In this document: one piece after another, positions 1 through 64,000 of the stretch | How positions within the stretch are numbered: the first letter of the stretch is position 1 | Layout of the letters: the number at the start of each line of letters is the position of its first letter | Assembly (NCBI RefSeq): GCF_009689585.1 | Contig: NZ_AP018694.1 | Span: 3,487,001-3,551,000, forward strand | Direction: 5' to 3' | Length of the DNA stretch: 64,000 nt | Source of the DNA: Aquipluma nitroreducens | Lineage (GTDB): Bacteria > Bacteroidota > Bacteroidia > Bacteroidales > Prolixibacteraceae | The notes under the pieces: model-generated | Told to the model about the DNA's origin: nothing | Database searches by the model: none | The model's input: the letters and a program-made list of their open reading frames with translations, nothing else | Program-made: the position numbers and the translations under genes

Positions 1-1
1 A

Positions 2-1696
2 GATCGGTTTGCTGTTCGCGAAAAAATCATGGTCGATCTGGAAGCCGCCGGAAATGTGGCTAAAGTGGAAGATTACAACAATAAAGTGGGTTATTCGGAG
101 CGCACTCATGTGCCAATTGAACCAAAATTATCAGCCCAGTGGTTCCTGAAAATGGAACCTTTGATAAAACCGGCAACTGAGAATGTGTTGAACGATACCA
201 TTCAGTTTTATCCGCCGAAATTTAAAAATACTTACCGTCACTGGATGGAAAACATCAAAGACTGGTGCATCAGCCGTCAGTTGTGGTGGGGACACCGGAT
301 TCCGGTTTATTACTTGGCAGATGGAGGTTTTGTAGTTGCTGATTCCGACGAAAAAGCATTGGCTTTGGCTCAGGCAAAAACCGGAAATACCAGCCTAAAA
401 ATGACAGACCTGCATCAGGATGAAGATGTACTTGATACCTGGTTCTCAAGCTGGTTGTGGCCAATTTCTGTATTCGACGGCATCAATAAACCCGACAACA
501 AGGAAATCAACTATTACTATCCAACCAACGATTTGGTAACTGGTCCGGATATCATTTTCTTCTGGGTAGCTCGTATGATTATTGCGGGTTACGAATACCG
601 CGATCTGTTCCCATTCAAAAATGTATATTTCACCGGAATGGTGCGTGACAAGCTGCGTCGTAAAATGTCGAAATCGCTGGGTAATTCGCCCGATCCGCTC
701 GACTTGATTGATACGTATGGAGCCGACGGCGTTCGTGTGGGAATGTTACTTTGTTCACCTGCAGGTGGCGATTTGATGTTCGACGAGAGTTTGCCGCAGC
801 AAGGCGCCGGTTTTGTAACCAAAATCTGGAATTCTTTCCGATTGGTAAACGGTTGGGAAGTAGACTATAAAATTCCGCAGCCTGAACATTCCAAATTAGC
901 TATCAGTTGGTTTCACGAAAAATTCAGCCAGATTGTGGAACAAACCGACGATCATTTCGATAAATTCCGCATTTCGGATGCTTTGATGAATGTTTATACA
1001 ACTGTTCGCGACGAGTTCTCCGGATGGTTGCTCGAAATGGTAAAACCAGCATACCAGCAGCCAATCGATGGTAAAACATATGAAGAATTAATTGATATTT
1101 TTGATGAAGTTTTGCGGTTCCTGCATCCGTTTATGCCTTTCGTAAGCGAAGAAGTCTGGCAGTTGCTGAAAGAACGCAAGCAAGGCGATAGCATCACCAT
1201 TAGTTCATGGCCAAAATCGACAGGTTACGACGAAACTTTGATCGCTCAGTTCGAAGATGTAAAAGAAGCCATTGCCGGATTGCGCACCATCCGTACCAAA
1301 AACAACATTCCCAATAAGGATCAACTCGAACTGGCCATAATGGTATGCGACAAAGGTTTTGCTCCTGAATTCAATTCTGTTCTGGTAAAGATGGGTAACC
1401 TGTCTGCACTGAACGTGGTGACAGAAGAAGTAAAACTGGCTGCTTCATTTTTGGTGAAATCGACCACTTTCTTTGTGCCGCTTGGCGGAACAATTGATGT
1501 AGAAGAAGAATTGAAGAAACTTCAGGCTGAATTGGATTACACGAAAGGTTTCCTGAATTCGGTAATGAAGAAGCTGAGCAACGAACGTTTTGTAAGCAGT
1601 GCTCCTGAAGCAGTGGTTGCCACCGAACGCGCCAAACAGGCTGATGCCGAAGCAAAAATCAAAGTTCTGGAAGAACAGATTGCAGGATTGAAATAA
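2..1696 (+). CDS. valS: Valine--tRNA ligase, C-terminal part (5' end outside window)
   Basis: Class I aminoacyl-tRNA synthetase that charges tRNA-Val in the cytoplasm. The reading frame is open from base 2, upstream of the first ATG at 29, so the gene is cut by the window edge rather than starting at that ATG. The visible part has the ValRS signature CISRQLWWGHRIP (about residue 80 counted from base 29), the KMSKS loop in RRKMSKSLGNSPDP (about residue 214), the anticodon-binding helical domain, and a C-terminal coiled coil rich in E, K and L. The HIGH motif would lie upstream. The last 126 bp are repeated in diverged form at 4002-4127, after a two-gene cassette. A hairpin terminator follows at 1724. 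Identity is very secure. Confidence 0.97.
   Translation, partial: DRFAVREKIMVDLEAAGNVAKVEDYNNKVGYSERTHVPIEPKLSAQWFLKMEPLIKPATENVLNDTIQFYPPKFKNTYRHWMENIKDWCISRQLWWGHRIPVYYLADGGFVVADSDEKALALAQAKTGNTSLKMTDLHQDEDVLDTWFSSWLWPISVFDGINKPDNKEINYYYPTNDLVTGPDIIFFWVARMIIAGYEYRDLFPFKNVYFTGMVRDKLRRKMSKSLGNSPDPLDLIDTYGADGVRVGMLLCSPAGGDLMFDESLPQQGAGFVTKIWNSFRLVNGWEVDYKIPQPEHSKLAISWFHEKFSQIVEQTDDHFDKFRISDALMNVYTTVRDEFSGWLLEMVKPAYQQPIDGKTYEELIDIFDEVLRFLHPFMPFVSEEVWQLLKERKQGDSITISSWPKSTGYDETLIAQFEDVKEAIAGLRTIRTKNNIPNKDQLELAIMVCDKGFAPEFNSVLVKMGNLSALNVVTEEVKLAASFLVKSTTFFVPLGGTIDVEEELKKLQAELDYTKGFLNSVMKKLSNERFVSSAPEAVVATERAKQADAEAKIKVLEEQIAGLK
1571..1696 (+). repeat. Left copy of direct repeat (3' end of valS)
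   Basis: The last 42 codons of valS, including the stop. They align without gaps to 4002-4127 with 19 mismatches in 126 bp (about 85% identity) by my count. Positions 1643-1683 form a 41-bp block identical to 4074-4114, while the 72 bp before it carry most of the mismatches. The perfect block is a candidate recombination core. Confidence 0.9.
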
Positions 1697-1723
1697 AGTG
1701 ATATTTGGAATTTAATCGGGGAA

Positions 1724-1766
1724 GGGAATTTTACTATAGGTAAAGTTCCCTTTTATGTTTTTTAAA
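1724..1766 (+). terminator. Rho-independent terminator after valS
   Basis: Stem gggaa/ttccc (1724-1728 with 1746-1750), extended inward by tttac/gtaaa, then a T-rich tract from 1751. It ends the valS transcript before the ATPase gene. Confidence 0.7.
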
Positions 1767-1848
1767 GGTTTAACAGACTGAAAAGTTGTATATTTGGATG
1801 TTACCTTGTTAATTTGATTGTTAACATCGAAAAGAAGGAGAAATCTCT

Positions 1849-3330
1849 ATGATTACAAGAATTAAAATAAACGGATTCAAAAGTTTAGTTGATACAGAGC
1901 TTTATTTGGGTCCATTTACATGTATTGCCGGTGCAAACGCAATAGGTAAATCAAATTTTTTCGATGCTTTAGCTTTCCTATCAAATCTTGCGGATAAAAC
2001 TATTGTTGAGGCTGCAAAGTCTGTTCGAAGTGAGAATCAAAAACATTCGAATATTAGGGATATTTTTTTTAAAAGCGGTGCGGATTACATGTCGAGAATG
2101 ACATTTGAGATTGATATGCTTGTTCCTCAGTCAGGAGTTGATGATTTAGGGCAAATTGCTGAAGCAACAATAACTAGCTTAAAGTACATTCTCCATTTAA
2201 GCTTGAATGACGAAAATAAAGAAGGTGAACCAATTAAAATAGAACGAGAAGAATTACTTCCCATAACTCAAACTCAAACAAAAAGCTGTCTGTTTTTTGA
2301 TTATAAAAAGGATTGGATAGATTCAGTTTTAAAGGGACGACGGTCAACTAAAATACCATTTATTTCTACTGATGGGGAGAAAATTAAACTTCATCAAGAT
2401 GGCAACAAAGGGCGGACTACAGATTTTAACTCCATGAAAATGCCTAGAACACTCATCTCAACCGTAACGGCAGAATCGCCAACAGCCTTTTTGGTTCGAC
2501 AAGAAATGCGTAATTGGATTATGTTGCAATTTGAACCGAGCGCTTTACGTCAACCTAATTCCATATATGAGGTGAAAAACGCTGTGGTTTCAGCGAATGG
2601 ACTTAATTTGCCTGCTACTCTTTTTCGATTAAATAATGATAAAAAAGACAAAGATGTATATCAGGGACTTACAAATAGGTTAAAAGGATTGGTTGAAGAT
2701 GTTTTAGAAATAGTTGTGGATAAAGATGAAAAGAGGGATTTGCTAACATTGCAAGTAAAGTTTAAAGGTGGCCTTGTTTTACCTGCTCAATCATTGTCTG
2801 ACGGAACATTGCGTTTTTTGGGTTTGGCGATAATTGAGGAGGATAGTCTCGGAAGTAGTCTAATTTGTTTAGAGGAACCTGAAAATGGGATCAATCCTCG
2901 AAAAATTCAAGAAATGGTTGAATTATTGGAGGGTATGGCAACAAATACTGACTTTTTTGTTGATGAAGACAACCCATTGCGACAGGTTATTATCAATACC
3001 CATTCGCCTGGAGTCGTCAGTGCCGTTTCGGACGAAAGTCTGTATCTCGCTAAAAGTAAAGAGAGTTTTCATGATGACTTTAATAAGAAAATTACATATA
3101 CCTGTTTTTCTGCACTAAAAAACACATGGAAAACGAATAATTCATTAGCTCAAATAACCTCTCTTGGTGAAATAACTGCTTATCTGGATAAAACTGTTGA
3201 TATCGACAATTCCAATGAGGTACATGACGAGAAAGTGATATATCAGAAAACTGTTCCTTCATCTTCTTTGAAGAAAAAAACTGTTGTAGAAAATGTGATT
3301 CAATGTAAAATTGATTGGGACAGTTTATGA
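1849..3330 (+). CDS. AAA family ATPase (AAA_21/OLD-like), putative defence ATPase
   Basis: 493-residue ABC/SMC-type ATPase of the AAA_15/AAA_21 group. The N-terminus ITRIKINGFKSL is the usual beta-strand start of the group. Walker A is GANAIGKS (residues 28-35), an ABC-signature-like LSDGT lies at about 316-320, Walker B is LICLEEPENG (about 338-347), and a switch histidine is in VIINTHSP (H385). The middle third is the expected helical insertion. A Shine-Dalgarno-like aaggag lies upstream. The stop overlaps the next gene's start (ATGA), so the two are almost certainly co-translated. In this family an ATPase paired with a TOPRIM protein usually acts in anti-phage or anti-plasmid defence (OLD, Gabija, PARIS and AbiL logic). 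That role is inferred here from architecture and context. Confidence 0.8.
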   Translation: MITRIKINGFKSLVDTELYLGPFTCIAGANAIGKSNFFDALAFLSNLADKTIVEAAKSVRSENQKHSNIRDIFFKSGADYMSRMTFEIDMLVPQSGVDDLGQIAEATITSLKYILHLSLNDENKEGEPIKIEREELLPITQTQTKSCLFFDYKKDWIDSVLKGRRSTKIPFISTDGEKIKLHQDGNKGRTTDFNSMKMPRTLISTVTAESPTAFLVRQEMRNWIMLQFEPSALRQPNSIYEVKNAVVSANGLNLPATLFRLNNDKKDKDVYQGLTNRLKGLVEDVLEIVVDKDEKRDLLTLQVKFKGGLVLPAQSLSDGTLRFLGLAIIEEDSLGSSLICLEEPENGINPRKIQEMVELLEGMATNTDFFVDEDNPLRQVIINTHSPGVVSAVSDESLYLAKSKESFHDDFNKKITYTCFSALKNTWKTNNSLAQITSLGEITAYLDKTVDIDNSNEVHDEKVIYQKTVPSSSLKKKTVVENVIQCKIDWDSL

Positions 3331-3965
3331 AAGAACTCAAATATACATTGATTGCTGACGGCAGTTCTGACTCAGTACTGTTAAAAATTATCAAATGGTC
3401 GTTAGATGATCTATATCCCAGGCTTTCTAATGATGGAAGTTTTGCAGATTTCAGACAAATGCAAAAACCGCCCAAGCGGTTGGTTGAAAAAGTAAAAGCG
3501 GCAAAGTTGTATTATCCTTTCGATATTTTATTTGTACACCGAGATGCAGAATCCGCAAATCACAGAATAATAGCACAAAGATATCAGGAAGTAAGTTCTG
3601 AACTTAAGAAGGATGATCTTGATAGAACAATTTGTGTTGTTCCAATAAAGATGATGGAAACGTGGCTGCTTATAGATCAAGATGCCATTAAAAAGGCCGC
3701 TGGGAATAGGAACTACAATGGTAATATTAACTTACCTTTGATAAGAAATCTGGAACGAGAGAGCCAGCCTAAAGAATTATTACATAATATATTGAGAGAG
3801 GTAAGTGGGCGGAAGAACCGAAATCTTAGGAATTTCAACATAGATAAAACGGTTCATTTAGTTGCCGAGAATATAGAAGATTACAGTCCTCTAAGAAATT
3901 TAGTTGCATTTCAGGCGTTTGAAGAACAATTGAAAAAGGTTGTGGACATATTTTTAGAAAATTAG
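3327..3965 (+). CDS. TOPRIM-like (DUF4276-type?) partner protein
   Basis: 212 residues, starting at the ATG that overlaps the ATPase stop (ATGA). An upstream in-frame start at 3315 lies inside the ATPase gene and is less likely. The N-terminus IADGSSDSVLL (D11, D15) resembles the first TOPRIM strand, where an acidic residue is followed by G-x-x-D. VHRDAE (D73, E75) resembles the later acidic D-x-D/E motif that binds metal. Further recognisable blocks are PIKMMETWLL and the C-terminal YSPLRNLVAFQAFEEQL. I read it as the effector nuclease of a two-component defence unit with the upstream ATPase. The family name (DUF4276 or RloB/AbiLii-like) is tentative. No membrane segment or signal peptide. 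Confidence 0.65.
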   Translation: MKELKYTLIADGSSDSVLLKIIKWSLDDLYPRLSNDGSFADFRQMQKPPKRLVEKVKAAKLYYPFDILFVHRDAESANHRIIAQRYQEVSSELKKDDLDRTICVVPIKMMETWLLIDQDAIKKAAGNRNYNGNINLPLIRNLERESQPKELLHNILREVSGRKNRNLRNFNIDKTVHLVAENIEDYSPLRNLVAFQAFEEQLKKVVDIFLEN

Positions 3966-4001
3966 CCTAAATAAAGAATTCAAGAACCTGATTTGCCGTA
4001 A

Positions 4002-4127
4002 AAACTCAGCAACGAACGTTTTGTGAGTAGTGCTCCGGAAGCGGTTGTTGCGATAGAAAGAGCGAAGCAAGCCGATGCCGAAGCAAAAATCAAAGTTCTG
4101 GAAGAACAGATTGCTAGCTTGAAATAA
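4002..4127 (+). pseudogene. valS': Duplicated, diverged valS 3' end (fragment)
   Basis: 42 codons in frame ending in taa, encoding the ValRS coiled-coil tail with only two amino acid changes (T to I, G to S) from the tail at 1571-1696. Most of the 19 nucleotide differences are synonymous, including rare ata and aga codons. That pattern points to divergence in a functional gene of another lineage and not to decay of a recent local copy. There is no start codon, so it is not an expressed protein on its own. It marks the right edge of the cassette. Two strong hairpins follow. Confidence 0.88.
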
Positions 4128-4141
4128 ACCTATCAAAAGGT

Positions 4142-4174
4142 AGTGAGCGGGTGACTTAAAGTCACCCGCTCACT
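4142..4174. repeat. Perfect 16-bp inverted repeat with 1-nt centre
   Basis: Arms 4142-4157 and 4159-4174 are exact reverse complements around one base. It could be a cruciform, a terminator stem for the original valS transcript, or part of an attachment site. No T-tract follows directly. Confidence 0.75.
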
Positions 4175-4190
4175 GAAAAGATATAAGAAG

Positions 4191-4226
4191 AAAGGCTGTC
4201 TCAAAATATCGAGACAGCCTTTTCAA
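4191..4226. terminator. Bidirectional terminator between valS tail and ompA
   Basis: A 12-bp stem (4191-4202 with 4211-4222, aaaggctgtctc and its complement), 8-nt loop, A/T-rich on both sides. It serves the plus-strand transcript and the minus-strand OmpA gene. Confidence 0.8.
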
Positions 4227-4246
4227 TAAACAAAGTAAAGCGATAA

Positions 4247-5584
4247 TTACTTTGTTTTGATTACCTCAAACTCAACTCTGCGATTTAACGCCCTACCTTC
4301 AGGAGTATCGTTAGTTGCAGCAGGATTCGCTTCTCCAAATCCTTCCTGCTGTTCTATACGATTCTTCTTTATTTTACCCGAAACGATTGATTTTACAACA
4401 GAACTTGCACGACTTTTCGATAAATTGAGGTTGTAGTTGTCAGCACCCTGAGAGTCAGCATAACCGCTTACCTTCACCTTATAATCGCCGTTTTCGTTAA
4501 GTATATTAACGAGCTTGTCAATTTTTCCTTTTTCCTGAACGGTAAAAGTCGATTTATTTGAATCGAAATATACAGGCTCAACTTTCATTCTTTCAGCTTC
4601 AATTTCTTCGGCTGTTTTTTCAACAATAGGACATCCTTTTGCATCAACCTTTGCACCTTTTTGAGTGTCCGGACATTTGTCCAGATAGTCTGCAACACCA
4701 TCGCCATCCGAATCTACCGGACATCCTTTTCCGTCAACTTTTGCATCTTTGGGAGTGTCAGGGCATTTGTCCAAATAATCAGCAACACCGTCGCTATCCG
4801 AGTCAACCGGGCAACCTTTTGTATCAACTTTTACACCTTTAGGCGTGTCCGGACATTTGTCATCTTTATCGGCAACTCCATCACCGTCAGCATCGGGGCA
4901 ACCTTTTAGTGAGGTTAATCCGGCAACTGTTGGACAGTCGTCCATGTAATCAGCAACTCCATCGCCGTCAGTATCTATTGGACAACCATTGGCATCAACA
5001 GCAACACCTGTAGGGGTATTCGGACATTTGTCTTTTTTATCAGAAACGCCATCCATGTCAGAATCTTTGGTTTTCCCAAAATCGAATTCAATACCAACGG
5101 TAGCTTTCCAGAAGTTATCTCTGGTATTTTTGCCGGCAACGGTTGTCTCAATTCCATTGATATAAGCGGCTTCCAGATAAAGTGCAGTGGCCGGACTTAT
5201 GTAATATTTACCACCAACACCTAAGTTGAAGTTTAATCCTGATTCGCCATTATCAGCAAGATAGCCAGGTCCGGCGAATAAATACGGACGGAAGTTTTTG
5301 CTTTCGTTGGTCAACTTAAATCTTAAGTTGAGGAAAGGATTCACGAAGTCAAGGTTGTTGGTTAGTTTGGAATTGAATAATCCAAAGTCGCTTTTCAACA
5401 TCAGATCCAGTCGCGGACTTAAGTATCTGCTTAAATACAATTCGGGAATAAAGCCAATGCTTGAATTATTCAGATTCCCGTAAGCGCCAACTCCAGCGCC
5501 AATTCCCCATTTTTTATCTTCGGTTTGTGAAAATGCTGATTGAAGAAGCAGGAATGCAGTAAAAAGTAAAAGTATTTTTTTCAT
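4247..5584 (-). CDS. OmpA family outer membrane protein with TSP type 3 repeats
   Basis: 445 residues. The signal peptide MKKILLLFTAFLLLQSAFSQ is followed by an N-terminal beta-barrel (to about residue 170), then about five thrombospondin type 3 calcium-binding repeats (DTDGDGVADYMDDCP and relatives, about residues 175-325), then a C-terminal OmpA peptidoglycan-binding domain (FDSNKSTF to NRRVEFEV). It anchors the outer membrane to the cell wall and may act as a porin. The repeat block is typical of the Bacteroidota OmpA/OprF type. It is the last gene of a minus-strand envelope group and ends at a strong shared terminator. Identity secure; exact pore function unknown. Confidence 0.93.
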   Translation of the reverse strand: MKKILLLFTAFLLLQSAFSQTEDKKWGIGAGVGAYGNLNNSSIGFIPELYLSRYLSPRLDLMLKSDFGLFNSKLTNNLDFVNPFLNLRFKLTNESKNFRPYLFAGPGYLADNGESGLNFNLGVGGKYYISPATALYLEAAYINGIETTVAGKNTRDNFWKATVGIEFDFGKTKDSDMDGVSDKKDKCPNTPTGVAVDANGCPIDTDGDGVADYMDDCPTVAGLTSLKGCPDADGDGVADKDDKCPDTPKGVKVDTKGCPVDSDSDGVADYLDKCPDTPKDAKVDGKGCPVDSDGDGVADYLDKCPDTQKGAKVDAKGCPIVEKTAEEIEAERMKVEPVYFDSNKSTFTVQEKGKIDKLVNILNENGDYKVKVSGYADSQGADNYNLNLSKSRASSVVKSIVSGKIKKNRIEQQEGFGEANPAATNDTPEGRALNRRVEFEVIKTK

Positions 5585-5712
5585 GATTTATTAATTTTTA
5601 ATTGTTGAATTTGAACGTGAAGTTTTAACAAAGAAGTCCGATGCCAGTAAGGGGGATGTGTGTCAAAAAATCCTTATTGATTCATCGAACTTCTTGTTTA
5701 TGCAGTTTTGTT

Positions 5713-6213
5713 TTACAGTTTAAATGTTAACCCGATTTTTCCTCCTGAGAAAGCGTTACCACCGCCAAATTCGAGGTTAAGACCGATTTTGTCGGAAAAG
5801 TAATAGCGACCTCCAACCTGAGCTCCAAGACCCAATTCTGAAGAATGGGATCCGTGATAATCGGATGGTGAGTTCCAGATATAAAATCCAAGATTTAGTC
5901 CGGCGTAGAAGTCCCAATTTTTAGGAATCTCCAAAACACGGTTGAAATGGTAGTTTCCGTTTCCTGAAATTCCAATCACCGAGTGATCGTAATTTACATT
6001 GGCATATTTATCGCTGTATGAACGGTACGAAAGCTCACCTCCTACAGTGATGTCGGGATGTACTCCGTGATCAAATCCAATGTATACCGGTACGCCCCAT
6101 GATGATAATCCCAATCCGGCATTAATCTGGGATTCGCCTTTAGCGATTGGCGATTGAGCATAGATCAAACTACTAAAAAGTAGGAATGATAGGATTAATA
6201 ATTGCTTTTTCAT
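5713..6213 (-). CDS. Small outer membrane beta-barrel protein
   Basis: 166 residues with signal peptide MKKQLLILSFLLFSSLIYAQ. The rest alternates polar and hydrophobic residues with many G, Y, W and F, and ends in aromatic-hydrophobic GKIGLTFKL, the usual C-terminal strand of outer membrane barrels. I read it as an 8-stranded porin-family barrel. It lies between two OmpA-type genes on the same strand, 128 bp upstream of ompA-TSP3, so it belongs to an envelope group. Substrate not predictable. The name is descriptive only. Confidence 0.8.
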   Translation of the reverse strand: MKKQLLILSFLLFSSLIYAQSPIAKGESQINAGLGLSSWGVPVYIGFDHGVHPDITVGGELSYRSYSDKYANVNYDHSVIGISGNGNYHFNRVLEIPKNWDFYAGLNLGFYIWNSPSDYHGSHSSELGLGAQVGGRYYFSDKIGLNLEFGGGNAFSGGKIGLTFKL

Positions 6214-6254
6214 GTTTCTTATTTTAGATTTTACTACTTGTTTTTTTGTTTTGA

Positions 6255-6947
6255 TTACTTTAATGTTCCTTGTTCAGCCTGGTTAATCATTTGTTTGTTT
6301 GCGGTAATGTAGATTTCAACCCTTCGGTTTTTAGCTCTCCCTTCTGTGGTGGAATTGTCTGCAACAGGCTCATCAAAAGCTTTGCCTTCGGTAGTCATTC
6401 TTTCAGTCGAAATTCCATTCGAATTCAAAAAATTGGCAACTGAAGCAGCTCTGTTTTTTGATAACTGTTCGTTTGTTTCTCTGGAACCAGTATTGTCGGT
6501 GTGCCCGTAAATGGTCACATCGGTTTCAGGAGTTTCTTTTAATGAAGCTGCAAATTTGGTTAATGCTGTTCTGGAGCTGGTGTTCAAGTCGCTTTTCCCG
6601 GTCTGGAATAGGATTCCGCTATCGAAAGTAACTTTGATGGCCTGTAAATTATTGGCATCGGTAACTGACTCTACTTTTGCACCTTCAATTTTTTCAAGCT
6701 CAGCTTTTTGTTTGTCCATTTTTTTGCCAATGACTACGCCAGCACCGGCGCCAACAGCACCACCAACGGCAGCGCCAATTGCGGCACCTTTCCCGTGACC
6801 AACCAGCGCTCCAATTCCGGCACCCAGAAGAGCGCCACCTGCGCCTCCTATAACTCCGCCTTTAGTAGAGTTTTTAGTTGAAGAACAACTGCTTAATAGG
6901 ATTATACCGCAAAGCAGAATTGCAATTTGTTTATTAAATGTTTTCAT
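6255..6947 (-). CDS. OmpA family lipoprotein (YiaD-like)
   Basis: 230 residues from the ATG at 6947. An in-frame ATG at 6983 exists, but the signal sequence starts naturally at MKTFNKQIAILLCG. Lipobox LLSSC at about residues 17-21 gives a lipidated cysteine. A glycine-zipper region (GGAGGALLGAGIGALVGHGKG and on, to about residue 75) is followed by a charged linker and an OmpA domain with FQTGKSDLN, GHTDNTGS and NRRVEIYI. It binds peptidoglycan from the outer membrane. Glycine-zipper plus OmpA is the YiaD/Lpp-OmpA arrangement. It lies between the aquaporin gene and the small barrel gene on the same strand. Confidence 0.92.
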   Translation of the reverse strand: MKTFNKQIAILLCGIILLSSCSSTKNSTKGGVIGGAGGALLGAGIGALVGHGKGAAIGAAVGGAVGAGAGVVIGKKMDKQKAELEKIEGAKVESVTDANNLQAIKVTFDSGILFQTGKSDLNTSSRTALTKFAASLKETPETDVTIYGHTDNTGSRETNEQLSKNRAASVANFLNSNGISTERMTTEGKAFDEPVADNSTTEGRAKNRRVEIYITANKQMINQAEQGTLK

Positions 6948-7023
6948 GTTTTTTGAGATTTTGGTTATCTGTTTATTTTTCATGTTTGATGATTGTTTGG
7001 ATTTTGTCTGTTCCCGAATCCAA

Positions 7024-7065
7024 TAGTAAAATGGAGGCTATTTTTAGTAAAATGGAGGCTATTTT
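7024..7065. repeat. 21-bp tandem duplication at the aquaporin stop codon
   Basis: Two perfect head-to-tail copies (7024-7044 and 7045-7065). The second contains the aqpZ stop codon (7059-7061). Probably a slippage or recent duplication event. Confidence 0.9.
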
Positions 7066-7733
7066 GACAGTTCTTTGTAAACAATGCCAGCTACAACAGC
7101 TCCTGCAATGGGGACAACAATAAATACCCAAAGTTGAGCCAAGGCCCAATCGCCAACGAATAAAGCCTGACTAATACTTCTGGCTGGGTTTACTGAAGTG
7201 TTTGTAACCGGAATGCTTACCAAATGAATCAGAGTCAATGCCAATCCAATGGCCAATCCTGCAAAACCTTTTGGGGCTTTTTCGTCGGTTGCTCCGAGTA
7301 TAATAATCAGGAACATAAATGTCATAATAAACTCGGTGAGAATGGCTGCCAATAAACTGTATTGACCTGGAGAATGCTCGCCGTAACCATTGGCGGCAAA
7401 TGAGCCAATCGGGGAACCGTTTCCGGTAACAATAAAATAAAGGGCTGTTGCAGCTAAAATTCCTCCGGCTACCTGAGAAATAATATAAGGCAATACTCCT
7501 TTTGCATCGAATCGTCCGCCAACCCACAAGCCAATTGTGACTGCCGGATTGAGATGAGCTCCTGAAATATGACCAATTGAATAGGCCATTGTAAGTACAG
7601 TTAGTCCGAATGCAAGAGAGACTCCTGCCAATCCGATCCCAACGTTAGGAAATCCTGCAGCTAACAGTGCACTTCCGCAGCCGCCAAATACGAGCCAAAA
7701 TGTTCCGATAAATTCTGCTAAATTCTTTTTCAT
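7059..7733 (-). CDS. aqpZ: Aquaporin Z
   Basis: 224 residues from the ATG at 7733 ([18 protein letters not shown]). An upstream in-frame start at 7802 would add an implausible charged leader. A six-helix inner membrane water channel of the MIP family with both NPA boxes, [10 protein letters not shown] (about residues 57-66) and [10 protein letters not shown] (about 177-186), and the AqpZ-type G-rich helices. It is the first gene of a minus-strand group with outer membrane proteins. The adjacent divergent two-component system suggests, but does not prove, regulation by osmotic or envelope conditions. Confidence 0.95.
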
Positions 7734-7802
7734 CGCAATTCTTTTTTTAGAGTTGAGTGTAATATCTCTTTCGGGGAGATATGGTGAAATAATCGTAAAC
7801 AA

Positions 7803-8102
7803 AAGTCTGCAAATTCAATTTAATTTGAACGGTTTAACGCATTGCAACGTCTATACAGCCATCTATACAATATCTATACGGTGGTTGTAATTTGTTTATA
7901 TTTAGTTGTTTGATTGTCGGCTTGGGTTTGTTGTAGCCTGTTTAAACCGGGATCGAACCGAATTTTAAGATTATCGTCAATATTCGATAGGCAGTTGGTG
8001 ATTTAGTTCTGCTTTTCGCGAGTTAGAAGAACGAAAAAAGTTACTTTTGAATAATTGGAGTAATCTTAATGTTCGAATTGAGTAAAGTAAACCGAATTTG
8101 CG
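7803..8102. promoter_or_regulatory. Divergent intergenic region aqpZ / response regulator
   Basis: 300 bp without a gene, holding the promoters of both directions. It contains three direct copies of TCTATAC at 7850, 7862 and 7873, spaced 12 and 11 bp (about one helical turn), a possible binding site for a dimeric or oligomeric regulator. No clear TAnnTTTG box was assigned. Confidence 0.45.
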
Positions 8103-9320
8103 ATGAGTAATTCTAAAATACTGCTTGTTGACGATGAGCCTTTAAATTTAAAGCTCTACGATAAAATGCTGAAAGATTTTGATTTTCAAATCATCACAGC
8201 AGCTAACGGGCAGGAGTGCCTCAATAATGTTCGTGAGCATTTCCCGGATTTGATTTTGCTGGATTGGAACATGCCTGTAATGGACGGGATTGAAGCTTTG
8301 GAAATACTAAAGAAAGATGCTGAGACGAAAGATATTCCGGTTTTAATGATTACCGGAGTGATGACTTCATCTGAAGACCTATCGTTTGCCATGTCGATTG
8401 GAGCTATCGATTTTCTGAAAAAGCCTTTTGATAAACTTGAATTGAGTGCACGTGTCAGGAATATTTTATTGTTGTCGGAGACTTTGAAAACATTGAAAGA
8501 TCAATACTGCCATCTGGAGGATAAAAATGTATTTATTACCTCGTTGATCGAAAGTATTCCTCATCCGGTTATTTATTGCTCGATGGAGGGAATTCTGCTC
8601 ATGAGCAATAATTTCTTCGAACAACTTCTGGAAAGATCTAAAGCTGATTTGGTCGGTAAGTCGGTCTATCGGTATTTCCGGAGCGACGAAGTGGGTTTTC
8701 ATGTACAGAAAGATGTTGAGCTGGCCCAAAGCAAGGCATCGTTATCGTATGAAAAGAATGTTTTTCCCGGAGATAAAATGTTCATCGTTTCAAAAAATGT
8801 AGTTTCCGATAATCAGGATAATCCGCTAGGAATAATTACCGTATTTACTGATGTTTCGGAACTGAAAAAGGCCAACGACGAAATTGTGAATACCAAGAAG
8901 ATTGAATTGATTTCGAGTACATTGAAGGTGATGCACCTAAATGAAATGAACAGCAGTTTGATCAATGATCTGGTGAAAATTAATCCGTACACCAATAAAG
9001 AAGGGCAGGAGCTGATTCGCCAGATGAGTCAAAAGTTTAAAATGAATATGACCGAGCAAATTTGGAACGATTTTGAAACACGGTTCGAAAATGCTTTTGA
9101 TTCGTTTTACACGGTATTGCTTGAGAAATTCCCCGGCTTAACTCCCAATGAGCGCAAACTATGTGCACTATTACGATCCGGATTATCCTCTAAAGACATA
9201 GCCATTCTTACTTTTCAGAATCCTCAGAGTGTTGATGTTGCCCGGTACCGTTTGCGGAAGAAACTCAACCTGGCCAATGAGGAGAATCTTATCGATTTCC
9301 TCCTTTTGATCGATAAATAA
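8103..9320 (+). CDS. Response regulator with REC, PAS and LuxR-like HTH domains
   Basis: 405 residues. An N-terminal receiver domain (1-125) has the acidic pair D10/D11, phospho-acceptor D54 in LILLDWNMP, the conserved T in MITGV, and K105-region KKPF. A PAS-like domain follows (about 145-265, IPHPVIYCSMEGILLMSN), then a linker helix, then a C-terminal HTH (LTPNERKLCALLRSGLSSKDIA to RYRLRKKLNL) as found in Bacteroidota LuxR-like regulators. The PAS domain may sense a ligand or redox state. It lies 167 bp upstream of a histidine kinase gene on the same strand, its likely partner. Confidence 0.85.
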   Translation: MSNSKILLVDDEPLNLKLYDKMLKDFDFQIITAANGQECLNNVREHFPDLILLDWNMPVMDGIEALEILKKDAETKDIPVLMITGVMTSSEDLSFAMSIGAIDFLKKPFDKLELSARVRNILLLSETLKTLKDQYCHLEDKNVFITSLIESIPHPVIYCSMEGILLMSNNFFEQLLERSKADLVGKSVYRYFRSDEVGFHVQKDVELAQSKASLSYEKNVFPGDKMFIVSKNVVSDNQDNPLGIITVFTDVSELKKANDEIVNTKKIELISSTLKVMHLNEMNSSLINDLVKINPYTNKEGQELIRQMSQKFKMNMTEQIWNDFETRFENAFDSFYTVLLEKFPGLTPNERKLCALLRSGLSSKDIAILTFQNPQSVDVARYRLRKKLNLANEENLIDFLLLIDK

Positions 9321-9487
9321 TAGGCCTATTGATTGATAGAGCAGTTGTATGGATAAAGTATAGTTTTTAGCAGAATACTATTGTAAGATATTTTCGACTT
9401 TTGTAGCAGAACAGCTATGCACATTTGTTCGGGCTTGAAACATTTGAATTGTAAAAACTACGAACTCTAATACGGAGGTTTAATTAA

Positions 9488-11152
9488 ATGGTCAAAATAA
9501 AAATACCAACACGGTTAATCGCAACTACCATTTTGATGGCATTAATTCTGGTTCTAATTGTGGTTATAATAATTAGCCTTATTAATGAAAAAGGCAGAAT
9601 TCAATCGGCGCTCGATCTTTCGCAACAAAATCGTGAGCAGATATTGAAAACGGAAGGCGTAACAGAGTCTCTTTTGTTGGTTGAAGTCCGGTTCAAGGAA
9701 TACTGCACAACATTTGAAAAACCGGTTTTCGAAGATTATAAAACGCAGGTTAAAACGTTGGCTGAAAATATAAAACTTTTACAGCAACCGGTTTCTGGTG
9801 AGTCAAAAGAAGAAAGTAGTCGGATTACACAAATTTTTGAGGAAAAGACCAAAGAGGCTGATATATACGTGAAATTAAGGTTGATAACAGATTCGTTGAT
9901 GTCTTCAGTTGCAAGTTTGGACGAAACTGAAACAGAAATCGACAAATATTTCGGGAGTCGGTCTGAAGGAAGGGTTGATACCTTAAGTGTTACAAAAACA
10001 AGTGAGAAATACAAGAAAGGTCTGTTGGGAAAAATAAAGAGTGCTATAGTTGGCGAAAAAATTCAGGAAAGTGTAAATACGAAGTTGCTGGTTCAATCTC
10101 CGTCCGAAAAATTATCTCACGAATCGTATCAGAAATCGGGTCGTAACTTGAAGAATATTAAGGAACTTGTATTGAGGAGTAATGATTTGAAAGAGAGTGA
10201 GTTGAATTTAATTAAGATAAACAATAGCCTGATTTCTGAAATACGTAAACTCATTAATGAAATCAAGTCGAGTATAAAGAATCAGGAGGCCAGGCAAAAC
10301 AATTCTTTTTTAAAATCGGTTCGGAATTCTACTGATTTCCTTCAAAATGTATTGATTGTATTAATGCTGCTGGCATGTATTCTTGCAGGATATATTTTGG
10401 TGCTGGCTTATAAGAACGACACGTTTCAAAACCATATTGTTGATTTGAATAAGAAGGTAATGAAGGATTCAGTTGAAAAAGATAAGTTTTTCTCGATTAT
10501 AAGTCACGACTTGATGAATCCGTTTAATGCACTTCTGGGTTTCAGCCAAATGATGACAGTATCGGCGAAGAACGGCAATCAGGAGGATTGTGTGGAATAT
10601 TCGTTAATCGTTCATGAATCGACCAAACGGATTCTAAATCTGCTACAGAATTTACTCGTTTGGTCGCGAATGCAGAATGGCAAAATGAAATATACGCCCA
10701 AGTCAGTCAGGATTGATGAACTTGTTTCGAGTACAATGATGGTAGTAGCCCCAATTGCCCGGAATAAAGAAATAAAGCTCGATTGGAATGTGAATAGCGA
10801 CATTACTGCAACAGTTGATCCAAACATGATCGGTTCTGTTTTACAAAACCTAGTCACAAACGCAATCAAGTTCACCGAAAAGGGAGGAAGTGTTTTAGTA
10901 CAGGCTGATGCCGAATCGAACGTTTTAAATTTTAGTGTTACGGATACTGGAGTGGGCATGGATGAAACCCGATTAAACAAACTTTTCAAAATAGATAAAA
11001 ATTCGTCATCACGAGGCACCGACGACGAGGTTGGCTCTGGTCTTGGCCTTATCATTTGCAAAGAATTTGTTGAAGCCCATCAAGGTAAAATCTGGGTCGA
11101 AAGTACTCTTGGGAAGGGAAGTAATTTCTGTTTCTCCATTCCATTAATTTGA
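9488..11152 (+). CDS. Membrane sensor histidine kinase
   Basis: 554 residues with a TM helix at about 10-32, a 250-residue periplasmic mostly helical sensor region rich in K, E and S, a second TM at about 288-310, a HisKA domain with the phospho-histidine in FFSIISHDLMNP (H340), and a HATPase_c domain with N box (NLVTNAIKFTEKGG), G1 box (TDTGVGMD) and G2 box (GSGLGLIICKEF). It ends without a receiver domain. A strong ribosome-binding site (ggaggt) precedes the ATG. Probable partner of the upstream response regulator; the sensed signal is unknown. Confidence 0.9.
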   Translation: MVKIKIPTRLIATTILMALILVLIVVIIISLINEKGRIQSALDLSQQNREQILKTEGVTESLLLVEVRFKEYCTTFEKPVFEDYKTQVKTLAENIKLLQQPVSGESKEESSRITQIFEEKTKEADIYVKLRLITDSLMSSVASLDETETEIDKYFGSRSEGRVDTLSVTKTSEKYKKGLLGKIKSAIVGEKIQESVNTKLLVQSPSEKLSHESYQKSGRNLKNIKELVLRSNDLKESELNLIKINNSLISEIRKLINEIKSSIKNQEARQNNSFLKSVRNSTDFLQNVLIVLMLLACILAGYILVLAYKNDTFQNHIVDLNKKVMKDSVEKDKFFSIISHDLMNPFNALLGFSQMMTVSAKNGNQEDCVEYSLIVHESTKRILNLLQNLLVWSRMQNGKMKYTPKSVRIDELVSSTMMVVAPIARNKEIKLDWNVNSDITATVDPNMIGSVLQNLVTNAIKFTEKGGSVLVQADAESNVLNFSVTDTGVGMDETRLNKLFKIDKNSSSRGTDDEVGSGLGLIICKEFVEAHQGKIWVESTLGKGSNFCFSIPLI

Positions 11153-11224
11153 AGAACTAACATTGATTGCTAAGTTTTGGTGAGTACCCTGAAATTATTT
11201 TCAGAATACAAGTACAAAAAATAA

Positions 11225-11265
11225 ACATCCCGACAACTAGCCTAGCTGCCGGGATGTCTATTTTA
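11225..11265. terminator. Terminator between convergent genes
   Basis: acatcccg (11225-11232) pairs with cgggatgt (11250-11257) and is followed by ctatttta. It lies between the convergent histidine kinase and phosphoesterase genes. Confidence 0.7.
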
Positions 11266-11278
11266 GAGAATAGATGAA

Positions 11279-13756
11279 TTAGTCGTCGTCATCTTCTTTC
11301 TGAACGGTAAAGAATGCTGCATGAACTGGTGCCGGACATTTGCTGTAAAGCCCGTGAATGGCGGCCCAGATCACTGCATTAAATTGGGCATCCGGAATTC
11401 GGTCTTCTTTGCTGAAATCAAATTTATCGCTAATTCTCGACATCGCAGTTTCTGCGGTGTTCTTCAGGTTTAAATCAACCTTATTGGGTAACGATTTGAA
11501 AGGAGGATGTGTTGCTGTTTTGTTGAAACATCTCCATAAAGGTTCGGCGGCGGCATCATATTGACTCATTGGTGGAAGTCCCAGAATTAGTTCCATCGTT
11601 CGCAGTGCTGATGAAGTGGAGTACATCGTATGATCCACAAATCCTTGCTTCACAAATCCACCAGCGAGATAAGCCGTTGAACGATGCGCATCAACGTGGT
11701 CAGGGCCATTCTGGGCATCGTCTTCCACAATAATAACCAGACTTTCATTCCAAATCGACGAATGACTGAGATGTTCGACGAAAAGGCCACAGGCCAGATC
11801 GTTATCGGCGGCGTGCGCAAGTGGAGACGGTCTTCCCAGCTTCAACCCTTCGGTATGGTCGTTGCCAAAACGGATACTATTAAATTGTGGAACATTACCC
11901 TTTGCAAGTAGTGTTTCAAAATCCTGTTTCCACCATCTAAACCTGACGGTGTCACGAATCGACATATTCCAACCAACATAAGATTCACAAAAATGATCCT
12001 TTAAAGCAGGAATGTTTGGTTTGTTATTATCGCCAATAAATTCACCGTAGCTTCGATACGGCACTCCATACCGTTTGCAAAAATCCCAGAAAAAACCATT
12101 TTTATTGTTTGAGATTTCACGTGTACCCTCACCTGGATATGAGCCACCTCTGCCCCCATAACTTGTAGGCCAGTTCTTTTCCAAATAATCGGTGCCATAG
12201 GCGCCCATCGTCCAGTTATGGCCATCGGCGCTCACTTCACCATCCACATAAAAATTGTCGAGCAACACAAATTGTTTGGTCAATGCATGCAGGTTTGGAG
12301 TCACATTTTTCCCGAAGAGCACCAACGTTGAATCTCCGTTTCCTTCGGGTATATCGCCTAAAACCTGATCGTAGGTGCGGTTTTCCTTGATGATGTAAAA
12401 TACATATTTAATAGGCGATGACTCTCCAACCCGCGATGGAATTGGATTTCCTTCTTCACCTTTTGATTGCATTTCTTTTCCCTTGTTGTATGGAACGTTG
12501 TTATATACGGCCTGCGAATAAATGCCAAGCTGTGTCTCGCTTGGGTTGGGTATCGACTGCAATGTTCCACGGAAAAGTCCGCCAATGTATTGCACTTTGG
12601 CTTTTTTGTTTAAATCGGCATGGTGAGTAACTTCCTCTTTTTTAGGACTTGGTCCCAAAGGGTTGGCTTTGGAAGTCAAGCCTTTACCATTGGCAACAAA
12701 AATGTTGCTTTTAATTACCCTAACGCAGGTTGGATACCAGCCTGTTGGAATAAATCCTTTGCTGAAACTCTTTCCGGGAACACTTACATCGAAAACGGCC
12801 AGGCAATTGTTGTCGGCATTGGCAATGTATAATGTTTTATCATCATCACATAGGGCAACGCTATTTGTGGTCGATCCTGACGGAGAGTTTGGATAAAGCG
12901 CTGAATTCAAGATTTCGACGACTCTTTTTTGTTCCAGCGAAATAACCGAAACCGAATTGTCGTTGGCATTGGCTACAAAAAGGTATTTCCCGTTGCCTGT
13001 CTGGCACATGTCGTTTGGATTATCCCCAACCGGAATACTGCCCATCATCTGCTGTTTGCGGGTATCAAACAGGTCAACTTTATCGCAGCCCCAACATGTG
13101 ACATACAATACTTTGCCATCATTTGATAGTAAACAAGTATATCCTTCGCCTCCCAATTCGAATCGGCTTTTAACTTTTTTCGCTTTCAGGTCGAAGGTGT
13201 ATAACGAATTGTTTTCTTTGGTGACCGCATACAACATTTGCTGATCATCATCGACAGCAATGCCCGCAACTGAAATTTTTTCAGGCCAGGGTTTCCCAAT
13301 AACCAACGTGTCATACGGCACCAGTTTTTTGTTGGAAACCAAATAGCGCATGATCCAGTTGTCATTTCCTCCTGAAGCATACAAATACTTGCCATCTTTT
13401 GAGAACGTGAGGCCCAGCCAGCTTTTTGCCGTGATCACCGAATCGAGTACGAGCATCTTTTCCGGATCAATCAGTTGAATTCCCTGATCGCTTTGTCCGT
13501 TATTGGTTACTGCCAGCATCTTTCCTGAAGGAGAAAGTGCAATGTTCAGAGGTAAATCACCCAGAGGCAACTTTTGTCCTACCGGCGTGAGTTTCCAACC
13601 ATTCGTCAACGAAACCCGACCCGATTCTATTTCCTTTAAACTCTGTCCATTCGCCTGAATAAATGGGAATGACAGTAGAAAGACGAAATTCAGAACAAAT
13701 ACTGTTCTAATGTTGATAGAAAACATATTGTATAGTTGTTTTGGGTTAATCTTCAT
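11279..13756 (-). CDS. YncE-like beta-propeller / phosphoesterase fusion protein
   Basis: 825 residues with signal peptide (MFSINIRTVFVLNFVFLLSF after an optional 10-residue lead, so ATG 13726 is an alternative start). The first half (about 50-390) is a YVTN/YncE seven-bladed propeller with repeated blades such as VTNNGQSDQGIQLIDPEKM. The second half (about 440-810) is an alkaline-phosphatase-superfamily phosphoesterase with YIIKENRTYDQVLGD, DGEVSADGHNW, and the metal site EDDAQNGPDHVDAHR. It is exported, probably periplasmic. Fusions of this type are common in Bacteroidota; the substrate is not known. It lies upstream of, and on the same strand as, no close partner. Confidence 0.85.
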   Translation of the reverse strand: MKINPKQLYNMFSINIRTVFVLNFVFLLSFPFIQANGQSLKEIESGRVSLTNGWKLTPVGQKLPLGDLPLNIALSPSGKMLAVTNNGQSDQGIQLIDPEKMLVLDSVITAKSWLGLTFSKDGKYLYASGGNDNWIMRYLVSNKKLVPYDTLVIGKPWPEKISVAGIAVDDDQQMLYAVTKENNSLYTFDLKAKKVKSRFELGGEGYTCLLSNDGKVLYVTCWGCDKVDLFDTRKQQMMGSIPVGDNPNDMCQTGNGKYLFVANANDNSVSVISLEQKRVVEILNSALYPNSPSGSTTNSVALCDDDKTLYIANADNNCLAVFDVSVPGKSFSKGFIPTGWYPTCVRVIKSNIFVANGKGLTSKANPLGPSPKKEEVTHHADLNKKAKVQYIGGLFRGTLQSIPNPSETQLGIYSQAVYNNVPYNKGKEMQSKGEEGNPIPSRVGESSPIKYVFYIIKENRTYDQVLGDIPEGNGDSTLVLFGKNVTPNLHALTKQFVLLDNFYVDGEVSADGHNWTMGAYGTDYLEKNWPTSYGGRGGSYPGEGTREISNNKNGFFWDFCKRYGVPYRSYGEFIGDNNKPNIPALKDHFCESYVGWNMSIRDTVRFRWWKQDFETLLAKGNVPQFNSIRFGNDHTEGLKLGRPSPLAHAADNDLACGLFVEHLSHSSIWNESLVIIVEDDAQNGPDHVDAHRSTAYLAGGFVKQGFVDHTMYSTSSALRTMELILGLPPMSQYDAAAEPLWRCFNKTATHPPFKSLPNKVDLNLKNTAETAMSRISDKFDFSKEDRIPDAQFNAVIWAAIHGLYSKCPAPVHAAFFTVQKEDDDD

Positions 13757-13884
13757 GCCGAAATTTCGGGATAAGTTTAATCAAATCAAATCCAATCGAT
13801 TAAAATTGAATTAAATTTTTGAAACTTTCGGTTCAGCTTAAATTTTTCATCGTGGTAAAGATATTTCGACAACCCGATCACATT

Positions 13885-15210
13885 TTATCCAATGATTTCT
13901 TTTTGAAGCGCTTCCAGCGATTTGCCTTTGGTTTCGACATACATGAATTTCACCACAAAGAATTGAAGCAACATCATGGCTGCAAAAAACAGGAATGGGT
14001 ATCCACCCGATTTTTCGGCCATTACCGGGAAAGTCCACGAAACAATTGCAGCCATTATCCAGTGCGTAAAACTTCCAAGTGCCTGACCTTTCGATCGCAC
14101 GCTGTTGGGGAATACTTCGCTGATATACACCCATATAACAGCTCCTTGTGAGAATCCAAAGAATGCAATGTAGCTAACCAGTAACCATACCAATAAGTTC
14201 TGATGACTGTTGGTGAAGAAGATAAATGCCACTCCAGCCAGCGAAACTGCGGTTCCTATAGAGCCGATGAGTAGTAATAGTTTTCGACCCACTTTGTCGA
14301 TAATACTCATGGCCAACATGGTAAACAGCAAGTTGGTCGCGCCAATGGCTACACTTTGTAAATCGCCTGATACTTTGCTAAAGCCGGCTTGCGCAAAAAT
14401 ATCGTTCAGGTAATACAGCAAACCGTTAATTCCTGAAAGCTGATTGAACATGGCAATTGAAACAGCCAGGAAAATCGGGTATTTGAACTTTTTGCTGAAC
14501 AGTAGTTCTTTCCCTTTTTTCTTTTCCGATTCGATGGATTCGAGTATTTCAGCAATTTCTTTTTCAACAAATTCTTCGCCAGTCAAATTCAACACTGATC
14601 GCGCTTCGTCAATAAGTCCCATTTTAATCAGCCAGCGTGGACTGCGTGGAATAAAGAACAGGGTAATGAAAAAGAGAATTGAAGGAACGGCCATTATTCC
14701 CAGCTTCCATCTCCATTCCACTTCGCCCAATCCGAATAAACCTACCAGGTAATTCGAAAAATAAGCCATTAAAATACCGAGTACCACATTAAACTGAAAC
14801 ATCCCAACCAGGCGTCCCCGATATTTAGCCGGAGCAATTTCGGCAATATACATGGGGCCAACAACAGATACTCCTCCAACCGCAATTCCGCCAAGGAAAC
14901 GGAAAAATAGTAGTGAAATCCAGCTGAACGAAAAAGCACATCCAAGAGCAGACAACGCGTAAAATATAGCCAGGTAAAACAAAATTCGGCGGCGTCCATA
15001 GATGTCAGCGGGTTTTCCCACCACCATAGTTCCAATAATTGTTCCGATTAGTGCTATGGAAACGGTGAATCCAAGCCAGAATTTATCGAGGTTAAAAAGT
15101 TTTTCGAGTGCTGAAGTTGCTCCTGCAATAACTGCGGTATCAAAACCAAATAGGAAACCACCCAATGCGGCAGTCAGTGTGATAAAAATTAAGCGGATGT
15201 TTATTTTCAT
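13885..15210 (-). CDS. Sugar porter family MFS transporter (XylE/GalP-like)
   Basis: 441 residues from ATG 15210. An earlier in-frame TTG at 15243 was rejected because the first helix starts right after this ATG. Twelve TM helices, N-terminal GGFLFGFDTAVIAGA, the sugar-porter loop signature GRRRILF after TM2, the PESPR-like IPRSPRWLIKMG after TM6, QLSGINGLLYYLNDIF in TM7, and the C-terminal PETKG-like VETKGKSLE. It is a proton/sugar symporter for a hexose or xylose in the inner membrane. Nearby genes do not identify the sugar. It is 128 bp downstream of the phosphoesterase gene on the same strand, with no overlap. Confidence 0.93.
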   Translation of the reverse strand: MKINIRLIFITLTAALGGFLFGFDTAVIAGATSALEKLFNLDKFWLGFTVSIALIGTIIGTMVVGKPADIYGRRRILFYLAIFYALSALGCAFSFSWISLLFFRFLGGIAVGGVSVVGPMYIAEIAPAKYRGRLVGMFQFNVVLGILMAYFSNYLVGLFGLGEVEWRWKLGIMAVPSILFFITLFFIPRSPRWLIKMGLIDEARSVLNLTGEEFVEKEIAEILESIESEKKKGKELLFSKKFKYPIFLAVSIAMFNQLSGINGLLYYLNDIFAQAGFSKVSGDLQSVAIGATNLLFTMLAMSIIDKVGRKLLLLIGSIGTAVSLAGVAFIFFTNSHQNLLVWLLVSYIAFFGFSQGAVIWVYISEVFPNSVRSKGQALGSFTHWIMAAIVSWTFPVMAEKSGGYPFLFFAAMMLLQFFVVKFMYVETKGKSLEALQKEIIG

Positions 15211-15427
15211 TTTGTTAGTCTTTGTCGTATAGGTACTCTTCAAATGTAAATAATTATTGATTGATAACTGGAATACTTAAGTTGAATTTATGTGATTATT
15301 CAGCCAATTTGAATGCTTAATGTTAAAAGAAGTTAAAAGCGGTTGGTTTCAAAAAATATCCAATGAATGAGATAAGGGTGTTTCTTTTCTGAACTGTTAT
15401 GTAATCGTATTGCGGAATTTTTTTTCA

Positions 15428-15518
15428 TAAGTTTGTTTAGGTTTTTTTACTAAGACTTTGGGTCTAACAAAAAACTTCAAAGGGCATGGGGTGAGATCCG
15501 ATGCCCTTTTTATTTTTT
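15428..15518 (+). ncRNA. Candidate small RNA or leader with terminator hairpin
   Basis: A -7-like TAAGTTTG at 15428-15435, then about 45 nt including a small stem (agac/gtct near 15453-15466), then aaagggcat (15479-15487) pairing with atgcccttt (15501-15509) and a T-rich tail. It lies upstream of the glmM promoter, so it is probably a separate short transcript. No known RNA family is recognised. The -33 element is weak. Confidence 0.3.
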
Positions 15519-15564
15519 CTCCAATCTTTTCTTGTTCCAGAATAATTTTAGGTGTCGAACGTCT

Positions 15565-15572
15565 TATCTTTG
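15565..15572 (+). promoter_or_regulatory. Putative -7 promoter box of glmM
   Basis: TATCTTTG matches the Bacteroidota TAnnTTTG consensus, 42 bp before the glmM start. No good -33 element was seen at the usual distance. Confidence 0.4.
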
Positions 15573-15613
15573 CAATAATAGTTTATAATAATCAATTCGA
15601 AAACGACAATATT

Positions 15614-16999
15614 ATGACCTTAATTAAATCAATATCAGGAATTCGGGGAACTATTGGTGGAAAACCCGGCGAGGGATTAAGTCCGCTTGATGTGGTAAAA
15701 TATACGGCAGCTTATGCCGAATGGGTGAAACAACAACACCCCGAGCAAACAATTACTGTGGTGGTTGGCCGCGATGCCCGCATTTCAGGGCCGATGGTTC
15801 AATCGCTGGTAGTGGCAACGCTTTCAGGAATGGGCTGCATGGTTGTTGATTTAGGAATGGCAACCACACCAACTACGGAAATTGCCGTGAAGGAAGAGCA
15901 GGCACAAGGTGGAATTATTCTTACTGCCAGCCATAATCCAAAGCAATGGAACGCATTAAAGTTACTGAATCAGGATGGAGAATTTCTGAATGCTGCTGAA
16001 GGTGCTTTGGTGTTGGAAATTGCTGAAAATGAGTCGTACCAGTTTGCTGAAGTTGATGATTTAGGTGAGATCTTCGTAAAAGATTATACCGATATTCACA
16101 TTCAGCAAGTACTCGATCTGGAGCTTGTTGATGTTGATGCTATCCGGAATGCTAATTTCAAAGTGGCTATTGATGCTGTGAATTCGGTAGGAGGAATTGT
16201 TATCCCGGCCTTACTGAAAGCGTTAGGGGTTGAAGATGTTGTCGAAATTAACTGCGATGCCACTGGACAATTCGCCCATACTCCGGAACCGCTTCCCGAA
16301 AATCTGATTGAAACGGCCGAAATCATTCGTAACAATTTGGTTGATGTCGGTTTTGTGGTTGATCCCGATGTTGATCGCCTGGCGATTATTAGCGAAGATG
16401 GTTCCATGTTTAACGAAGAATATTCGTTGGTTTCCATAGCCGATTATGTGTTGAGCCAAACTCCCGGCAATACGGTTTCTAACCTTTCGTCGTCGCGGGC
16501 TTTGCGCGATATTACCGAAAAGCATGGCGGAACGTACACGGCAGCCGCTGTTGGTGAGGTAAATGTAGTTGCCAAAATGAAAGCTACCAATGCGGTAATC
16601 GGAGGCGAAGGAAACGGTGGAATTATTTACCCTGCATCGCATTATGGCCGCGATTCGTTGGTTGGTGTTGCCTTGTTTTTAAGCTTGTTAGCCAAATCGG
16701 GTTTAAAATGCTCTGAGCTTCGAAAAACTTATCCCGATTATTTCATTTCGAAAAACAAGATTGAACTGACTCCGGAAATTGATGTGGATGGTATTTTGGT
16801 TAAAATGAAGTTGAAATATCAGCACGAACAAGTGATTGATATTGATGGCGTAAAAATTGATTTTGCTGATCGCTGGGTGCATTTGCGAAAATCGAATACA
16901 GAACCAATCATTCGTATTTACGCCGAAGCTCCTTCAATGGTTGAAGCCGATTTGCTGGCGCAAACTATTATTCAGGATATTCGTTCATTGATTGCCTAA
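15614..16999 (+). CDS. glmM: Phosphoglucosamine mutase
   Basis: 461 residues from ATG 15614 (MTLIKSISGIRGTIGGKPGE). An upstream in-frame start at 15458 runs through the hairpin region and is rejected. Four-domain alpha-D-phosphohexomutase family: substrate loop at the N-terminus, phosphoserine loop TASHNP (S at about residue 101), metal loop DPDVDRLA (about 252-259), sugar loop GEGNGGIIYP (about 334-343), and phosphate-binding RKSNTEPIIRIYAE near the C-terminus. It converts glucosamine-6-phosphate to glucosamine-1-phosphate for UDP-GlcNAc, peptidoglycan and LPS. Bacteroidota GlmM proteins have this length. Phosphomannomutase activity is an alternative. Confidence 0.9.
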   Translation: MTLIKSISGIRGTIGGKPGEGLSPLDVVKYTAAYAEWVKQQHPEQTITVVVGRDARISGPMVQSLVVATLSGMGCMVVDLGMATTPTTEIAVKEEQAQGGIILTASHNPKQWNALKLLNQDGEFLNAAEGALVLEIAENESYQFAEVDDLGEIFVKDYTDIHIQQVLDLELVDVDAIRNANFKVAIDAVNSVGGIVIPALLKALGVEDVVEINCDATGQFAHTPEPLPENLIETAEIIRNNLVDVGFVVDPDVDRLAIISEDGSMFNEEYSLVSIADYVLSQTPGNTVSNLSSSRALRDITEKHGGTYTAAAVGEVNVVAKMKATNAVIGGEGNGGIIYPASHYGRDSLVGVALFLSLLAKSGLKCSELRKTYPDYFISKNKIELTPEIDVDGILVKMKLKYQHEQVIDIDGVKIDFADRWVHLRKSNTEPIIRIYAEAPSMVEADLLAQTIIQDIRSLIA

Positions 17000-17000
17000 A

Positions 17001-17048
17001 AAATAAAGTATCCCATCTGTTCAATAGATCGGATACTTTATTTTTTAA
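17001..17048. terminator. Bidirectional terminator between glmM and convergent gene
   Basis: 13-bp stem aaataaagtatcc (17001-17013) with its complement at 17031-17043, then a T-run for the plus strand and A/T-rich sequence for the minus strand. Confidence 0.85.
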
Positions 17049-17053
17049 CTTGT

Positions 17054-18025
17054 TTATTGTATTGCCGCTTTCTTTTCGATTAGCTGGTCAACAATCTTCT
17101 GTTTTCCCGAAATAACTGCTTGCTGGTTGTTTAGTTTTAAGTCATTCTGAGTAATTGTTCCTTTTGCCGATTTGATGTCCATTTCCTTTGATTTGATCTT
17201 ACTTTTCAGCGATTTTATTTTGTTGAAGTATTTCGATTTTTCTTTGGCTAAGTCTTTTAACGCTTTCTTTGCAATGTCATATTCAGGAGTTTTTTTTGTT
17301 AGGGTTGCAAACGCTACTTTATTTGCTGTAATGGCTTCGTCCAACCTGACAATGTCATTTTCAACCTCAAATATTCCAGCGTTATATTCCTGAATGTCTG
17401 TTTCGCAACGGGCAATTATTTTTTCTTCTTTTTTTGAATCTGATTCAATGTCTTTCAAAACATCTTCCTGCCGCGAAACTTCTTTTTTTGCTTCTTTAAT
17501 CTGTCCATCAACGACGCCTTGGTATGCAATAACTCCAAAATCCCTGATGTATGATTTCATGTTTTGAATCTGTTCAGGATCAGCATTTGATTCGTTGATG
17601 AAGGCCGAATCGGTATATTGAAAAAAGGTATTGAACTGACAGCCTTCAGGTAGTTCAACCATCCGGGCATAAATGTCCATCGAATGTTTGGTAATTATTG
17701 CCTGTTCTATCGACTTGACAAATAGCTCATCTCCAATTTTCTCAACTTTAAGCTTGTCGCGGTTTACTTGTTTCTCGTCACTCTTAAAAATGTTCCCAAT
17801 CTGTGTGGCCAGATTTCCAACTCGTTCGCCAATGCTTCGGTTGTTAACGTATTTTTTCCAGACTGGCTCAATATCATTGGGTTTTGCTTCTGGAATTAAT
17901 ACTGTTATTGCGGTTTGTTCGCCTTTTGACATGTGCTTTTGACCAATTTCGACTTCAATCTTCTGTTGCGAATGGGCAAGGATTGTTATCGAAAGAAACG
18001 CTGTGAGGATGTAAAAATGTTTCAT
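17054..18025 (-). CDS. Exported coiled-coil protein of unknown function
   Basis: 323 residues. The signal peptide MKHFYILTAFLSITILAHSQ is followed by a short globular part (to about residue 165) with YARMVELPEGCQFNTFFQY, then a long coiled coil (about 170-320) rich in K, E, D, I and L with heptads such as KKEVSRQEDVLKDIESDSKKEEK. No family recognised. It probably resides in the periplasm or is surface associated. It lies downstream of dsbD on the same strand, but a 22-bp hairpin between them suggests separate transcripts. Confidence 0.75.
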   Translation of the reverse strand: MKHFYILTAFLSITILAHSQQKIEVEIGQKHMSKGEQTAITVLIPEAKPNDIEPVWKKYVNNRSIGERVGNLATQIGNIFKSDEKQVNRDKLKVEKIGDELFVKSIEQAIITKHSMDIYARMVELPEGCQFNTFFQYTDSAFINESNADPEQIQNMKSYIRDFGVIAYQGVVDGQIKEAKKEVSRQEDVLKDIESDSKKEEKIIARCETDIQEYNAGIFEVENDIVRLDEAITANKVAFATLTKKTPEYDIAKKALKDLAKEKSKYFNKIKSLKSKIKSKEMDIKSAKGTITQNDLKLNNQQAVISGKQKIVDQLIEKKAAIQ

Positions 18026-18116
18026 AGCTTTTTTATTTCAAATAACGATTATGGTAATTTTTTGTTTCAAAGCAGAAGAAGTAACTCTGGACTAAATTGT
18101 TGATAGTTGTACCAGG

Positions 18117-18169
18117 TTAATGCAAAAGCGGATCAGCTTGGTTGATTAGCTGATCCGCTTTTGCATTAA
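18117..18169 (-). terminator. Very long hairpin after dsbD
   Basis: Two perfect 22-bp arms (18117-18138 and 18148-18169) around a 9-nt loop, 29 bp after the dsbD stop. Probably the dsbD terminator. The stem is unusually long and no clean T-run follows beyond the T's within the stem. Confidence 0.7.
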
Positions 18170-18197
18170 TCGTTTAAACTTCTGTTATCTTGGAGTT

Positions 18198-20273
18198 CTA
18201 TTTCTTGTTAAAAGCTTCCACACCGGCATCCAAAAATTGGTTAAATGCTTCAATGTTGAGATCGTATGCTCTTGGCGAAACCAGCAGAGTTCCGTTGCCA
18301 TCTAAAATGACATAATAGGGTTGCGAGTTCGTTCCGAATTTACTGGTTTGTATTTCGCTGTTTTTCTTGCCAAGAAGTTTCACTTCGCGACCATCTTTAT
18401 TGGTGTACCACTCTTCTTTTGGCATTTCTATCACTTTGTCGTCAACGTAAAGAGCCAGTAAAACAAAATTTTCACGAAGCCTTTTGAGGACTGTCGGGTC
18501 GCTCCAAACCCGGTTTTCCATTTCACGGCAGTTGGTGCAGCCATGGCCTGTGAAGTCGACAAAAATCGGTTTATTCAATTCTTTCGATACCTTCAGAGCC
18601 TGATCGTAATCGAAGTAGCCCTGTAATCCGTGAGGTAGTTTTAGCCGGTCTGCGTATTTTGCGGCTTCAGTCATGTTTCCCTGATGGACACTTTGACCAC
18701 CTCCCTGATTGTCGCGAACAATGGCGTTAATGTTAAAATCTTGTGTTTCCATTGGAGGAAGCCAGCCCGAAATGCCTTTGAGCGGTGCGCCGAAAAGACC
18801 CGGAATAAGGTAAATCACGAAAGTAAATGTGAAGATAATTAGCAGTAGCCGTGGAAAAGATTTCACAACCGGATAATCACTGTCATGTGGAAACTTGATT
18901 TTCCCCAACAAGTAAAATCCCATCATAGTGAAAAGCACGATCCAGAATCCGAGGTACACTTCACGATCGAGTAGCCCCCAATGGTAAGTTTGGTCGGGTA
19001 CATTCAGGAATTTCAGAGCAAAAGCCAACTCAATAAAACCAATAACAACTTTTATCGAATTTAGCCATCCACCCGATTTTGGCATCTTTTTTAACCATTG
19101 TGGGAAAAAGGCAAACAAGGTAAACGGAATAGCAAAGGCAAGCGAAAAGCCCAACATTCCGATGACCGGTTTTAAAATTTGACCGCCAACCGCCTGTACA
19201 ATAACAGTACCCACTATTGGGCCAGTGCACGAAAACGAGACAAGTACAAGTGTGAATGCCATGAAAATTGTACCCATTACACCACCTTGATCCTCATGCT
19301 GTGCGCTTTTGTTAACGAGCCAGCTTGGCATCGTAATTTCAAAATATCCGAAGAAGGAAGCCGCAAAAATTACAAAAATCAGGAAGAACAATACATTTGG
19401 AATCCAGTGTGTGCTAAGCCAGTTTCCAAAATCGGCACCAAAAAGTACTGAAATCAGAACTCCAAATATCACGTAAATAGCAACAATTGAAAATCCATAA
19501 ATCAACGCCTGAATTTTTCCTTTCGAACCACTTTTCATGAAATACGAAACGGTCATTGGAATCATTGGAAATACGCAAGGGGTAAGGATAGCCAATAGTC
19601 CCCATGCGAAAGCCTGAACAAAAAACCACCATAGAGAACGGTTTTTCCCTGTAAACTCATCGTTGCTGGCGATGGGTTTTACCTCTGTTTTTGTTGCGGG
19701 TTGGACTATTTGAGCAGTCGCAGGTTCTGCAATTGTGGTGGGATTATCGGGTACTGCGGCAGTATTAAGATCCGTTTTTGTTTCAGAGGCACCAGCCGAT
19801 CCCGTTGAAGCCGGAATATTGAATGAGAACACCGATTCACCCGGCACACAAGTTTCATCATTACATGCCTGAAAGTTTACGATGCCACTAACCAAAACTG
19901 GTTTGTCGTTTGTGAATTTTATTTTTTGGACAAAAGTTGCCGTGTTGTCAAAATACTTCACCTTCATTTGGAACATTTCATCAAATACCTCATGTGGTGT
20001 AGGTTCGGTCGATGTGCCAACCAATTGAACTCCATTTAATTTTTCAAACTTAAATTCAGTTGGCATTGGTCCACCCTCAGGAAGGTGCATAGAGTATAAA
20101 TGCCATCCGCGGTCAATCGTGGCTACAAACTGTAAATCAGCAGTGTTAGTGCCGGTTATCTTGGTTTTGAATTCCCATTTAACTGGCTCAACAATTTGCG
20201 CCTGAGCGGAATAGGAAGTAAAAAGGGAAAGAATAAAGAGTGCTATAATCCCTGTTAATGTTTTGGTTTTCAT
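18198..20273 (-). CDS. dsbD: Thiol:disulfide interchange protein DsbD
   Basis: 691 residues from ATG 20273 (MKTKTLTGIIALFILSLFTS); an in-frame start at 20315 lies before the signal peptide. Domains: signal peptide, N-terminal DsbD-alpha-like immunoglobulin fold (about 20-170, with CNDETCVPGE), P/T-rich linker, DsbD/CcdA membrane domain of 8 helices (about 215-530, with TPCVFPMIPMTVSYFM carrying one redox cysteine and SCTGPIVGT the other), and a C-terminal thioredoxin-like domain with CTNC (about 578-581). It carries electrons from cytoplasmic thioredoxin to periplasmic disulfides. Bacteroidota often use it for cytochrome maturation or protein repair. Confidence 0.94.
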   Translation of the reverse strand: MKTKTLTGIIALFILSLFTSYSAQAQIVEPVKWEFKTKITGTNTADLQFVATIDRGWHLYSMHLPEGGPMPTEFKFEKLNGVQLVGTSTEPTPHEVFDEMFQMKVKYFDNTATFVQKIKFTNDKPVLVSGIVNFQACNDETCVPGESVFSFNIPASTGSAGASETKTDLNTAAVPDNPTTIAEPATAQIVQPATKTEVKPIASNDEFTGKNRSLWWFFVQAFAWGLLAILTPCVFPMIPMTVSYFMKSGSKGKIQALIYGFSIVAIYVIFGVLISVLFGADFGNWLSTHWIPNVLFFLIFVIFAASFFGYFEITMPSWLVNKSAQHEDQGGVMGTIFMAFTLVLVSFSCTGPIVGTVIVQAVGGQILKPVIGMLGFSLAFAIPFTLFAFFPQWLKKMPKSGGWLNSIKVVIGFIELAFALKFLNVPDQTYHWGLLDREVYLGFWIVLFTMMGFYLLGKIKFPHDSDYPVVKSFPRLLLIIFTFTFVIYLIPGLFGAPLKGISGWLPPMETQDFNINAIVRDNQGGGQSVHQGNMTEAAKYADRLKLPHGLQGYFDYDQALKVSKELNKPIFVDFTGHGCTNCREMENRVWSDPTVLKRLRENFVLLALYVDDKVIEMPKEEWYTNKDGREVKLLGKKNSEIQTSKFGTNSQPYYVILDGNGTLLVSPRAYDLNIEAFNQFLDAGVEAFNKK

Positions 20274-20649
20274 ACATTCAAGTATTAATATATCTGCATA
20301 TAAACGATTGTACAAATTAATTGTTTCTGAATTACAAGTTTCAATTCTGCCGATGTAATTATAATCTTGAAATAAACTTGGTATCCAGACGCAAAAGTAC
20401 TTAAAAATTCGAATGGCATTTTGTGATATTTCCTATTAATTGTTAATCAAAGCATCGCTGAAAAACATGTTTACTCTTTATTTTGAAATTCGGACATTCT
20501 GAATTCTGTCGGAACAGAAAATGTTTTCATTCAATAATATGTAATAAAACATATGTTTTGATTACTTATTTGGCATAAATGTTGAACGGAACAATCATTC
20601 TAAATGATTGTTAATCACAAAGCCCAAATATCCACCTAGATTCTAAACC
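20274..20649. promoter_or_regulatory. 376-bp divergent intergenic region with palindromic operator candidate
   Basis: No gene seen. A palindrome AACAATCATT-cta-AATGATTGTT (20590-20612), about 37 bp before the adaptor start, is a candidate operator (TetR- or MarR-like size), and acatatgt (near 20550) is a shorter palindrome. No exact TAnnTTTG box on either strand was assigned. Confidence 0.45.
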
Positions 20650-22041
20650 ATGAGCAACAAAAAGATCCTTCTGATAGCAATACCAGCTGTCCTTTTACTT
20701 GTTTTCTATTTTGTATTTCGAAAAGGCGAAACCGATTACAATCAGGTTACCGTAAGTGTTCAACGTGGTACGTTTAACGCCTTAATCTTTTCGTCGGGTC
20801 AGCTCGAATCAGAGAAATCTGAAAGTATCAATATTCCGGAGAAGTTGAACGACCGGAATTTGCGCATCTGGGAATTGGCCATTACGCATATGGTTGAAGA
20901 AGGTACAGTTGTTGATTCGGGCGATTATGTGGCCACTTTAGACCATAAGGCTGTTGAAGAACAAATTAAACTAGCTCAGGACGATATGGATAAAATGCTG
21001 TCGGAATATGAGGACAGTAAGATCGATTCGAACTTAAACCTGAGCAATCAGCGCGATGTAATTGTCAATGCCCGTCTCGATTTGACTGAAAAGAAAATCA
21101 TCGTTGATGAATCGGTTTACGAATCGCCTTCAATTCGCAAGAAAGCCAGTATGGACTTGGATAAAGCTCAGCGGAAACTCGAACAGGAACAGAAGGCTTA
21201 TGGACTGAAAAAGCAACAGGAGGTTAATAAGGTTGAGCGTAAATACATTAATTACCGTCAGGTTTCGGAGCGGTCGGGCGAATTGCAAAAGCTTTTTGAT
21301 GCGCTCGAAATTACGGCTCCCAAGGCCGGAATAATTACCTATTTCAAGTATCCCTGGGGCGAAATTATCAAAACCGGCTCGAAGGTTGGCCCCTATAATT
21401 CAATCATAGCCTCTATTCCTGATATGACGAACTTGATTTCGAGAACTTACATCAATGAAATTGACATTTCAAAAGTGAAGGTTGGCCAGAACGTGAAAAT
21501 TGGAATCGATGCTTTTCCAGATAAACAATTGACCGGGCAAGTTACTTCGGTAGCCAATATTGGGCAAGCCATGCCAAACAGCGATGCCAAGGTTTTTGAA
21601 GTTAAGATCAAAATATTTGGCCAGGATAAAGATCTTAAACCTGCCATGACGACCAGTAATGCCATTGACGCAGGTCTGTTTAAGGATACGTTGATGGTTG
21701 CTACTGATGCTGTTTTCGAAAACGACAGTTTGAAATTCGTTTATCTGGGGAAGGATAATCCGGTTAAACAGATTGTGTGGCTTGGCGACGAAAACGAAAA
21801 TTATGTGTTGGTTAAAAAGGGCTTGAAAGAAAATGATGTGGTTTGGCTTTCGGAACCAAAGGATGCCGCTGACTTAAAATTTAGCGGTGTGGAAATCTAT
21901 GCAGAAATCCTGAAAGATAAAGAAAACACCAAGATTAAGGCCGATAAAGAACGGGAGGAAATGCTCCGGAAGAAAGCAGATGCTATGTCACAAATGCCCG
22001 GTTCAATGCCTCCGGGAGCAATTGTAAAGCAAACGAAATAG
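20650..22041 (+). CDS. Efflux RND/MacA-type periplasmic adaptor (HlyD family)
   Basis: 463 residues with an N-terminal TM anchor (about 5-24, LLIAIPAVLLLVFYFVFR), a split lipoyl/biotinyl domain, a long alpha-hairpin (about 100-215, many K, E, Q), a beta-barrel domain with INEIDISKVKVGQNVKIGID, and a basic, Met-rich tail (EMLRKKADAMSQMPG). It links an inner membrane transporter to a TolC-like channel. The permease gene follows after 26 bp on the same strand, then TolC and a second adaptor. It lacks the lipobox of some relatives. Confidence 0.85.
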   Translation: MSNKKILLIAIPAVLLLVFYFVFRKGETDYNQVTVSVQRGTFNALIFSSGQLESEKSESINIPEKLNDRNLRIWELAITHMVEEGTVVDSGDYVATLDHKAVEEQIKLAQDDMDKMLSEYEDSKIDSNLNLSNQRDVIVNARLDLTEKKIIVDESVYESPSIRKKASMDLDKAQRKLEQEQKAYGLKKQQEVNKVERKYINYRQVSERSGELQKLFDALEITAPKAGIITYFKYPWGEIIKTGSKVGPYNSIIASIPDMTNLISRTYINEIDISKVKVGQNVKIGIDAFPDKQLTGQVTSVANIGQAMPNSDAKVFEVKIKIFGQDKDLKPAMTTSNAIDAGLFKDTLMVATDAVFENDSLKFVYLGKDNPVKQIVWLGDENENYVLVKKGLKENDVVWLSEPKDAADLKFSGVEIYAEILKDKENTKIKADKEREEMLRKKADAMSQMPGSMPPGAIVKQTK

Positions 22042-22067
22042 ATTGCTCAAAACATAAAACTTAAACG

Positions 22068-23420
22068 ATGATTTTTAAAAAATATTTTCATGATATAGTT
22101 ATTGGTTTTGAGGCAATTATTGACAATAAGCTCAAATCAATATTAACTGCACTGGGTATTATTTTCGGGGTTGCCGCTGTTATCAGCATGATGGCCATCG
22201 GGAATGGTGCTGAACAGGAAATTCTCGAACAGATCAAGATGGTCGGTGTCAATAATATAATTATTACTCCAACCGAAGCTTCAGGAAGTCAAAAAAGTAC
22301 ATCAGGAGAGGATGAAAAGCCTGGCACAAAGAAATTCTCGAAAGGGCTTACCATTCTCGATTTAAATGCAATCGAAGAAATTGTCCCGACGGTTAATATG
22401 CTCAGCCCGGTAATTTCGTATAACTATTCGGCCATTATCGATGGGAAAAGTAAACCAGTAGTCATTGAAGGTGTAAATACCAGTTATTTTGAAGTTTTTA
22501 ACATCAGCCTGCAAAAGGGCGAGGTTTTTAATCGTTTGCAATCGGAGGCTGGTCAGCCGGTTTGTGTGATAGGCGATAACATCAAAACCGTGTTTTTTAA
22601 TCAGGAAGATCCGGTTGGGGAGTACATTAAATGTGGTCAGATTTGGTTGAAAATCATTGGTGTGGTCGAACGCCGCGATTTTACAGCTTCAGCATCCGAC
22701 GAGATGGGCATCAGCAGCACCGACAATAAAATATTTGTCCCGGCACAAACCATTCTGATGCGATTTAAGAACCGTGCTTTGGTTCGTGCCGACGAAGTAG
22801 AGAAATCGAATGCCCGCCGACGGATTGTGATTACGGATGCCAATGCCAGCAGTGAGGTTGAAGACAAAAATCCGAATCAGCTCGATAAGATTGTATTGCA
22901 GGTGAAAGAAACCGAGCAGCTTAGTGCCACTGCAGGAATTGTCAAACGACTGCTTTTACGCCGTCACTCCGGGTTGTACGACTTCGAGGTTACTATTCCC
23001 GAACTTTTACTCAAGCAGCAACAGCGAACCAAGAAAATATTCAACATTGTTCTTGGAGCCATTGCAGGCATCTCGTTGATTGTTGGCGGCATCGGAATCA
23101 TGAATATCATGCTTGCTTCGGTGATGGAACGAATTCGTGAAATCGGTACCCGACAGGCCATTGGTGCTTCTCGAAAAGATATTGTCGCTCAATTTTTGGC
23201 TGAATCAACTTTGATCAGCATTTCAGGCGGAATAATCGGAATAATACTGGGCGTCGTCCTATCGAAGATCATCACGGCTGTATTCGATATAAAAACCATC
23301 ATTTCATTCTTCAGTATCTTCATCGCGTTTGGTGTTTCGGCCCTGGTCGGAATCATGTTTGGTTACATGCCTGCCAAACGTGCCGCAGAGAAAGATCCGG
23401 TTGAATCATTACGTGCTTAA
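22068..23420 (+). CDS. MacB-type ABC transporter permease without ATPase domain
   Basis: 450 residues. TM1 near the N-terminus (about 17-42, LTALGIIFGVAAVISMMAIG), a large MacB periplasmic core domain (about 45-300), then three FtsX-family TM helices (about 328-440) with GGIGIMNIMLASVMERIREIGTRQAIGA, the classic MacB/FtsX coupling motif. No Walker motifs, so a separate ATPase is needed. No ATPase gene is next to it; a LolD-like ATPase lies 7 kb away at 30334-31011. Probably a tripartite exporter with the flanking adaptors and TolC. Confidence 0.88.
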   Translation: MIFKKYFHDIVIGFEAIIDNKLKSILTALGIIFGVAAVISMMAIGNGAEQEILEQIKMVGVNNIIITPTEASGSQKSTSGEDEKPGTKKFSKGLTILDLNAIEEIVPTVNMLSPVISYNYSAIIDGKSKPVVIEGVNTSYFEVFNISLQKGEVFNRLQSEAGQPVCVIGDNIKTVFFNQEDPVGEYIKCGQIWLKIIGVVERRDFTASASDEMGISSTDNKIFVPAQTILMRFKNRALVRADEVEKSNARRRIVITDANASSEVEDKNPNQLDKIVLQVKETEQLSATAGIVKRLLLRRHSGLYDFEVTIPELLLKQQQRTKKIFNIVLGAIAGISLIVGGIGIMNIMLASVMERIREIGTRQAIGASRKDIVAQFLAESTLISISGGIIGIILGVVLSKIITAVFDIKTIISFFSIFIAFGVSALVGIMFGYMPAKRAAEKDPVESLRA

Positions 23421-23431
23421 AACTTACAAAC

Positions 23432-25048
23432 ATGAAAAAACAAATACTAAATAATAATTTACCCCTAAATCCCCTAAAGGGGACTTTGGCAACCCACAAG
23501 TGTTTAAGACGCTCGCACCAAAAGCCCCTTCAGGGGTTTGGGGTGAAAGACTCAACATTAAATCGACTGCATTATCTTTTCCTGATTATTTTTTTCTCCG
23601 GATTCATTCAAATTGCAAATGCCCAATCGGAAAAACTTAGCCTTAGCCTGGATGAAGTGGTACGAATTGCATCAAAGAGTTCGCTTGATGCGTTCAGGTA
23701 CAAAAACATGTACCTGTCGAGTTACTGGGAGTACAGGTATTACAAGGCCGATAAACTTCCAAGCCTTAGTATGAGCGCCACTCCGCTCGATTTTAATCAT
23801 TATCGCAAACGCGAATACAATTTTCAGACGAACGAAGATCAGTATGTTTTGCGCGACTATATCAATTCTGATGTTGCCCTGAAATTGAATCAAAATATAG
23901 GACTGACCGGAGGAAGCTTGTTTTTAAGTTCCGAATTGGGAATGGTAAAAAACATGGGTGGCGATCAGGTGACTTCGTACCAGGCAACGCCTGTTAGTAT
24001 TGGCTATTCACAATCGCTAAACGGATACAATGCTTTAAGATGGCAATCGAAAATTGAACCGGTAAAATACGATAAGGCGAAGAAAACCTTTATCCAATCG
24101 CAGGAAACCCTGGCCATGAAAAGCACTGCCATGTTTTTTGATTTGGTTGAGGCACAGATTCAGCTCAAAATTGCCCAAAATAACATGTCGAATGCCGACA
24201 CACTGTACAAGATTGGTAAGGGGCGGTTTCAGGTTGGAACAGTTACGCAAGACGAACTTTTAAATCTGGAACTTAACCAGTTAAATTCGCAACAGGCATT
24301 AAACTCGGCTAAACTCGAAGTGACACGTGCCCAGTCGGGATTAAATTCGTACCTGATGATGGATAAAAAATCGCAGATCGACTGCAAGGTTCCGTCCGAA
24401 ATTCCAACATTGCAAATCATGGCCGATCATGCGCTTGATCTAGCACTAAAAAATAATCCTGAGATTCTGGACCAGCAGCAGCAAATGCTTGAACAAGATC
24501 AGCAGGTTGCTCAGGCAAGGTCTGAAAGCGGATTAAACACTACCGTATTTGCAATGTATGGCCTCAATCAGTCGGCCGAAAATTTCGATAGGGTTTACGA
24601 TCAGCCCGATCAAAGTCAAAGGGTGCAGGTTGGTTTCAATATTCCTTTGGTTGATTGGGGGCGCCGAAAAGGAAAGCTGATGATGGCCGAATCGACCCGC
24701 GAAGTTGCTAATGCCCGAATTAAACAGTCGCGTATCGACTTCGAACAAAATATTTTCCAGTCAGTCATGGAATTTAACCTTCAGGCCGAGCAGGTGCGAA
24801 ATGCCGCTAAAGCCGACACTGTAGCGCAAAAAGGTTATGATGTTACTTTCCAGCGTTTTTTAATTGGAAAAGTTGATGTGACCAAACTTAATATTGCACG
24901 CACCGATCGGGAATCGGCCCGAAAGGCATATATCTCTGCAGTTAAAACTTATTGGAGTTATTATTACCAGTTACGGATGCTCACGCTCTTCGATTTCATA
25001 AAAAACGAAGATCTTACTGCTGAGTACGATAAAATTATTCAAAACTAA
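23432..25048 (+). CDS. TolC family outer membrane efflux protein (N-terminus altered by a repeat)
   Basis: 538 residues from ATG 23432, 501 from the GTG at 23543. The signal peptide (NRLHYLFLIIFFSGFIQIANAQ) starts only at about residue 44 of the long form. Residues about 11-37 are encoded by an 84-bp palindromic repeat of 28 codons, inserted in frame. The body shows the TolC pattern: two long helical repeats with LSLSLDEVVRIA, FFDLVEAQIQLKIAQNNMSN and QAEQVRNAAKAD, and strand regions. The GTG after aggggtttgg is a plausible working start, removing the odd leader. It exports with the adjacent adaptors and permease. Confidence 0.85.
   Translation: MKKQILNNNLPLNPLKGTLATHKCLRRSHQKPLQGFGVKDSTLNRLHYLFLIIFFSGFIQIANAQSEKLSLSLDEVVRIASKSSLDAFRYKNMYLSSYWEYRYYKADKLPSLSMSATPLDFNHYRKREYNFQTNEDQYVLRDYINSDVALKLNQNIGLTGGSLFLSSELGMVKNMGGDQVTSYQATPVSIGYSQSLNGYNALRWQSKIEPVKYDKAKKTFIQSQETLAMKSTAMFFDLVEAQIQLKIAQNNMSNADTLYKIGKGRFQVGTVTQDELLNLELNQLNSQQALNSAKLEVTRAQSGLNSYLMMDKKSQIDCKVPSEIPTLQIMADHALDLALKNNPEILDQQQQMLEQDQQVAQARSESGLNTTVFAMYGLNQSAENFDRVYDQPDQSQRVQVGFNIPLVDWGRRKGKLMMAESTREVANARIKQSRIDFEQNIFQSVMEFNLQAEQVRNAAKADTVAQKGYDVTFQRFLIGKVDVTKLNIARTDRESARKAYISAVKTYWSYYYQLRMLTLFDFIKNEDLTAEYDKIIQN
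23461..23544. repeat. 84-bp imperfect palindromic repeat (Bacteroidota G/C-tract type) inside tolC start region
   Basis: Left arm 23461-23489 and right arm 23518-23544 are imperfect reverse complements of about 27 bp (nested cccct/agggg stems), around a 28-bp centre. Similar 'CCCCTAAA...AAGGGGACTT' repeats are a common dispersed element in this phylum (from memory). Its length is a multiple of three. Confidence 0.75.
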
Positions 25049-25054
25049 GCCGCT

Positions 25055-26308
25055 ATGTTAAAGAAAAGGAAATATCAGATAATCCTTGCGGCATTCGCTG
25101 TAATCGGAATTGCGGCTTTGGTTTGGCTACAGGTCAAACCGGCTGATGGGAAATTTTATAAAGTAAAAAAAGGCAATCTGGAAGTGATTGTAACCAGCAA
25201 AGGCGAGGTCAAAGGCGATAAGTACACTGAAATAAACCTTCCGGCGGCCCTGTGCAATCAGGAATTAAGAGTTTATCAGCTCAAATTCATGGACGTGATT
25301 CTTGAAGGGAAGGCCGTCAAGAAAGGAGATTACATTGCCAAGTTAGACGAAAGCCAGTTTGCAACGATGATGCGTGATATCATGCAACAGAAAGAAAAGA
25401 TGGATGCCGATTTGCGAAACGCGGTGTTAGATAGTACGGTTACCTTATCGGGTAAAAGAGAGGCCGTTAGCAATGCAAAGCTCGATTTGGAATACCTGAA
25501 AATTGATTTGGATCAGTCGAAATATGAATCGGAAGCCTACCAGCGTAAAACACGGGTGAGTTATCAAAAGGCTGAAAATGAAATTGGAAAACTCCGTAGA
25601 GATTATTTACTTGAGCGGAACAGGTTAAAGATTCAGGTTGGAAGATCCAAATCGAAGGTGACTGAATTTCAGGATAAAATCAATAAATACATGGAAGCGC
25701 TGGCATCAACCACAATAAAAGCTCCGGAAGATGGAATTGTAATGTTTGCCAAAGACTGGATGGGTAAAACCTATGGAAAAGATTCGGAAATAAACATATG
25801 GAATCCTTTGGTAGCTACCTTGCCCGATATGTCAGTTGCGATCAGCGAAACCTACATCAGGGAAATTGATATTTCGAAAGTGCAACTCAACGACAGTGTT
25901 CGAATTACGATTGATGCCTTGCCCGATAAGGTCTTCTTTGGAAAAGTAATTAAAATAGCCACCATTGGTGAAGACCATAAAGATTTTGACATGAAAGCAT
26001 TCAAGGTGGTTGTCAGGTTCGAGAAGTCGGATAAAGACATGAAACCGGGAATGACTGTTAATAACGACATCATCGTCACATCGTACAAGGACAAATTGTT
26101 GGTGCCATTAAAAGCTGTGTTCTCAAAGAGCGGGAAGCAAATTGTTTACATGAAGCAGGGCGGGAGTATTAAAGAGCAGGAAATTCAATTGGTTGCTGAA
26201 AATGAACAATATGGAGTGGTCGAGAACGTGATTCGGGAAGGTGATGTGGTTTTGCTTTACCAACCCGAGAAGTTCAAAGTCGAGGTCGAAAAGGTGGCGA
26301 GTAAGTAG
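25055..26308 (+). CDS. Second HlyD/MacA-type periplasmic adaptor
   Basis: 417 residues with an N-terminal TM (about 7-26), lipoyl-like segments, a central alpha-hairpin (about 110-225), barrel domain with IREIDISKVQLNDSVRITID, and the C-terminal membrane-proximal domain. It shares the layout and short motifs (EIDISKV) with the first adaptor at 20650, so they are likely paralogues. It lies 6 bp after tolC. Two adaptors for one permease is unusual. Confidence 0.85.
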   Translation: MLKKRKYQIILAAFAVIGIAALVWLQVKPADGKFYKVKKGNLEVIVTSKGEVKGDKYTEINLPAALCNQELRVYQLKFMDVILEGKAVKKGDYIAKLDESQFATMMRDIMQQKEKMDADLRNAVLDSTVTLSGKREAVSNAKLDLEYLKIDLDQSKYESEAYQRKTRVSYQKAENEIGKLRRDYLLERNRLKIQVGRSKSKVTEFQDKINKYMEALASTTIKAPEDGIVMFAKDWMGKTYGKDSEINIWNPLVATLPDMSVAISETYIREIDISKVQLNDSVRITIDALPDKVFFGKVIKIATIGEDHKDFDMKAFKVVVRFEKSDKDMKPGMTVNNDIIVTSYKDKLLVPLKAVFSKSGKQIVYMKQGGSIKEQEIQLVAENEQYGVVENVIREGDVVLLYQPEKFKVEVEKVASK

Positions 26309-26357
26309 CGATTTTTCAATTACAATTCCTTTCATTAACAATTCTTTGGAATTTGCA

Positions 26358-26389
26358 TTGGAGTTGTATTACAGGTTTTTGTACATTTG
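26358..26389 (+). promoter_or_regulatory. Promoter of the DUF5916 gene
   Basis: TTG (26358-26360), 21-bp spacer, TACATTTG (26382-26389). It matches the Bacteroidota -33/-7 pattern, 32 bp before the start codon. Confidence 0.6.
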
Positions 26390-26420
26390 ACAGATTTTAA
26401 CCTGAACCTAAACCTGTTTT

Positions 26421-28604
26421 ATGAAATTGTGCTTATTTGGCCTGTTCATATTCCTGAACTTGCTTTCCTATTCATCCTCAAAAAAACACCCAAATCTTCG
26501 TGGATTAAAAACAGATCCGGCAGTCAATAAAAAAAATAGCGACTTTATTTTACATGTAAAAAAGGCTGCCGAACACATTAAAATTGATGGTTTGATTAGC
26601 GAACCCGACTGGGAGGTTGCTGAAAAAGCCAAAGATTTCCGATTGGTACTTCCCGTCGATTCCGGGTTCGCAAAATCTCCGTCAGAAGTGGTGATGACTT
26701 ACGACGACAAAGCGTTTTATTTGGGCATAACTTTCTTCGATACCATCCCGGGGAAGCGCATTACAGAGTCTTTCCGGCGTGATTTTGTATTTGGAAACAA
26801 CGACAATGTGTTGGTTTTCTTCGATACGTTTTTAGATCAGACCAACGGCTTTTCGTTTGGGGCATCGGTGTCGGGAGCCAAATGGGATGGCACCCAATCG
26901 AATGGTGGTACGGTAAACCTAAACTGGGACTGCAAATGGGACTCTAAAACAAAACAATATCCAGATCGTTGGGTGACCGAAATGCGAATTCCTTTTCGGT
27001 CGGTTAGGTTTAAATCGGGAGCTGATAAGTGGGGTGTAAACTTTAGTCGGCTTGATTTGAAAACTAATGAAAAATCGTCGTGGGCGCCGGTTCCGCGTCA
27101 GTTTGCCACAGCTAGTTTGGCCTACGCCGGTGTGCTGCAATGGGATAAGCCACTTCCCAAATCAAAAATGATGTTTTCCGTTATTCCCTATATTTTTGGT
27201 AGTGCGGCTAAAAATTTTGAGTCCGGAACAAATACCACTTACCGGAAGGATTTTGGATTTGATGCCAAACTTGGTTTAAGTACTTCCATGAACCTGGACC
27301 TGACTTATAATCCGGATTTTTCGCAGGCGGAGGTCGATCAACAGGTGACTAACCTTGATCGTTTCGAACTGTTCTTTCCTGAAAAGCGCCAGTTTTTCCT
27401 AGAAAACAGCGATCTTTTTTCCAACTATGGGTTTGCCTCGGTTACGCCTTTCTTTTCCCGGCGTATTGGACTGGATGCTCCGGTTTTGGCTGGTGCAAGG
27501 TTAAGTGGTAAACTGGGCGACAATTGGCGTTTGGGACTTTTAGATATGCAAACAGAAAAAACGGACAATCAATTGTCGCGAAATTTCATGGTTGCAGCGC
27601 TTCAGCGTAAGATGTTTTCCCGTTCAAATATCGGGTTGATATTGGTTAATAAAGAGTATATGGATGAGCCTCTGGCGCAAAATTTTAATCGTGTTGCAGG
27701 AATCGATTACAATTTGGCAAGCCGTAATAATGCCTGGAGTGGAAAATTGTTTTATCACCGCTCGTTCAGCCCTGAAAATCCCAGGAAACAATTTGCCCAG
27801 GGGGCATCGTTAATTTATAATACGAGGAGAATTCATGCTGGTATGACACAGGCAAGCGTTGGTGAAAATTACGATGCCGAAGCTGGATATGTTCGCCGGA
27901 ATGGTTATAACATGCTCAATCCTGAATTTAGCTTGTTGTGGGTTCCCAATAAAAAAGTTGTTAGTCATGGAATTGTTTCTACAGCTAATTATTATTTTGA
28001 TCCGAATTACAATCAGTTGGACCATGAAATTTCGCTGATGTATAAATTTGAATTTAGCAGTCGCGCCATTGTTGATGCAGGAATCAAGGATTATTACATT
28101 CTCCTTAGTCAGGATTTTGATCCTACACATATGAACTCTGCCGTTTTGGCCAAGGGAACCGATTATTCCTATCAGGTTGGATTTGTTGATTATACTTCTG
28201 ATACACGATCACTGTTCAATTATGCTGCAACAATTTCAGCGGGAAGTTTCTACAATGGAAATATTGCATCATTTTCAGGACATGCTACTTATCGCTACCA
28301 GCCCTACCTGAACATGACCATGAACTTTTCATATACCGACATCAATCTTCCGGGATCTTTCGAACGAGCCCGGTTTTGGTTGCTGGGCCCTAAACTGGAT
28401 TTGACACTGAGCGACAAGGTCTTCTTTTCCTCCTTCGTTCAGTACAATGAGCAAATCGACAATATGAATATTAACCTGAGGTTCCAGTGGCGGTACAAAC
28501 CCGTTTCTGATTTGTTTATCGTTTACACCGACAATTATTATACCGGCAACTGGAGTCCCCGAAACCGGGCGCTGGTGTTGAAATTGAGCTATTGGTTTAA
28601 TTAG
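26421..28604 (+). CDS. DUF5916 domain protein with CBM9-like N-terminus
   Basis: 727 residues with signal peptide (MKLCLFGLFIFLNLLSYSSS). The N-terminal CBM9-like domain (about 40-235) has AAEHIKIDGLISEPDWEVAE and GFSFGASVSGAKWDGTQ. The rest is a DUF5916 beta-barrel-like region ending in WSPRNRALVLKLSYWFN, with a C-terminal aromatic strand, so it is probably an outer membrane barrel. It has FFPEKRQFFLENSDLF, a family signature. Function unknown in the family. It has its own promoter and is not clearly linked to the efflux operon. Confidence 0.85.
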   Translation: MKLCLFGLFIFLNLLSYSSSKKHPNLRGLKTDPAVNKKNSDFILHVKKAAEHIKIDGLISEPDWEVAEKAKDFRLVLPVDSGFAKSPSEVVMTYDDKAFYLGITFFDTIPGKRITESFRRDFVFGNNDNVLVFFDTFLDQTNGFSFGASVSGAKWDGTQSNGGTVNLNWDCKWDSKTKQYPDRWVTEMRIPFRSVRFKSGADKWGVNFSRLDLKTNEKSSWAPVPRQFATASLAYAGVLQWDKPLPKSKMMFSVIPYIFGSAAKNFESGTNTTYRKDFGFDAKLGLSTSMNLDLTYNPDFSQAEVDQQVTNLDRFELFFPEKRQFFLENSDLFSNYGFASVTPFFSRRIGLDAPVLAGARLSGKLGDNWRLGLLDMQTEKTDNQLSRNFMVAALQRKMFSRSNIGLILVNKEYMDEPLAQNFNRVAGIDYNLASRNNAWSGKLFYHRSFSPENPRKQFAQGASLIYNTRRIHAGMTQASVGENYDAEAGYVRRNGYNMLNPEFSLLWVPNKKVVSHGIVSTANYYFDPNYNQLDHEISLMYKFEFSSRAIVDAGIKDYYILLSQDFDPTHMNSAVLAKGTDYSYQVGFVDYTSDTRSLFNYAATISAGSFYNGNIASFSGHATYRYQPYLNMTMNFSYTDINLPGSFERARFWLLGPKLDLTLSDKVFFSSFVQYNEQIDNMNINLRFQWRYKPVSDLFIVYTDNYYTGNWSPRNRALVLKLSYWFN

Positions 28605-28737
28605 AAAATTTTTCAGTGGTTGGCCGCAGTTGGCAGATCTCTTTCTTTATTTTTTATTGTAGACTGAGAAGCTGTTTAAAATTCAATTAAAACTATATTG
28701 AACCCACTTTGGTGTTCCATTTTATTCTATTCATTTG

Positions 28738-28880
28738 CCTCCGGTTTCACCGGAGGTTATGCAGATTCAAGTCCTTCGGACTTTTGTTCTATTGAAATCC
28801 TGAAAGGATTTAATTTGAATAACCGTTGGTGTTAACCCACGGAAAATGAGACCAATGAAATGACAACCCTGAAAGGGTTG
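28738..28880. repeat. Cluster of four short palindromes (REP-like)
   Basis: Four stem-loops of 6-8 bp with trinucleotide or longer loops: 28738-28756 (cctccggt), 28769-28783 (aagtcc), 28795-28811 (aaatcc), 28864-28880 (caaccct). They lie in the 341-bp gap 28605-28945, which has no gene. Similar units often occur in Bacteroidota genomes as dispersed repeats. No transposase is next to them. Confidence 0.6.
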
Positions 28881-28945
28881 AATTACTTCAGGAATAAATC
28901 AAATTAAATTTAAACAGTCTCTGAAAACTGCGACAGAACACTTTT

Positions 28946-29719
28946 TCAGAACTTTTCAAATACTCCCAGCCCAAACAATGCAAAATCATATTTGATGGGG
29001 TCTTCGGCGTCGAATTCCCGAAGTTTAGCTGTAATTTCTTCCACAGCTTGCCAGTCGTTTTGAGTACGGATAAGCAATCCAAGTTTGCGTGCAACATTGC
29101 CGGTATGAACATCCAGCGGGAGCATTAGTGCCGATGCCGGAATTTGCTTCCAGAGGCCAAAATCAACTCCTGCTTTGTCCGACCTCGTCATCCAGCGCAA
29201 ATACATGTTTAGCCGTTTTGCCGCCGCCCCTTTTTCAACATTCGAAACATGCTTTTCGGTTCGGTGTTCGTGTTCGAGCTCAAAAAATACTTTTCTGAAA
29301 TAAATTAACGAGCCGAAAATGGTCTTTTCATTCCTGAATCCCTGGGTAAATACTTGTTCCAAACCTCCATGTTTCTGGTAAATATTCTTTAGCGATTTCA
29401 GGAAATAAATGCAGTCGGTGCCATTGAATGTGCGGTGTTTGAAGTCTTGAAATATATCCCATTCGTCTTCCGGAGTATTGAGCAGAAATTCGATAGGATT
29501 GTTGTTCATCAAATTGATCAGTTTCAGCGAATTTCGGATGATTGTAGGCCGTTGCCCCCAAGCCAGGGTAGCGGAAAGGAATCCGGCAATTTCAATGTTT
29601 TCTTTGGTAGTGAAAAGCGCAGGGATCTGGATTGGGTCTGTTTCGATAAATCCTGGATGGTTATATTTATTTGCCTTTTCGTCAAGGAATTCTCTAGTTT
29701 CAGTTTTGTGGATGCTCAA
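28946..29719 (-). CDS. TIGR02757 family protein (DUF2400)
   Basis: 257 residues, start ATG 29719. Matches the conserved Bacteroidota family by FIETDPIQIPALFTTKENIEIAGFLSATLAWGQR (about 24-56), FNGTDCIYFL, WMTRSDKAGVDFGLWKQI and LDVHTGNVARKLGLL. No signal peptide or TM; cytoplasmic. The fold resembles helix-hairpin-helix DNA glycosylases in part, but no activity is established here. It is separated from its neighbours by more than 100 bp and is transcribed alone. Confidence 0.9.
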   Translation of the reverse strand: MSIHKTETREFLDEKANKYNHPGFIETDPIQIPALFTTKENIEIAGFLSATLAWGQRPTIIRNSLKLINLMNNNPIEFLLNTPEDEWDIFQDFKHRTFNGTDCIYFLKSLKNIYQKHGGLEQVFTQGFRNEKTIFGSLIYFRKVFFELEHEHRTEKHVSNVEKGAAAKRLNMYLRWMTRSDKAGVDFGLWKQIPASALMLPLDVHTGNVARKLGLLIRTQNDWQAVEEITAKLREFDAEDPIKYDFALFGLGVFEKF

Positions 29720-29859
29720 AATAGTTGTATTTTATTGACAAAAGATATTGAAGTAAACGTGTTTGTCGATGGTGTAATTTTGCTCAGATTGGATGTATGA
29801 ACAAATATATCAACGCAAGTGTTGACAGCAATTGAGAGCTTTAACTAAATTTATTCGCC

Positions 29860-30312
29860 ATGAAGAAATTTATCTCAATTTTACTGTGTTATTGTATTTT
29901 GATTTTGCCAACCGGATGCCACACATCTAAACTTTTAACAGCCGATGAAGCTGAGGCAAAAACGGGAACTCAAAATTATCTCATTTTACACACTCCAAAT
30001 CGAAATTATAAAATTTTCAACTACAAGTTTACCAAAGATTCAATTGAAGGCGATTTAAGGATTCTTTCCCCGGGCAAGTCGAAAACAATCAACCTATATA
30101 CTGAAATGAATTTCGATATAAAACTTAGCCGGGATTCAAGTGAATTCGTGCGGATTTCAAAAGCAGATATAACAAAAATAACTTACAAGGAGTTTAGTAT
30201 GCAAAATACAATTATAGCGGTAGTTGGAGTGTTGGGAGTTTTTGCGATTTTATCAGTAATTGTTGCGAATAGTATGTCTTTTAATATTGACTTAAGTGGG
30301 ATGAGCAATTAG
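29860..30312 (+). CDS. Small lipoprotein with C-terminal membrane segment, unknown function
   Basis: 150 residues. Signal peptide with lipobox ILPTGC (C at about residue 20), then a soluble part with a beta-rich stretch, then a hydrophobic helix near the C-terminus (about 115-137, IIAVVGVLGVFAILSVIVA). No family recognised. It lies alone between TIGR02757 (divergent) and lolD (convergent). Confidence 0.65.
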   Translation: MKKFISILLCYCILILPTGCHTSKLLTADEAEAKTGTQNYLILHTPNRNYKIFNYKFTKDSIEGDLRILSPGKSKTINLYTEMNFDIKLSRDSSEFVRISKADITKITYKEFSMQNTIIAVVGVLGVFAILSVIVANSMSFNIDLSGMSN

Positions 30313-30333
30313 ATTGAAGGTTCCCAATGAACT

Positions 30334-31011
30334 TCAAATCGCCAGATTCGATTCACCTCCCGACTCAATCAGCCCGTCTTTCATCCGAATAATTGCATCA
30401 CTTTGGGCGGCGAAACTCTCGTCGTGGGTCACAATCACTAATGTTTGTTTAAACTTATCGCGAAGTGTAAAAAATAGTTCGTGAAGATCTTCCCTGTTTT
30501 TAGTATCCAGATTTCCTGAAGGTTCATCGGCCAGAATTATGGCTGGGTTATTGATCAGTGCACGTGCAACAGCCACACGTTGCCGTTCTCCTCCCGAAAG
30601 TTCGCCGGGTTTATGATTCAACCGGTGTGATAAGCCCAGAAAATCGAGGTATTCTTTGGCCTTTTGTTCGGCTTCTTTTTTCGGAGTTTTGGCAATAAAA
30701 GCCGGAATACAAACATTTTCGAGTGCAGAGAATTCGGGCAGTAGATAGTGGAACTGAAAAACAAAACCAATCTGCCGGTTTCTGAAATCGGACAGTTGGC
30801 GCTCGTTCATAATTGAAATATTTTGCCCGTTGATAAATACATTTCCAGCCGCAGGTTGGCTTAAAGTTCCAATAATTTGCAAAAGTGTGGTTTTACCAGC
30901 TCCGCTGGGCCCAACAATCGAATAGAGCTTTCCCGCCGGAACCACCAGATCAATTCCCTTCAGAACCTGAAGATCGCCAAACGACTTTGTTATTTTTTCG
31001 ACTTTAATCAA
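30334..31011 (-). CDS. LolD-like ABC transporter ATP-binding protein
   Basis: 225 residues with Walker [10 protein letters not shown] (about 35-43), Q-loop [13 protein letters not shown], signature [15 protein letters not shown], Walker [13 protein letters not shown] and switch H in VIVTHDE. LolD/MacB-ATPase type, the partner of an FtsX-fold permease, here not adjacent. It lies 62 bp downstream of tatA on the same strand. It may serve lipoprotein release (LolCDE) or the MacB-type permease at 22068; this is not resolved by the sequence. Confidence 0.9.
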
Positions 31012-31073
31012 TCGCTGAATGATTTAGAATGATTGGTTTGGGGTAAACTAATGTTCTGAAGTTGGATTGCAAA

Positions 31074-31475
31074 TTATATCTGAGCTCCGTTATCAATTGA
31101 ATTTGCCATTGTTTCGGCTCCTTTGGTGACATCGCTTTTTACTTCCGATACTTCTTTCTCTATCACACTTGTGTGTTCTTTAACGCCTTCCTTAATGGTA
31201 CTTGTGGTCTCTTTTATTCCATCCTGAATGTCGCTGGTGTGTTTCGTTATTCCTTCCTGAATGTCGCTTTTGATGTTTCGAACAGTTGATCGGATATCAC
31301 TGATTTCATCGCCAAGTCCACCGCCGCTTTCGTTGAGTTCGCGTTTAATCTCATTGGTCGCTTTCTGGAATTCTCTCATGGCCTTGCCCAGCGTTCTGGC
31401 AATATCAGGAATGGCTTTAGCCCCAAAAAGCATCAGAAAAACAAAAATGATTAGTACTATCTCGCCTCCACCCAT
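31074..31475 (-). CDS. tatA: Twin-arginine translocase subunit TatA/TatE
   Basis: 133 residues from ATG 31475 (MGGGEIVLIIFVFLMLFGAKAIPD); an in-frame TTG at 31517 would add an untypical lead. An N-terminal TM helix (about 4-20) with the FG hinge (FGAKAIPD), then an amphipathic helix, then a long E/K/S/T-rich repeat-like tail with periodic SDIQ/GIKE/TSTIKEGVKEH motifs. It forms the pore of the Tat system for folded proteins. The tail is longer than in typical TatA proteins. lolD follows after 62 bp. Confidence 0.85.
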   Translation of the reverse strand: MGGGEIVLIIFVFLMLFGAKAIPDIARTLGKAMREFQKATNEIKRELNESGGGLGDEISDIRSTVRNIKSDIQEGITKHTSDIQDGIKETTSTIKEGVKEHTSVIEKEVSEVKSDVTKGAETMANSIDNGAQI

Positions 31476-31582
31476 AAATGATGTATTAATTAGTTGGTCA
31501 AAAAATAATCTGAGCAAATATACAAACTAGTTAAGGATAACGCCAATGGAAGTATGAATAAGTTTGACCTAACGGGAAAAAA

Positions 31583-31628
31583 GAAGCAGGAATTCCATTG
31601 ATCAATCGACCAATGAAATCCCTGCTTC
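31583..31628 (-). terminator. Terminator of secDF
   Basis: gaagcagg (31583-31590) pairs with cctgcttc (31621-31628), with additional inner pairing, followed on the minus strand by a T-run. It lies 23 bp after the secDF stop. Confidence 0.75.
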
Positions 31629-31651
31629 AGGATTGTTTTATTCGAATGGAA

Positions 31652-34624
31652 TTAAGCTTTGTTCTTACCTCTTGTTTTCATGATTGTGTCATAAACAATT
31701 GGTGCAGCATTAAATACCGATGAATAGGTACCAACACCAATACCGATCAAAAGAGCAAAAGTAAATCCTTTGATTGAGGTTCCTCCGAAGAAGAAGATTG
31801 CAAATAATACGATTAATACGGTTAACGAAGTACTGAATGTACGACGAAGAGTTGAATTCATCGCATGATCCATTGTTTCAGCCAAACCGCGTTTTGGATA
31901 CAGGTGACGGTACTCACGGATACGGTCATAAATAATTACGGTATCGTTAATCGAATATCCGATCACGGTTAATACCGCTGCGATAAACGATTGGTCGATT
32001 TCCAGCGAGAATGGCAGGAATCCGTATAATACGGAGAACGCTCCCATTGTAATGATGGCATCATGAGCAAGAGAAACAATACCACCCAATCCATATTGCC
32101 AGTCCCTGAACCGTACAACGATGTATATGAAGATCAATACCAGAGAGAACAAAACTGCAAGGATCGCATCTTTGGTCAGTTTGTCCGAAATGGTTGGTCC
32201 AACCTTCTGTGTACTTTGCAAGTTTACTTTGCTAAACGTATCGGCTGATACATCGCCAATGTAATTCGCTTTTTTAAGTCCTTGGTAAAGCAGTTCTTCA
32301 ACCTGGTTGTCAACATCAGCAGTGTTTTCTTCGATCTTATACCCGGTAGTAATACGAACCTGATTGGCATTACCGTATGTTTTTACATCCGGAGTTGAAT
32401 TGAAGATAGGAGCTAAAGCACTCTTAATATCATCTACTCTCACATCTTTGTCGAAACGAACAACATAAGTACGTCCCCCTTTGAAGTCGATACCTTTATC
32501 GAATCCACGAACAACGAAAGAAATCAAAGAGATTACAATTAAAACTCCTGAAATTGAATAGAAAATTTTCCTTTTTTCGATGAACGGGATTTGTACATAA
32601 CGCAACCAGTTTTTAGTATTTTTGGTTGTGAAGGTAATATCTTTGTTTTTAGCTAACTGACGTTCGAAGATCAAACGAGTGATGAAGATGGATGTGAACA
32701 ATGAAGTTACGATACCAATAATCAATGTAGTTGCGAAACCTCTGATTGGACCTGAACCAAACACATAAAGTACGATACCGGTTAATAATGTAGTTACCTG
32801 TCCGTCGATGATGGCCGAATAAGCAGCGTTATATCCGTCGAAAACGGCAAGCCGAACCGATTTTCCAGCCAACATTTCATCTTCAATACGTTCGTAAATC
32901 AACACGTTGGCGTCAACCGCCATACCCATGGTCAATACGATACCTGCAATACCAGGTAAGGTTAAAACGGCTCCAATTGAGGCAAGAACACCAATCAGGA
33001 AGAAAACGTTTACGATCAAGGCTACGTTTGCTGCCATACCCGCTTTCCGGCTATAGAAGAATAACATATATCCCAATACCAATAAGAAGGCGATACCAAA
33101 CGACCAGAAACCGCTGGTGATTGCTTCTTGTCCCAATGAAGGTCCAACAACATCTTCAGCAATAATTACAGCAGGTGCAGGCATTTTACCCGACTTCAGG
33201 ATGTTCGCTAAATCCTTTGCTTCTTCAACGCTTTCCAAACCAGTGATTGAAGAACGACCTCCGGTAATTTCGCCGTTCACATTCGGATACGAACGTACAT
33301 AACCATCCAAAACGATTGCAATTGATTTGCCAACATTGTCTTTGGTTAAACGGGCCCATACTTTAGCTCCTTCGCTGTTCATGGTCATACTTACTTCAGG
33401 GCGGCTACCCATATCAGAATAGTCCTGGCGGGCATCGGTAATAACATCTCCTTCAAGAGGAGCACGGCCATCGCGGCCAGTTACTTTGATGGCAACCAAA
33501 GTGAAGAATTTTTCTTCTTTGTCAACGGCTTTAGCAGTCCATTTGAAAGCCAGATTACGTGGCATCAATGCTTTCACCTGATCCATTTTCAGGTAAGAGT
33601 TAATTGTTGCAGTATCTTTCCACTGAGCAGTTCCTACAGCAGCTCCCGGATACAATTGACCCTGAGGAGTTGAATGTGGTTGCAGAATTGAAAACAAAGG
33701 AAATTGTTTTTTTGCATCAGCATTTTTGTCAACTCCGGTGGCATCAGTTTTTGCATTTTTATCCAGTTCGTTCAACAGGCTGTTGTTTGTTGTCTCAGCT
33801 TTTTTAGTCGTATCAACAGCAGCAACAGAAGGTTGAGTTTTAATCGAAAGAATTTCGGCTATTTTTTGGTTTGCCTGTGCAAGATATGGATATACTTCGC
33901 TGTTGTCGTATGTTTCCCAGAATTCGAGGTTTGCTGTTCCCTGCAAAAGTTTGCGAACACGTTTGGGGTCATCAACACCAGGAAGTTCAACCAGAATACG
34001 TCCGGCAGTCTGAAGTTGCTGAATATTTGGCTGAGCCACACCAAAACGGTCGATACGGGTGCGGATGATGTTAAATGAGTTGTCGATGGCAACCTTAGTT
34101 TCTTTCTTTAAAACATCCAATACTTCAGCATTGGTTGAGTTGTATTTAACCTTGTCTTTTAGGTCAAGCGTATTGAAAATCGAAGCCAGTTTTCCGTTTG
34201 GAGATATTTCTTCGAACGATTTTCCGAACAAGGTCACAAAATCTTCCTGGCTATTTTTCTGTTTTTCTTTTGCCATCCGGATGGCTGCCGTGAACGTTGA
34301 ATCTTTACTGAAGTTCGACAATGATTTAACCAGGTCAACCACTGAAACTTCCAAAGTAACGTTCATACCACCTTGTAAGTCAAGACCAAGGCCAAGCTCT
34401 AAGGCTTTTACTTCTTTAAATGTGTATTTGCGAATTCCAAGCAAATTGTAAACAACCTCGCTTGACATTGAGTCAAGGTAGATTTGCTCTTTTTGTTTGT
34501 CTCCTTTTGCAAATGTTTTGGCTGCTTTCTCAACTTGGTTAGCCTTAAAGGTAAACATCAGCTGATACACACAAATCAAAGCAAGGAGTACTGCAAAAAT
34601 TCTAATTGCACCTTTGTTTTGCAT
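31652..34624 (-). CDS. secDF: Protein translocase subunit SecDF (fused)
   Basis: 990 residues, SecD and SecF joined in one chain as usual in Bacteroidota. N-terminal TM, LGLGLDLQGGMNVTLEV signature, large periplasmic P1 domain, six TM helices with VLTMGMAVDANVLIYERI, then the SecF part with KGIDFKGGRTYVVRFD, IGYSINDTVIIYDRIRE and the C-terminal TM block. It uses the proton-motive force to pull proteins through SecYEG. The gene lies between tatA and a small membrane protein gene, all on the same strand. Confidence 0.97.
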   Translation of the reverse strand: MQNKGAIRIFAVLLALICVYQLMFTFKANQVEKAAKTFAKGDKQKEQIYLDSMSSEVVYNLLGIRKYTFKEVKALELGLGLDLQGGMNVTLEVSVVDLVKSLSNFSKDSTFTAAIRMAKEKQKNSQEDFVTLFGKSFEEISPNGKLASIFNTLDLKDKVKYNSTNAEVLDVLKKETKVAIDNSFNIIRTRIDRFGVAQPNIQQLQTAGRILVELPGVDDPKRVRKLLQGTANLEFWETYDNSEVYPYLAQANQKIAEILSIKTQPSVAAVDTTKKAETTNNSLLNELDKNAKTDATGVDKNADAKKQFPLFSILQPHSTPQGQLYPGAAVGTAQWKDTATINSYLKMDQVKALMPRNLAFKWTAKAVDKEEKFFTLVAIKVTGRDGRAPLEGDVITDARQDYSDMGSRPEVSMTMNSEGAKVWARLTKDNVGKSIAIVLDGYVRSYPNVNGEITGGRSSITGLESVEEAKDLANILKSGKMPAPAVIIAEDVVGPSLGQEAITSGFWSFGIAFLLVLGYMLFFYSRKAGMAANVALIVNVFFLIGVLASIGAVLTLPGIAGIVLTMGMAVDANVLIYERIEDEMLAGKSVRLAVFDGYNAAYSAIIDGQVTTLLTGIVLYVFGSGPIRGFATTLIIGIVTSLFTSIFITRLIFERQLAKNKDITFTTKNTKNWLRYVQIPFIEKRKIFYSISGVLIVISLISFVVRGFDKGIDFKGGRTYVVRFDKDVRVDDIKSALAPIFNSTPDVKTYGNANQVRITTGYKIEENTADVDNQVEELLYQGLKKANYIGDVSADTFSKVNLQSTQKVGPTISDKLTKDAILAVLFSLVLIFIYIVVRFRDWQYGLGGIVSLAHDAIITMGAFSVLYGFLPFSLEIDQSFIAAVLTVIGYSINDTVIIYDRIREYRHLYPKRGLAETMDHAMNSTLRRTFSTSLTVLIVLFAIFFFGGTSIKGFTFALLIGIGVGTYSSVFNAAPIVYDTIMKTRGKNKA

Positions 34625-34741
34625 TTGTAAAAATTTAAATTGTTTGTTATAATTATTTAGATTGAATTATTTGTTTTTCAGACATAACTGTAAATATCGT
34701 TAGGTATTGATATAACAATTTACCTGATAATGAATCCGGAA

Positions 34742-35149
34742 TTAAGAAAGGGGAGGTGTGTCGTCGGGGCTGGCGTACAGAACCCGGTTAAATGGAAGGG
34801 AATGAAATGAACATACTGATGGAAAGAAACTATGTACGGTTTCTGCTTTCATCATCTGGAATGTTCGTAAATTATAATGTTTCAGTAAAAATTTATCCTG
34901 AGAATAAGAAAGGCGAAACCGAACGGTGAAATCGTTGCCGGCAGTCTTTAAATTGTAGGTTGGTAATTGATTACATAAAAACAGATGGCTGTTTTCAGTG
35001 TTGTTCGAGGCTGGGTTTTTTCGAACATTGTCGGCCAGTTTTTGGTTAGCCACGTGATAGATATCGAATACGGCAGCTCCACTAACCAGCAAAAACAGCA
35101 GGCAGAGGCGCATGATAAAATGTTTCGATATGTATTTCTTCAGGTTCAT
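34742..35149 (-). CDS. Small membrane-anchored protein, unknown function
   Basis: 135 residues with an N-terminal TM (about 12-30, FIMRLCLLFLLVSGAAVFD), then a basic, aromatic extracytoplasmic part with NQLPTYNLKTAGNDFTVRF. No family recognised. It lies 117 bp upstream of secDF and 76 bp downstream of the aspartyl protease gene on the same strand. Coding status is reasonable but not certain; no strong motif. Confidence 0.5.
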   Translation of the reverse strand: MNLKKYISKHFIMRLCLLFLLVSGAAVFDIYHVANQKLADNVRKNPASNNTENSHLFLCNQLPTYNLKTAGNDFTVRFRLSYSQDKFLLKHYNLRTFQMMKAETVHSFFPSVCSFHSLPFNRVLYASPDDTPPLS

Positions 35150-35225
35150 TAATTTATTTCAGCCGCCAAATATATTTATTTTTTCTGAATATAATAGCCT
35201 TGATTTTCTGCTGTCGGACAGCCTG

Positions 35226-35651
35226 TCAGATGTGAAATTGAATGATTTTATTTGCGTAATCGATTTTGCATTGGTATTGCATCAAAATGTCGCCCCCCAA
35301 CAGACCGGAAATTCGGTACGAGGTGTATTTTTCGTAAATCTCGTTGACATGGTCGAGATCAATCAGTGCCACTTTTTGCCCGGTAATTTCCAAGTCACCA
35401 AATCGCAGGCACGTCAGTTTTCCGACCGAAGTTTCCATCATGCCCTGATTAATACCTGCACTTTGATAATCTTCCATATCATCAGAATCGACATTTTCGT
35501 AATGCATTTTTAAATTTTTATCGAGTACAGTTTTTGATGCTCCGGTGTCAATAATCCAGTATGAATGAGTTCCATCTTCAAAACTACCTTCAATTAGAAT
35601 GTGATAGTTTTCACGTTCAAGCTCAATGATATTTAGGGGTATTTCGATCAT
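35226..35651 (-). CDS. Retropepsin-like aspartyl protease family protein
   Basis: 141 residues without signal peptide or TM. Catalytic motif WIIDTGASKTVLD (D about residue 35), flexible flap region, and the second-lobe signature ISGLLGGDILMQYQCKIDY (ILG-like turn). Single-domain retroviral-type aspartyl protease that would act as a dimer. Substrate unknown. It lies between mdh and the small membrane protein gene on the same strand. Confidence 0.8.
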   Translation of the reverse strand: MIEIPLNIIELERENYHILIEGSFEDGTHSYWIIDTGASKTVLDKNLKMHYENVDSDDMEDYQSAGINQGMMETSVGKLTCLRFGDLEITGQKVALIDLDHVNEIYEKYTSYRISGLLGGDILMQYQCKIDYANKIIQFHI

Positions 35652-35711
35652 TTGTCAAATTAAGTTTCAGCTTATCCTTTGTAGTTTTTGCGTTATCGTA
35701 TGCTATAAAAA

Positions 35712-35738
35712 AAGCTCCGGTAAATAATACCGGAGCTT
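35712..35738 (-). terminator. Terminator of mdh
   Basis: 11-bp stem aagctccggta (35712-35722) with its complement (35728-35738), followed by a T-rich tract on the minus strand; 38 bp after the mdh stop. Confidence 0.85.
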
Positions 35739-35776
35739 CAAATATAGATTTTATTGTTTGTTTAGTTCGAAGAAAA

Positions 35777-36712
35777 CTAAAGAATATTCATTCCGTCAAC
35801 AACGTCCATGATTTCTTTAACTGCAGCAGCTGATGCAACCAACAATTCTTGTTCGTCAGCTGTCAGTTTAACTTCCATAACTTTTTCAACACCGTTTTTG
35901 CCTAATTTAACAGGTACACCAACGAAAATGTCGTTTAAACCATATTCGCCTTCGAGCTTAACGCAGCAAGGGAATACGCGTTTCTGATCCATTACGATAG
36001 CTTCAACCATTTGAGCAGCAGCCGAACCTGGTGCATACCAAGCTGAGGTTCCCATCAGGTTAACCAATTCGCCACCACCTTTTTTAGTGCGGTCGATGAT
36101 TTTTGCCAAAGTTTCTTCGTCCAACATTTCAGTTACAGGAATACCTGCAACAGTTGTGTAGCGGGGTAGTGGAACCATAGTGTCGCCATGGCCACCCATC
36201 AGTAAAGCCTGGATGTCACGTGGAGAAACGTCCAAAGCTTCAGCAAGGAAAGCACGGTAACGGGCAGTATCTAAAATACCAGCCATACCTAAAACTTTGT
36301 TTTTGCTTGATTTAGAAACCGCATAAGCCACGTAAGTCATTACGTCAAGCGGATTCGAAACAATGATGATAATCGCGTTTGGCGAATATTTGATCACGTT
36401 TTCAGTAACGCTTTTTACAATACCGGCGTTGATTGAAATCAAATCGTCGCGGCTCATTCCTGGTTTACGTGGAACACCTGAAGTGATAACAACTACATCA
36501 GAACCAGCTGATTTTGAATAGTCGTTTGTTGCACCAACTGTACGGGTGTCATAATAATTAATAGGAGCAGTTTGCCACAAGTCTAAAGCTTTTCCTTCTG
36601 ACAATCCTTCTTTAATATCGAGTAAAACTACTTCGCTTACAATGTTTTTTTCAGCTACGATCTGCGCGCAGGTAGCTCCAACATTTCCGGCACCAACAAC
36701 TGTTACTTTCAT
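35777..36712 (-). CDS. mdh: Malate dehydrogenase
   Basis: 311 residues. NAD-binding [10 protein letters not shown] (about 7-16), substrate-binding [10 protein letters not shown] (about 81-90), [13 protein letters not shown], catalytic [15 protein letters not shown] with the active-site H (about residue 174). LDH-like type I malate dehydrogenase of the TCA cycle, cytoplasmic; converts malate to oxaloacetate. A TAACTTTG promoter box lies on the minus strand at 36754-36761. It ends at a strong terminator. Lactate dehydrogenase is an alternative, but R81 and R87 favour malate. Confidence 0.95.
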
Positions 36713-37047
36713 AAATTGTATTTTTTTGATTACTGTTTTTTGTTTAACGCATGCAAAGTTAAAAGGTATTTTGGATTGGGTGCATAAATTTACATTGGCT
36801 TAACAATTTGGTAAAAGAGTCAATCAGTCAGTCTGTTATATCGATATTTTAGAGTCAAAGGCTTTTACTCATAACTACGTGAAGAACATGCTTTAGGTTA
36901 TCAATGAAAAACGTTTAGGAATAGCATGAAAAGAGTTCTGGTTTTTATATTTGACGGAAATTTGGACATGTCTTCTCATGTCCTTTTGAGTTGGTAAACA
37001 TTTTTCGGAAATAAAGGTTTATATCATCAAAAACTAAAAGATTAATT
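36713..37047. promoter_or_regulatory. 335-bp divergent intergenic region mdh / ppa
   Basis: No gene seen. On the plus strand TATATTTG at 36946-36953 is a -7-like box. It is followed by an inverted repeat ggacatg-tcttct-catgtcc (36964-36983) that would lie near the transcript start of ppa. The -33 element is weak. Confidence 0.4.
36754..36761 (-). promoter_or_regulatory. -7 box of the mdh promoter
   Basis: Reading on the minus strand, TAACTTTG matches TAnnTTTG, about 42 bp upstream of the mdh start. The -33 element is not clear. Confidence 0.5.
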
Positions 37048-37710
37048 ATGGCTGACAGATTATCAGACCCAATAGGCCGATTGATGGGTCTTCGTTACAA
37101 ATCGCATCCCTGGCATGGTGTCTTCATTGGTAAAGATGCTCCTGAGAATGTAGTTGCTTTTATTGAAGTGGTTCCGACTGATACCGTTAAATATGAGATC
37201 GACAAGGAAAGTGGGTTTCTCAAACTCGACCGCCCTCAGAAATATTCGAACGTTGTTCCGGCACTATACGGATTTATTCCTCAAACCTATTGTGGTGAAC
37301 AGGTAGGTAAATTTTGTATGGAGAAGAATGGCAAAACTGGAATTAAAGGAGATGGCGACCCGATTGACATCTGCGTTCTGACCGAAAAAACCATAGCTCA
37401 CGGCGATATTTTAGTTGATGCCCGGCCAATTGGCGGATTCCGGATGATTGATGGTAATGAAGCCGATGATAAGATTATTGCAGTATTGTCAAATGATGTT
37501 GTTTACAGCGAATACAAAGATTTGTCTGACCTTCCGGATATTGTGGTTGAGCGGTTGAAACATTATTTTTTGACTTATAAAGATATGCCCGGAAAAGTCA
37601 GTAACACCGAAATTACCCACATTTATGGAGTAGCAGAAGCTCTGGAAGTAATTAATTGTTCAATTTATGATTACCATCAGCGGTTTGATAATATAGGCAA
37701 GTTGCTTTAG
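37048..37710 (+). CDS. ppa: Inorganic pyrophosphatase, family I
   Basis: 220 residues. Active-site motif GDGDPIDICVL (about 107-117) with the metal-binding aspartates, preceded by FIPQTYCGE, and VEVVPTDTVKYEIDKESGFLKLD near the start. Cytoplasmic enzyme that hydrolyses pyrophosphate and pulls biosynthetic reactions forward. At 220 residues it is longer than the E. coli protein (about 175) and matches Bacteroidota homologues. Alone in its transcript. Confidence 0.95.
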   Translation: MADRLSDPIGRLMGLRYKSHPWHGVFIGKDAPENVVAFIEVVPTDTVKYEIDKESGFLKLDRPQKYSNVVPALYGFIPQTYCGEQVGKFCMEKNGKTGIKGDGDPIDICVLTEKTIAHGDILVDARPIGGFRMIDGNEADDKIIAVLSNDVVYSEYKDLSDLPDIVVERLKHYFLTYKDMPGKVSNTEITHIYGVAEALEVINCSIYDYHQRFDNIGKLL

Positions 37711-37929
37711 AGTATTGAGCTCGTAATATAAATCGTATTTTTAGGAGATCAGAATTATTTAATAATCTTAACAGTACTCTGTCAACCTATCCGTTAGAAA
37801 CTCGTATAGTTGTGTACACCATATTATTTTGGCGATTAACTTAATACCAGGTAAATTATGGAAAAGAGGGATCGGTTGGTTGAAGTCGCAGATTTGGATG
37901 CAATTTATTATCTTGAAGAAGCCCTTGTA

Positions 37930-38960
37930 ACCCGTTGTGCGATTAAGATGCGAGAGCATACTTAAGTTTATTCAAGGGTTTGTTGTTTAAAAAGTTAAAA
38001 TATTGAAGTACTGTCACTGCTGTAATTTTTGATAAAATGCGAACCGAAATGCCCAGGTTTGATTTTGCATAATTACGTTTGAGCATAAACTGATCGCATA
38101 GTTGAGAGAATAGAGTTTCGATTCGTTTTCTTGACTTTTTAAAAATGTACGCAAAAGGTTCTTTGTCTTTTTGATTGCTTCTTTTGGGTGTTTCTAATCG
38201 AATATTGCACGATGAAAACAAATCCAATTGATGTTCTTTTGACAGATACCCTTTGTCTCCAATGAGCCTGCAATTGCTTAATTTAGAGTGTTTAATGTCA
38301 GTCAAATAATAAACATCGTGAACGCTTGCTTTACTCATGTCCATGCTTGAAAACACACCACGAACAGAAGTTACCAGATGTAATTTGTAGCCGTAATAAT
38401 ATGACTTACTAACAGCAGAATAACCTTTATCCGGTGCTGTTTCAAAGTTCTCCCGGCAGATTGTACTTCGTTTCTCACGGGCTATTTGGCAAACGGGAAC
38501 GGGAATAGAATCAACGATGTAAGTATCTTCTTCTTGGTTCAGAATGTTTGATAAGCCTTGATTAAGGGCAGAGATCCATGGATAAAGTCGCTTATGTCTG
38601 CGATTAAAATTGGAACGGTCAATGAGGTTTGGAAAATCGCTGGTGTAATCTGATTTAAGTTTACCAAAGAAGTAACTCTCAGAGTCAATGCCAATAGATT
38701 CTGCAGTCAGAGCTAATGCAATTATTTGACAATCTGACATTTTTGGATTTCTTGGGTAGCTTTGGAAGTTGTCAAACTCATTAATCCGATCAGAAAAGAA
38801 CGATTTGGTTAAACCAATAAACTTGTCGAAATTTGCCTTCAGGTTGTGCATAAGTAGAATAATGAATTGGCGTTTGTTTTCTACTAATATATTGAATATA
38901 AATATAATGCACAACTTTTTTGACAATATTTTATTAATTATTTTCAATCGCACAACGAGT
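37930..38960. mobile_element. Insertion sequence of the IS982 family, complete
   Basis: 1031 bp. Terminal inverted repeats of 15 bp with one mismatch (acccgttgtgcgatt at the left, actcgttgtgcgatt as the right-end complement). An 8-bp target site duplication CCCTTGTA lies at 37922-37929 and 38961-38968. One transposase gene on the minus strand. The intact ends and duplication show a fairly recent insertion. Confidence 0.93.
37943..38851 (-). CDS. IS982 family transposase
   Basis: 302 residues from ATG 38851 (MHNLKANFDKFIGLTKSFF); an in-frame start at 38953 would begin inside the right inverted repeat. DDE-type transposase: YIVDSIPVPVCQIAREKR (first D), LIGDKGYLSKEHQLDLF (second D), and KRIETLFSQLCDQFMLKRNYAK (final E). 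IS982 proteins have about this length (around 300). It has no frameshift, so it may be active. It encodes the only transposase in the window. Confidence 0.93.
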   Translation of the reverse strand: MHNLKANFDKFIGLTKSFFSDRINEFDNFQSYPRNPKMSDCQIIALALTAESIGIDSESYFFGKLKSDYTSDFPNLIDRSNFNRRHKRLYPWISALNQGLSNILNQEEDTYIVDSIPVPVCQIAREKRSTICRENFETAPDKGYSAVSKSYYYGYKLHLVTSVRGVFSSMDMSKASVHDVYYLTDIKHSKLSNCRLIGDKGYLSKEHQLDLFSSCNIRLETPKRSNQKDKEPFAYIFKKSRKRIETLFSQLCDQFMLKRNYAKSNLGISVRILSKITAVTVLQYFNFLNNKPLNKLKYALAS

Positions 38961-39297
38961 CCCTTGTACTTTTTATTGACAGTGAGGACGAGAATGTCCC
39001 TTCCTCTCTTTGTGTTCAGGCCAATTTTGACACACGGCAGTTTGATCCGGTACAGCCCTTGGGTGATTCCTTAAATTGAATTCTTATTTTCCCTTATTGG
39101 ACGTAGATGCACGAATATCGCAACGGCAACGCCTCTTGGACGAGATGAGCCCGAATGTGATTGCTGCCATGCTTAGGGATTTTAATCAAAAAAAAAGTTT
39201 AGCCCGGAAAAACATGGCGCATTTGACTGAACAATTTCCGGAGTGACAACCTGGATTTTAGTCAATAGCATTTAGGATAGACGTGCGGTAGGGAATA

Positions 39298-39792
39298 TTA
39301 TTTTCTTTTAAGATTAATATAAGAATAATCAAAACCATTTTTTTCATCAGAATGATTTTCTCTGAAAACCTCTTCCCATTCAGAGTAATCAATTTCGGGG
39401 AAATAAACATCAGCATCAAAGTCGCGATGTACCAAGGTGAGGTATAATTTTCCGACTAATGGGAAAAATTGGCGGTAAATCATGCCGCCTCCAATAATAA
39501 ATGCCTCCTGTTCGTCTTTAACCGCAGCGGCGGCAGCTTCAATCGAAGTCACCATTTCACATCGTTCGAATTTCTCTCCCGGAATGTCAGATATTACAAT
39601 GTTTCGGCGATTTGGAAGAGCGCCTTTCGGTAAGGAAAGCAAAGTGTTGCGCCCCATAATTACCGGGTGACCTGTTGTGATTTCTTTAAATCTTTTCAGA
39701 TCATTTGGAAGATGAAACAGCAAGTCGTTGTTCTTACCAATGGCAAAGTTCTGAGCGATAGCAACAATTATCGATATATTTTCGTGTATCAT
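39298..39792 (-). CDS. folA: Dihydrofolate reductase
   Basis: 164 residues. ISIIVAIAQNFAIGKNNDLLFHLPNDLKRFKEIT (about 6-39) carries the catalytic acidic residue and substrate site; GHPVIMGRNT binds NADPH; FIIGGGMIYRQFF and YLTLVHRDFDADVYFPEID complete the signature. It makes tetrahydrofolate for thymidylate synthesis and lies 59 bp downstream of thyA, the functional partner, on the same strand. Confidence 0.96.
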   Translation of the reverse strand: MIHENISIIVAIAQNFAIGKNNDLLFHLPNDLKRFKEITTGHPVIMGRNTLLSLPKGALPNRRNIVISDIPGEKFERCEMVTSIEAAAAAVKDEQEAFIIGGGMIYRQFFPLVGKLYLTLVHRDFDADVYFPEIDYSEWEEVFRENHSDEKNGFDYSYINLKRK

Positions 39793-39851
39793 GTTGTTTT
39801 AATTTACCCGTTCACTGAAGCGAACGGCAAAGGATATTGTTATGATTTATT

Positions 39852-40645
39852 CTAAACTGCAACGGCTCCCGGAATGTGCGGATGAGCCTGATATCCGATT
39901 AGTTGAAAATCTTCAAACCTGAAATCGAAAATGCTTTTTACTTCCGGATTGATTTTCATCTGCGGAAGTGGAAATGGTTCGCGACTTACTTGTAGTTTTA
40001 CCTGCTCCATATGGTTTAAGTAAATGTGTGCATCACCAAGAGTGTGTACAAATTCGCCGGGCTGCAATCCGCAAACCTGGGCCATCATCAGGGTTAGCAG
40101 CGCGTAGGATGCGATGTTGAAAGGTACTCCGAGAAAAATATCGGCGCTTCGCTGGTAAAGTTGGCAAGAAAGTTTGCCATCGGCTACATAAAACTGAACC
40201 AGAATATGACAAGGTGGAAGTTTCATTTGATCAATTTGACCAACATTCCAGGCACTGATCAAATGGCGGCGTGAGTCGGGATTGTTTTTGATGCTGTTCA
40301 CAACCTGAGTAACCTGATCGATGTGATGACCATCAGGAGTTGGCCAAGAACGCCACTGGTAACCGTAAACCGGACCCAGTTCGCCATTTTCGTCGGCCCA
40401 TTCATTCCATATCCGAACGCCATTTTCCTGAAGGTATTTCACATTGGTGTCACCTGTCAAAAACCAAAGCAATTCGTGAATGATCGACTTCAGATGTAAT
40501 TTTTTGTGGTCAGAACCGGAAATCCTTCGGCAAGGTCGTATCGTGATTGGTAGCCAAAAACACTGATGGTTCCGGTGCCGGTACGATCACTCTTTTGAGT
40601 TCCATTTTTTAATACATGATTCAGTAAATCAATATATTGCTTCAT
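39852..40645 (-). pseudogene. thyA: Thymidylate synthase with apparent frameshift in an A-run
   Basis: The ThyA body reads in frame from about 40472 to the stop at 39852 (catalytic [10 protein letters not shown], and [18 protein letters not shown]). The expected N-terminus is encoded upstream from ATG 40645 ([20 protein letters not shown] to FPVLTTK) in a different frame. On the minus strand the A-run at 40505-40500 has 6 bases; 7 would restore [22 protein letters not shown] and give the normal 264 residues. ThyA converts dUMP to dTMP. A sequencing error in the homopolymer, a natural mutation, or transcriptional slippage could explain it. The internal start at 40472 lacks the folate-binding N-terminus and is unlikely to work. 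Confidence 0.9.
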
Positions 40646-40728
40646 TTTTGTAATCTTTTGGTATTCTAATTTTATCCGTCGGCAAGGTAAAAAGTTTTCA
40701 GGTAAAATGCCAAGTGGATTAAAAAAAG

Positions 40729-40770
40729 ATCACGGATAGTTTTGCAAATGAAGCAGAAACTATCCGTGAT
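40729..40770 (-). terminator. Terminator of the NupG-like gene
   Basis: About 14-bp stem atcacggatagttt (40729-40742) with its complement (40757-40770), T-run on the minus strand from the A7 at 40721. Confidence 0.8.
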
Positions 40771-40806
40771 TTTATGTATTCCCAAAACTGTAAATCTGCC
40801 ATGGCA

Positions 40807-42066
40807 TTATGATACCGAAGGAGCAGGCTCAGGTTTGTGTTTGTATTTAAAAACTAATGGAAAAATTATGGCAAGAACTAAAGCATAACCCGCAAATACA
40901 TACCAAATTGTTGGCCATGAACGGCTGATGAGTTTTCCTTCTTCACCATAAACCGAATAAAAATCAACAACAGCGCCGCTTGCATATCCACCGAACATGG
41001 CTCCAACACCATTGGTAAGCATCATGAACAATCCTTGTGCACTGGCTCGTATTTCAGGTTTTGCTTCAGTCTCAACGAATAAGGAACCCGAAATGTTGAA
41101 AAAATCGAATGCCATTCCATAAACAATCATCGACATAACCAGCAATGGTAATCCACTTCCGGGGTTACCTAGCCCGAACAACCCGAATCGTAGTACCCAG
41201 GCCAGCATACTCATGAGCATAACTTGTTTGATGCCGAATTTGCGCAGGAAAAATGGAATGGTCAGGATGAATAATGTTTCCGACATTTGCGATATGGATA
41301 GCAGTATGACTGAATGCTTCACACCGAAAGAGTTGGCAAATTCAGGAACATCCTTGAAACTACCGATGAACAGATCGCCGTATGAATTTGTGATTTGCAA
41401 TGCTGCACCTAAAAGCATGGAAAACAAGAAAAAGACAACCATCTTTCTTGATTTGAACAACACCAATGCGTCAAGACCAAATGCAGAAAGTACTGATTTT
41501 CGCTCACTTTTTGCCGGAGGACATTGAGGTAAAGTGAATGAATATAAGGCCATAACCAAAGAGGCTATAGATCCTACGTAAAGCTGTGCATTCGAATTTT
41601 TAAATCCTGAAAGGTCGACCACCCACATCGCTACAATAAATCCAATGGTTCCGAAGGTGCGTATTGGTGGAAATACTTTAACGATGTCGTACTTGTGTTC
41701 TTCCAGCGCATTGTAAGCTACAGTGTAGTTTAGCGAAATGGTTGGCATGTAGAAGAACAAGTTTACCAGCATTGCCCAGTAAACGTGGTCGTATTCGGTA
41801 ACTGTTGAAGCATAAAAAAGAGCTGCAGAGCCCAACAGATGACAAATGCCTAATAGTCGTTCGGCATTGATCCACTTGTCTGCAATAATACCAATGATTC
41901 CAGGCATGATGAGAGAAGCAATGCCCAGAGTGGCGAAGATTGAGCCAATTTGCCCACCTTCAAAATTCAGGCCTCTACCCAGATATCCTCCAAGAGAAAT
42001 CAACCATGATCCCCAGATGAAAAATTGGAGAAAACTCATCACGATAAGCCGATTTTTGATTCCCAT
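40807..42066 (-). CDS. Nucleoside:H+ symporter family MFS protein (NupG-like)
   Basis: 419 residues, 12 TM helices. The N-terminus MGIKNRLIVMSFLQFFIWGSWLISLGGYL is the NupG/XapB (nucleoside permease) pattern, with IADKWINAERLLGICHLLG after TM2. It would import nucleosides with protons, fitting a nearby thyA/folA pair in pyrimidine metabolism, though no shared transcript is shown. No substrate-specific residues identified. Confidence 0.88.
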   Translation of the reverse strand: MGIKNRLIVMSFLQFFIWGSWLISLGGYLGRGLNFEGGQIGSIFATLGIASLIMPGIIGIIADKWINAERLLGICHLLGSAALFYASTVTEYDHVYWAMLVNLFFYMPTISLNYTVAYNALEEHKYDIVKVFPPIRTFGTIGFIVAMWVVDLSGFKNSNAQLYVGSIASLVMALYSFTLPQCPPAKSERKSVLSAFGLDALVLFKSRKMVVFFLFSMLLGAALQITNSYGDLFIGSFKDVPEFANSFGVKHSVILLSISQMSETLFILTIPFFLRKFGIKQVMLMSMLAWVLRFGLFGLGNPGSGLPLLVMSMIVYGMAFDFFNISGSLFVETEAKPEIRASAQGLFMMLTNGVGAMFGGYASGAVVDFYSVYGEEGKLISRSWPTIWYVFAGYALVLAIIFPLVFKYKHKPEPAPSVS

Positions 42067-42212
42067 AATTTAGTTCTTTGAGTTGAATAGTTTTTTAGCG
42101 GGTTTAAAACTACTAAAAACTACTTATCAAAAAGGGGACATGTAATCTAAATTAGATTAATCTGAAAAAAATAGTAGCGAGGTATGAATCGCTGAAAAAA
42201 TCAGGAGCAGGT

Positions 42213-42809
42213 TTATTCTTTTATCCGACGGTTTATTTCATCGCGAATGGCCGATGCTTTTTCATAGTCTTCGTTTTGGATAGCATGGTCGAGCATTTGA
42301 TTGAGCTCGGTTGAAGTATATTTCTCATATTCGTGTTTTCCCCGGATTGGTTCGTCAGTCATAGGCTGGCTCCATTCCTCCTGACCATGTTCATTTTCAA
42401 ATTCAATCACAATTCCAGCCCGTTCCAGAATATCTTCGGTGGTATAAATCGGGCAGTCGAATCGCAGTGCTAAAGCTACAGCATCAGAAGTGCGCGAATC
42501 GATGGTAATTTGTTTGTCTTCTCTTACACAAACCAATTCAGAATAGAAAATTCCTTCTTCAAGCTTATATATAATGACTTCCAAAATCAGGATATCAAAC
42601 GACGAGGCCATGAATTTGAAAAGATCATGAGTTAGCGGGCGAGGTGGTTTCAACCCTTCAAGTTGGATGGCGATTGATTGTGCTTCGATTGGTCCTATAA
42701 TAATAGGTATCCTGCGGTCTCCATTTTCTTCTGCCAAAACCAGGGCATAAGCTCCGGATTGGGATTGACTAACTGAAAGACCTAATATATTAAGTTTAAT
42801 TTTCTCCAT
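42213..42809 (-). CDS. Bifunctional nuclease domain (DUF151) protein with UvrB/C motif
   Basis: 198 residues. The N-terminal BFN/DUF151 domain (about 1-150) has LNILGLSVSQSQSGAYALVLAE, RIPIIIGPIEAQSIAIQLEG, RPLTHDLF and SRTSDAVALALRFDCPIYT. The C-terminal 40 residues (LNQMLDHAIQNEDYEKASAIRDEINRRIKE) form a UvrB/UvrC interaction motif. Family members have DNase/RNase activity in plants and bacteria. The role here is unknown. Divergent from rplU. Confidence 0.93.
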   Translation of the reverse strand: MEKIKLNILGLSVSQSQSGAYALVLAEENGDRRIPIIIGPIEAQSIAIQLEGLKPPRPLTHDLFKFMASSFDILILEVIIYKLEEGIFYSELVCVREDKQITIDSRTSDAVALALRFDCPIYTTEDILERAGIVIEFENEHGQEEWSQPMTDEPIRGKHEYEKYTSTELNQMLDHAIQNEDYEKASAIRDEINRRIKE

Positions 42810-43199
42810 CTACATCGAAAATAGCACAACTACAGGTAACAAATATAGCAATAGTTTACATTCTGCTGAAATTTGCAGGATTTTAGATTCGGCTTTTATT
42901 AACTATTTTTGAATGCTTAAAATCAGCATTTCAATGTATTGTCGGCAAGACAAATTTTTTGCTGCTGATTCTGAAATGCTTAAGGAAATAGAGGTGTCTG
43001 AGCTAATTTTTCTTTTTTCTGCAAATGTGATTTTAAAGCGCTGCTTTATCTCTGGAAAATAATTCAGAAAAAAGATTGTAAACCTTTGGTGATCACTGAA
43101 ATTTATCTACTTTTGCAGTCCGAAAGTTTTCGTTCAGGCCCGATAAGAGGTAATCAGATTGGTTCCCGCCTGCCGGAAGAAATATTAAAACACATTGAA
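42810..43199. promoter_or_regulatory. 390-bp divergent region, rplU promoter and leader
   Basis: The rplU promoter is TTTG (43085-43088), 19-bp spacer, TACTTTTG (43108-43115), a near-ideal Bacteroidota promoter. About 80 nt of 5' leader follow up to the rplU ATG at 43200, with small stems such as ttcccgcctgccggaa. It could carry autoregulation by a ribosomal protein; no known leader family is recognised. The rest of the gap has no gene. Confidence 0.6.
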
Positions 43200-43511
43200 A
43201 TGTACGCAATTGTAGAGATTGCCGGTCAGCAAATGAAAGTTGAAAAAGGCCGGAAAATTTATGTACACCGTTTGGAAAATGCCGAAGGCGAAACTGTTGT
43301 TTTTAACAAAGTTCTTTTGGTTGATGACGAAGGTGCTGTGAAAGTTGGAACTCCTGTTGTAGATGGTGCCAGTGTAACTGTTACTGTTCTGGAACACGTT
43401 AAAGGAGACAAGGTATTGGTATTCAAAAAGAAAAGAAGAAAAAGCTACCAGAAAATGAATGGTCACCGTCAATACCTGACCAAAGTTCAAATTGAAGAAG
43501 TAATCGGATAA
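43200..43511 (+). CDS. rplU: 50S ribosomal protein L21
   Basis: 103 residues from ATG 43200 ([22 protein letters not shown]); an upstream in-frame start at 43086 falls within the promoter and is rejected. Signature [24 protein letters not shown] near the C-terminus. It binds 23S rRNA. The usual partner rpmA follows after 18 bp, so they form one transcript. Confidence 0.97.
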
Positions 43512-43529
43512 CATTAAAAAAAATTTACC

Positions 43530-43805
43530 ATGGCTCATAAGAAAGGTGCGGGTAGTTCTAGAAACGGTCGCGAATCAGAAAGCAAAAGACTCGGCGTAAA
43601 AATTTTCGGCGGTCAGGCTGCAACAGCTGGTAACATTATTGTTCGCCAGAGAGGTACTGTTCACCATCCAGGTTTAAATGTAGGTATTGGCAGAGATCAT
43701 ACCTTATTTGCTTTGATTGATGGAACTGTTGTCTTCAAAAAAAGAAGAGATCACAAATCGTTTGTTACCGTTGAACCGGTAGTTGCTGCTGTTGAAGCAA
43801 ACTAA
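43530..43805 (+). CDS. rpmA: 50S ribosomal protein L27
   Basis: 91 residues. [23 protein letters not shown] at the N-terminus (reaches the peptidyl transferase centre), then [26 protein letters not shown]. No N-terminal extension, unlike Firmicutes L27. A terminator follows. Confidence 0.98.
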
Positions 43806-43829
43806 GACGATTAAAGATATTTGTTGAAT

Positions 43830-43864
43830 AATCTCCTGCTTTTCCGAAGGCAGGAGATTTTTTG
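43830..43864 (+). terminator. Terminator of rplU-rpmA
   Basis: 10-bp stem aatctcctgc (43830-43839) with its complement (43850-43859), then a T-run. Confidence 0.9.
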
Positions 43865-43904
43865 TTTTAAATTTGCTGATCGATAAAAAATAAAAAGTAT
43901 CCAA

Positions 43905-45179
43905 ATGCTCAATCTAAAGTTTATACAGGAAAATCCGGAATTGGTAGTTGAAAAGTTGAAAAAGAAACATTTTGAAGCTGCTTCAATTGTTCAACAAATC
44001 ACAGCTTTATCAGTAAAGAAAAACGAGATTCAGGCGACGGCTGATCAATGCAAAGCCGAAATGAATAAAATTTCGAAAGAAGTTGGAATCCTGATGCGCG
44101 AAGGCAAAACGGACGAAGCAAATGCTGCAAAAAACCGCACAGCCGAACTCAAAGATTCAATCAAACAATTGGATGAGGATTTCGCTCGGATTGATCAGGA
44201 AGTTTTTAACATTCAGGTTCTGCTGCCCAACCTGCCTTCCGATTTGGTTCCTGAAGGCCGCACTCCGGAAGATAACCTGATCGTAAAAAGTCATGGCGAA
44301 ATTCCGGTATTACCTGAAAATAGTGTTCCCCATTGGGAATTAGCAAAAAAATACGACATCATTGATTTTGAGCTTGGTGTTAAAATTACCGGAGCTGGGT
44401 TTCCCGTTTATAAAGGCAAAGGCGCCCGCATTCAACGCGCGCTCATCAGCTTTTTTCTCGATGAAGCCCGTGCTTCGGGATATCTTGAAATTCAGCCACC
44501 GCTGATGGTTAACGAAGATTCTGGATTCGGTACCGGACAGTTGCCCGACAAAGAAGGACAAATGTATCACGCCACAGAAGACAACCTATATTTGATTCCA
44601 ACTGCTGAAGTTCCGGTTACCAATATTTACCGCGATGTGATTGTAGAAGCCAAAGACCTGCCAATTAAAAATACAGCTTACAGTGCCTGTTTTCGCCGCG
44701 AAGCAGGTTCGTATGGCAAAGATGTTCGTGGTCTGAATCGTCTGCACCAGTTCGATAAAGTGGAGATTGTACAAATTGCACATCCGGATAATTCGTACGA
44801 ATTGCTTGACGGAATGGTCGCACACGTTGCTGGCTTGGTTGAAAAATTGGAATTACCTTACCGCATCCTGCGTTTGTGTGGCGGCGACATGAGTTTCACC
44901 TCAGCGTTGACCTACGATTTTGAAGTATTCTCAGCAGCTCAGGAAAAATGGCTCGAAGTAAGTTCGGTGTCCAATTTTGAATCGTTCCAGGCTAACAGAC
45001 TGAAATTACGTTACCGCGACGAAGTAACTAAGAAGCCAGTAATTGCACATACCTTGAACGGAAGTGCCCTGGCTTTGCCACGTATTTTGGCTGCCTTGCT
45101 CGAAAACAACCAAACTCCTGAAGGTATCCGAATTCCAAAGGTTTTGATCCCGTATTGTGGATTTGATTTGATTGATTAG
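43905..45179 (+). CDS. serS: Serine--tRNA ligase
   Basis: 424 residues. N-terminal coiled-coil arm (about 25-105) that binds the long variable arm of tRNA-Ser, then the class II core with motif 2 (ACFRREAGSYGKDVRGLNRLHQFDKVEIV) and motif 3 (NGSALALPRILAALLENNQTPEG). It aminoacylates tRNA-Ser and tRNA-Sec in the cytoplasm. It follows rpmA after a terminator and has its own downstream hairpin. Confidence 0.98.
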   Translation: MLNLKFIQENPELVVEKLKKKHFEAASIVQQITALSVKKNEIQATADQCKAEMNKISKEVGILMREGKTDEANAAKNRTAELKDSIKQLDEDFARIDQEVFNIQVLLPNLPSDLVPEGRTPEDNLIVKSHGEIPVLPENSVPHWELAKKYDIIDFELGVKITGAGFPVYKGKGARIQRALISFFLDEARASGYLEIQPPLMVNEDSGFGTGQLPDKEGQMYHATEDNLYLIPTAEVPVTNIYRDVIVEAKDLPIKNTAYSACFRREAGSYGKDVRGLNRLHQFDKVEIVQIAHPDNSYELLDGMVAHVAGLVEKLELPYRILRLCGGDMSFTSALTYDFEVFSAAQEKWLEVSSVSNFESFQANRLKLRYRDEVTKKPVIAHTLNGSALALPRILAALLENNQTPEGIRIPKVLIPYCGFDLID

Positions 45180-45201
45180 TTCTGAAATTCTTCAATAGAT
45201 G

Positions 45202-45246
45202 AAGAGGCTGTTTTGGTAAAAGTTCCGAAGCAGCCTCTTTTATTTT
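45202..45246 (+). terminator. Terminator of serS
   Basis: aagaggctg (45202-45210) pairs with cagcctctt (45231-45239), followed by tttattttg. Confidence 0.85.
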
Positions 45247-45335
45247 GTTCATTAATAGGATCCTAAAGTTTAAATATTCATGTGTCAAATGCACTAGCCT
45301 TTATTGTTTAAAAGTAAAATAATTGATTTAAAACC

Positions 45336-45343
45336 TATATTTG
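45336..45343 (+). promoter_or_regulatory. -7 promoter box of the ECF sigma gene
   Basis: TATATTTG (45336-45343) fits TAnnTTTG, 26 bp before the start. No good -33 element at the normal distance. Confidence 0.45.
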
Positions 45344-45368
45344 CAAGGATCGAATCGAAAAAATAAGA

Positions 45369-45953
45369 TTGAAGGAACTTGACACTGATAACGAACTAAT
45401 TGAAAAGCTGAGGATTGGAGATGTTGAAGCTTTTGACCTCGTGTATCACCGATATGCAGGAAAATTATATGCTTTCTCGTTGAAATACTTAAGATCTAAG
45501 GAAGAGGCAGAGGAATTGGTACAATCAGTTTTTCTGAAAGTATGGGAGAACCAAAAAAATATCAAAAAGGATACTTCATTTAAATCATACCTTTTCACCA
45601 TTGCTTATAACGAAATTTGTAATCTGTTCCGACGAAGAAAATACCAGCAGAATTTTTTCGATAAAAGTATGATCGGGAACCCGGAAGCTTCAGTAGAAAC
45701 TGAAGATCAAATCGATTTTCAATTTGTTTTGGAGCAAGTTGAACAAATTATTTCCAGATTACCTGAAAAACAAAAAACTATTTTCCTGAAAAGTAGGCAG
45801 GAAGGCAAGTCGACTAAAGAAATTGCCGACGAACTTGGCCTTTCACCCGGGACTGTTGACAACTATATTTCCGAATCATTAAAATTTATCCGCACCAATT
45901 TAAAGGATAATCAATTCTCATTACTTCTATTTATTTCCTTGTTTATTGCATAG
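45369..45953 (+). CDS. ECF-type RNA polymerase sigma factor (Bacteroidota expansion family)
   Basis: 194 residues with a TTG start; no in-frame ATG upstream fits. Region 2 (about 15-85) has YHRYAGKLYAFSLKYLRSKEEAEELVQSVFLKVW, and region 4 (about 120-175) has LPEKQKTIFLKSRQEGKSTKEIADELGLSPGTVDNYI. The C-terminus ends in a hydrophobic stretch FSLLLFISLFIA. It directs transcription of a SusC-type operon and is held by the FecR protein that follows 204 bp downstream. It probably switches on the xylan PUL after it. Confidence 0.92.
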   Translation: MKELDTDNELIEKLRIGDVEAFDLVYHRYAGKLYAFSLKYLRSKEEAEELVQSVFLKVWENQKNIKKDTSFKSYLFTIAYNEICNLFRRRKYQQNFFDKSMIGNPEASVETEDQIDFQFVLEQVEQIISRLPEKQKTIFLKSRQEGKSTKEIADELGLSPGTVDNYISESLKFIRTNLKDNQFSLLLFISLFIA

Positions 45954-46157
45954 TCGACTGATATTTGTGAAAAATAATTATAACCCACAAGACTCTCATT
46001 ATTAAACAAATAATGTCTGATGTGAAATTATTTCCATCTTTTTTCATCAAAAGGTGAAAAAAAACACGATTTTCAGATGAGATTACCTGGCCTCGTGTGT
46101 ATAACAATACAGGAGAAGGAAAATAATCATCGAATCTTCTTACCAATAGGAATGAAA

Positions 46158-47210
46158 ATGCTAGAACAAAATGAAATAGAGCGGATTAGTCGGTACATCA
46201 ACGGAATGGCTGATTCGTCTGATATCGTTTGGGTTGAGAACCTCTTCTCCTACGGACGCAAGAATCAAGAATTAAAAAATCATCTTGAAAATGATTGGGA
46301 AAATGAACTTCTGGATCAAAGTACAAGTGATGTTGATTTAAACATGATGCTCGACCGGGTTCATCATCTAATACGCAAAAAGGAATCTCAGAAAAGAAAG
46401 ACGCTCGTTCACCGCATGGCAATTGTTTACATGAAGGTTGCTGCCGTTTTACTGTTGCCATTGGTTGTTGCAGGAAGCTTTTACTTTTATTTAAACAACA
46501 CTCCCCACGGACAGGTTGCCGACCAGGTGGTCAATTCAGAAATATATGCCCCGATGGGGTCGAGAGTAGCGTTCAATTTGCCAGATGGAACAACTGGCTG
46601 GCTCAATAGTGGTTCTAAACTCACGTATTCGCTGCCTTTTAGCGAAAACAGAAAAGTGTCTCTTGAAGGAGAAGCCTGGTTCGATGTCTTTCACAATGAA
46701 AAACGACCCTTTGAAATTAGCGCAGGGAGTTCTAAAATTAAAGTTTTAGGTACAAGTTTCAATGTTAGTGCTTATAACGAAGAGAAATATGTCGAAGTTG
46801 TTTTGCAGAACGGCAAAGTGGTGTTTTCAGACAATATAAAATCGGATGAAGTTATTCTGAAGCCTTCGGAAAGGCTTGTTCTTCAGGATAACAAGCTTGA
46901 AGTTAATACGGTTGATCCATCAAAGTATAAAGGATGGACTGATGGCAAACTCATTTTTAGAGGAGATGATATGGCTGAAGTAGCCAGGCGGATTGAACGT
47001 TGGTATGATGTTAAAGTAGAAATTGCGGACCATGATTTAGTGCATTTTTCATTTCGGGCCACTTTTAAGGATGACTCATTGGAGGAAGTGCTCAAGTTAC
47101 TTAGCATGACATCTCCAATAGATTACAAGATAATTCCGCGCCAACAACTTCAGGATGGAACCTATGAAAAAGAAAAAGTCATTTTGAGTAAACGATTTAA
47201 ACAAATATAA
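46158..47210 (+). CDS. FecR family anti-sigma factor
   Basis: 350 residues from ATG 46158 (MLEQNEIERISRYINGMADS), preceded by a ribosome-binding site agga at a fitting distance; ATG 46152 is possible, and an earlier start at 46077 is less likely. Cytoplasmic anti-sigma part (about 1-85), one TM helix (about 95-117, MKVAAVLLLPLVVAGSFYFYL), then the FecR periplasmic domain with PMGSRVAFNLPDGTTGWLNSGSKLTYSL and VLGTSFNVSAY, and a C-terminal DUF4974-like domain (WYDVKVEIADHDL). It transmits the signal from the STN domain of the adjacent SusC. Confidence 0.93.
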   Translation: MLEQNEIERISRYINGMADSSDIVWVENLFSYGRKNQELKNHLENDWENELLDQSTSDVDLNMMLDRVHHLIRKKESQKRKTLVHRMAIVYMKVAAVLLLPLVVAGSFYFYLNNTPHGQVADQVVNSEIYAPMGSRVAFNLPDGTTGWLNSGSKLTYSLPFSENRKVSLEGEAWFDVFHNEKRPFEISAGSSKIKVLGTSFNVSAYNEEKYVEVVLQNGKVVFSDNIKSDEVILKPSERLVLQDNKLEVNTVDPSKYKGWTDGKLIFRGDDMAEVARRIERWYDVKVEIADHDLVHFSFRATFKDDSLEEVLKLLSMTSPIDYKIIPRQQLQDGTYEKEKVILSKRFKQI

Positions 47211-47342
47211 CTTACAAAAAACAAACTAAGATGAAGAAAACCGGTACTTAAATGGAGTGTAAAAAAAAGGAAACCGCGCCAACGATCTCCTTTTAAAAAA
47301 CATCTTTTCAGACTTTTTTTATTAATAAAAACATTCAAATTT

Positions 47343-50300
47343 ATGAAAAAAAATGAACCATTCAGGGAATTGCTATATCATTCTCTGAAGAAAACTTTAC
47401 TTATTATGCGAATTGCAATTATTCTTTTGCTAGTCGGATTTCTGCAAACTCATGCGAATAACGCCTATTCACAGAAAACGAAACTTTCGATGGATATTTC
47501 GAATACCGAACTTGTTAATGTTCTTGATCGGATTGAAAATCAGACAGAATTCTTTTTCCTTTACAATGAGAAACTAATTGATGCCAATCGGATAGTTTCC
47601 ATTAGTGTAAAGGATAAAGGAATTGAAGACGTATTAAAATCACTTTTTTCAGGTACTGATGTAAGTTATTCGATTATAGATCGGAAGATTATACTTTCAC
47701 CTGCCGAATCTGCAAATAATACCCAACAACAAAAGACTGTGGCGGGTAAAGTGGATGACATAACAGGTGCTCCGTTGCCTGGGGTCTCGGTAGTGGTAAA
47801 AGGCACAACCAACGGAACAATCACTGATTCAAATGGGAAGTACACCCTGGCAAACATCCCGGCCAGTGCAGTTTTGCAATTTACTTTTGTGGGAATGAAG
47901 GCTCAGGAAATTGCCATGGGTAACCGGACAACTATCAATGTAACATTGGAAGAAGAGTCAATTGGAATCGAAGAAGTGGTAGCTGTTGGTTATGGTACCC
48001 AACGGAAAGAATCGATAACAGGATCAGTTGCGTCAATGAAAGGTAATGAGCTTCGCGAAATGCCAGCAGCAAATATTACTCAAGCTTTGCAAGGAAGAGT
48101 TGCAGGGGTGGATATGGAACAAACCTCAACCAAACCTGGAGCAAGTTTGCAAATCCGTATTCGAGGTACACGTTCCCTCAGTGCAAGTAATGATCCGTTG
48201 ATCGTACTCGACGGTATCCCTTTTTCTGGATCGATAAGCGATTTAAGCACTGATGATATTAAAAGTATTGATATTTTGAAAGATGCTTCGGCAACCGCGA
48301 TTTATGGTTCACGTGGTGCAAACGGTGTTATTTTAGTAACAACGAATAAAGGGCAGAAGGGTAAAAAAGCTGAGGTTTCTTACAATAGTTATTATGGTGT
48401 GAAGAATGCCATTAAATACCCAATGATGAATGCTGAAGAATTTAAAGCTCTCCGAACTTTAGCAAATAAATACACAAACGGAGTTGACGAGGCTGATGAT
48501 GTTAATATTGATTGGCAAGACCTTTATTATAGACAAGGTCTTGTCACAAATCACGATCTCAACGTTATAGGAGGTACTGAAAAGTCAACCTACAAATTTG
48601 GTGTCGGTTATAATCGCGATGAAGCCGTAATGTACGGACAGGACTACAGTCGTTATTCATTACGCGGCTCACTTGATCAGGAAATTGGAAAATACTTCAA
48701 AGTTGGCTTTACTACAAACAGCAACTATTCAATCAATAAGGGTAGTAACTTAGGCTTATATGGTGTATTAAGCATGTCGCCAATCGCTAATCCATACAAT
48801 GCCGATGGCACTATGAAACGAATCGTTAAGATGCCGTTGGATGACCAGTTTGTTTATACAAGAGAAATCATTAAAGGTTTGGGCGATCAATGGATTGATC
48901 AATCTAAAGCATTTGGTTCTTACAATACAATGTACGGTGAAGTGAAAATTCCAGGTGTCGAAGGTCTGAAATTTCGCACAAACGTTGGTGCAGACTTTCG
49001 GATGACCAATGGTGGTAGTTATACAGGAGAAGGTGTATTTGCAACTAATGCAACAACCCCTTCATCTGCAAGTATAAGTAACTCACTTAATACTCACTGG
49101 GCTGTTGAAAATTTGGTGACATACGACCGAAATTTTGCTGAAAAGCATCAGTTAAATGTAGTAGGTATGTACTCTTCGGAAGAAACAAAATATAATAGTT
49201 CACAAATTTCTGCAACTGAGATTCCCTCAGATGCTCTACAATTCTATAATTTAGGACATGCTCCCGGAGATAAAGTTACTATAAATCCTGATAATCAAGA
49301 CTATCAGGTAAGTGGTTTGATATCATGGATGGGACGTGCAATGTACTCATATGACAACCGGTATATGTTGAGTGCAACATTTAGAACAGATGCTTCTTCA
49401 AGATTGGCGGAAGGACATAAATGGCATCCATACTATGCGGTATCTTTAGGGTGGAATATTAAAAATGAGACATTTATGAGTAATGTCAACTTTATCGATA
49501 TGCTAAAACTTCGCGCTGGTTATGGGCAAACTTCAAATCAGGCTGTGGCTCCTTATGCTACACTTGGACGTTTGGCAACCAGACCATACAACTTTGGGGA
49601 TATCTATTCTACCGGATATTATGTATCTCAATTGCCTAATCCGAATTTAGGATGGGAATACTCTGAGACAATGAATTATGGGTTGGACTTTGGACTAATA
49701 AAGAATCGACTGACTGGTACAATAGAGTACTATCAAACCAAAACAAAAGATATTTTGTTAGGTCTTGGTCTGCCAGCCACATCAGGAGTAACGGGTTACA
49801 CAGCAAATATTGGCGAAACAGAAAACAAAGGATGGGAACTCTCACTTAGCGGTGTGATTTTGGAAAATGTTAACGGTTTTACCTGGGATGCTGGTATTAA
49901 TATGTACAGTAATAAAAACAAGCTGGTAGCCCTTGCATCAGGACAGCCAAAAGACGAAAATAACTGGTGGTTTGTGGGTAGTTCTCTAAATGTAGTATAT
50001 GACTATGAGAAAATTGGACTCTGGAATGAAACAGATGCAGATTATAAATATCTGCAAACATTAGTTCCAGGAGGAAATGCAGGTATGATCAAAGTTAAAT
50101 ATACAGGCGAATACAACGATGATGGATCACCAAAAAGAGCAATTTCTACTGCAGATCGTCAGGTGATTGAATTGGATCCAAAATTAGTGGGAGGTTTCAA
50201 TACTCGAATTGTTTATAAAGGATTTGATTTGAGCGCAGTTGGTGCATTTAGATTTGGTGGTAAACTTATCAGTACATTATACTCTTCAGCAGGATATCTT

Positions 50301-50723
50301 AATATGTTGAACGGGCGCAGAGGCAATGTAGAAGTGGACTATTGGACTCCGGAAAATACAGATGCTAAATATCCTAAACCTGGCGGTATTATGGATGGTG
50401 ATAATCCTAAATATGGCTCAACTCTTGGTTTGTTCAATTCATCCTATGTTAAGATCCGTACCATAACACTTGGCTATACATTTAATCAAAAATTGATAAA
50501 AAATATCGGTATCAGTAAACTTCGTCTCTACGGTACGGTACAAAATCCATTCGTGTTGTTTTCTCCTTATCATCATGAAACAGGTATGGATCCGGAAACC
50601 AATTCATATGGCAACGAAAATGCAGCAGTTGCATATTCTTCAAACCTGAAACGCTTGCTGACTATAGGTACAAATACGCCTTCAACACGCAACTACATGA
50701 TTGGTATTAATTTAACATTTTAA
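47343..50723 (+). CDS. SusC/RagA family TonB-linked outer membrane protein with STN domain
   Basis: 1126 residues. Signal peptide (to about 44), STN domain (about 46-119, TKLSMDISNTELVNVLDRIENQTEFFFLYNEK), CarboxypepD-regulatory-like domain (about 131-208), TonB box-like EEVVAVGYGT, plug, and a large 22-stranded barrel ending in GINLTF. It takes up xylan oligomers (inferred from neighbours) with the SusD after it, 9 bp downstream. The STN domain signals to the FecR protein upstream. No TAnnTTTG box lies in front of it, fitting ECF-sigma control. Confidence 0.95.
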   Translation: MKKNEPFRELLYHSLKKTLLIMRIAIILLLVGFLQTHANNAYSQKTKLSMDISNTELVNVLDRIENQTEFFFLYNEKLIDANRIVSISVKDKGIEDVLKSLFSGTDVSYSIIDRKIILSPAESANNTQQQKTVAGKVDDITGAPLPGVSVVVKGTTNGTITDSNGKYTLANIPASAVLQFTFVGMKAQEIAMGNRTTINVTLEEESIGIEEVVAVGYGTQRKESITGSVASMKGNELREMPAANITQALQGRVAGVDMEQTSTKPGASLQIRIRGTRSLSASNDPLIVLDGIPFSGSISDLSTDDIKSIDILKDASATAIYGSRGANGVILVTTNKGQKGKKAEVSYNSYYGVKNAIKYPMMNAEEFKALRTLANKYTNGVDEADDVNIDWQDLYYRQGLVTNHDLNVIGGTEKSTYKFGVGYNRDEAVMYGQDYSRYSLRGSLDQEIGKYFKVGFTTNSNYSINKGSNLGLYGVLSMSPIANPYNADGTMKRIVKMPLDDQFVYTREIIKGLGDQWIDQSKAFGSYNTMYGEVKIPGVEGLKFRTNVGADFRMTNGGSYTGEGVFATNATTPSSASISNSLNTHWAVENLVTYDRNFAEKHQLNVVGMYSSEETKYNSSQISATEIPSDALQFYNLGHAPGDKVTINPDNQDYQVSGLISWMGRAMYSYDNRYMLSATFRTDASSRLAEGHKWHPYYAVSLGWNIKNETFMSNVNFIDMLKLRAGYGQTSNQAVAPYATLGRLATRPYNFGDIYSTGYYVSQLPNPNLGWEYSETMNYGLDFGLIKNRLTGTIEYYQTKTKDILLGLGLPATSGVTGYTANIGETENKGWELSLSGVILENVNGFTWDAGINMYSNKNKLVALASGQPKDENNWWFVGSSLNVVYDYEKIGLWNETDADYKYLQTLVPGGNAGMIKVKYTGEYNDDGSPKRAISTADRQVIELDPKLVGGFNTRIVYKGFDLSAVGAFRFGGKLISTLYSSAGYLNMLNGRRGNVEVDYWTPENTDAKYPKPGGIMDGDNPKYGSTLGLFNSSYVKIRTITLGYTFNQKLIKNIGISKLRLYGTVQNPFVLFSPYHHETGMDPETNSYGNENAAVAYSSNLKRLLTIGTNTPSTRNYMIGINLTF

Positions 50724-50732
50724 AAGATAGCT

Positions 50733-52652
50733 ATGAAACGAATACTTTTTAAAACATATATAGGAACAGCGTTGCTGACATTGTTCTTAGTGGGATGTTC
50801 TGATATTTTGGAAGAACAGCCAAGAAGCGTCTTTACTCCTGGATTTTTCAAAACTGAAAAGGGAGTAATGGGAGGTCTAACAGCAATGTATTCTCACCTC
50901 CGTTACATTTATGGACCTGCATATTATTACAATATAGGTGTAACTGGTACTGATGAAGCTACTTATGCTCAAAGTGCAGATAATAACTTTAAAGATGTAG
51001 ATCTTTCAGGTGCAGGTTCGCTTACTCCAAGCAGCAGCCGCAGTGATGCCTTATGGGGACAGGCATTCCCTAATATTAACACTGCCAGCGGTATTATTGA
51101 AAATGCGGAAGTAGTTGGAACTATTTCAGATGCTTTGATTGCTGAAGCTAGATTCTTCAGAGCGTTTGACTACTTTTTGCTGGTACAAACTTTTGGAGGA
51201 GTACCTTTGGATTTGGGAGCAGGTGAACTTAAGTTCAACACAAGTACTTCCAGAACTTCTGTTCGCAACACCGTTCCTGAGGTTTATACCAAAGCCATAT
51301 TCCCTGATCTGCTAAAAGCGATAAACGATTTGCCTGAAGTCGGACGTCTAACTGGTACTGTAACCAAAACAGTTGCAAGACTTTATTTGGCAAAAGCTTA
51401 CCTTACTTATGCCTGGTGGCTTGAAAATCCGAACAACATTCCCACTTATCCTGCTTGTGACCGTACCGATCCAAACGGTAAAAATGCGGCATGGTATTTT
51501 CAGCAAGCTTACGATGTTTCAACGACTGCTATTGAAAATCCAGCCTCTTTTGCTTTACAGGCTACATACTATGACGTTAACTTAGGCCAAAACGACCGCA
51601 ATAAAGAAATCCTGTTATACGCCGACCATACAGAAAAAAGTGAGAAATATAATGCATCAAGCCTTACTTATGGTAGTGGCAGTGCTCCTGATAATTTTGC
51701 TGGTTGGATGATGACCTGGAACTATACCAACATCAGAAGTTCCGGTGTAAGTTCAGTTCAACGTGAAGCTGAACAACATTTGGGACGTCCATGGACTCGT
51801 ATGTGTCCGACTATTGGTGTAATTAAAAATACATTTGCCGATAAAACAAATGATTCTAGGTACGATGGAACCTTTGTATCTGTTTATCGCGGTAATTGGG
51901 ATAAAGCTGGGAATAAATCGGCAACCTTGATTAATGCAAATGGTATGCCAGTAGCTCCCGGCGGTGCAATCTTGACATTCCTTAACGAAGATGATGCATC
52001 CATCGTTTATGCGAATTCAACTGCAAATATCGGGGCTGGAGTATTGCCAGGTAGAGCAGATTTTGTAATAGGACCAAGTGGAATAAGTAGGATTGTTTAT
52101 CCGGGGCTATGGAAACTAGGCACTTATCGTACCGATAATGCTGGTGGATTAGGACAGCCGAATGCAGCTAGCACACGTCCTTTCAATATTGCAAAATTCT
52201 CAGAATTATACTTTGTGGCTGCAGAAGCGGCAGTGAAGGGTGCAACTGTAAAATCAGGTAAAAGTGCCAGAGAGTTGATTAACGTTATTCGTGCACGTGC
52301 CGGAAAATGGCGTTGGGATAATAATGGCAACGTAGCTAAAGTGGTTGACAATAGTGCTGCAATGATTGCTGCAACACCTGAAACTATTGATATTAACTAT
52401 ATTTTGGCAGAAAGCTCACGTGAATACTATGGCGAAGGCAATCGTTGGTTTGATTTAGTTCGTACTCAGAAATGGAATGAATTAGCATCTACTTATCAAA
52501 TCTGTGGAAGCTCTTATGGTCAGCATACGCCTGCAACAATTACGCGCACAATTGAGAAATACCACTATCTGCGCCCTATACCTTCAAGTCAAATAGATGG
52601 TATGGAAATGACCACCGAAGAAAAGGCTGCTTATCAAAATCCTGGATATTAA
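50733..52652 (+). CDS. SusD/RagB family nutrient-binding lipoprotein
   Basis: 639 residues. Lipobox LFLVGC (C at about residue 22) anchors it to the outer membrane surface. SusD N-terminal DILEEQPRSVFTPGFFKTEKGVMGGLTAMYSHLR, TPR-like helices with AEARFFRAFDYFLLVQTFGGVPLD, and the C-terminal RagB part with SREYYGEGNRWFDLVR and YLRPIPSSQID. It forms the lid of the adjacent SusC and captures oligosaccharides. A terminator hairpin follows (52688), so downstream PUL genes may be partly uncoupled. Confidence 0.95.
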   Translation: MKRILFKTYIGTALLTLFLVGCSDILEEQPRSVFTPGFFKTEKGVMGGLTAMYSHLRYIYGPAYYYNIGVTGTDEATYAQSADNNFKDVDLSGAGSLTPSSSRSDALWGQAFPNINTASGIIENAEVVGTISDALIAEARFFRAFDYFLLVQTFGGVPLDLGAGELKFNTSTSRTSVRNTVPEVYTKAIFPDLLKAINDLPEVGRLTGTVTKTVARLYLAKAYLTYAWWLENPNNIPTYPACDRTDPNGKNAAWYFQQAYDVSTTAIENPASFALQATYYDVNLGQNDRNKEILLYADHTEKSEKYNASSLTYGSGSAPDNFAGWMMTWNYTNIRSSGVSSVQREAEQHLGRPWTRMCPTIGVIKNTFADKTNDSRYDGTFVSVYRGNWDKAGNKSATLINANGMPVAPGGAILTFLNEDDASIVYANSTANIGAGVLPGRADFVIGPSGISRIVYPGLWKLGTYRTDNAGGLGQPNAASTRPFNIAKFSELYFVAAEAAVKGATVKSGKSARELINVIRARAGKWRWDNNGNVAKVVDNSAAMIAATPETIDINYILAESSREYYGEGNRWFDLVRTQKWNELASTYQICGSSYGQHTPATITRTIEKYHYLRPIPSSQIDGMEMTTEEKAAYQNPGY

Positions 52653-52687
52653 TTGTCAGGATAATTAATAAGCACTATACTAATATA

Positions 52688-52733
52688 CTAACTTCTCAGC
52701 ATCCTTGTATTTTGCTGGGAAGTTAGTTTTTTT
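52688..52733 (+). terminator. Terminator (attenuating) after susD
   Basis: About 14-bp stem ctaacttctcagca (52688-52701) with tgctgggaagttag (52713-52726, with wobble pairs), then a T-run of 7. It may let the SusC/SusD genes be expressed more than the enzymes. Confidence 0.8.
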
Positions 52734-52814
52734 GTAACTATACAGTCTTGGATAATACGAGCTTGATGAATATTTTGATGAACAATTGATACGAATCAGA
52801 AACCATAAAACAAT

Positions 52815-54785
52815 ATGAGACGAAGATTTTTCTACATTCTTATTCTTGCAATTTCGTTAATAAGTACTCAGACATTATTGGGTCAGGTACGTCTGCCCGG
52901 ACTGGTTGGCGATGGTATGGTACTTCAGCGCGAAACCCCGGTAAATATTTGGGGTTGGGCAAAACCTGGCGAAAAAGTTAAACTAAGCTTTAATAGCCAG
53001 ACATTCGAAACCATTACAGCAGTCGATGGCAAATGGAAAATTGTCCTTCCAAAACAGAAAGCTGGCGGACCCTTCGAAATAGAAATCACAGCCAGCAATT
53101 CTATAAAATTAAAAGACATTCTCTTTGGCGATGTTTGGCTCTGTTCAGGCCAGTCGAACATGGAACTGCCCATGAGTAGGGTTGCTGTTCTCTACGGAAA
53201 GGAAATTGAAAACTGTACAAATCCAAACATCCGGCTTTTTCAGGTGCCTGTTCGATGGAATTATAACAATCCACAAGATGATATTTCAGGTGGAAAATGG
53301 GAAGAGTCCAATCCTCAGAATATACTGAAATATACCGCTGTCGGCTATTTCTTTGCCCGCGACCTGTACGAAAAGTATAAAGTTCCGGTGGGGATTATCC
53401 AATGTGCTGCAGGTGGTTCGAGTGCCGAAAGCTGGATTAGCGAAGAATCGTTAAAAGCTTTTCCTGAACAATACCAAATTGCGAAACAGCTTTCGGATAC
53501 CACTTACCTGCGCAACTTGCTTGCTTCGGAAAGAGAGTCTCAGTCCAATTGGTTTCGTGAACTCGGTAAAAACGATCTTGGCAGAAAAAGCACTCCCTGG
53601 TTCAACCCGTCGCTCGATGATTCGTCTTGCCCCGATTTTCAACTTCCATCGTCGTTTGCCGAGGCAGGAATGGATTTCAATAGCGGCGCTGTTTGGTTCC
53701 GTAAACAGATCGATCTGCCCGATAATTGCTCAGGAAAATCAGCGCTTTTGGAACTTGGTCGAATTGTCGACAGTGATTCGGTATTTGTGAATGGGACTTT
53801 TGTTGGGAACGTTACCTATCAATACCCACCACGCCGGTACAACATAGCTCCCGGTATCCTTAAAGCCGGCAAAAACAATATAACCGTCAAGGTGATTAGC
53901 CAATCAGGTATTGGTGCTTTTATTAAAGATAAACCCTATCAATTGGACGTTGATAGACAAACTTTCGACCTCAAGGGAACCTGGAAATACAAAGTCGGGG
54001 CAAAATGTGATCCCTGCCCAGCGTCGACCTTTTTCCCCGGAAAGCCTCTTGGATTGTACAATGCCATGCTTTCCCCAACAGTAAACTATACGTTGAAAGG
54101 AATGGTTTGGTATCAGGGCGAATCGAATACTGGTCGGGCAAATGAGTATAAATCGGTCATGTCAACACTCATTGGCGAATGGCGAAAACTCTGGGGGCAA
54201 GGAGAACTTCCATTCTTGTTTGTACAGCTTCCCGATTTTTTGGAATCCAAAAATGAACCCTCGGAGGGCGATTGGGCAACCATGCGCGACCAACAACTGA
54301 AATTACTTTCGGTACCTAATACCGCCATGGCTGTAACCATTGGCTTGGGCGAATGGAACGACATTCATCCGCTACGGAAAAAGGAGGTTGGGCAACGGCT
54401 TGCTCTGGCTGCTGAAAAGTTAGCTTACGGAGACCAAAAAGTTGTAGCATCAGGTCCAATCTACCAATCGATGAAAATCGTTGGGAACAAAATTGAACTC
54501 ACATTTACCAATTGCGGAAGCGGGCTGGCTACAAACGATGGCAAGCAGCTGAAACATTTCGCCATTGCTGGTGCTGATAAAAAACTGGTGTGGGGCAAAG
54601 CTGAAATAAAAGGGAATAAAATAATCGTGTGGAGCGATGCCATAGTTAAACCTAAAATAGTCCGTTATGCCTGGGCCGATAATCCGGCTGGAGCAAACCT
54701 GTGTAACAAGGAAGGATTACCAGCATCGCCTTTTACTACTGAAGAAGATACGTTCCGGATCTGGGGAAAACAGGCTAATCCATAA
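52815..54785 (+). CDS. Sialate O-acetylesterase-like protein (CE20-type xylan acetylesterase?)
   Basis: 656 residues. Signal peptide (to about 24). SGNH-type esterase: block I WLCSGQSNMELPM with the nucleophile S114, block III GMVWYQGESNT, and the D-H dyad WNDIHPL (about 515). A galactose-binding-like insert (about 275-400, FRKQIDLPDNCSGKSALLELGRIVDSDSVFVNG) interrupts the catalytic domain. This split layout is that of CE20 xylan acetylesterases. It removes acetyl groups in the periplasm. Membership follows from xylan-locus context. It lies between susD and a GH115 relic. Confidence 0.88.
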   Translation: MRRRFFYILILAISLISTQTLLGQVRLPGLVGDGMVLQRETPVNIWGWAKPGEKVKLSFNSQTFETITAVDGKWKIVLPKQKAGGPFEIEITASNSIKLKDILFGDVWLCSGQSNMELPMSRVAVLYGKEIENCTNPNIRLFQVPVRWNYNNPQDDISGGKWEESNPQNILKYTAVGYFFARDLYEKYKVPVGIIQCAAGGSSAESWISEESLKAFPEQYQIAKQLSDTTYLRNLLASERESQSNWFRELGKNDLGRKSTPWFNPSLDDSSCPDFQLPSSFAEAGMDFNSGAVWFRKQIDLPDNCSGKSALLELGRIVDSDSVFVNGTFVGNVTYQYPPRRYNIAPGILKAGKNNITVKVISQSGIGAFIKDKPYQLDVDRQTFDLKGTWKYKVGAKCDPCPASTFFPGKPLGLYNAMLSPTVNYTLKGMVWYQGESNTGRANEYKSVMSTLIGEWRKLWGQGELPFLFVQLPDFLESKNEPSEGDWATMRDQQLKLLSVPNTAMAVTIGLGEWNDIHPLRKKEVGQRLALAAEKLAYGDQKVVASGPIYQSMKIVGNKIELTFTNCGSGLATNDGKQLKHFAIAGADKKLVWGKAEIKGNKIIVWSDAIVKPKIVRYAWADNPAGANLCNKEGLPASPFTTEEDTFRIWGKQANP

Positions 54786-55003
54786 CTACTTTTCCTCAAA
54801 ACGTATGTTTTACAGAAACAGATTCAGTTTATTTGGAATATACTATTAATTTTGAATCGACTGGCGAATTTACGATGTCGGTTCTGGTATCACCAAGTCT
54901 GAATTTCAATGCCAACAAAGGATTGCGTTATACCATTTCTTTTGATCGAATGTCTGAAAACCAGCAATTTGTGGGCTCAGAAAGTAGGCTTTCAAAACAT
55001 TAA
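54786..55003 (+). pseudogene. Relic of the C-terminal domain of a GH115 glucuronidase
   Basis: An open frame without start codon from just after the esterase stop to taa at 55001-55003. It encodes TDSVYLEYTINFESTGEF and VLVSPSLNFNANKGLRYTIS, which match the GH115 C-terminal domain pattern (LEY...F, PTLNF...GLRY-x-x-SFD). After SFD the match fades. GH115 removes methylglucuronic acid from xylan, so the relic fits the locus. It shows that a GH115 gene was lost and GH67 kept. The match is from memory of the family, without a search. Confidence 0.65.
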
Positions 55004-55064
55004 AAAGGTAATTTATAATTATAAAAAGGGTTCGTTTGAAGTAACCTATAGACCAGAACAGAAC

Positions 55065-57206
55065 ATGAGACCTATTTTAGTTTTAGTACTAAGCATTTTG
55101 ATACCCATTTTCATCTTTGCTGAAGATGGTTCAGAGCTATGGCTTCGCTATAAAGCTTTGCCAGTTGCTTTGTCAAAAGAATATTCCCAACAGCTTCAAT
55201 TTATCACTTTTGAAACCAATAGCCCGACAAGAAAGATTGCGGGTGCAGAGCTTGAAAAAGCGCTCAAAGGTATGTTGGGCAGAGTTTTATCCAAGAGCAG
55301 AAAGATTCAGGAAAAAACGATAATCATCGGAACTTTAGAAGATAAATCAGTTCGTCAGTTTATTTCTGCAGATACGCTCTGCGTGTGTGGCGACGAAGGT
55401 TTTATCTTGAAAAGTGTCGATTTTAAGGGGGATAAAATACTGCTTCTGGCAGCAAATCAGGACATCGGATTGTTGTACGGAGTTTTTGAGTTGATCAGAC
55501 AAATTCAGCAAGGACATCAGTTATCCAATTTAAATTTGAAAGAGAAACCTTCCTATAATCGGCGGATTTTAAATCATTGGGATAATCTGGACGGAACCGT
55601 CGAACGTGGATATGCCGGCCATTCGATCTGGAAATGGGATGAATTGCCTGAGAAAATCAGTCCCAAATATGAATTCTACGCGCAGGCCAATGCTTCGATA
55701 GGTATAAACGGAACGGTTTTGAATAATGTGAATGCAAGTCCCAAAATCTTAAGCGACGAATACCTGCGCAAGGTCAAAGTTTTGGCCGATATTTTCCGAC
55801 CCTATGGAATTCGGGTTTATCTGGCGGTCAACTTTTCATCGCCAGCCAAGTTGGGAGGCTTGCCAACTTCCGATCCATTGGACGAAAAAGTTCAGGATTG
55901 GTGGAAAAAGAAAGCTGATGAAATATATAATTTGATTCCTGACTTTGGCGGTTTCCTGGTGAAAGCCAATTCGGAAGGTTTGCCAGGGCCACAAGATTTT
56001 GGGCGCACCCATGCTGATGGTGCAAATATGTTGGCCGACGCACTCGCTCCGCACAACGGAATTGTGATGTGGCGTGCTTTTGTATATCATCCTGATGGCG
56101 ATGACCGGGCGAAACAAGCATACAAAGAATTTACGCCTTTGGATGGAAAGTTCAGATCGAACGTGATTATTCAGGTGAAAAACGGACCGATTGATTTTCA
56201 ACCGCGTGAGCCGTTTAGTCCTTTGTTTGGTGCCATGAAAAATACGAATTTGATGCCCGAATTCCAGATTACCAAAGAATACCTGGGGATGAATACTCAT
56301 TTGGCTTATCTCGGCCCTTTGTTTGAAGAATGCCTGGATGCCGATACCTATGTTTTGGGCAAAAACTCAACAGTTGCGCGTGTTACCGATGGATCGCTTT
56401 TCAGGAATAAAGTAACTGCAATCGCGGGTGTGGCAAATATTGGCGAAGATGTAAACTGGTGCGGTCATCAGTTTAATCAGGCAAACTGGTATGTTTTCGG
56501 GCGTTTGGCCTGGAACAACAAATTGTCGTCGGGCGAAATTGCTACCGAGTGGATTGAACAAACGTTTTCTCGCGATCCGGAGTTTGTTTCAGAAGTTGGC
56601 TCGATGATGATGCAATCGCGTGAAGCGGTTGTAAATTACATGACTCCAATGGGTTTGCACCACCTGATGGGCTGGGATCATCACTACGGACCGGAGCCCT
56701 GGTGTGCCATTCCGAATGCTCGTCCCGACTGGATGCCATCCTATTATCACAAAGCCGATTCCGCCGGAATTGGGTTCGACCGCACTTCGACCGGAAGTAA
56801 TGCAGTTGGACAATATGCGGAGCCTTTGCGTTCGCTGTACGAAAATGTGGCAACCTGCGCGGAAATTTACCTGCTGTGGTTTCATCATTTATCCTGGAAT
56901 TATATCCTTCCAAATGGCAACAACCTTTGGGACGAATTGTGCTACAAATACAGTTCAGGAGTGAACTCTGTAAAATCATTTCAGAAAACATGGGATAATC
57001 AGGAAGGTAAAATCGACGAAGAACGATTCCGAGAAGTTCAGCAAAAATTGGCTATTCAGGAAAAAGAAGCGGTTTGGTGGCGCGATGCCTGTCTGTTGTA
57101 CTTCCAGACTTTTTCGAATAAACCGATACCTGAAAAACTAGATCGGCCAATTCATCAGTTGGACGAACTTAAGAAGCAAAAATTCAATTTAAAGAATCAT
57201 AACTAA
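55065..57206 (+). CDS. Alpha-glucuronidase, GH67
   Basis: 713 residues from ATG 55065 (MRPILVLVLSILIPIFIFAEDG); an in-frame start at 54909 runs through the GH115 relic and has no signal peptide at its N-terminus. N-terminal alpha/beta domain, then the catalytic barrel with QVKNGPIDFQPREPFSPLFG (acid residues), VANIGEDVNWCGHQFNQANWYVFGRLAWN, MGLHHLMGWDHHYGPEPWC and FDRTSTGSNAVGQYA. It releases 4-O-methylglucuronic acid from the nonreducing end of xylo-oligomers in the periplasm. Confidence 0.93.
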   Translation: MRPILVLVLSILIPIFIFAEDGSELWLRYKALPVALSKEYSQQLQFITFETNSPTRKIAGAELEKALKGMLGRVLSKSRKIQEKTIIIGTLEDKSVRQFISADTLCVCGDEGFILKSVDFKGDKILLLAANQDIGLLYGVFELIRQIQQGHQLSNLNLKEKPSYNRRILNHWDNLDGTVERGYAGHSIWKWDELPEKISPKYEFYAQANASIGINGTVLNNVNASPKILSDEYLRKVKVLADIFRPYGIRVYLAVNFSSPAKLGGLPTSDPLDEKVQDWWKKKADEIYNLIPDFGGFLVKANSEGLPGPQDFGRTHADGANMLADALAPHNGIVMWRAFVYHPDGDDRAKQAYKEFTPLDGKFRSNVIIQVKNGPIDFQPREPFSPLFGAMKNTNLMPEFQITKEYLGMNTHLAYLGPLFEECLDADTYVLGKNSTVARVTDGSLFRNKVTAIAGVANIGEDVNWCGHQFNQANWYVFGRLAWNNKLSSGEIATEWIEQTFSRDPEFVSEVGSMMMQSREAVVNYMTPMGLHHLMGWDHHYGPEPWCAIPNARPDWMPSYYHKADSAGIGFDRTSTGSNAVGQYAEPLRSLYENVATCAEIYLLWFHHLSWNYILPNGNNLWDELCYKYSSGVNSVKSFQKTWDNQEGKIDEERFREVQQKLAIQEKEAVWWRDACLLYFQTFSNKPIPEKLDRPIHQLDELKKQKFNLKNHN

Positions 57207-57247
57207 ACACGTTTGTACTAAAATTAAGAACCAATACCATTAAAGAA

Positions 57248-58711
57248 ATGAATTCAACGTCACAAAAAATTTCAGTATTCGAGAAAATTGGGTACAGCTT
57301 GGGCGATTTGGCCGCTAACCTGGTTTTCCAGACCTTAATTACCTATCTGGCTTATTTCTATACCGACATTTATGGGTTGAAAAGTACAGATGCTTCTATC
57401 ATAATGCTTTCTGTTGGATTGACTGCCGCCTTTATTTTTAATCCAATCATTGGAGTATTGGCCGACCGGACCAATTCGAAGTGGGGCAAATTCAGGCCCT
57501 GGATTCTTTACACAGCTATTCCGCTTGGGGTCGTTGCTCTTCTTGCATTTTCGACACCAGATTTTTCGTACAAAGGAAAATTGATTTACGCTGCGGTGAC
57601 TTATTCTTTATTGCTGATGTTGTATGCTTCAAGTAATTTACCATACTCGGCTCTAAGTGGTGTAATTACCGGCGACATGGGCGAACGGAACAGTATCTCG
57701 TCGTACCGTTTTGTGGCGGTAATGTTTGCCCAGTTCTTTGTGCAGGTGTTTATGTTGCCGATCATTATTTATGCCGGTCATGGGGACAAGGCCGCCGGTA
57801 TTGAAACCGTAATGACCTGGATGGCTATCGTTGGAACAGTCATGTTACTTATCACTTTCTTTACAACCAGGGAGCGAATTGTTCCTTCGATAGAGCAGAA
57901 ATCGTCCATCAAAGATGACTTATCGGATTTGATGAAGAACCGGCCTTGGCTGATTATGCTCGGTTTAACCATTCTGGTGTTCATTACCCTTGCCATGAAA
58001 GGCGGTTCGTATGTGTACTATTTTAATAATTACGTAGATAAAGCTGCCCTGGCTAATTTTATTAGTCCTGTAATTGCTGGCTTGTCCGATTTAGGAATCA
58101 ACTTCTTTGGTTCAGATCCTGCGGCTGCCGGTTTTGGTTTGTTTAACGCCGGAGGTATTATCTTCATGATTGTCGGAATCTCATTTTCAAAGAAACTTGC
58201 AGATAAATATGGTAAACGGGATGTCTATAAGTATGGATTGCTTGCGGCTACCTTTTTTGTCCTGATCTTCATTTTTTTCAAACCTGAAAGTGTGCTTTTG
58301 ATGTTTGGTTCGCAAATTCTGCATGGATTTTTCTATGGCATTACCATTCCGGTTCTTTGGGCTATGATTGCCGATGTTGCCGATTATTCAGAATGGAAAA
58401 CAAATCGCAGGGCAACAGCCATTATTTTCTCAGCAATGATGGTAGGACTCAAAGCAGGACTCTCCATTGGAGGCGCTTTGCTTACATGGATTTTAGGATT
58501 ATACGGATATATTGCCAAGGAAAGTGCGGTTGCAGGGCAGGAGATCATTCAACCCCATTCTGTTTCCGAAGGAGCGAGAATGCTTGTGAGCATCTATCCG
58601 TCAATTCCATTTCTTTTGGGTGTTGGCCTTCTTTTCTTCTATGTAATCGATAAGAAAATGGAAGTAAAAATTGAAGAAGATTTAAAAATACGCAGGAAGG
58701 AAAAGTCATAA
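57248..58711 (+). CDS. GPH family sugar symporter (MFS; xyloside/oligosaccharide)
   Basis: 487 residues, 12 TM helices, glycoside-pentoside-hexuronide:cation symporter family. N-terminal EKIGYSLGDLAANLVFQTL, IGVLADRTNSKWGKFRPWIL (the cation-binding region D/R pattern) and NRRATAIIFSAMMVGLKAGLSIGGALLTWIL. It would move xylo-oligosaccharides or glucuronate-bearing products from periplasm to cytoplasm with Na+ or H+. It lies 41 bp after GH67 and 20 bp before GH10. XynB/XylP-like naming is tentative. Confidence 0.92.
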   Translation: MNSTSQKISVFEKIGYSLGDLAANLVFQTLITYLAYFYTDIYGLKSTDASIIMLSVGLTAAFIFNPIIGVLADRTNSKWGKFRPWILYTAIPLGVVALLAFSTPDFSYKGKLIYAAVTYSLLLMLYASSNLPYSALSGVITGDMGERNSISSYRFVAVMFAQFFVQVFMLPIIIYAGHGDKAAGIETVMTWMAIVGTVMLLITFFTTRERIVPSIEQKSSIKDDLSDLMKNRPWLIMLGLTILVFITLAMKGGSYVYYFNNYVDKAALANFISPVIAGLSDLGINFFGSDPAAAGFGLFNAGGIIFMIVGISFSKKLADKYGKRDVYKYGLLAATFFVLIFIFFKPESVLLMFGSQILHGFFYGITIPVLWAMIADVADYSEWKTNRRATAIIFSAMMVGLKAGLSIGGALLTWILGLYGYIAKESAVAGQEIIQPHSVSEGARMLVSIYPSIPFLLGVGLLFFYVIDKKMEVKIEEDLKIRRKEKS

Positions 58712-58731
58712 TAGAAAATAAAAATAAACAC

Positions 58732-59847
58732 ATGAAAATCGAACATATTATTGCAGTTACGGCTTTGGTGTTACTAACATCCTTACAAACAAAAGCACAA
58801 AAAACGTTGGCAGAAGCTACCAAAGGTAAATTTTTGTTTGGGGTAGCTGTCAATCCGCAGCAAGTCAATGGCGTTAATCCAGTAGAAACGGAACTTATCG
58901 CAAAAGAATTCAGTGCCATTGTTCCTGAAAACTGTATGAAACCACAGCCTATCCATCCGGAAGAAAACCGGTACAATTGGGATGATGCCGATAAATTTGT
59001 GGCCTTTGGTGAAAAAAATAAACAGGCTGTTACCGGTCACTGCCTGATGTGGCATTCCCAAATTGGCAGATGGTTCTTCGTTGATGCAGAAGGGAAAGAT
59101 GTATCCCCTGAAGTTCTGAAAGAACGTATGCATCAGCACATTTCTACCGTTGTTGGCCGCTACAAAGGTCGCATTAAAGGCTGGGACGTGGTAAACGAAG
59201 CTTTTGAAGACAACGGCACCTACCGGAACAGCAAATTTTACCAGATTCTGGGCAAGGATTTCATCAAATATGCCTTCCAGTTTGCTCATGAGGCCGACCC
59301 TGATGCCGAATTGTACTACAACGATTACAATGTGGAAACTCCGGCCAAATGCGATGCAATCGTTGAATTGGTCAAAGAACTCAAGGCTGCCGGCTGCCGG
59401 ATTGATGCCGTTGGTTCGCAAGCACACATGCACATGAATTCACCGACACTAGAAGCTGCGGAAGCCAGCTTTAAAAAGCTCAAAGATGCAGGTGTACATA
59501 TCCTGATAACAGAATGGGACATTTCAATTCTTCCAAGTCCATATGATGGGGCAAACATTGCTGCTAATTTCAAGTATTCGAAGGAAATGGATCCATACCG
59601 TGAAGCGATACCCGACTCAATTCAGCAGAAATGGAATAAACGCATGTTGGACATGTTCGGTCTTTTCCTGAAATACGACGATGTGGTTGATCGTGTAACG
59701 GTTTGGGGTTTGAGCGATAACACAACCTGGCTGAATAATTTTCCGATCCGGGGTAGAAAAGATTATCCAGTGCTTTTCGACCGCAATAACCAACGCAAGC
59801 CGGTAGTTGACGAAATGATTAAAATGGCAAAAAAATACAAAAAATGA
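58732..59847 (+). CDS. Endo-1,4-beta-xylanase, GH10
   Basis: 371 residues. Signal peptide (to about 22, LLTSLQTKAQ), no lipobox, no carbohydrate-binding module. Barrel with NCMKPQPIHPEENRYNWDDAD, HCLMWHSQIGRWFF, acid/base glutamate in KGWDVVNEAFEDNG, AHMHM, and nucleophile in ILITEWDISILP. Secreted to periplasm or surface. It cuts the xylan backbone. The stop overlaps the GH43 start (ATGA). Short, single-domain GH10. Confidence 0.95.
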   Translation: MKIEHIIAVTALVLLTSLQTKAQKTLAEATKGKFLFGVAVNPQQVNGVNPVETELIAKEFSAIVPENCMKPQPIHPEENRYNWDDADKFVAFGEKNKQAVTGHCLMWHSQIGRWFFVDAEGKDVSPEVLKERMHQHISTVVGRYKGRIKGWDVVNEAFEDNGTYRNSKFYQILGKDFIKYAFQFAHEADPDAELYYNDYNVETPAKCDAIVELVKELKAAGCRIDAVGSQAHMHMNSPTLEAAEASFKKLKDAGVHILITEWDISILPSPYDGANIAANFKYSKEMDPYREAIPDSIQQKWNKRMLDMFGLFLKYDDVVDRVTVWGLSDNTTWLNNFPIRGRKDYPVLFDRNNQRKPVVDEMIKMAKKYKK

Positions 59848-60815
59848 AAAAGTCGAAATATTTAGTTGAAAACGACTTTATGGCCGATCCGGCTGTTCAT
59901 GTCTTTGAAGGGAAACTCTACATTTATCCTTCCCACGATCGCGAATCAGGAATTCCTGAAAACGACAATGGCGATCATTTCGACATGAATGATTACCATG
60001 TGTTCTCCACTTCGGATATTGAAAATGAGCCGTTGACAGACCACGGTGTTGTGCTTAAGGTAAGCGACATTGCCTGGGCTGGACGTCAGTTGTGGGATTG
60101 CGACGTGGCTTACAAAAACGGAAAATACTTTATGTACTATCCGTTGAAGGACAAAACCGATATTTTCCGTTTGGGCGTGGCTATTTCCGATAGCCCGGCA
60201 GGCCCGTTTATTCCACAGCCCGATCCAATCCGCGGAAGTTATAGCATCGACCCTGCCATATTTGAAGATACCGATGGAACTCATTACATGTATTTCGGCG
60301 GTTTGTGGGGAGGCCAGTTGCAACGATACAAAGACAACAAAGCGTTGGAAAGCGCTTATTTGCCTTCAGGAGATGAATTGGCATTGCCATCGCGCGTAGT
60401 TCGTTTGTCGGACGACATGCTGGGTTTTGCTGAAGAACCACGGCCTGTAACTATCCTGAATCAGGATGGAACTCCGATGAAAGCCGGACAAACCAACCGT
60501 TTCTTCGAAGCCTCCTGGATGCATCTCTATAAAGGGAAATATTACTTCTCCTATTCAACGGGCGATACGCATTTGTTGTGCTATGCCATTGGTGATAATC
60601 CTTACGGGCCATTTACTTATCAGGGTGTGATTCTGACTCCTGTCGTTGGTTGGACAACACATCACGCCATTGCTGAGTTCAAAGGGAAGTGGTACTTGTT
60701 TCATCACGACTCAGTTCCTTCAGGAGGAAGAACCTGGCTGCGAAGCCTGAAAGTGGTTGAGATCGAATACAACGAAGACGGAACAATTAAAACCATTGAA
60801 GGGGGTGGTGAATAG
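59844..60815 (+). CDS. Glycoside hydrolase family 43 (beta-xylosidase/arabinofuranosidase)
   Basis: 323 residues with no signal peptide, so probably cytoplasmic. Five-bladed propeller with DFMADPAVHVFEGKLYIYPS (catalytic base D13 region), GSYSIDPAIFEDTDGTHYMYFGG (transition D), and RFFEASWMHLYKGKYYFSYSTG (acid E), plus HHAIAEFKGKWYLFHHDS with the C-terminal H. GH43_1-like. It overlaps GH10 by 4 bp. It would split imported xylobiose or arabinoxylo-oligomers into monomers. Confidence 0.92.
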   Translation: MKKSKYLVENDFMADPAVHVFEGKLYIYPSHDRESGIPENDNGDHFDMNDYHVFSTSDIENEPLTDHGVVLKVSDIAWAGRQLWDCDVAYKNGKYFMYYPLKDKTDIFRLGVAISDSPAGPFIPQPDPIRGSYSIDPAIFEDTDGTHYMYFGGLWGGQLQRYKDNKALESAYLPSGDELALPSRVVRLSDDMLGFAEEPRPVTILNQDGTPMKAGQTNRFFEASWMHLYKGKYYFSYSTGDTHLLCYAIGDNPYGPFTYQGVILTPVVGWTTHHAIAEFKGKWYLFHHDSVPSGGRTWLRSLKVVEIEYNEDGTIKTIEGGGE

Positions 60816-60881
60816 GGAACACTTAAATATTAAAAAGTTTCTTTAAAATTTTGATGCAAAAACCCTTAAGTATTTGAGGGA

Positions 60882-60922
60882 AAAGGCTGTTTCAGTTATC
60901 AACTGGGGTAGCCTTTTTTTTA
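60882..60922 (+). terminator. Terminator of the xylan enzyme operon
   Basis: aaaggct (60881-60887) with agccttt (60909-60915), inner stem ttcagtt/aactggg, then a T-run. Confidence 0.8.
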
Positions 60923-60982
60923 TCGTTTCAGACATGCTTCAGCCTTTATGTTTTTCTTATCTTTAAGCAAACTGAAAACACC

Positions 60983-62983
60983 ATGAAACTTCCAAATTTA
61001 ATCAAAAACGATAGTTACCTCGAACCGTTCACTTCGATCATCATCGATAGGTTGCAGACTGCGAAAGATAAGGAACAAGAGATTCTGCGAGGTCAAAGTT
61101 TGAGTGATTTTGCTCAGGGGCATAAGTGGTATGGACTACATCGCGAAAAGAACCAATGGGTTATACGCGACTGGGCTCCAAATGCCACTGAAATATACCT
61201 GATTGGTGAGTTTAACAACTGGCAGGAGCTGCCTGAATACGCATTTAATTTCACCGGATCAGGTAACTGGGAGCTTCGGCTTTCTCAAGAAAAGATGAGC
61301 CATGGTGATTTATTCGCCTTTTCGATTTATTGGGAAGGCGGTCAGGGCAAACGAATTCCGGCCTGGGCAAACCGGGTAGTTCAGGACGATTATACCAAGA
61401 TTTTTAATGCTCAGGTTTGGGCTCCCGAAAAAGAGTTCAAATGGAAACATTCCAAATTTCAGCGGTCGGCAGAGGCTCCTTTGATTTACGAAGCGCACAT
61501 TGGAATGGCTGGAGAAGATGCCCGAGTACATACCTACAATGAATTCCGGACGAATATTTTGCCACGTATTCAGCAGGCAGGATACAATACCATTCAACTC
61601 ATGGCTATTCCTGAACATCCATACTACGGAAGTTTTGGTTACCATGTGTCAAGCTTTTTTGCTCCCTCGTCGCGGTTTGGTACTCCGGAAGAACTGAAAC
61701 AATTGGTTGATGAAGCGCACGGAATGGGCATATTGGTTATTATCGATTTGGTGCATTCGCACGCTGTGAAAAATGAGGTGGAAGGATTGGGAAAATACGA
61801 CGGAACACGCTGGCAGTTTTTCCATGACGGGCCAAAAGGCGAGCATCCTGCCTGGGATTCGTATTGTTTTAACTACGGAAAAACAGAAGTCATTCATTTT
61901 CTCCTTTCGAATATACGTTACTGGCTCGAAGACTTCAGGTTCGATGGTTTTCGTTTCGATGGTGTAACCAGCATGCTGTATTTCGACCATGGTTTAGGAA
62001 AGGCTTTCACTTGTTACGACGATTATTTCAATGCCGGACTCGATCAGGAAGCATTTTCTTATTTCATCATGGCTAACCGGTTAATTCACGAGATAAACCC
62101 AAATGCACTTTCGATTGCTGAAGAAATGAGTGGATTGCCAGGGTTGGCAACTTCTTATAATGATGGAGGACTGGGTTTCGACTACCGCATGGCAATGGGT
62201 GTTCCTGATTTCTGGATCAAGCTGATTAAAGAAGTTTCGGACGAGAAATGGGATGTCGGGAACATTTTTTATGAACTGACATCGAAACGGATGGACGAAA
62301 AAGTAGTCAGTTATGCCGAATCGCACGATCAGGCGTTGGTGGGTGATAAAACTATTATTTTCCGACTGATTGATAAAGAAATGTACTTCAGCATGCGCAA
62401 AGATCAGCCTAATTTGGCTGTAGAGCGCGGCATTGCTTTGCATAAAATGATTCGCCTAGCAACTTTATCGTGCGCTGGTGGTGCCTATCTCAATTTCATG
62501 GGCAATGAATTTGGGCATCCGGAGTGGATCGATTTTCCGAGGGAAGGAAATAACTGGTCGTATGCCCATACCCGGAGATTGTGGAGTCTGGAAGATAATA
62601 AAGAGTTGAAATACTGTTGGTTGTCGGATTTTGATCGCGAAATGATTGCCATGGCCAAAAAGGACAAGCTGATCGAAACACCAGAAGTGAATTGGGTGCA
62701 CGACCATAAAGAGAATGAGGTACTTGCCTACACACGGGGAAAGTATCTTTTTGTATTCAATTTCCATCCAACACAATCGCTGGTCGATTATGGAATTCCG
62801 TTGGAAGCTTCGAAATATAAAATTGTGCTGAATACCGACGAAGATCGTTTTGGCGGTCAAAACCGGATTGATAATCAACTGATTTATGGCACTCATCCAT
62901 CCGGCGATGCAAATAGTCAGCATTATTTATTGCTTTATTTGCCTGCCCGAACGGCGCTAGTTTTAAAGAAGCAGGGGAAATAG
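60983..62983 (+). CDS. 1,4-alpha-glucan branching enzyme (GH13, eukaryote-type GBE)
   Basis: 666 residues. N-terminal CBM48-like domain (about 40-130, WAPNATEIYLIGEFNNWQE), then the GH13 barrel: YEAHIGMAGEDARVHTYNEF, DLVHSHAVKNEVEGLG, nucleophile in DGFRFDGVTSMLYFDHG, acid/base in SIAEEMSGLPGLA, YAESHDQALVGDKT, and MGNEFGHPEW. The arrangement matches the GH13_8 eukaryotic-type branching enzymes more than bacterial GlgB. It makes alpha-1,6 branches in glycogen. It follows the PUL but is separated by a terminator and 167 bp, so it is not part of the xylan operon. Confidence 0.9.
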   Translation: MKLPNLIKNDSYLEPFTSIIIDRLQTAKDKEQEILRGQSLSDFAQGHKWYGLHREKNQWVIRDWAPNATEIYLIGEFNNWQELPEYAFNFTGSGNWELRLSQEKMSHGDLFAFSIYWEGGQGKRIPAWANRVVQDDYTKIFNAQVWAPEKEFKWKHSKFQRSAEAPLIYEAHIGMAGEDARVHTYNEFRTNILPRIQQAGYNTIQLMAIPEHPYYGSFGYHVSSFFAPSSRFGTPEELKQLVDEAHGMGILVIIDLVHSHAVKNEVEGLGKYDGTRWQFFHDGPKGEHPAWDSYCFNYGKTEVIHFLLSNIRYWLEDFRFDGFRFDGVTSMLYFDHGLGKAFTCYDDYFNAGLDQEAFSYFIMANRLIHEINPNALSIAEEMSGLPGLATSYNDGGLGFDYRMAMGVPDFWIKLIKEVSDEKWDVGNIFYELTSKRMDEKVVSYAESHDQALVGDKTIIFRLIDKEMYFSMRKDQPNLAVERGIALHKMIRLATLSCAGGAYLNFMGNEFGHPEWIDFPREGNNWSYAHTRRLWSLEDNKELKYCWLSDFDREMIAMAKKDKLIETPEVNWVHDHKENEVLAYTRGKYLFVFNFHPTQSLVDYGIPLEASKYKIVLNTDEDRFGGQNRIDNQLIYGTHPSGDANSQHYLLLYLPARTALVLKKQGK

Positions 62984-63007
62984 GGTGTCTTGAATCTCAA
63001 GTACAAA

Positions 63008-63060
63008 GTCATTAGTCATTGGGAAAATGTCGGTTTCTATTTTTCCTATTGACTAATGAC
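63008..63060. repeat. Imperfect inverted repeat between branching enzyme and GSCFA genes
   Basis: Arms 63008-63027 and 63040-63060 pair with few mismatches (gtcattagtca and its complement outermost). It could be a terminator for the branching enzyme gene or a dispersed repeat. Confidence 0.6.
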
Positions 63061-63123
63061 CTTTCCCATTTAGCCATGAGTTGTTTGCTTCGATTCGTTC
63101 AATTGTTAATTATTAAATCGTAA

Positions 63124-64000
63124 ATGTTTATGCGGTTTTTTACCGAAATACAAATTCCTGAATTTCCCGATCAAATGGATTATTCGAAGAGCATGATGTT
63201 TTTGGGATCGTGCTTTTCGGAGAACATCGGGCAGAAATTAATTGATCTGAAGTTCGATGTGGATATGAATCCGTTTGGAATTTTATACAATCCGGAATCG
63301 ATTGCCAACAGCCTTCGGATATTGCTCGAAAAGCGGGTTTTTACTGAAGATGATCTTTTTCAGGATCAAGGTTTGTGGAATAGTTTTTATCATCACAGCC
63401 GTTTTTCGGATGTAGATCGGGATTCGGCTCTCGAAAAAATAAACAAACGTATTTCAAGCTCCAACGAATTTCTGAAAAGAGCTGATTTTTTGGTCATCAC
63501 TTTCGGAACAGCCTGGGTTTACGAACTCAGGAAGACCGGACAAATTGTTTCAAATTGCCATAAAATTCCTGCCGCGGAGTTTAAGCGATTCCGGCTCGGT
63601 GTATTTGAGGTTACCAATGTTTACCGCGAATTGCTGGAGCAAATCTGGAAGTTTAATCCGGATTTAAAAGTAATTTTTACGGTAAGTCCGATCCGCCACT
63701 GGAAAGATGGCGCGATCGAAAATCAGCTCAGCAAAGCAACGCTTTTACTGGCCATCGATAATTTGATCAAAGGATTTGGCGACAAAAGTTGTTCGTACTT
63801 TCCATCCTATGAAATCGTGATGGACGAGCTGCGCGATTATCGCTTTTATGCTGACGACATGTTGCATATAAGTCCGGTGGCTGTTGATTACATCTTTGAA
63901 CGGTTTAGCAAAGCTGCCATTACCGGTGCGAGCCGCGATATTTCGAAAAGTATGCTGAAGATTAATAAAGCAATGTCTCACCGTCCGGTTAACCCAAACA
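63124..64000 (+). CDS. GSCFA domain protein (3' end outside window)
   Basis: Open to the window edge, at least 292 residues, start ATG 63124 (MFMRFFTEIQIPEFPDQMDY; ATG 63130 is an alternative). The name-giving motif is MFLGSCFSENIGQKLIDLKFDV (GSCF at about residue 27-30), followed by DMNPFGILYNPESIANSLRILL, LVITFGTAWVYE and FTVSPIRHWKDG. SGNH-like hydrolase fold in the family; substrate unknown. Transcribed with nothing else visible. The frame stays open through 64000. Confidence 0.88.
   Translation, partial: MFMRFFTEIQIPEFPDQMDYSKSMMFLGSCFSENIGQKLIDLKFDVDMNPFGILYNPESIANSLRILLEKRVFTEDDLFQDQGLWNSFYHHSRFSDVDRDSALEKINKRISSSNEFLKRADFLVITFGTAWVYELRKTGQIVSNCHKIPAAEFKRFRLGVFEVTNVYRELLEQIWKFNPDLKVIFTVSPIRHWKDGAIENQLSKATLLLAIDNLIKGFGDKSCSYFPSYEIVMDELRDYRFYADDMLHISPVAVDYIFERFSKAAITGASRDISKSMLKINKAMSHRPVNPN

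Follow-up and report, generated by a model that had tools for sequence, protein, structure and literature searches.

Cassettes enclosed between copies of the valS 3' end in Aquipluma nitroreducens and related genomes

In Aquipluma nitroreducens and several related genomes, the 3' end of valS is followed by a few cargo genes and then by a second copy of the gene's own tail. This arrangement (valS-cargo-tail) recurs with different cargo, and the interpretation that we favour, which has about an even chance of being correct, is that the gene end serves as a recurrent landing site for small cassettes without a recombinase, which would enter by homologous exchange on the left and an illegitimate join on the right. 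The window, meaning the whole stretch of 64,000 nucleotides that was analysed, begins within valS and carries one such cassette (Table 1). An earlier note on this DNA had read the locus as the arrival of a cassette at the valS end and had proposed to look for a relative lacking the cassette, for other cargo between two tails and for the lineage to which each tail belongs; all three checks came out in favour of that reading.

Table 1. Features of the valS region in the window
Feature	Position	Strand	Basis
valS 3' part; window begins within gene	2..1696	+	ORF, valS relatives
V, functional valS tail	1571..1696	+	repeat search, comparison with other valS
41-bp block, matched by 4074-4114	1643..1683	+	identical in both copies
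Left border of insert: terminator-like hairpin 1720-1754, promoter-like TTGTATATTTG 1786-1796	1697..1848	+	consensus matches only
AAA_21/AAA_15 ATPase, HEC-01A-like (P0001)	1849..3330	+	Pfam; PADLOC HEC-01A 7.5e-89
DUF4276 protein, HEC-01B-like (P0002)	3327..3965	+	Pfam 2.9e-5, below gathering score; PADLOC HEC-01B 1.1e-25
T, second valS tail, orphan with stop codon	4002..4127	+	repeat search, alignment
Palindrome 3' of T; copy of a dispersed genome-wide palindrome, not valS-specific	4142..4174		repeat and pattern search
ompA-like gene, start of old valS flank	4247..5584	-	directly behind valS in G017

The valS gene ends at 1696 with a TAA stop codon. A repeat search of the window returns the pair 1571-1697 and 4002-4128, gap-free and 85% identical, which confirms that the final 126 bp of valS recur at 4002-4127 as the earlier note had described. 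A search of the whole genome places the tail at only these two sites (second copy, E = 3.3e-35), and the window holds no older tail remnants, the best other matches having E values of 0.3 or weaker. V and T differ at 19 of 126 nucleotides; of the codons affected, 14 are changed synonymously and 2 non-synonymously (T->I and G->S), so the earlier count of 19 nearly all synonymous mismatches with two amino acid changes is correct. Neutral simulations (n = 3000, 19 changes each) yielded a mean of 13.1 non-synonymous codons and a minimum of 8, and none of the 3000 came near the observed 2. The ratio of synonymous to non-synonymous codon differences between V and T is 15:7 in G009, 10:2 in G018, 18:10 for tail 1 of G004 and 17:6 in G019. 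Since these differences are mostly synonymous, the tails diverged while they still belonged to functional valS genes, in line with the divergence under selection that the earlier note proposed. The identical 41-bp block also lies where it had been placed. It is less special than it looked, as the valS of G008 is likewise identical there at 41 of 41 positions; the V/T pairs of other genomes have no counterpart of this block.

The insert between the tails measures 2.4 kb, has a G+C content of about 35% against about 44% in valS, and contains two overlapping genes. An AAA ATPase gene is followed by a HEC-01B (DUF4276, sub-threshold) gene, the same order as the two parts of the PADLOC HEC-01 models, and judging by these profile matches the cargo is probably a HEC-01-type candidate anti-phage pair. 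The cassette had been labelled ATPase/TOPRIM; Pfam and PADLOC bear out the ATPase, and the TOPRIM label of the second gene is not confirmed, its matches being to DUF4276 and HEC-01B instead. No PDB chain was matched by the sequence of this second protein, and its AlphaFold model (mean pLDDT 37.8) is too poor for a fold assignment. The promoter-like TTGTATATTTG of the left border is also present in the leaders of the cassettes in G009 and G018. The palindrome behind T is perfect, with the core GTGACTNNAAGTCAC, and is a REP-like element with copies in many genomes of the genus. It was considered as an attachment site and rejected, since the core occurs at 20 places in the genome, compared with one for the reversed control pattern.

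The sister genome G017 provides the empty site. For about 48 kb its gene order follows that of the window, with most blocks 86-94% identical, and it lacks both the cassette and the second tail: behind its single valS tail, at about 110 bp, stands the ompA-like gene that here stands behind T. A 594-bp stretch beginning 8 bp after T is 94% identical to the DNA behind the valS stop of G017. As valS is joined directly to the same flank in G017, the difference of 2431 bp reflects either a gain by this lineage or a loss from G017. Here the insert lies between long direct repeats, and the related genome has one copy and no insert.

Recurrence was assessed in a genus sample of this genome (G000) and 22 others, G007 and G002 of which hold valS in part only, and in a family sample of 66 other genomes (11, plus 55 of the 57 loci of a further set). 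The valS-cargo-tail layout is present in at least five of the 23 genus genomes (G000, G004, G009, G018 and G019) and in at least one of the 66 others (G080), both counts being lower bounds because some loci extend less than 3 kb behind valS. A wider scan of 80 loci revealed no tail-cargo genomes beyond these six. In G021, a 27-bp remnant of the tail (E 0.007) lies shortly behind one of two valS ends, and the DNA right after it is the valS flank of G001. The two valS ends of G021 differ and are found on two contigs of one assembly (L126 and L132), which is possibly a mixed bin. Weak short matches at L076, L077, L082, L085, L094 and L146 (E 0.05 to 0.8) and matches of 15 to 35 bp at L225, L236 and L248 were left uncounted as tails.

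The cargo is varied. The HEC-01-like pair is found in G000 and G009; G018 carries a PADLOC 'cll'-like protein, a RES-domain protein and one protein without family assignment; and G004, G019 and G080 carry AAA_14/DUF4143-type ATPases, accompanied in G004 by a DUF3103 protein and one protein without family assignment and in G080 by two proteins of the latter kind. A defence link is recognisable in only part of this cargo. None of the 14 cargo proteins scanned with Pfam (small ORFs left out) contains a recombinase or integrase domain, in agreement with the earlier statement that no integrase lies inside the cassette. The presence of other cargo between two tails in G018, G004, G019 and G080 supports the suggestion that the valS end is a small island hotspot.

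With the DNA profile, no tails were detected behind valS in G006, G010, G022, G008, G015, G003, G001 and G020. In G006, an ATPase of the G004/G019 kind stands behind valS, and in G010 (L135, 2184-5267) McrBC-type genes lie between valS and a phosphoesterase-like gene. Such tail-less cargo counts against a tail always being left, or else those tails have been lost. A separate peculiarity of G010 (L135) and G022 (L136) lies in ValS between about 160 and 68 residues from the end, where identity to the rest of the genus falls to 33-49%. This stretch of about 90 residues, which includes insertions, is a swapped or very fast-evolving module; the adjoining body and tail are mostly 86-100% identical.

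The old flank is preserved behind the cargo. In all five genus genomes, the last tail is followed by the gene that stands behind valS in cargo-free relatives, and three different old flanks occupy this position across the five; in G019, about 380 bp separate the tail from the flank gene. Stacked arrays of the form valS-cargo-tail-cargo-tail occur in G004 and G080. The order in G004 is valS, two genes, tail 1, ATPase gene, tail 2 and native flank, and its ATPase gene together with the left border is the DNA found directly behind valS in G019 and G006. The proximal tail of G004 has an open frame and the distal tail is decayed, with 7 synonymous and 10 non-synonymous codon differences and a stop. 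G080 has a distal tail of about 40 bp and a longer proximal one, which is damaged too, so in both arrays the distal tail is the more decayed. From this order and the distal decay, newcomers seem to enter beside valS and to shift older cargo outwards.

Gene-end repeats, taken as direct repeats of 80-600 bp at a spacing of 0.6-8 kb with one copy covering an ORF end, were sought around these loci and more widely. In 464 kb of G000 (8% of the genome) the valS pair is the only one, and 1.25 Mb from 109 loci of relatives contain five pairs, all at valS; the 109 loci lie around valS or the cassette and partly overlap one another, and the search missed the tail of G019. As the scans cover 8% of the genome and loci of valS or the cassette, further sites elsewhere in these genomes are possible.

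The HEC-01-like ATPases of G000 and G009 are 77.8% identical, and six homologues in other genera and families are 65-75% identical to that of G000; the last 201 ValS residues of G000 and G009 are 96% identical. An ATPase tree groups the two with only 57% support. Close homologues occur in 2 of 23 genus genomes, both times at valS; of 392 further genomes in the order, 4 contain them. The HEC-01 pairs of G000 and G009 are likely two separate arrivals. Relatives in G126, G117 and G266 lie with type III restriction-modification genes, whereas the window pair stands alone behind valS. In G126 the pair is framed by a DNA methylase and a type III Res gene; in G117 the Res gene follows the ATPase and the second HEC-01 gene was not found; and in G266 the neighbours resemble the methylase and Res genes of G126.

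G009 and G018 carry unrelated cargo after leaders that are 77% identical over 137 bp, a resemblance that suggests that cargo is exchanged behind a common leader. A 20-base promoter-like stretch of these leaders occurs at 3 places in 23 genomes (up to 2 mismatches), the third being in G004 (L290, C343, 1501-1534), about 30 bp upstream of a type III-like modification gene that is 54% identical to the G126 methylase. The shared leader and the methylase link tie the cassettes to defence islands. No long repeats surround HEC-01 relatives elsewhere in 8 locus records from 6 genomes, most of which are cut to a 1.5-kb flank or by contig ends; at L282, a 47-bp repeat lies beside the HEC-01 pair, not around it. 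Carriage of the cassette by phages or plasmids was rejected, since peptide patterns found no cassette relative in viral contigs and a plasmid collection returned three distant records only (28 to 43% identity; 1.2 to 11.9 Mb long).

The favoured course of events begins with DNA carrying a valS end and cargo. On its left side, ordinary homologous recombination would exchange this DNA into the resident valS, keeping the essential gene whole. The other end would be joined illegitimately at a variable point within the resident valS tail, and this tail, still attached to the old flank, would be pushed to the far side of the cargo. The product would be valS-cargo-tail-old flank, and a later event at the same place would yield valS-cargo 2-tail-cargo 1-tail. 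Because each insertion would leave an extra valS tail, the gene would survive and the spot would stay open for the next arrival. Once formed, two tails would be homologous arms, through which cassettes could be exchanged between species with unrelated flanks. A mechanism at the level of recombination in the tail is probable; that homologous plus illegitimate recombination is the cause, and which copy is the newcomer, we infer. The right-hand junctions are sharp and differ between genomes. Competence-type genes (ComEC and DprA families) are present, and as the same profiles also match controls such as E. coli, their presence says little.

Tails begin at about -128 in G000, -158 in G009, -122 in G018, -251 and -101 in G004 and -129 in G019, where a weakly matching further piece lies upstream; others begin at about -125 and -42 in G080 and at -27 in G021. 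The repeat length therefore varies between insertions, from about 27 to 251 bp. Tail starts that differ between genomes imply that there is no fixed att site, and a fixed att core was rejected because the V/T pairs have neither a constant repeat length nor a shared identical core. Compared with integrative elements, the cassettes lack an integrase of their own (14 cargo proteins) as well as this constancy of length and core. The likeness to elements at tRNA genes, drawn by the earlier note, fails in this detail, as the tail copy has no fixed length; its other part, the arrival of a cassette at the valS end, is supported. Integration by a site-specific recombinase acting in trans, with the valS end as attachment site and the cassettes as non-autonomous passengers, would explain why one site is reused with the gene always restored, and 4 of the 9 tail starts fall at about -122 to -129, a clustering that a random join would not predict. 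The absence of a recombinase domain from the scanned cargo, the spread of tail lengths and the lack of a common core make it distinctly unlikely. A pair of equally oriented copies at a single locus could also arise if the valS end had been duplicated locally in tandem and DNA had then inserted between the duplicates, or could be an assembly artefact. This is highly improbable given that identity between the copies is 85% and nearly all changes are synonymous, that V resembles another species more closely than it resembles T, that the sister G017 has one copy and that the layout returns with other cargo in five other genomes.

The relationships of the tails bear on which copy is new. V and T are not each other's closest relatives: over 126 bp, V is nearest to G017 (119 identical) and T to G003 (108), and T matches V at 107 positions and the G017 tail at 105 (summed from parts). 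At the 42 third positions, T and G017 differ 19 times, V and G017 7 times and T and V 16 times. V is sister to G017, and T is as distant from G017 as other species of the genus are. At four positions T has a base that is absent from the 17 genus valS tails, and 140 family genomes include no close match that might be its donor. For the T of G009 the best matches are G011 and G014, which share the native flank of G009, and the V of G009 is about as close to G014. In 60-bp steps along valS, G000 and G017 are 72-95% identical from about -1560 to -204; the final 204 bp are 95.6% identical and the flanks mostly 88-100%. Of 2000 shuffles, 5 produce a change at least as strong as that at -204, a number that rises to 81 when third positions alone are used, and across the genus the region from -400 to -204 is fast-evolving. 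Identity to G017 is 81 and 77% in the 120 bp that follow the stop codon of T and 97-98% beyond them, which fits T and the adjoining flank being one diverged piece; ordinary intergenic divergence would explain it equally.

One reading of these patterns is that the resident valS was of a diverged type with T as its tail, and that the last 204 bp of V arrived with the cargo from a G017-like donor. Alternatively, V may be native and T may have arrived with the cargo. The claim that a cassette arrived carrying or recreating the valS end is thus upheld as to the arrival, and the cassette may either have brought the second tail or displaced the resident one. A native V and a foreign T would also result if a ready-made valS-cargo-tail unit of a donor was copied by two homologous crossovers, or by a single crossover of a tail-recombined circle. 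Such a unit gains from the contrast between V, which is near the valS of the sister, and T, which is not (119 against 105 of 126; 7 against 19 of the third positions), from the four bases peculiar to T and from the common leader of G009 and G018, which looks as if cargo had been swapped between common arms. The first duplication and the differing tail starts are left unexplained, however, and the right-hand junctions of HEC-01 differ between G000 and G009, so that no single pre-formed unit spread unchanged. We consider this account possible and somewhat unlikely.

Landing by homologous exchange and an illegitimate join has partial parallels. Restriction-modification genes have been reported to insert with long, variable target duplication (Nobusato et al., 2000, as cited in PMC3031569 and PMC4978471). 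As those citing papers present it, the process shares with the valS locus a defence-type cargo without its own recombinase, long variable direct repeats and a single copy where the insert is lacking. The valS repeat differs in that it is always the end of one essential gene, in several species and with different cargo, is stacked and has copies from different lineages. In Vibrio cholerae, arrays of displaced T6SS immunity genes are attributed in PMC5361080 to homology-facilitated illegitimate recombination. Its description of one homologous anchor, one illegitimate join, a newcomer beside the constant part, an outward shift of the older material and decayed 3' ends that stay behind would be matched here; the displaced part there is an accessory effector gene, whereas at valS it is the tail of a housekeeping synthetase that must stay intact. 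Many hotspots without integrases show more recombination in the flanking core genes, according to PMC5635113. Cargo turnover beside a core gene and the lack of mobility genes are common to both, as may be signs of recombination in the core gene, in contrast to the arms, which at valS are copies of the same gene end, so that the other flank need not match. Among the papers listed by a literature search, nothing pertinent on valS as such a landing site was found. The novel aspect relative to these known kinds is the use of the end of one essential gene as both arms, repeatedly and in several species.

The locus offers a repeated natural example of partly defence-type cassettes moving without a recombinase of their own, at a landing site where the need for a working essential gene removes broken products. 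Lineage and order are preserved in the tails, which makes the locus a readable archive of successive arrivals, and the spread of defence genes without mobility genes becomes a directly testable question. A broader and rather doubtful proposal is that every insertion leaves a further valS tail to act as a new homologous arm, which would make the valS end a docking site that renews itself without an integrase. Cassettes could then be stacked, swapped or added in species whose flanks are unrelated, in an integron-like array driven by housekeeping recombination. On this view, a dedicated nuclease or recombinase that guides insertion may even underlie the cluster of tail starts near -125.

Further along the window, two repeats of other kinds are found. 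The ompA-like gene contains imperfect repeats of about 90 bp at 4624-5065, and an exact 21-bp tandem duplication (TAGTAAAATGGAGGCTATTTT) occupies 7024-7065, just outside the end of the ORF at 7059-7802 on the minus strand.
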